The position numbers and the translations under genes were made by a program. This document shows positions 1-13,521 of a DNA stretch of 13,521 nt, one piece after another. How positions within the stretch are numbered: position 1 is the stretch's first letter; each line of letters starts with the position of its first letter. The notes beneath the pieces are model-generated. The model saw nothing but the letters and a program-made list of their open reading frames with translations, searched no databases and was not told the DNA's origin. The stretch comes from an uncultured archaeon (lineage in GTDB: Archaea; Halobacteriota; Methanosarcinia; Methanosarcinales; Methanoperedenaceae): contig CABMIA010000004.1 in the NCBI GenBank assembly GCA_902386085.1, positions 1-13,521 of the forward strand. Reading direction: 5' to 3'.

Positions 1-1635
1 GCGGTCATTTGCCGCATTCAGAACCCTGAACCTGTATGCTTTCTGCCCGACTGGTAGATATGGGTATAGATTACCATTGATCACAGGTGAGTCCATGAAA
101 GCTTCGGGAACTATAGACGGATTGGGCGTCCCGGGATTCACTGAGTTCTCCCATGGGGCAGTGACCGGATTATACAGCGGGTTTGGAACAGGCCCGGTTG
201 TCGGTGATAAAAATGGCCAGACCCATAGACTGTAGTCCCATCTGCCCATCGCGTTTGCACCACCGAATCCGGGAGCCGGGTTCTGGTTGGGCATGTAAAC
301 ATGCGGGAACCATAGATCCGACCTGCTCGCGTTGAGCGCAAAATTCCATGTGGGATCTTCGGCTGCCAGTTGTGCTGCCGACGGCAGGAAAGTTTTATCC
401 TGAATGACCAGTGGAATCCCGAGATCAGGAAGGACTCCCTGAGTAATAAGCGCCTGTTCTACGGGATCAATATTCAGGTAAGGTGCTGCCTCACCTGCGT
501 AGACATCGAGGCGTGTAAGGCCATAGGCGTGGTCGTGGTAGAACATCAGCCTGGCACTCTGCTGGTTGGTATAATAAAATGTCAGCGTTCCCAGGGGCTC
601 GCTTCCATTGTCCATGTCAGGAACATACCTCACACTGACACCTTTAGGATAGTCGGTGACTTCCCCTGCCGGGGTCGTCCACTGGTGCTGCGTCCCATCG
701 CTGATCCAGGGCGTGTTGCCTCCGTGCAGGTGAAGAGTAGCCCTGTTCTGGGTATAATTCGCGGATTTTGTCCCATTGGGGCCCTGCCCCGCTCCCATTA
801 CGGTTTCATCCGTCGGGAGGAAAAGGTCGCCTCCTGCGCCAGTGGGAAGGTAGTTTGTGAACTTGACGCGCACGGGTCTGTTCTGCTGGGATACGATCAT
901 AGGCCCGAGGTAATGGGGAATATCAGTGGCAAAGACCTGTCCACCGGTGGCGTTCATTATATTAGCGCCATTAGGGTATTTCAGGGCAATGTGCCTGCTG
1001 ACACCTGCGTTCTTTGCAGTCTCGATCTGTACGTAACCCCGCAATGTGGTCGGGTTCAGGTCGGAATGCATCTTCTCTGTATATTCTACAAGGCCGATCT
1101 CGTAATAATCTGACCCGGCATATGTTGTATTATCCGCAACTGCCAAGGGTATGTACTGCCCGAGGTTGTTTGCGCCAAGGGGTCCAAGACCCGGCAGCGA
1201 GTCGACGAATTTCCTGATACCGCCGGATACTGTTCCTCCCGCACCGATTACCGGGAGCGGGCTGTTGGCATAGTTGGGTGTCGTGCCAAAGTAGTCAGGC
1301 ATTCCACCCGGATTGAGTACAGGTACGCTTACTGGCGCTGCAGCACCGGATTCAGCACGTGCTGCTGCAATCTGATCTGCCGCCGCTTTCCTCTGTTCGT
1401 TCGTCGTTAATCTAAATCTTTTTGGCGGAGCAGTAACAGTCCCATCACTTGCATTCACAGTCTGCGTGTACAATGAATTGTATGTTGCACTGTCCATTGA
1501 TGTGCCGGCAGGATCGCTGGCAGCTTTTGCAACATTATTATTCCATATCATTATTGTGGACAATATTCCTATTGCTAGTAATATTCCTAAAAATACTAGT
1601 TTAGGTTTTTCCACTCCTTTATTTTTTTTCAACAT
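1..1635 (-). CDS. Large secreted multicopper oxidase, N-terminal part (cut by window edge)
   Basis: The 545 residues visible here read without interruption to the left edge, so the C-terminus lies outside. The N-terminus has a lysine-rich start, a hydrophobic stretch (residues about 13-30) and a likely signal-peptidase site after AKA (residue 38), so the protein is probably exported or anchored outside. The first cupredoxin domain carries both of its trinuclear-copper motifs: HLHG at 302-305 and YHDHAYGLTRLDVYAG from 366. The stretch VINGNLYPYLPVGQ (about 518-531), followed by YRFRVLNA, matches the second-domain entry of the CotA / bilirubin-oxidase / phenoxazinone-synthase-like branch. The type 1 copper and remaining trinuclear ligands would lie beyond the edge. 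The family couples one-electron oxidation of phenols, Mn(II) or other metals to O2 reduction; the substrate cannot be told here. The ATG at 1635 is chosen because AGGAGGG lies just upstream. Family sure; substrate and completeness unknown. Confidence 0.93.
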   Translation of the reverse strand, partial: MLKKNKGVEKPKLVFLGILLAIGILSTIMIWNNNVAKAASDPAGTSMDSATYNSLYTQTVNASDGTVTAPPKRFRLTTNEQRKAAADQIAAARAESGAAAPVSVPVLNPGGMPDYFGTTPNYANSPLPVIGAGGTVSGGIRKFVDSLPGLGPLGANNLGQYIPLAVADNTTYAGSDYYEIGLVEYTEKMHSDLNPTTLRGYVQIETAKNAGVSRHIALKYPNGANIMNATGGQVFATDIPHYLGPMIVSQQNRPVRVKFTNYLPTGAGGDLFLPTDETVMGAGQGPNGTKSANYTQNRATLHLHGGNTPWISDGTQHQWTTPAGEVTDYPKGVSVRYVPDMDNGSEPLGTLTFYYTNQQSARLMFYHDHAYGLTRLDVYAGEAAPYLNIDPVEQALITQGVLPDLGIPLVIQDKTFLPSAAQLAAEDPTWNFALNASRSDLWFPHVYMPNQNPAPGFGGANAMGRWDYSLWVWPFLSPTTGPVPNPLYNPVTAPWENSVNPGTPNPSIVPEAFMDSPVINGNLYPYLPVGQKAYRFRVLNAANDR

Positions 1636-1655
1636 TTAACCCTCCTAATTTTCAT
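1629..1655 (-). CDS. Possible 8-codon leader ORF overlapping the oxidase start
   Basis: An ATG at 1655 is preceded by AAGGAGGG and opens the reading MKIRRVKC, ending at a TGA (1631-1629) that lies inside codons 2-3 of the oxidase. The oxidase start itself is preceded by a second, nearly identical Shine-Dalgarno. The two blocks share AGGAGGGTTAAATG at a 20-nt spacing, so the upstream one probably arose by tandem duplication. If translated, it would couple oxidase initiation to termination of the small ORF. It may equally be a silent by-product of the duplication. Confidence 0.35.
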   Translation of the reverse strand: MKIRRVKC

Positions 1656-1666
1656 TTAACCCTCCT
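1641..1666 (-). promoter_or_regulatory. Duplicated Shine-Dalgarno before the oxidase
   Basis: On the minus strand AGGAGGG occurs twice, each followed by TTAAATG, at a 20-nt spacing. The proximal copy decides the oxidase start at 1635. The distal copy serves an 8-codon frame that is not in phase with the oxidase. Confidence 0.75.
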
Positions 1667-1732
1667 TAATTTAACTCAAAGGCAGCCATGTCAAAGCAAA
1701 TTTCCTTTTTTAATGGAGGCATTATACGCCAA

Positions 1733-1809
1733 CAGGCGAAGTACTTTTTATTCAAGACACCCCCTTCCATCAGGCAAAGTACTTTTTACTTAAGGACACT
1801 CCCCGCCAT
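1733..1809. repeat. Two tandem imperfect 38/39-bp repeats in the oxidase leader
   Basis: Copy one (1733-1770) and copy two (1771-1809) are directly adjacent. They share CAGGC(A/G)AAGTACTTTTTA, then a diverged middle, then a C-rich end finishing in CCAT. They lie downstream of the TATA-like box, so they would be transcribed as part of the oxidase leader. They could be protein- or RNA-level regulatory sites; no known family is recognised. Confidence 0.7.
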
Positions 1810-1838
1810 TAAGTAAGAGGTATATTTCCTTCTCATCA

Positions 1839-1846
1839 TATATAAA
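1839..1846 (-). promoter_or_regulatory. TATA-like box for the oxidase
   Basis: The minus strand reads CATATTTATATATGATG, a good match to the archaeal TATA element. A start of transcription would be expected about 25 nt downstream, near 1815, just before the tandem repeats. Confidence 0.5.
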
Positions 1847-1940
1847 TATGTCGCTGACTAAAATTTAAATCACCATTTTAAATCCGGGCGCCCCGGGAAT
1901 CCTCATATATCAGGATTATCCAAACCTTTTCAGCTTTTGC

Positions 1941-1950
1941 AAAAAAAAAA
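1941..1950 (-). terminator. Oligo-T terminator after the surface-protein gene
   Basis: A run of ten T on the minus strand begins 18 nt after the TGA of the upstream surface-protein gene. Oligo-T tracts end transcription in archaea. This one would separate that transcript from the oxidase transcript. Confidence 0.55.
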
Positions 1951-1968
1951 GATCGGATGATGTTTCCA

Positions 1969-3729
1969 TCACCCAGTAAAGTACATGGTTACCACGGTTA
2001 TTGCATCGAGTCTTATAATTATTCCGGCGAAATAGTCCGTGACCGCCTGGATTGCCTCGTTCCTCTCAATCCTGCCATCGTGGTTGCTGTCGTACCTTGT
2101 GAGTAAATCCCCACCTGTACCTGAGGTACCGGTAACGTTAATACTTGCAGTTCCCGATACCACCCCTGTGTTACCCAGGTCATCTTTGAAAGTACCGCTT
2201 ATCGGATAGGTTCCGTTGGTCAATGGCGCTGTCAGCGAATAATCTATCTCACCGCTGCCGATCTGGGTAAAGGTGTACAGGTTACCTGCGTGGATCACTC
2301 CCACCGCTGTCCCGATGAAAGTAAAACCCTGCGGGATTACCTCAGTTACCTGATAACCCGGCTGGTTAAAGACCGTGGAAGGCGAGGGTATCAGCGTGAT
2401 ATTCACCACATTTCCCTGCTGTACCGTGGAAGGCGAGATGCTTCTCGTCACACTTCCATTGCTGGGTTGTACCGATGCTACATTTACAATACGGCTTGCT
2501 GATGTGGCAGGAACGTTAGATCCTGAAACACTGACTGTGACGTTCATTGCCCCGGTGCCTGCCGCCTGTACGTTCCATGAAACCTGTGCCTGTGCGCCCG
2601 GAGCCAGATCCTCAACATGCTTAACCGAAGTCTCTCCAGGAACAAGTACCAGCCCCGATGGAATAACAAGAGAAGAACTTATATTCATCACTTCCATGGT
2701 TGCTGTGTTCTGGATGTAAGCAGTTATCGTAAATGCATCTCCAGATGTCACGTTTGTCGGCGATGATATACCCAGTGAAAGAATGCCCGGACTAACCGTT
2801 ACTCCGCCCAGACCATAGGCTGTGGAATACTCGACATTCCCGCCAGGCTGAATAACGACCGGGTTCCAGTAAACCGCAAACGCACTGTCCCCGTTGCGTA
2901 CACCCCATTGTACACTATAATTCCACGGTGCATCGTAGAGATGACGCCAGTTAGCCATAATGAATCTGTTCGGCGGGGATATGGATAGCGTTCCCTGGGA
3001 GAATATAGTCGGGCTTGACAGGGAATCGAATGCCTGGAAATAAGCCGGGACATCGCTGCCGTTAAATTCCCTCTCCGTGGTGACATCTCCCACGCCGGGT
3101 ACCTTGAAAGGCGCAGCATCGTTTGAGCCGAGCATCGTGTCAAACAAAAACCTGGCACCAGCACTGTGGGCGACACTGCCATAATTTACAAGAGAAACTT
3201 TAAACAGTGCAGTATCCTCCCTTCCTGTGGTGGAGCTGTTTGTGGGTAAAATTTTCTGGATAATGCCAATATCCCCTATACGCCATACTGTATATATCAC
3301 ATTGTCAGAAGATATCGGACCTGAAACCCTGTATGCATCCATGCTTGTCACTTTTGTATAATAATCAGTTCCATCGATCCTGACTGTCAGATACGAAGTC
3401 CACGGGGTGGCGGGATACCCGTATAAAAGTGCTTTATTGGCTGAGGTTGTGAGGTTCGGATCCCCTCCTGTTGTGCCCATAACGTATGTCCCGGGAGGGG
3501 CAACCACGATGCCTATATAACTATTTGTAACCTGGACAATATCTGTTCCCGGAGGGGGCGTTGCGGTCACAGTCGGTGCCGGCTCTGCGGCTGCAATACT
3601 GACCCCTGTTGACTGCGTTGTGGATGAGGCCGCATATGCACCCCCTGCCAGCAGCAGAAGCGCCAAAGTAATTATTCCAAATTCTATTCTGATGGGGCAT
3701 CCCCCATAGACACTTTTTTTTATACTCAT
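1969..3729 (-). CDS. Secreted surface protein with beta-sandwich domains and EF-hand/dockerin-like C-terminus
   Basis: 586 residues. A basic start and hydrophobic stretch (about 13-29) end in a likely cleavage site after AYA (33), followed by a Ser/Thr/Pro-rich linker to about 62. Residues about 63-310 form an unrecognised, beta-rich globular region. About 315-420 resembles a CARDB/adhesin-type Ig-like domain, and 425-535 (opening SVTRSISPSTVQQGN) a second beta-sandwich of the kind found in archaeal surface proteins with DUF11-like folds. The C-terminus (540-586) is one EF-hand/half-dockerin: DSNHDGRIERNE at 547-558 has the full set of Ca-binding positions, followed by two short helices ending YFTG. 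The same module occurs in both NosD-like proteins of this window. Several N-x-S/T sites suggest glycosylation. GGGGAGAT just before the ATG supports the start. Likely role: cell-surface binding or scaffold protein; ligand unknown. Confidence 0.85.
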   Translation of the reverse strand: MSIKKSVYGGCPIRIEFGIITLALLLLAGGAYAASSTTQSTGVSIAAAEPAPTVTATPPPGTDIVQVTNSYIGIVVAPPGTYVMGTTGGDPNLTTSANKALLYGYPATPWTSYLTVRIDGTDYYTKVTSMDAYRVSGPISSDNVIYTVWRIGDIGIIQKILPTNSSTTGREDTALFKVSLVNYGSVAHSAGARFLFDTMLGSNDAAPFKVPGVGDVTTEREFNGSDVPAYFQAFDSLSSPTIFSQGTLSISPPNRFIMANWRHLYDAPWNYSVQWGVRNGDSAFAVYWNPVVIQPGGNVEYSTAYGLGGVTVSPGILSLGISSPTNVTSGDAFTITAYIQNTATMEVMNISSSLVIPSGLVLVPGETSVKHVEDLAPGAQAQVSWNVQAAGTGAMNVTVSVSGSNVPATSASRIVNVASVQPSNGSVTRSISPSTVQQGNVVNITLIPSPSTVFNQPGYQVTEVIPQGFTFIGTAVGVIHAGNLYTFTQIGSGEIDYSLTAPLTNGTYPISGTFKDDLGNTGVVSGTASINVTGTSGTGGDLLTRYDSNHDGRIERNEAIQAVTDYFAGIIIRLDAITVVTMYFTG

Positions 3730-3813
3730 GCTTTATCTCCCCTATTGCCTCGAAATACTCCCGTTTCACTATAATGGCAATACTATTTGAATTATAAAGA
3801 AAATAAACCTTGG

Positions 3814-3823
3814 AGTATAAAGC
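3814..3823 (-). promoter_or_regulatory. TATA-like box for the surface-protein gene
   Basis: The minus strand reads CGAAAAAGCTTTATACTCC. A purine-rich stretch like an archaeal BRE precedes TTTATACT, about 85-95 nt before the ATG. The gap also holds an AT-rich inverted repeat AATTATA/TATAATT (3841-3861) just upstream of this box, which may be an operator or simply AT-rich spacer. Confidence 0.45.
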
Positions 3824-3924
3824 TTTTTCGCAAACAAAATAATTATAATTATTGTATAATTAATGTGATTCCAAAATAAATCGGAAATGGAAGAGGCGAT
3901 GTGGATTTTCGAAAACTGCCAATT

Positions 3925-6900
3925 CTAGATTGCAGATGGGACGTTTCTTGAAACCGCCATCTTCATCTTTACATCCTCGACATCCCAATCCTTTACAAGG
4001 CCGCCCTTTACTTCGATATCCCTATCCATCACCAGCGACTTTGCCCTTATTTCGCCTGCTATGAAATCCTTTAGCCTTAAGACAAGTTCCAGTACCTTTG
4101 CGTCCCTGATTTCCACGAGCGCGTCAATCTCTTCTTCCACCGCAAGGTCAAGTTCCTTTCGCATATCCTGTATCCTTCTGATGACCTCGCGGGCATAACC
4201 TTCGGATTCGATCTCGCTTGTAAGCTCTGTGTCCACGTACACGTCCCCTGCCGAAAATGCTGCCTGCGCGATCGCGGGCGGAATTGTGTCCCTGAAGCTC
4301 ACCATATCTTCTGTGATGGTCCAGTTCCCAAGTCCGAAACTTCCAGCCTCTTTGATCGCCTGCTTAACTTTCCTTCCGTCTGCTTTCTTTAGCTCTGCTA
4401 TTACCCTGCCAGCTTCTTTTTTAAAAGCCGGGCCTATAGCTGCCGGACCAGGCACCACTTCAACGCCTAGTTCATTCCATGTCTCACCTGCGGCAAGCAG
4501 CACTATTTCCTTTGCATTGGTCTGTTCCTTTAACACGGATCCAAGGCTTTTTACAGCACCTGCGACCTCATCGTTCCTTGGTGCAACCACGATCCTTTTC
4601 ACAGGCCACCTGAGTTTTCTTTTCAATTTCTGCCTTGCATTGGAGGAAGCTTCCACGATTTCCCGGATGACACTCATCTGCATCTCAAGCCCTGTATCGA
4701 TGAACTCTTCATTCGGCACAACCCATTCGCACATGTGGACGCTCAAAGGCGCATCCGGATCAACATTCCTCACAAGATTCCGGTACATCTCTTCCGAAAT
4801 ATGCGGCGCAAAAGGCGCTATGAGCTTTGTCAGGGTGACGAGAACCTCATACAGGGTATAATACGCAGCCAGCTTATCGGGGTCATTTGCCTCGCGCCAT
4901 GTTCGCGGACGGATGAGCTGGATGTACCAGCGCGACAGGTCTTCAAGTATGAACTCTGAGATCGGCCGTGTGGCTTTATGGAGATTGTACTCGGAAATTG
5001 CATCATCCACCTGTTTTATGAGCGTCTGTATCCTTGAGAGGATCCACTTATCCTCGGGGCGCAGCGCCTCCGGGATTTCTTTCATCGCCTGGGGATCGAA
5101 GTTATCAATGATCATGTATGGTAGAGGGAAACGGTACACGTTCCAGAGGATATTCAGCATCCTGTGAACATTGCCAACCTCATCCCAGCTAAATTTGAGA
5201 TCTTCCCACGGGGCGTTTTGCGAAAGCACATAGAAACGCAATGCTTCTGCGCCGACCTTTGCCACCACCTCTTCAGGCGATACGACGTTGCCGAGGCTTT
5301 TTGACATCTTCTTGCCTTCGGTGTCAAGTGTGAAACCGTGCATCAGCACGCTCTTATACGGCGCCTTCCCGAACGCAATCATACCTGCGCCAAGCTGGGA
5401 ATAAAACCAGCCGCGCGTCTGGTCATGGCCTTCTGTGATGAAATCCGCAGGCCACCACTCTTTAAATGCTTTATCCTCATGGGGATAATTCAAAGTTGCC
5501 CATGATGCCACCGCGGAATCAAACCACACGTCAAAGACATCCGGAACCCGGCTCATCCGCGCGCCGCATTTGCATTTGATATGGATATTATCTACATTCG
5601 GCCTGTGCAGGTCGGGAAGCTTCGGTACACCGGCCCGTTTTTCAAGTTCAAATCTTGTTCCCATCCCTTCTTTTTCACCGCAGGATTCGCATATCCACAC
5701 CGGAATGGGAATTCCCCAGTATCTCTGGCGGGAAATGCACCAGTCGCGCGACCCGGCGACCCAGTCTGCAAACCGCGCCGAACCCGCCCACTCGGGGTAC
5801 CATTTGACTTTCGAAATCTCGTCCAGCATTTTTTCCTTCAGGTCAGTGACTTTCAAAAACCACTGTTCAGTGGCAAGAAATATGATCGGGGTCTTGCACC
5901 GCCAGCAGTGCCCGTACCTGTGTGAGATCTTGCCGCTGGCAAGGAGCAGGTTCCTGTCAGTCAGGTCATCAAGAACGACAGTATTTGCTTCCCTGACGTG
6001 CATGCCCCTGTATTCTCCCGCTTCTTCCGTATATCTGCCGTCCGGCCCCACGGGGCAGAATATCGGAAGGTTGTTTTTCATGCCAAGTTCAAAGTCATCT
6101 ATGCCATGGCCCGGCGCTATGTGAACGCATCCGGTATTCTCGGCTGTTACGAAATCAGCCATGAAAACATTATGCTTGAACTCCTTTTGTTTGGGTACTT
6201 TGTCACCCAGGGGATGCATATATTCAAGCTCTATATCCTCGCCAAGCACGGTTTCGAGTACTTCGTAGTCCTTGTACCTACCCTGTTTCAGGACGTTTGC
6301 CATAAGCGCCTCTGCCATTATCAGGATTTCTTCTTTGCCGTCCTTTACAACCCTGATTTTCACATACTCAAAAGACGGATGCACTGCCACAGCAATATTG
6401 GCAGGGATGGTCCAGGGCGTTGTCGTCCATATCACAATGAATGTGTTTTCCTCGTTTTTGAGCGGGAATTTTATATACACCGAAGGGTCGGTCTCATCCG
6501 CGTATTCCACTTCCGAATCCGCTATCGCAGTCTCGCATCTCGGGCACCAGTTCACCACGCGCAGCCCTTTTTCAAGAAGATTTTTTTCATGCGCCTGTTT
6601 CAGCGTCCACCAGGCAGCCTCGATATATTCATCGCGCAGCGTCATGTACGGGTCTTTCCAGTTAAGCCATACCCCGAGATTCTTAAACTGCGCAGTCATC
6701 TCATCCCGATGGGTTAGCGCAAACTCCTTGCATTTTGCCACGAAATTGCCCACACCGTATTTCTCGATATCCTTTTTTGATTTGAAGCCGAGCACGCCTT
6801 CAACCTTTACCTCGATGGGAAGGCCGTGCATATCCCATCCCGCGCGGTCAAGGACATGAAAACCGTTCATGGATTTGTAGCGCAGTATCGAATCCTTTAT

Positions 6901-7086
6901 TATCTTGTTCCATGCAGTGCCAAGATGTATCCGTCCAGTGGTATAAGGGGGGCCGTCCACGAAAAAGAACTTCTTGCCGTTCTTCCTGAGTTCCCTGACT
7001 TTAGAATAAGCATCTATTTCATCCCAGAATTTCTGGATTTCCTGGTCTATGAGTTTTGCATCGTATTGCGAAGCCTCTTTTAGCAT
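3925..7086 (-). CDS. ileS: Isoleucyl-tRNA synthetase
   Basis: 1053 residues, the usual length for archaeal/eukaryotic-type cytoplasmic IleRS. It charges tRNA-Ile with isoleucine using ATP. The class I signatures are in place: HLGT (the archaeal form of HIGH) at 54-57 in [13 protein letters not shown], and KMSKS at 593-597. The CP1 editing domain shows WTTTPWT (220-226) and [12 protein letters not shown] (321-332), with the aspartate used to clear mischarged valine. CxxC pairs occur at 181-184 (WCPRCE) and 394-397 (HCWRCK), and cysteines at 466-508 (CESCG, CKCG) suggest a further zinc site. The [20 protein letters not shown] and tRNA-binding C-terminal parts are intact. ATG at 7086 has GGAG 8 nt upstream. 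It sits alone between secreted-protein genes with its own gaps, so it is probably a separate transcript. Confidence 0.98.
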
Positions 7087-7151
7087 AAGGTGATCTCCAT
7101 GGAATGGGGGTTAGTAATGTGATAATGCAATTAAAACTTATGGTTTTGGAA

Positions 7152-7159
7152 ATTTTAAA
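7152..7159 (-). promoter_or_regulatory. Possible TATA-like box for ileS
   Basis: In the 122-bp gap before ileS the minus strand reads CCGGTTTAAAATTTCC, a plausible BRE/TATA about 65 nt before the ATG. The rest of the gap shows no gene or clear terminator. Confidence 0.35.
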
Positions 7160-7208
7160 CCGGCGATAAAATACCGCTGCTCCTCCGAATTTTATGTCAG
7201 GTGTGTTT

Positions 7209-10200
7209 TCAGGTCTCGCTTGTTGGATCAGCCACCCTACCCATGAACAAGATCGTCCCGGTAGGCTTGTCGATAATGAAAAACAAGAACGGGTGGTCTG
7301 CACGAAATTCCGGGAAAACTTCAATTGCGGTAGCACCGACGATGACCGCTGTTGCAGCCGCGGCTTCAGTTCCGGTTTCATTCACATTTATGAAGGCTTT
7401 GTGATAGATGCCGGAGACGTATAATCCCCAGGTTGAATTGATCCCTGAAAAATCGGCGGCATCCGGATCAAATGCGTTTATCATTCCGAGCCCTTTTAGC
7501 AGGTCACTCATTTCTTTGGACTTCGTCATGCTGAACCTGGGAAGCCATACCTGCACCGGCTGGCGTACAAGCTTTGCGCGAATATCCGAGATTCCGGCGG
7601 ATGAAAGCCCTGCTTCAATTTCAGGAAGACTATGATTTTGATCCGGCAGCAGGATAAGCATCGACAGGTTATCCCCCTGATAATCCATTTCAAGAGCCTT
7701 TAATTCATTATCAGCGTAGTAAGATGCGTTCTCCGATTTTGAAAGGTGCATCATCGGAACGCTCACGTTCCTGGATTGAGAAACAAAAAAAGTAGCGTTC
7801 TGGGTGTCGCTCTTGTTAAATTGCTGCGCCCAGTTCCCGTTAAAATAGATTGCATTTACAATAACCAACCGCGTGAATGAATTAAGACCGCCGGATGGGA
7901 TTAAGTCAAGAATTTTGTTATTGGTTTTACCTGCCACCCAGTTGTTGATATTAGTTCGCTCTCCATCGGCATTATTAGCAAAATCCGCCTGCTGAGCCAA
8001 TGCATTGTAATAAGTTGAAAGAGCGCTTGAAAATTCCTGCCTGGAAGAAAAAGTTTTTTCAATCCAGATCGCGTTTGCGGTAGAAAGATTGTAACCAGTG
8101 TTATTCGCGTTAAGGCTGTTCAAAAGGCTTTGAAAACCCGCACGGTTGGCAGATGATTCGTTAGAAAGCCCCAGGACTTTACGCATCTCTTCCACAGTCT
8201 TGCCGCCAGCACCTTCCGCAGCCATTGACAAAGCGGTAGAGATCGAGAATGGTGAAAAGAAAAGATTGCCGGATTCGTTGCTCAGCACTGAATATGTTTT
8301 GAATGTGAAATCGTTGATGCTGATGGGGATGCTGGATGCATTGGTGCTCTGATACCCGCCGAAGTATGCCGTCACCACAGTAATGGCATTCTGTTTCGTT
8401 ATTATTCCGGCAAAGTAATCCATCACCGCTTGCACGGCTCCGCTTTTATGCACCCTGCCATCCTGGCTGGCATATCTTGAAATAATATTTTCACCTGGGG
8501 TAGCTTGTGGCTTGTATGCAAGCGGCAGATAGTCGATGTTGCTGGAATCAAGGATAAAAGGTGAATCGCATATTCCATTGTTATCCGCATCTGCGCAGGT
8601 CTGGCTGAAACCTGTGCCATTTGGATTAGCCCAGACATTGCCACCAAGATGAGAGCCGCAGATGATGTTAGTACCGGATGTGCGAGTGGTGTTCCAGGTG
8701 TTGTTGCCGTAAATACTAAAATTGTGGCTGTTATTGAAAAAGTTGTCATAGATGCTGTTGCTGTCGGAATACCACAGATAGATACCAAAGCCGTTGTTTG
8801 AGGCCGTATTGAAGCTCAGTGTGTTGTTGCTGGAATAATCCAGATTGATGCCGAATTCATTGTTCGAGGCATTTACATTTCGTATTATTGAACTTGTTGT
8901 ATTCCGGAAAAATATTCCTGCAGAATTCTTACTCAAATTCAAATCCATTATGGTTACATTTACACAACTGATGCAATAAAAAGTTGCAGCATTTGTGGAC
9001 GAATCATAAACAGCATTTTTTGAATTTTTTACATAATATATTGATTTTCTATCTGCCAGATTGCTAATGTCGATGCTGTTATTGAAATCCGAGTCATGAG
9101 TTCCATCTAAACCAAAATTTTTTTCGTTTACTGTCATTATATTGCCTGTAAGCGTATTGTAGCCTGAAGAGTATAGATAGATGCCGTAACCGTTGTTAGA
9201 AGCATTGTTACCGCTTAGCGTATTGTTGCTCGAAAAGTACAGATAGATACCATTGCCGTTGTTTGCAGATTTCACATTTTCTATTCTTGAGCGAGTAGTA
9301 TTCCAAAAAACCACCCCATATCCGTTTTTATTTAAATTCAGGTCTTTTACTGTTATATTTACGCAGTTTATGCAAAAGAAAATTCCAGCATTGGTAGATG
9401 AGTCATATATGGTATCTATAGCGTCTTTTATATAATATATGGGTTTTCCATCTACCAGATTACTTGTATCAATCTGGGCATCAAAATCTGAAAATGATAG
9501 CCCGTCCAGAACAAAATTATATTTATTTTCCGTCATTCTGTTATTTATTAGCGTATTGCTTTTGGAATAGTCCAGATGGATGCCGTAACGGTTGTTTGAG
9601 CCGGCATCATTTTCGTTCAACGTGTTGTTGCTTGAAAATTCTAGAAAGATGCCGTCATTGTCGTTCGAGTTAGCAATGTTACCGCTCAGCGTGTTATTGC
9701 CGGAACTGGATAGAAAGATTCCGAAATTATTGTTCGAGTTAGCAATGTTGCCGCTCAGAATGTTGTTACTGGAATGCCCCAGGAGGATGCCGTTATAGTT
9801 GTTCAGGTTAGCATTGTTACCGGTCAGCGTGTTGTTGCTGGAGGAGTACAGATTGATGCCATAATATGAGTTTGAGTTAGCAGTGTTTCCGCTAAGAATA
9901 TTGTTGCCGGAAGAGGACAGGATAATGCCGTCATGGTTGTTTGAGTTAGCAGTGTTTCCGCTCAGCGTATTGTTGCTGGAATCGGAAATAAAAATGCCGT
10001 AAATGTTGTTCGAAGCGTTGTTGCCACTCAAGGTGTTATTGCCGGATGAATCCTGAAAGATGCCGCCGTAATCGTTGTTAAAAGCATTGTTGCCGCTAAG
10101 CGTGTTGTTGCTGGAAAACCCCAGATAGATTCCGTTCCGGTTGTTCATTGATTTTACATTTTCTATTCTTGATCGAGTGGTATTCCAAAAAAACACTCCA

Positions 10201-11270
10201 TATTCGTTTTTATTTAAATTCAAGCCTTTTACTGTTACATTTACACAGTTTATGCAAAAGAGAATTCCAGCATTGGTAGAAGAGTCGTATACAGTATCTA
10301 CAGCGCCTTGCAGGTAAAAGATTGATTTTCCATCCACCAGATTACTTGTGTCAATCCGGTTATCAAAATTTGAAACTGATTGTTCAGGCAAACCAAAATT
10401 GTATTTATTTTCTGTCATTCTGTTGTTTATGAGCGTATTGTTGCCGGAGGAAGTTGACAGATAGATGCCATCCCGGTTGCTATAAGCGTTGTTCCCGATC
10501 AATGTGTTGTTGCCGGAATAGAGGAAGATTCCATAAGAGTTGTTCGAGGCGGTGTTGCCGGTCAGGTTATTGTTGTAATTGGAACCAGAGAGATCGAGTC
10601 CATAAGAGTTGTTTGAGGCAGTGTTGCCGGTCAGGGTGTTGTTGCCGGAATTATAGAGTTCGATTCCATAAGAGTTGTTTGAGGCGGTGTTGCCGCTCAG
10701 TGTATTGTTGCTGGATGAAAAAAGATAGATGCCGAAACCGTTAGAACCATAGTAATCATAATTCGAGTCAGCGTTGTTGCCGCGCAGCATGTTGTTGCTG
10801 GAAAATTCCAGAGAGATGCCAATAAAGTTGTTATAGGCATTGTTGCCGCTAAGCAGGTTGTTGTTTGAAGTGACCGTAATTCCGGCATTTGAGTAACCGC
10901 CTGCTCCAATCGCATTAAATCCATCCAATATAGTCCCGCCTGCAGAGAGCGTGATCGCACTGCTGCTTCCCACGGCATTCACAACGGGCTTCCCCCCGCC
11001 ATTATCAATTCCTCGCAGGATTAGCTGTTTGTTCACGTTCACGTTCTCATAATAAGTCCCGCTATGAACAAGGATTGTATCCCCGGCGCTCGCATTATCT
11101 ATCGCATCCTGTATTCTTATATAATTCGCGCCGTCGCTATCATCTACTGTAAGAGTCGCTGCACCTGCGCTGCCAGCAAGCAACCGAAGCGCCAGAATAA
11201 TTCCAACCCCTATTCTGAGGAAATATCTCTTACCAAAGTTGTTTGATTTCTTCATTACACTTTCATCCAC
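7209..11270 (-). CDS. Secreted NosD-type beta-helix / dockerin-like / serpin fusion protein
   Basis: 1353 residues in one open frame. A signal peptide (hydrophobic 19-32, likely cut after AGA near 37) is followed by a NosD-type right-handed beta-helix (about 38-855) with 22-23-residue rungs of the form NNTLSGNxAxNNxxGIxL. Residues 856-920 hold the NosD terminal part with the Ca-type loop DADNNGICD. Residues 927-972 are a half-dockerin-like module whose metal loop is degenerate (ASQDGRV). After a short linker (973-982) comes a whole serpin (983-1353), with NAIYFNGNW at 1139-1147, an inhibitory-type hinge ETGTEAAAAT from about 1298, and the C-terminal HPFLFFIIDKPTGTILFMG. Serpins trap proteases by insertion of the reactive loop; this one would act outside the cell. 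Many N-x-T sites suggest glycosylation. The GTG start at 11270 overlaps the upstream stop; an ATG at 11255 (five codons in) is at least as likely. Confidence 0.9.
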   Translation of the reverse strand: MDESVMKKSNNFGKRYFLRIGVGIILALRLLAGSAGAATLTVDDSDGANYIRIQDAIDNASAGDTILVHSGTYYENVNVNKQLILRGIDNGGGKPVVNAVGSSSAITLSAGGTILDGFNAIGAGGYSNAGITVTSNNNLLSGNNAYNNFIGISLEFSSNNMLRGNNADSNYDYYGSNGFGIYLFSSSNNTLSGNTASNNSYGIELYNSGNNTLTGNTASNNSYGLDLSGSNYNNNLTGNTASNNSYGIFLYSGNNTLIGNNAYSNRDGIYLSTSSGNNTLINNRMTENKYNFGLPEQSVSNFDNRIDTSNLVDGKSIFYLQGAVDTVYDSSTNAGILFCINCVNVTVKGLNLNKNEYGVFFWNTTRSRIENVKSMNNRNGIYLGFSSNNTLSGNNAFNNDYGGIFQDSSGNNTLSGNNASNNIYGIFISDSSNNTLSGNTANSNNHDGIILSSSGNNILSGNTANSNSYYGINLYSSSNNTLTGNNANLNNYNGILLGHSSNNILSGNIANSNNNFGIFLSSSGNNTLSGNIANSNDNDGIFLEFSSNNTLNENDAGSNNRYGIHLDYSKSNTLINNRMTENKYNFVLDGLSFSDFDAQIDTSNLVDGKPIYYIKDAIDTIYDSSTNAGIFFCINCVNITVKDLNLNKNGYGVVFWNTTRSRIENVKSANNGNGIYLYFSSNNTLSGNNASNNGYGIYLYSSGYNTLTGNIMTVNEKNFGLDGTHDSDFNNSIDISNLADRKSIYYVKNSKNAVYDSSTNAATFYCISCVNVTIMDLNLSKNSAGIFFRNTTSSIIRNVNASNNEFGINLDYSSNNTLSFNTASNNGFGIYLWYSDSNSIYDNFFNNSHNFSIYGNNTWNTTRTSGTNIICGSHLGGNVWANPNGTGFSQTCADADNNGICDSPFILDSSNIDYLPLAYKPQATPGENIISRYASQDGRVHKSGAVQAVMDYFAGIITKQNAITVVTAYFGGYQSTNASSIPISINDFTFKTYSVLSNESGNLFFSPFSISTALSMAAEGAGGKTVEEMRKVLGLSNESSANRAGFQSLLNSLNANNTGYNLSTANAIWIEKTFSSRQEFSSALSTYYNALAQQADFANNADGERTNINNWVAGKTNNKILDLIPSGGLNSFTRLVIVNAIYFNGNWAQQFNKSDTQNATFFVSQSRNVSVPMMHLSKSENASYYADNELKALEMDYQGDNLSMLILLPDQNHSLPEIEAGLSSAGISDIRAKLVRQPVQVWLPRFSMTKSKEMSDLLKGLGMINAFDPDAADFSGINSTWGLYVSGIYHKAFINVNETGTEAAAATAVIVGATAIEVFPEFRADHPFLFFIIDKPTGTILFMGRVADPTSET
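7212..8324 (-). other. Serpin domain of the fusion protein
   Basis: Residues 983-1353 (371) match the full length of a serpin core, from the helix A region (FTFKTYSVL, then NLFFSPFSISTALSMAAEGA) to the last strands. The hinge E-T-G-T-E-A-A-A-A-T fits the consensus of inhibitory serpins: Gly at P15, Thr at P14, small residues at P12-P9, Thr at P8. The loop then runs AVIVGATAIEVFPEF, about two residues longer to the conserved PF than in alpha-1-antitrypsin. The scissile bond therefore probably lies within GATAI. There is no basic P1, which argues against a trypsin-like target and for an elastase- or subtilisin-like one. The target is inference. Confidence 0.92.
8355..8705 (-). repeat. C-terminal module of the fusion, paralogous to 11266-11604
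   Basis: Residues 856-972 align with the last 113 residues of the upstream NosD-like protein, differing by a four-residue longer linker. They share WNTTRTSGTNII, the Ca-type loop, LDSSNIDYLPLAY and VHKSGAVQAVMDYFAGI. The DNA is also visibly similar, so duplication or gene conversion is recent or recurrent. Confidence 0.85.
8829..9161 (-). repeat. 333-nt beta-helix supermodule, copy C
   Basis: Encodes residues 704-814 of the fusion protein. It shares the plan of copies A and B: a rung, NxMTxNxxNF, a divergent Asp-rich stretch, IDxSNL, VYDSSTNA, the CISC pair at 766-769, then RNTTSS. It is the most diverged of the three. Confidence 0.8.
9228..9560 (-). repeat. 333-nt beta-helix supermodule, copy B
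   Basis: Encodes residues 571-681 with NRMTENKYNF, IDTSNLVDGK, YDSSTNAGI, the CINC pair at 633-636 and WNTTRSRIENVKS. It is very close to copy A at protein and DNA level and of identical length. Confidence 0.85.
9561..10109 (-). repeat. Array of 66-69-nt beta-helix rung repeats, second block
   Basis: Eight tandem rungs of 22-23 residues (388-570) of the form NNTLSGNTANSNxxxGIxLSSS. The DNA copies are similar enough for slippage or recombination to change the copy number. Nearly every rung opens with the N-glycosylation sequon NNT or a close variant. Confidence 0.85.
10110..10442 (-). repeat. 333-nt beta-helix supermodule, copy A
   Basis: Encodes residues 277-387 with NRMTENKYNF, IDTSNLVDGK, YDSSTNAGI, the CINC pair at 339-342 and WNTTRSRIENVKS. 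It is the first of three equal-length copies in the fusion protein. Confidence 0.85.
10443..10862 (-). repeat. Array of beta-helix rung repeats, first block
   Basis: About six rungs (residues 137-276). Three consecutive ones encode GNTASNNSYG almost identically in DNA at about 66-72-nt spacing (10540-10710). One rung carries an insertion rich in Tyr, Asp and Gly (about 168-180). Confidence 0.8.
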
Positions 11271-12390
11271 TAAAGTAAGCCATCACCACGGTGATGGCAT
11301 CCTGTCTTGTCAATATTCCTGCAAAATAATCCATTACCGCTTGCACAGCTCCGCTTTTATGCACTCTGCCATCGGATCCCGCATAACGGGAGACTACATT
11401 GTTGGATGACGTGTATGCAAGCGGAAGATAGTCGATGTTGCTGGAATCTAGCACGTAAGGTAAATCACATATTCCATCGTTATCCGCATCTGTGCAGTTC
11501 TGGCTGAAGCCTGTGCCATTCGGGTACGCCCAGAAGTTGCCACCGTAGTAAGGGCCTCCTATGATATTCGTGCCTGAGGTTCTGGTTGTGTTCCAGGTGT
11601 TGTTGCCACTCATGCCAAAATTGTCGGTATTGTTGAAGTAGTTATTATATATGGTGTTGTTGGAACCTCCGAGGATGATTCCTGCAGGGTTGTTCGATAT
11701 GACATTGCTGTTAAGGTCGTTGTTGTTGCTGGCCAGATTGAGCTCTATTCCTGCTGAGTTGTTCGATAGGATATTGCTGTTCAGGTGGTTGCCGCTGCTG
11801 GAAAACGAGATGGAGATTCCAAAGGTGTTCAAATTTGCTGCATTGTGGATAAGGTTGTTGTTGCTGGAATAGGAAAGCAAGATTCCTTCGGTGCTCAAGC
11901 TTGCGGTGTTGCCGGTCAAGTTATTGTTGTTGGAATTGCCGAGGGAGATTCCATTGAAGTAGTTCGAGCTCAGGGTGTTATTAGTTATGCTTCCGTTTTG
12001 GACATTGAAATAATAAATGCCAGAAGTGCAGTTCATAACCATCAAATTTTTGACAGTTACATTTGTGAGAGCAGTTGCTGAGTTAGAAACATAAACACCG
12101 TAAGTAAGTATTTCCTGCGGACAACCAATACACATTTGGGAATTCACCCCATCAATAGTATGTCCTGTGCCGTCAAAAACAACATTGCTTGATGTGATAT
12201 TAATGCATGTGCTGTCGGGACTGTTCATTATGCTTTGTGTAAGCACGTAAGTACCAGGCGAGGAAATCGTGGTGCAAGCGCTCATCGGCATCACTGCACC
12301 TGCGCCGCCAGCCAGCAACAGAACTGCCAGCACGGTGATTCCAGCCATTATTCCGAAGACATGCCCTTCGTTAATTTTATTCGCCACCAT
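11263..12390 (-). CDS. Secreted NosD-like beta-helix protein with dockerin-like C-terminus
   Basis: 375 residues. A signal peptide (hydrophobic about 11-29, likely cut after AGA at 32) precedes the NosD-type entry SSPGTYVLTQSI and VVFDGTGHTIDG. Parallel beta-helix rungs follow (about 90-255, N-rich, with NNNLTGNTA-like units). Then come the NosD terminal part with the Ca-type loop DADNDGICD and a half-dockerin-like module (about 331-375) whose metal loop is reduced to AGSDGRV. Its own cysteines (39, 54, 77, 80, 110 or nearby) suggest disulfides outside the cell. GGAGGT six nt before the ATG fixes the start. The stop lies inside the start region of the serpin fusion, so the two are an operon. 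Such proteins are usually surface carbohydrate-binding or structural proteins; despite the NosD name there is no link here to nitrous oxide reductase. Ligand unknown. Confidence 0.88.
   Translation of the reverse strand: MVANKINEGHVFGIMAGITVLAVLLLAGGAGAVMPMSACTTISSPGTYVLTQSIMNSPDSTCINITSSNVVFDGTGHTIDGVNSQMCIGCPQEILTYGVYVSNSATALTNVTVKNLMVMNCTSGIYYFNVQNGSITNNTLSSNYFNGISLGNSNNNNLTGNTASLSTEGILLSYSSNNNLIHNAANLNTFGISISFSSSGNHLNSNILSNNSAGIELNLASNNNDLNSNVISNNPAGIILGGSNNTIYNNYFNNTDNFGMSGNNTWNTTRTSGTNIIGGPYYGGNFWAYPNGTGFSQNCTDADNDGICDLPYVLDSSNIDYLPLAYTSSNNVVSRYAGSDGRVHKSGAVQAVMDYFAGILTRQDAITVVMAYFSG
11266..11604 (-). repeat. C-terminal module of the NosD-like protein, paralogous to 8355-8705
   Basis: Residues 263-375. 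It shares the NosD terminal part, the Ca-type loop and the dockerin-like module with the serpin fusion. Here the gene stops directly after YFSG, whereas the fusion continues from YFGG into the serpin. Confidence 0.85.
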
Positions 12391-12396
12391 TATTCT

Positions 12397-12402
12397 ACCT
12401 CC
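12397..12402 (-). promoter_or_regulatory. Shine-Dalgarno GGAGGT of the NosD-like gene
   Basis: GGAGGT sits six nt before the ATG at 12390, a strong match to the archaeal 16S tail, and decides this start. Confidence 0.8.
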
Positions 12403-12428
12403 ACAACTAATGGAAAAATACTATAATC

Positions 12429-12486
12429 TATCGAGTTTATATTTTTTATCCCATCAGTACCAATGACAAGACTCGATATATTAAAA
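12429..12486 (-). promoter_or_regulatory. Promoter region of the NosD/serpin operon with flanking inverted repeat
   Basis: The minus strand reads CCTTTTAATATATCGAG (TATA-like, 12476-12486), with an alternative AATATAAA nearer the gene. An exact 8-bp inverted repeat, ACTCGATA at 12471-12478 and TATCGAGT at 12429-12436, overlaps the TATA box and the expected transcription start region. It could be an operator; chance is not excluded. The remaining gap to the methyltransferase stop shows no convincing gene. Confidence 0.4.
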
Positions 12487-12594
12487 GGTTTTCCGTATTA
12501 AAAGAACCTTGCAGGTAAACCCTTCCCCAGCGCCACCTCTTATGCTCTGCCATCATTTTGGGAAGCGTGGGATTGAGGATGGATAGTAAGAATC

Positions 12595-13521
12595 TTATTC
12601 ACCATTTATCGTTTCAACTATTTCTCTAAAACCCTCAAGTCCGGCTTCTACATTTTCAATAATCTCATTTGCCAGTATATCCGGGTCAGGCAGGTTATCC
12701 AGATCAGCCAGGCTTTCATCTTTTACCCAGAAAATATCGAGATTTGTTTTATCCCGTGAAATTATTTCCTCATAGGTGGACTTTCTCCAGCGCCCATTCG
12801 GATTGTCCTTTGACCATGTTTCTGTTCTCTTGTGTCTGTTTTCAGGATTATAACATGTGATGAAATCTTTTAAATCCTCAAATTTCATCGTGTTCTCTTT
12901 TAGCGTGAAATGAACATTGGTACGAAAATCATAAATCCAAACCTCTTTCGTCCAGGGGTGTTTACTTGCGGGCTTATTATCAAAAAACAGGACATTTGCT
13001 TTTACACCCTGTTTATAAAAAATACCTGTAGGTAGTCTTAAAATAGTATGCAAATCCGTTGTTGCAAGCAGGTTTTTACGTACAGTTTCTCCGACACCTC
13101 CTTCAAACAGTACATTATCAGGCAGGACAACAGCAGCGCGCCCGTCTGATTTCAGGAGTGTATGAATATGCTGCAGGAAGTTTAACTGTTTGTTGGAAGT
13201 AGTTACCCAGAAATCCTGGCGATTATAAACAAGTTCTTCTTTTTCCTGTGTGCCTTCTTCATTTGTGAAAGTCATGCTGCTTTTTTTGCCAAAAGGAGGA
13301 TTGGTCAGCACATAATCATAACGGACGCCCGAATCGGATATGAGTGAATCCGTTGAGGATACATGAGATTCGCCGTCAATCTCGCCAATATTATGAAGGA
13401 ACATATTCATGAGGCACATTCTTCTTGCTCCTGCAACAATCTCATTTCCCGAAAAGGTCTTATTTTTGAGAAATTCTTTCTGCTCAGTATTTAAATTGTA
13501 ATTCCTGGGATTGCTTAAGAA
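12595..13521 (-). CDS. hsdM: Type I restriction-modification DNA methyltransferase subunit, C-terminal part (cut by window edge)
   Basis: 308 residues are visible and the frame stays open to the right edge, so the N-terminus lies outside. The piece starts within the N6-adenine methyltransferase core: GARRMCLMNMFLHNIGE, then the catalytic motif IV NPPF in YDYVLTNPPFGKKSS. It goes on through the conserved LLKSDGRAAVVLPDNVLFEGG, RLPTGIFYKQGVKANVLFFD and WIYDFRTN segments to the end typical of HsdM. HsdM with HsdS methylates adenine at a bipartite target and protects it from HsdR cleavage. No hsdS or hsdR follows, so partners would be upstream, beyond the edge, or elsewhere. No internal start is accepted; an ATG at 13419 lies inside the domain. 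Confidence 0.95.
   Translation of the reverse strand, partial: FLSNPRNYNLNTEQKEFLKNKTFSGNEIVAGARRMCLMNMFLHNIGEIDGESHVSSTDSLISDSGVRYDYVLTNPPFGKKSSMTFTNEEGTQEKEELVYNRQDFWVTTSNKQLNFLQHIHTLLKSDGRAAVVLPDNVLFEGGVGETVRKNLLATTDLHTILRLPTGIFYKQGVKANVLFFDNKPASKHPWTKEVWIYDFRTNVHFTLKENTMKFEDLKDFITCYNPENRHKRTETWSKDNPNGRWRKSTYEEIISRDKTNLDIFWVKDESLADLDNLPDPDILANEIIENVEAGLEGFREIVETINGE

Follow-up and report, generated by a model that had tools for sequence, protein, structure and literature searches.

Introduction

PinA of Clostridium thermocellum is reportedly a cellulosomal dockerin-serpin, the cellulosomal serpin of Piromyces E2 is said to be a dockerin-serpin as well, and among archaeal serpins Pnserpin, Tkserpin and aeropin are single-domain proteins. 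The available part of one report lists a Doc-Serpin in Ruminococcus flavefaciens, mentions such serpins also in C. thermocellum and R. albus, and carries the suggestion that dockerin-serpins shield the cellulosome from proteolysis (PMC5301203). An excerpt of another credits Pnserpin and Tkserpin with potent inhibition of subtilisin and chymotrypsin; in it, many prokaryotic serpins are proposed to have intracellular housekeeping roles, and the functions of archaeal serpins are called enigmatic (PMC8233489). Within the limited literature searched, we found no paper covering both Methanoperedens and a serpin.

Here we describe an archaeal gene in which a serpin is joined to a long beta-helix and a small EF-hand-like module. 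We favor, with a probability of about 0.58, a real lineage-specific fusion in Candidatus Methanoperedens whose product would be an exported protease trap, the lipid tether of related serpins having been swapped for a stalk and a tag. Similarly to the dockerin-serpins (PinA, Doc-Serpin ZP_06142906 of R. flavefaciens and the Piromyces E2 protein), it places a serpin beside a small module in a putatively exported protein; in contrast, those carry real dockerins and reside in cellulosomes, whereas this one has a module that is not a Pfam dockerin, a long beta-helix and a methanotrophic archaeon as its host. The archaeal fusion resembles dockerin-serpins in its logic, then, and not in membership. 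Pnserpin, Tkserpin and aeropin are archaeal serpins like that of the window and differ, by description only, in being single-domain. The housekeeping roles outlined in the excerpt cited above count against an outside role for prokaryotic serpins in general, but the architecture described here would not fit an intracellular housekeeping role.

One frame encodes a beta-helix, an EF-hand-like module and a complete serpin

The window (the whole stretch of DNA that was analyzed, 13,521 nucleotides) is the entire 13.5-kb contig C4 of a MAG of 207 contigs that is 63.6% complete. The fusion gene occupies 7209..11270 on the minus strand and, as the sequence-only reading had claimed, is one frame of 1353 codons with zero stops from GTG 11270 onward. 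ATG 11255, which yields 1348 amino acids, is the likelier start because GTG 11270 sits among the 3'-terminal codons of the gene upstream, and the signal peptide comes directly after this ATG; residues are nonetheless numbered throughout on the 1353-aa product from GTG 11270. A break had been feared near 8355, but the frame is continuous there, with similarity in the same frame on either side.

The export signal noted earlier was recognized by eye as a Sec-type signal peptide, MKKSNNFGKRYFLRIGVGIILALRLLAGSAGA (11160..11255, minus strand; residues 6-37). It ends in LLAGSAGA and lacks a lipobox Cys, so that the protein does not qualify as a lipoprotein serpin. It is followed by a region of right-handed parallel beta-helix with a C-terminal tail of NosD type (8496..11159, minus strand; residues 38-925), in which the last NosD stretch stops at residue 885. 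The fusion protein matches NosD (PF05048, E=2.5e-95), Beta_helix (PF13229, E=1.2e-67; 226.9 bits against a cut-off of 25.9) and TIGR03804 (15 stretches; 337.3 bits against a cut-off of 19.45), repeats that it has in common with NosD and other parallel beta-helix proteins, from which it differs by the attached serpin. The beta-helix of NosD type, put at ~820 residues in the sequence-only reading, was thus borne out at a length of about 850 residues. NosD maturation factor proper was ruled out (TIGR04247, 181.4 bits against a cut-off of 300). Three YDSSTNA..CIxC blocks lie inside the beta-helix region. The stalk had also been described as sequon-rich, which did not hold: residues 1-936 contain 33 N-X-S/T sites against a mean of 35.3 in 500 shuffles, reflecting an Asn-rich composition only. 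In serpin residues 984-1353, 12 such sites were counted against 5.6 on average in shuffles.

The serpin domain (7224..8312, minus strand; residues 987-1349) is complete, in agreement with the earlier claim: PF00079 aligns with residues 985-1349 over profile positions 3-370 of 370 (E=4.7e-120; 401.6 bits against a cut-off of 27), and the closest PDB sequence is Serpin B3 (2zv6, E=1.5e-73). Inhibitory serpins share a hinge consensus with Glu at P17, Gly at P15, Thr at P14 and small residues at P12-P9. These consensus residues are present in the window serpin as ETGTEAAAATAV, within the hinge and reactive-centre loop ETGTEAAAATAVIVGATAIEVFPEF (7305..7379, minus strand), and the hinge is therefore of the inhibitory type that had been proposed. 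Counting 15 residues past the hinge Gly would place P1 at a Thr, and the bait presented by the serpin would be GTEAAAATAVIVGAT-AIE. Among 41 archaeal serpin frames, the window's included, the GTEAAAAT hinge is identical in 36 and changed by one residue in the other 5, and the sequence past the hinge varies, which would fit inhibitors that do not share one target. We infer from these residues that the fusion serpin would inhibit proteases covalently. A structure model of the module-serpin part has a pLDDT of 35.

The module recurs in this genome and is EF-hand-like rather than a dockerin

Between the beta-helix and the serpin lies a module of 47 residues (8355..8495, minus strand; residues 926-972), which the sequence-only reading had called dockerin-like. 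Further copies were found within the window at 1972-2115 and 11266-11406, and a profile built from the three window copies gave 18 matches in this MAG. A larger set of 17 copies draws 16 from this MAG and one from genome G008, leaving aside a partial match on contig C9 and a fragment. Canonical copies have a single EF-hand-like loop; in the fusion copy this loop is degenerate, being one residue short and lacking both the first Asp and the last Glu. EF-hand_1 is matched by 10/17 copies and Dockerin_1 by only one (E=0.12), whereas the fusion copy matched none of the Pfam families. Likewise, the best 60 of 93 PDB matches to the 17-copy profile contained no dockerin; they were EF-hand proteins, aligned across the loop (best E=1.1e-4). 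The likeness to one EF-hand loop thus stood, the dockerin assignment did not, and we call the module an EF-hand-like tail. Type I dockerins (PF00404) have two calcium-binding loops. As a candidate, type I dockerin was rejected for the fusion copy, which has no profile match and one EF-like loop, not two.

At least 16 other proteins of the MAG carry the module, most of them C-terminally and one as a partial match; they are encoded at the two further window sites given above and on contigs C45, C8, C137, C11, C34, C31, C115, C175, C86, C201, C93, C88, C62 and C9. Pfam was run on 10 of 15 further module-bearing proteins (9 of this MAG, 1 of G008); nine have domains, mostly extracellular (beta-helix, PKD, fn3, cupredoxin, metallophosphatase with Ig-like, LVIVD propeller, S-layer with TPR), and one has none. 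A signal peptide is apparent by eye in several module proteins; some are truncated or begin at an uncertain position. In one of the set, on contig C137 (L105, G000:C137), the module is internal, as it is in the fusion, and is combined with an S-layer domain (PF07752), TPR repeats and a PPC domain.

The position of the module within proteins bears on a two-in-one precursor, in which the beta-helix would serve to export the serpin and cleavage in the Ser/Thr/Asn linker (residues 973-986) would free it in soluble form. Thirteen of the 18 matches lie within two residues of the protein end, which makes the point just before the linker a natural end. Another four, however, are internal with more sequence behind them (the fusion, C137 with its S-layer/TPR protein, C34 and the partial match on C9), the last of the 18 being a fragment of 15 residues, and no processing site was identified in the fusion. 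We regard such a precursor as improbable.

We considered at this point whether the module is a true dockerin that plugs into a cohesin at the cell surface. ANME archaea are reported, in the part of the source available, to be rich in dockerin and cohesin proteins (PMC9012536). This MAG does encode one cohesin (PF00963, E=3.4e-10; 225 aa; G000:C165:9672-10109, recorded as L096 and L118) with a signal peptide and a putative anchor tail, made of a hydrophobic stretch after APGF and then basic residues, which we take to resemble a PGF-CTERM anchor or archaeosortase signal. A frame near this cohesin gene looks by eye like another beta-helix gene. Against docking stand the degenerate single loop of the fusion copy, the Pfam and PDB results given above and the distribution of the two partners: cohesins occur in 17/31 genus genomes and the module in 3/31 by the 17-copy profile (this MAG, G008 once and G016 weakly, E=1.3e-4), and G008 has the module but no cohesin. 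Since cohesins are common in the genus and the module is nearly absent there, the pairing is unproven, and cohesin-dockerin docking seems to us a poor prospect. The narrower profile, built from the three window copies, has matches in 11 of the 392 phylum genomes, among them this MAG and G008.

Less improbable, though still tentative, is that the lineage possesses a surface-display system of its own, in which the module would be the attachment tag and the serpin would have been recruited as a trap guarding the tagged coat or matrix. The many module-bearing proteins of this MAG, set beside the near absence of the module from congeners, form the backdrop of this reading.

Serpins seen in relatives carry no beta-helix, and most have a lipobox-like signal

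We determined how serpins are built in related genomes. A serpin match was found in 2/31 genus genomes, the window's own and Fe_173 (G014), in 33/185 order genomes and in 97/392 genomes of a phylum sample, the latter two samples overlapping. The sister species Fe_173 has two stand-alone serpins, 81-82% identical to the window serpin, each with a VLFSGC lipobox and a Thr/Pro-rich spacer. In a tree of 41 rows, the window serpin and both Fe_173 copies form one clade (100/100) on a long stem, the deeper position of which is unsure because long branches meet there.

Apart from the fusion, the longest serpin frame reaches 464 aa among the order genomes and 862 aa in the phylum sample. Inspection by eye of all 8 other frames of at least 551 aa (phylum search) found no beta-helix, and in 6 of them the extra length is an upstream open frame ahead of a lipobox signal; frames shorter than 551 aa were read in part only. 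Overall, no relative's serpin frame was seen with a beta-helix in the 392 phylum and 185 order genomes, so that among the serpins of relatives examined the beta-helix is confined to the window protein, as the suggestion of a rare architecture implied. The sequence-only reading had named separate serpin and beta-helix genes in relatives as a reason to doubt the fusion, and separate they are, as far as we looked. To us this points to a fusion particular to the lineage and not to a mistake, given the uninterrupted frame, the relatives that either half has in the lineage and the purifying selection on the serpin. The latter was estimated (NG86, 381 codons) against the two Fe_173 genes, with dN/dS of 0.109/0.699 and 0.110/0.797, or ~0.16 and ~0.14; between the Fe_173 pair the ratio is 0.24. 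By these ratios selection on the serpin is purifying, over a measured branch that may partly predate the fusion.

The same ratios weigh on a real but idle fusion, i.e. a recent read-through with a serpin that is hitch-hiking or non-inhibitory. Its occurrence in one genome only would suit this scenario, but the hinge and the full serpin length have been kept with no stop or change of frame, and dN/dS is 0.14-0.16, which makes an idle serpin unlikely.

By automatic scan, 30 of the 40 other serpin frames have a lipobox-like signal. The 40 frames derive from loci L002-L037, without L008, which a stop interrupts and which was too short for the length limit. Among the 10 frames without a match, 4 reach the edge of the fetched stretch, 5 lack a lipobox and one (L022) has a lipobox that the scan pattern missed. 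As most related serpins examined bear a lipobox-like signal, a serpin at the surface would not be new, only its tether. The lipoprotein serpins of Fe_173 and other Halobacteriota share with the window serpin the hinge pattern and, in Fe_173, the clade and the identity given above; they differ in carrying a lipobox and a short spacer, the place of which is taken in the window protein by a beta-helix and a module. Elsewhere in the phylum, in another family, two serpins (L009 and L010, from G358 and G319) have an N-terminal membrane helix by eye and additional N-terminal sequence, that of L009 without a Pfam match. Several partial or stop-bearing serpin matches were present in G382 and G173, where serpin genes may be decaying.

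The joint lies between the module and a linker

The module and the serpin are separated by the linker YQSTNASSIPISIN (8313..8354, minus strand; residues 973-986), and the joint falls at or near 8354/8355. Local similarity to both Fe_173 serpins begins at residue 973, the first past the module; in a second local search it begins 1-2 residues later (query positions 14 and 15 instead of 13). In a multiple alignment, the linker pairs without gaps with the Fe_173 spacers QYSTSNVSISNSIN and QSSSANVSITNSIN, with 7/14 and 6/14 residues identical. The likeness is weak and consistent with a shared spacer; for the same reason the exact breakpoint is unsure. No in-frame start codon ahead of the serpin is followed, by eye, by a clear signal peptide, so that export of the serpin should depend on the upstream part.

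The upstream neighbor (11263..12390, minus strand) encodes a 375-aa beta-helix protein whose C-terminus is formed by the same module (11266-11406), with a stop codon behind it. The 3' third of this gene has 77% DNA identity to the pre-serpin part of the fusion (310/405 aligned columns). The simplest history consistent with these alignments would be that a beta-helix gene was duplicated, its stop was lost and a serpin domain was gained in frame.

The isoleucyl-tRNA synthetase gene ileS (3925..7086, minus strand) links the contig to Methanoperedens or its closest relatives. It is 79-87% identical to ileS in 28/30 other genus genomes and 79-80% to that of two genomes from another genus in the family; beyond the family, identity does not exceed 68%. 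The archaeal host supposed earlier was accordingly recovered, with ileS of Methanoperedens type, and by this gene the contig is assigned to Candidatus Methanoperedens, a methane-oxidizing archaeon.

These data bear directly on an assembly chimera, in which the assembler would have joined a beta-helix gene to a separate serpin gene. The fusion is known from a single instance, in the assembled sequence of one contig of a fragmented MAG, and no serpin frame of relatives was seen with a beta-helix, all of which a chimera would explain; misassembly keeps some weight since the contig measures 13.5 kb in a 207-contig, 64% complete MAG. However, the joint is in frame, with a complete module finishing on one side of it and the pre-serpin spacer on the other, and the 14-mers of 8320-8390 have no second occurrence within the window. 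Furthermore, the serpin identity to Fe_173 is like that of ileS to the same genome (82%), which fits the lineage, and 17 further module matches (partial match and fragment included) were obtained in this MAG. We therefore hold a chimera to be unlikely, and the fusion is probably a real feature.

A model for the origin and role of the fusion

For the lineage-specific fusion that we favor, the following course can be proposed. An exported beta-helix protein ending in the short tail module would have lost its stop and become joined in frame, at or a few residues from the module end, to a serpin gene of the lipoprotein-signal type found in the sister species. The serpin would thereby have lost its own signal peptide, lipobox cysteine and Pro/Thr-rich spacer, and would now be exported via the signal peptide of the beta-helix. 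The beta-helix could act as a stiff stalk displaying the serpin away from the cell, and the module, common to many proteins of this genome, may keep the fusion protein on or inside the cell envelope or matrix. There the C-terminal serpin would bait an outside serine protease, perhaps of subtilisin or elastase type, and trap it covalently.

The serpin on a stalk looks like a real change, with no second case so far, in the way an inhibitor of this sort is tethered on the outside of the cell. If true, archaeal serpins can act outside the cell with an exchangeable tether, and a methanotroph offers a parallel to the cellulosomal dockerin-serpins. With a serpin in 2/31 genus genomes and a strong expansion of the module, this genome is unusual among its kin. 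This raises the questions of which outside proteases threaten anaerobic methane-oxidizing archaea and what structure the module-tagged proteins form.

Contig neighborhood

The beta-helix and serpin genes were present in none of the ileS neighborhoods of 8 relatives, and synteny thus lends no support to the fusion. A third module-bearing protein is encoded at 1969..3729 (minus strand), with its module at 1972-2115 and a canonical EF-hand-like loop. Both contig ends cut genes on the minus strand. At window 1-1635 lies a truncated multicopper-oxidase-like protein (Cu-oxidase_3 and PhsA, both below cut-offs), and at the opposite end, 12595-13521, a truncated N6 DNA methylase (PF02384, E=8.9e-44; hsdM-like below cut-off).
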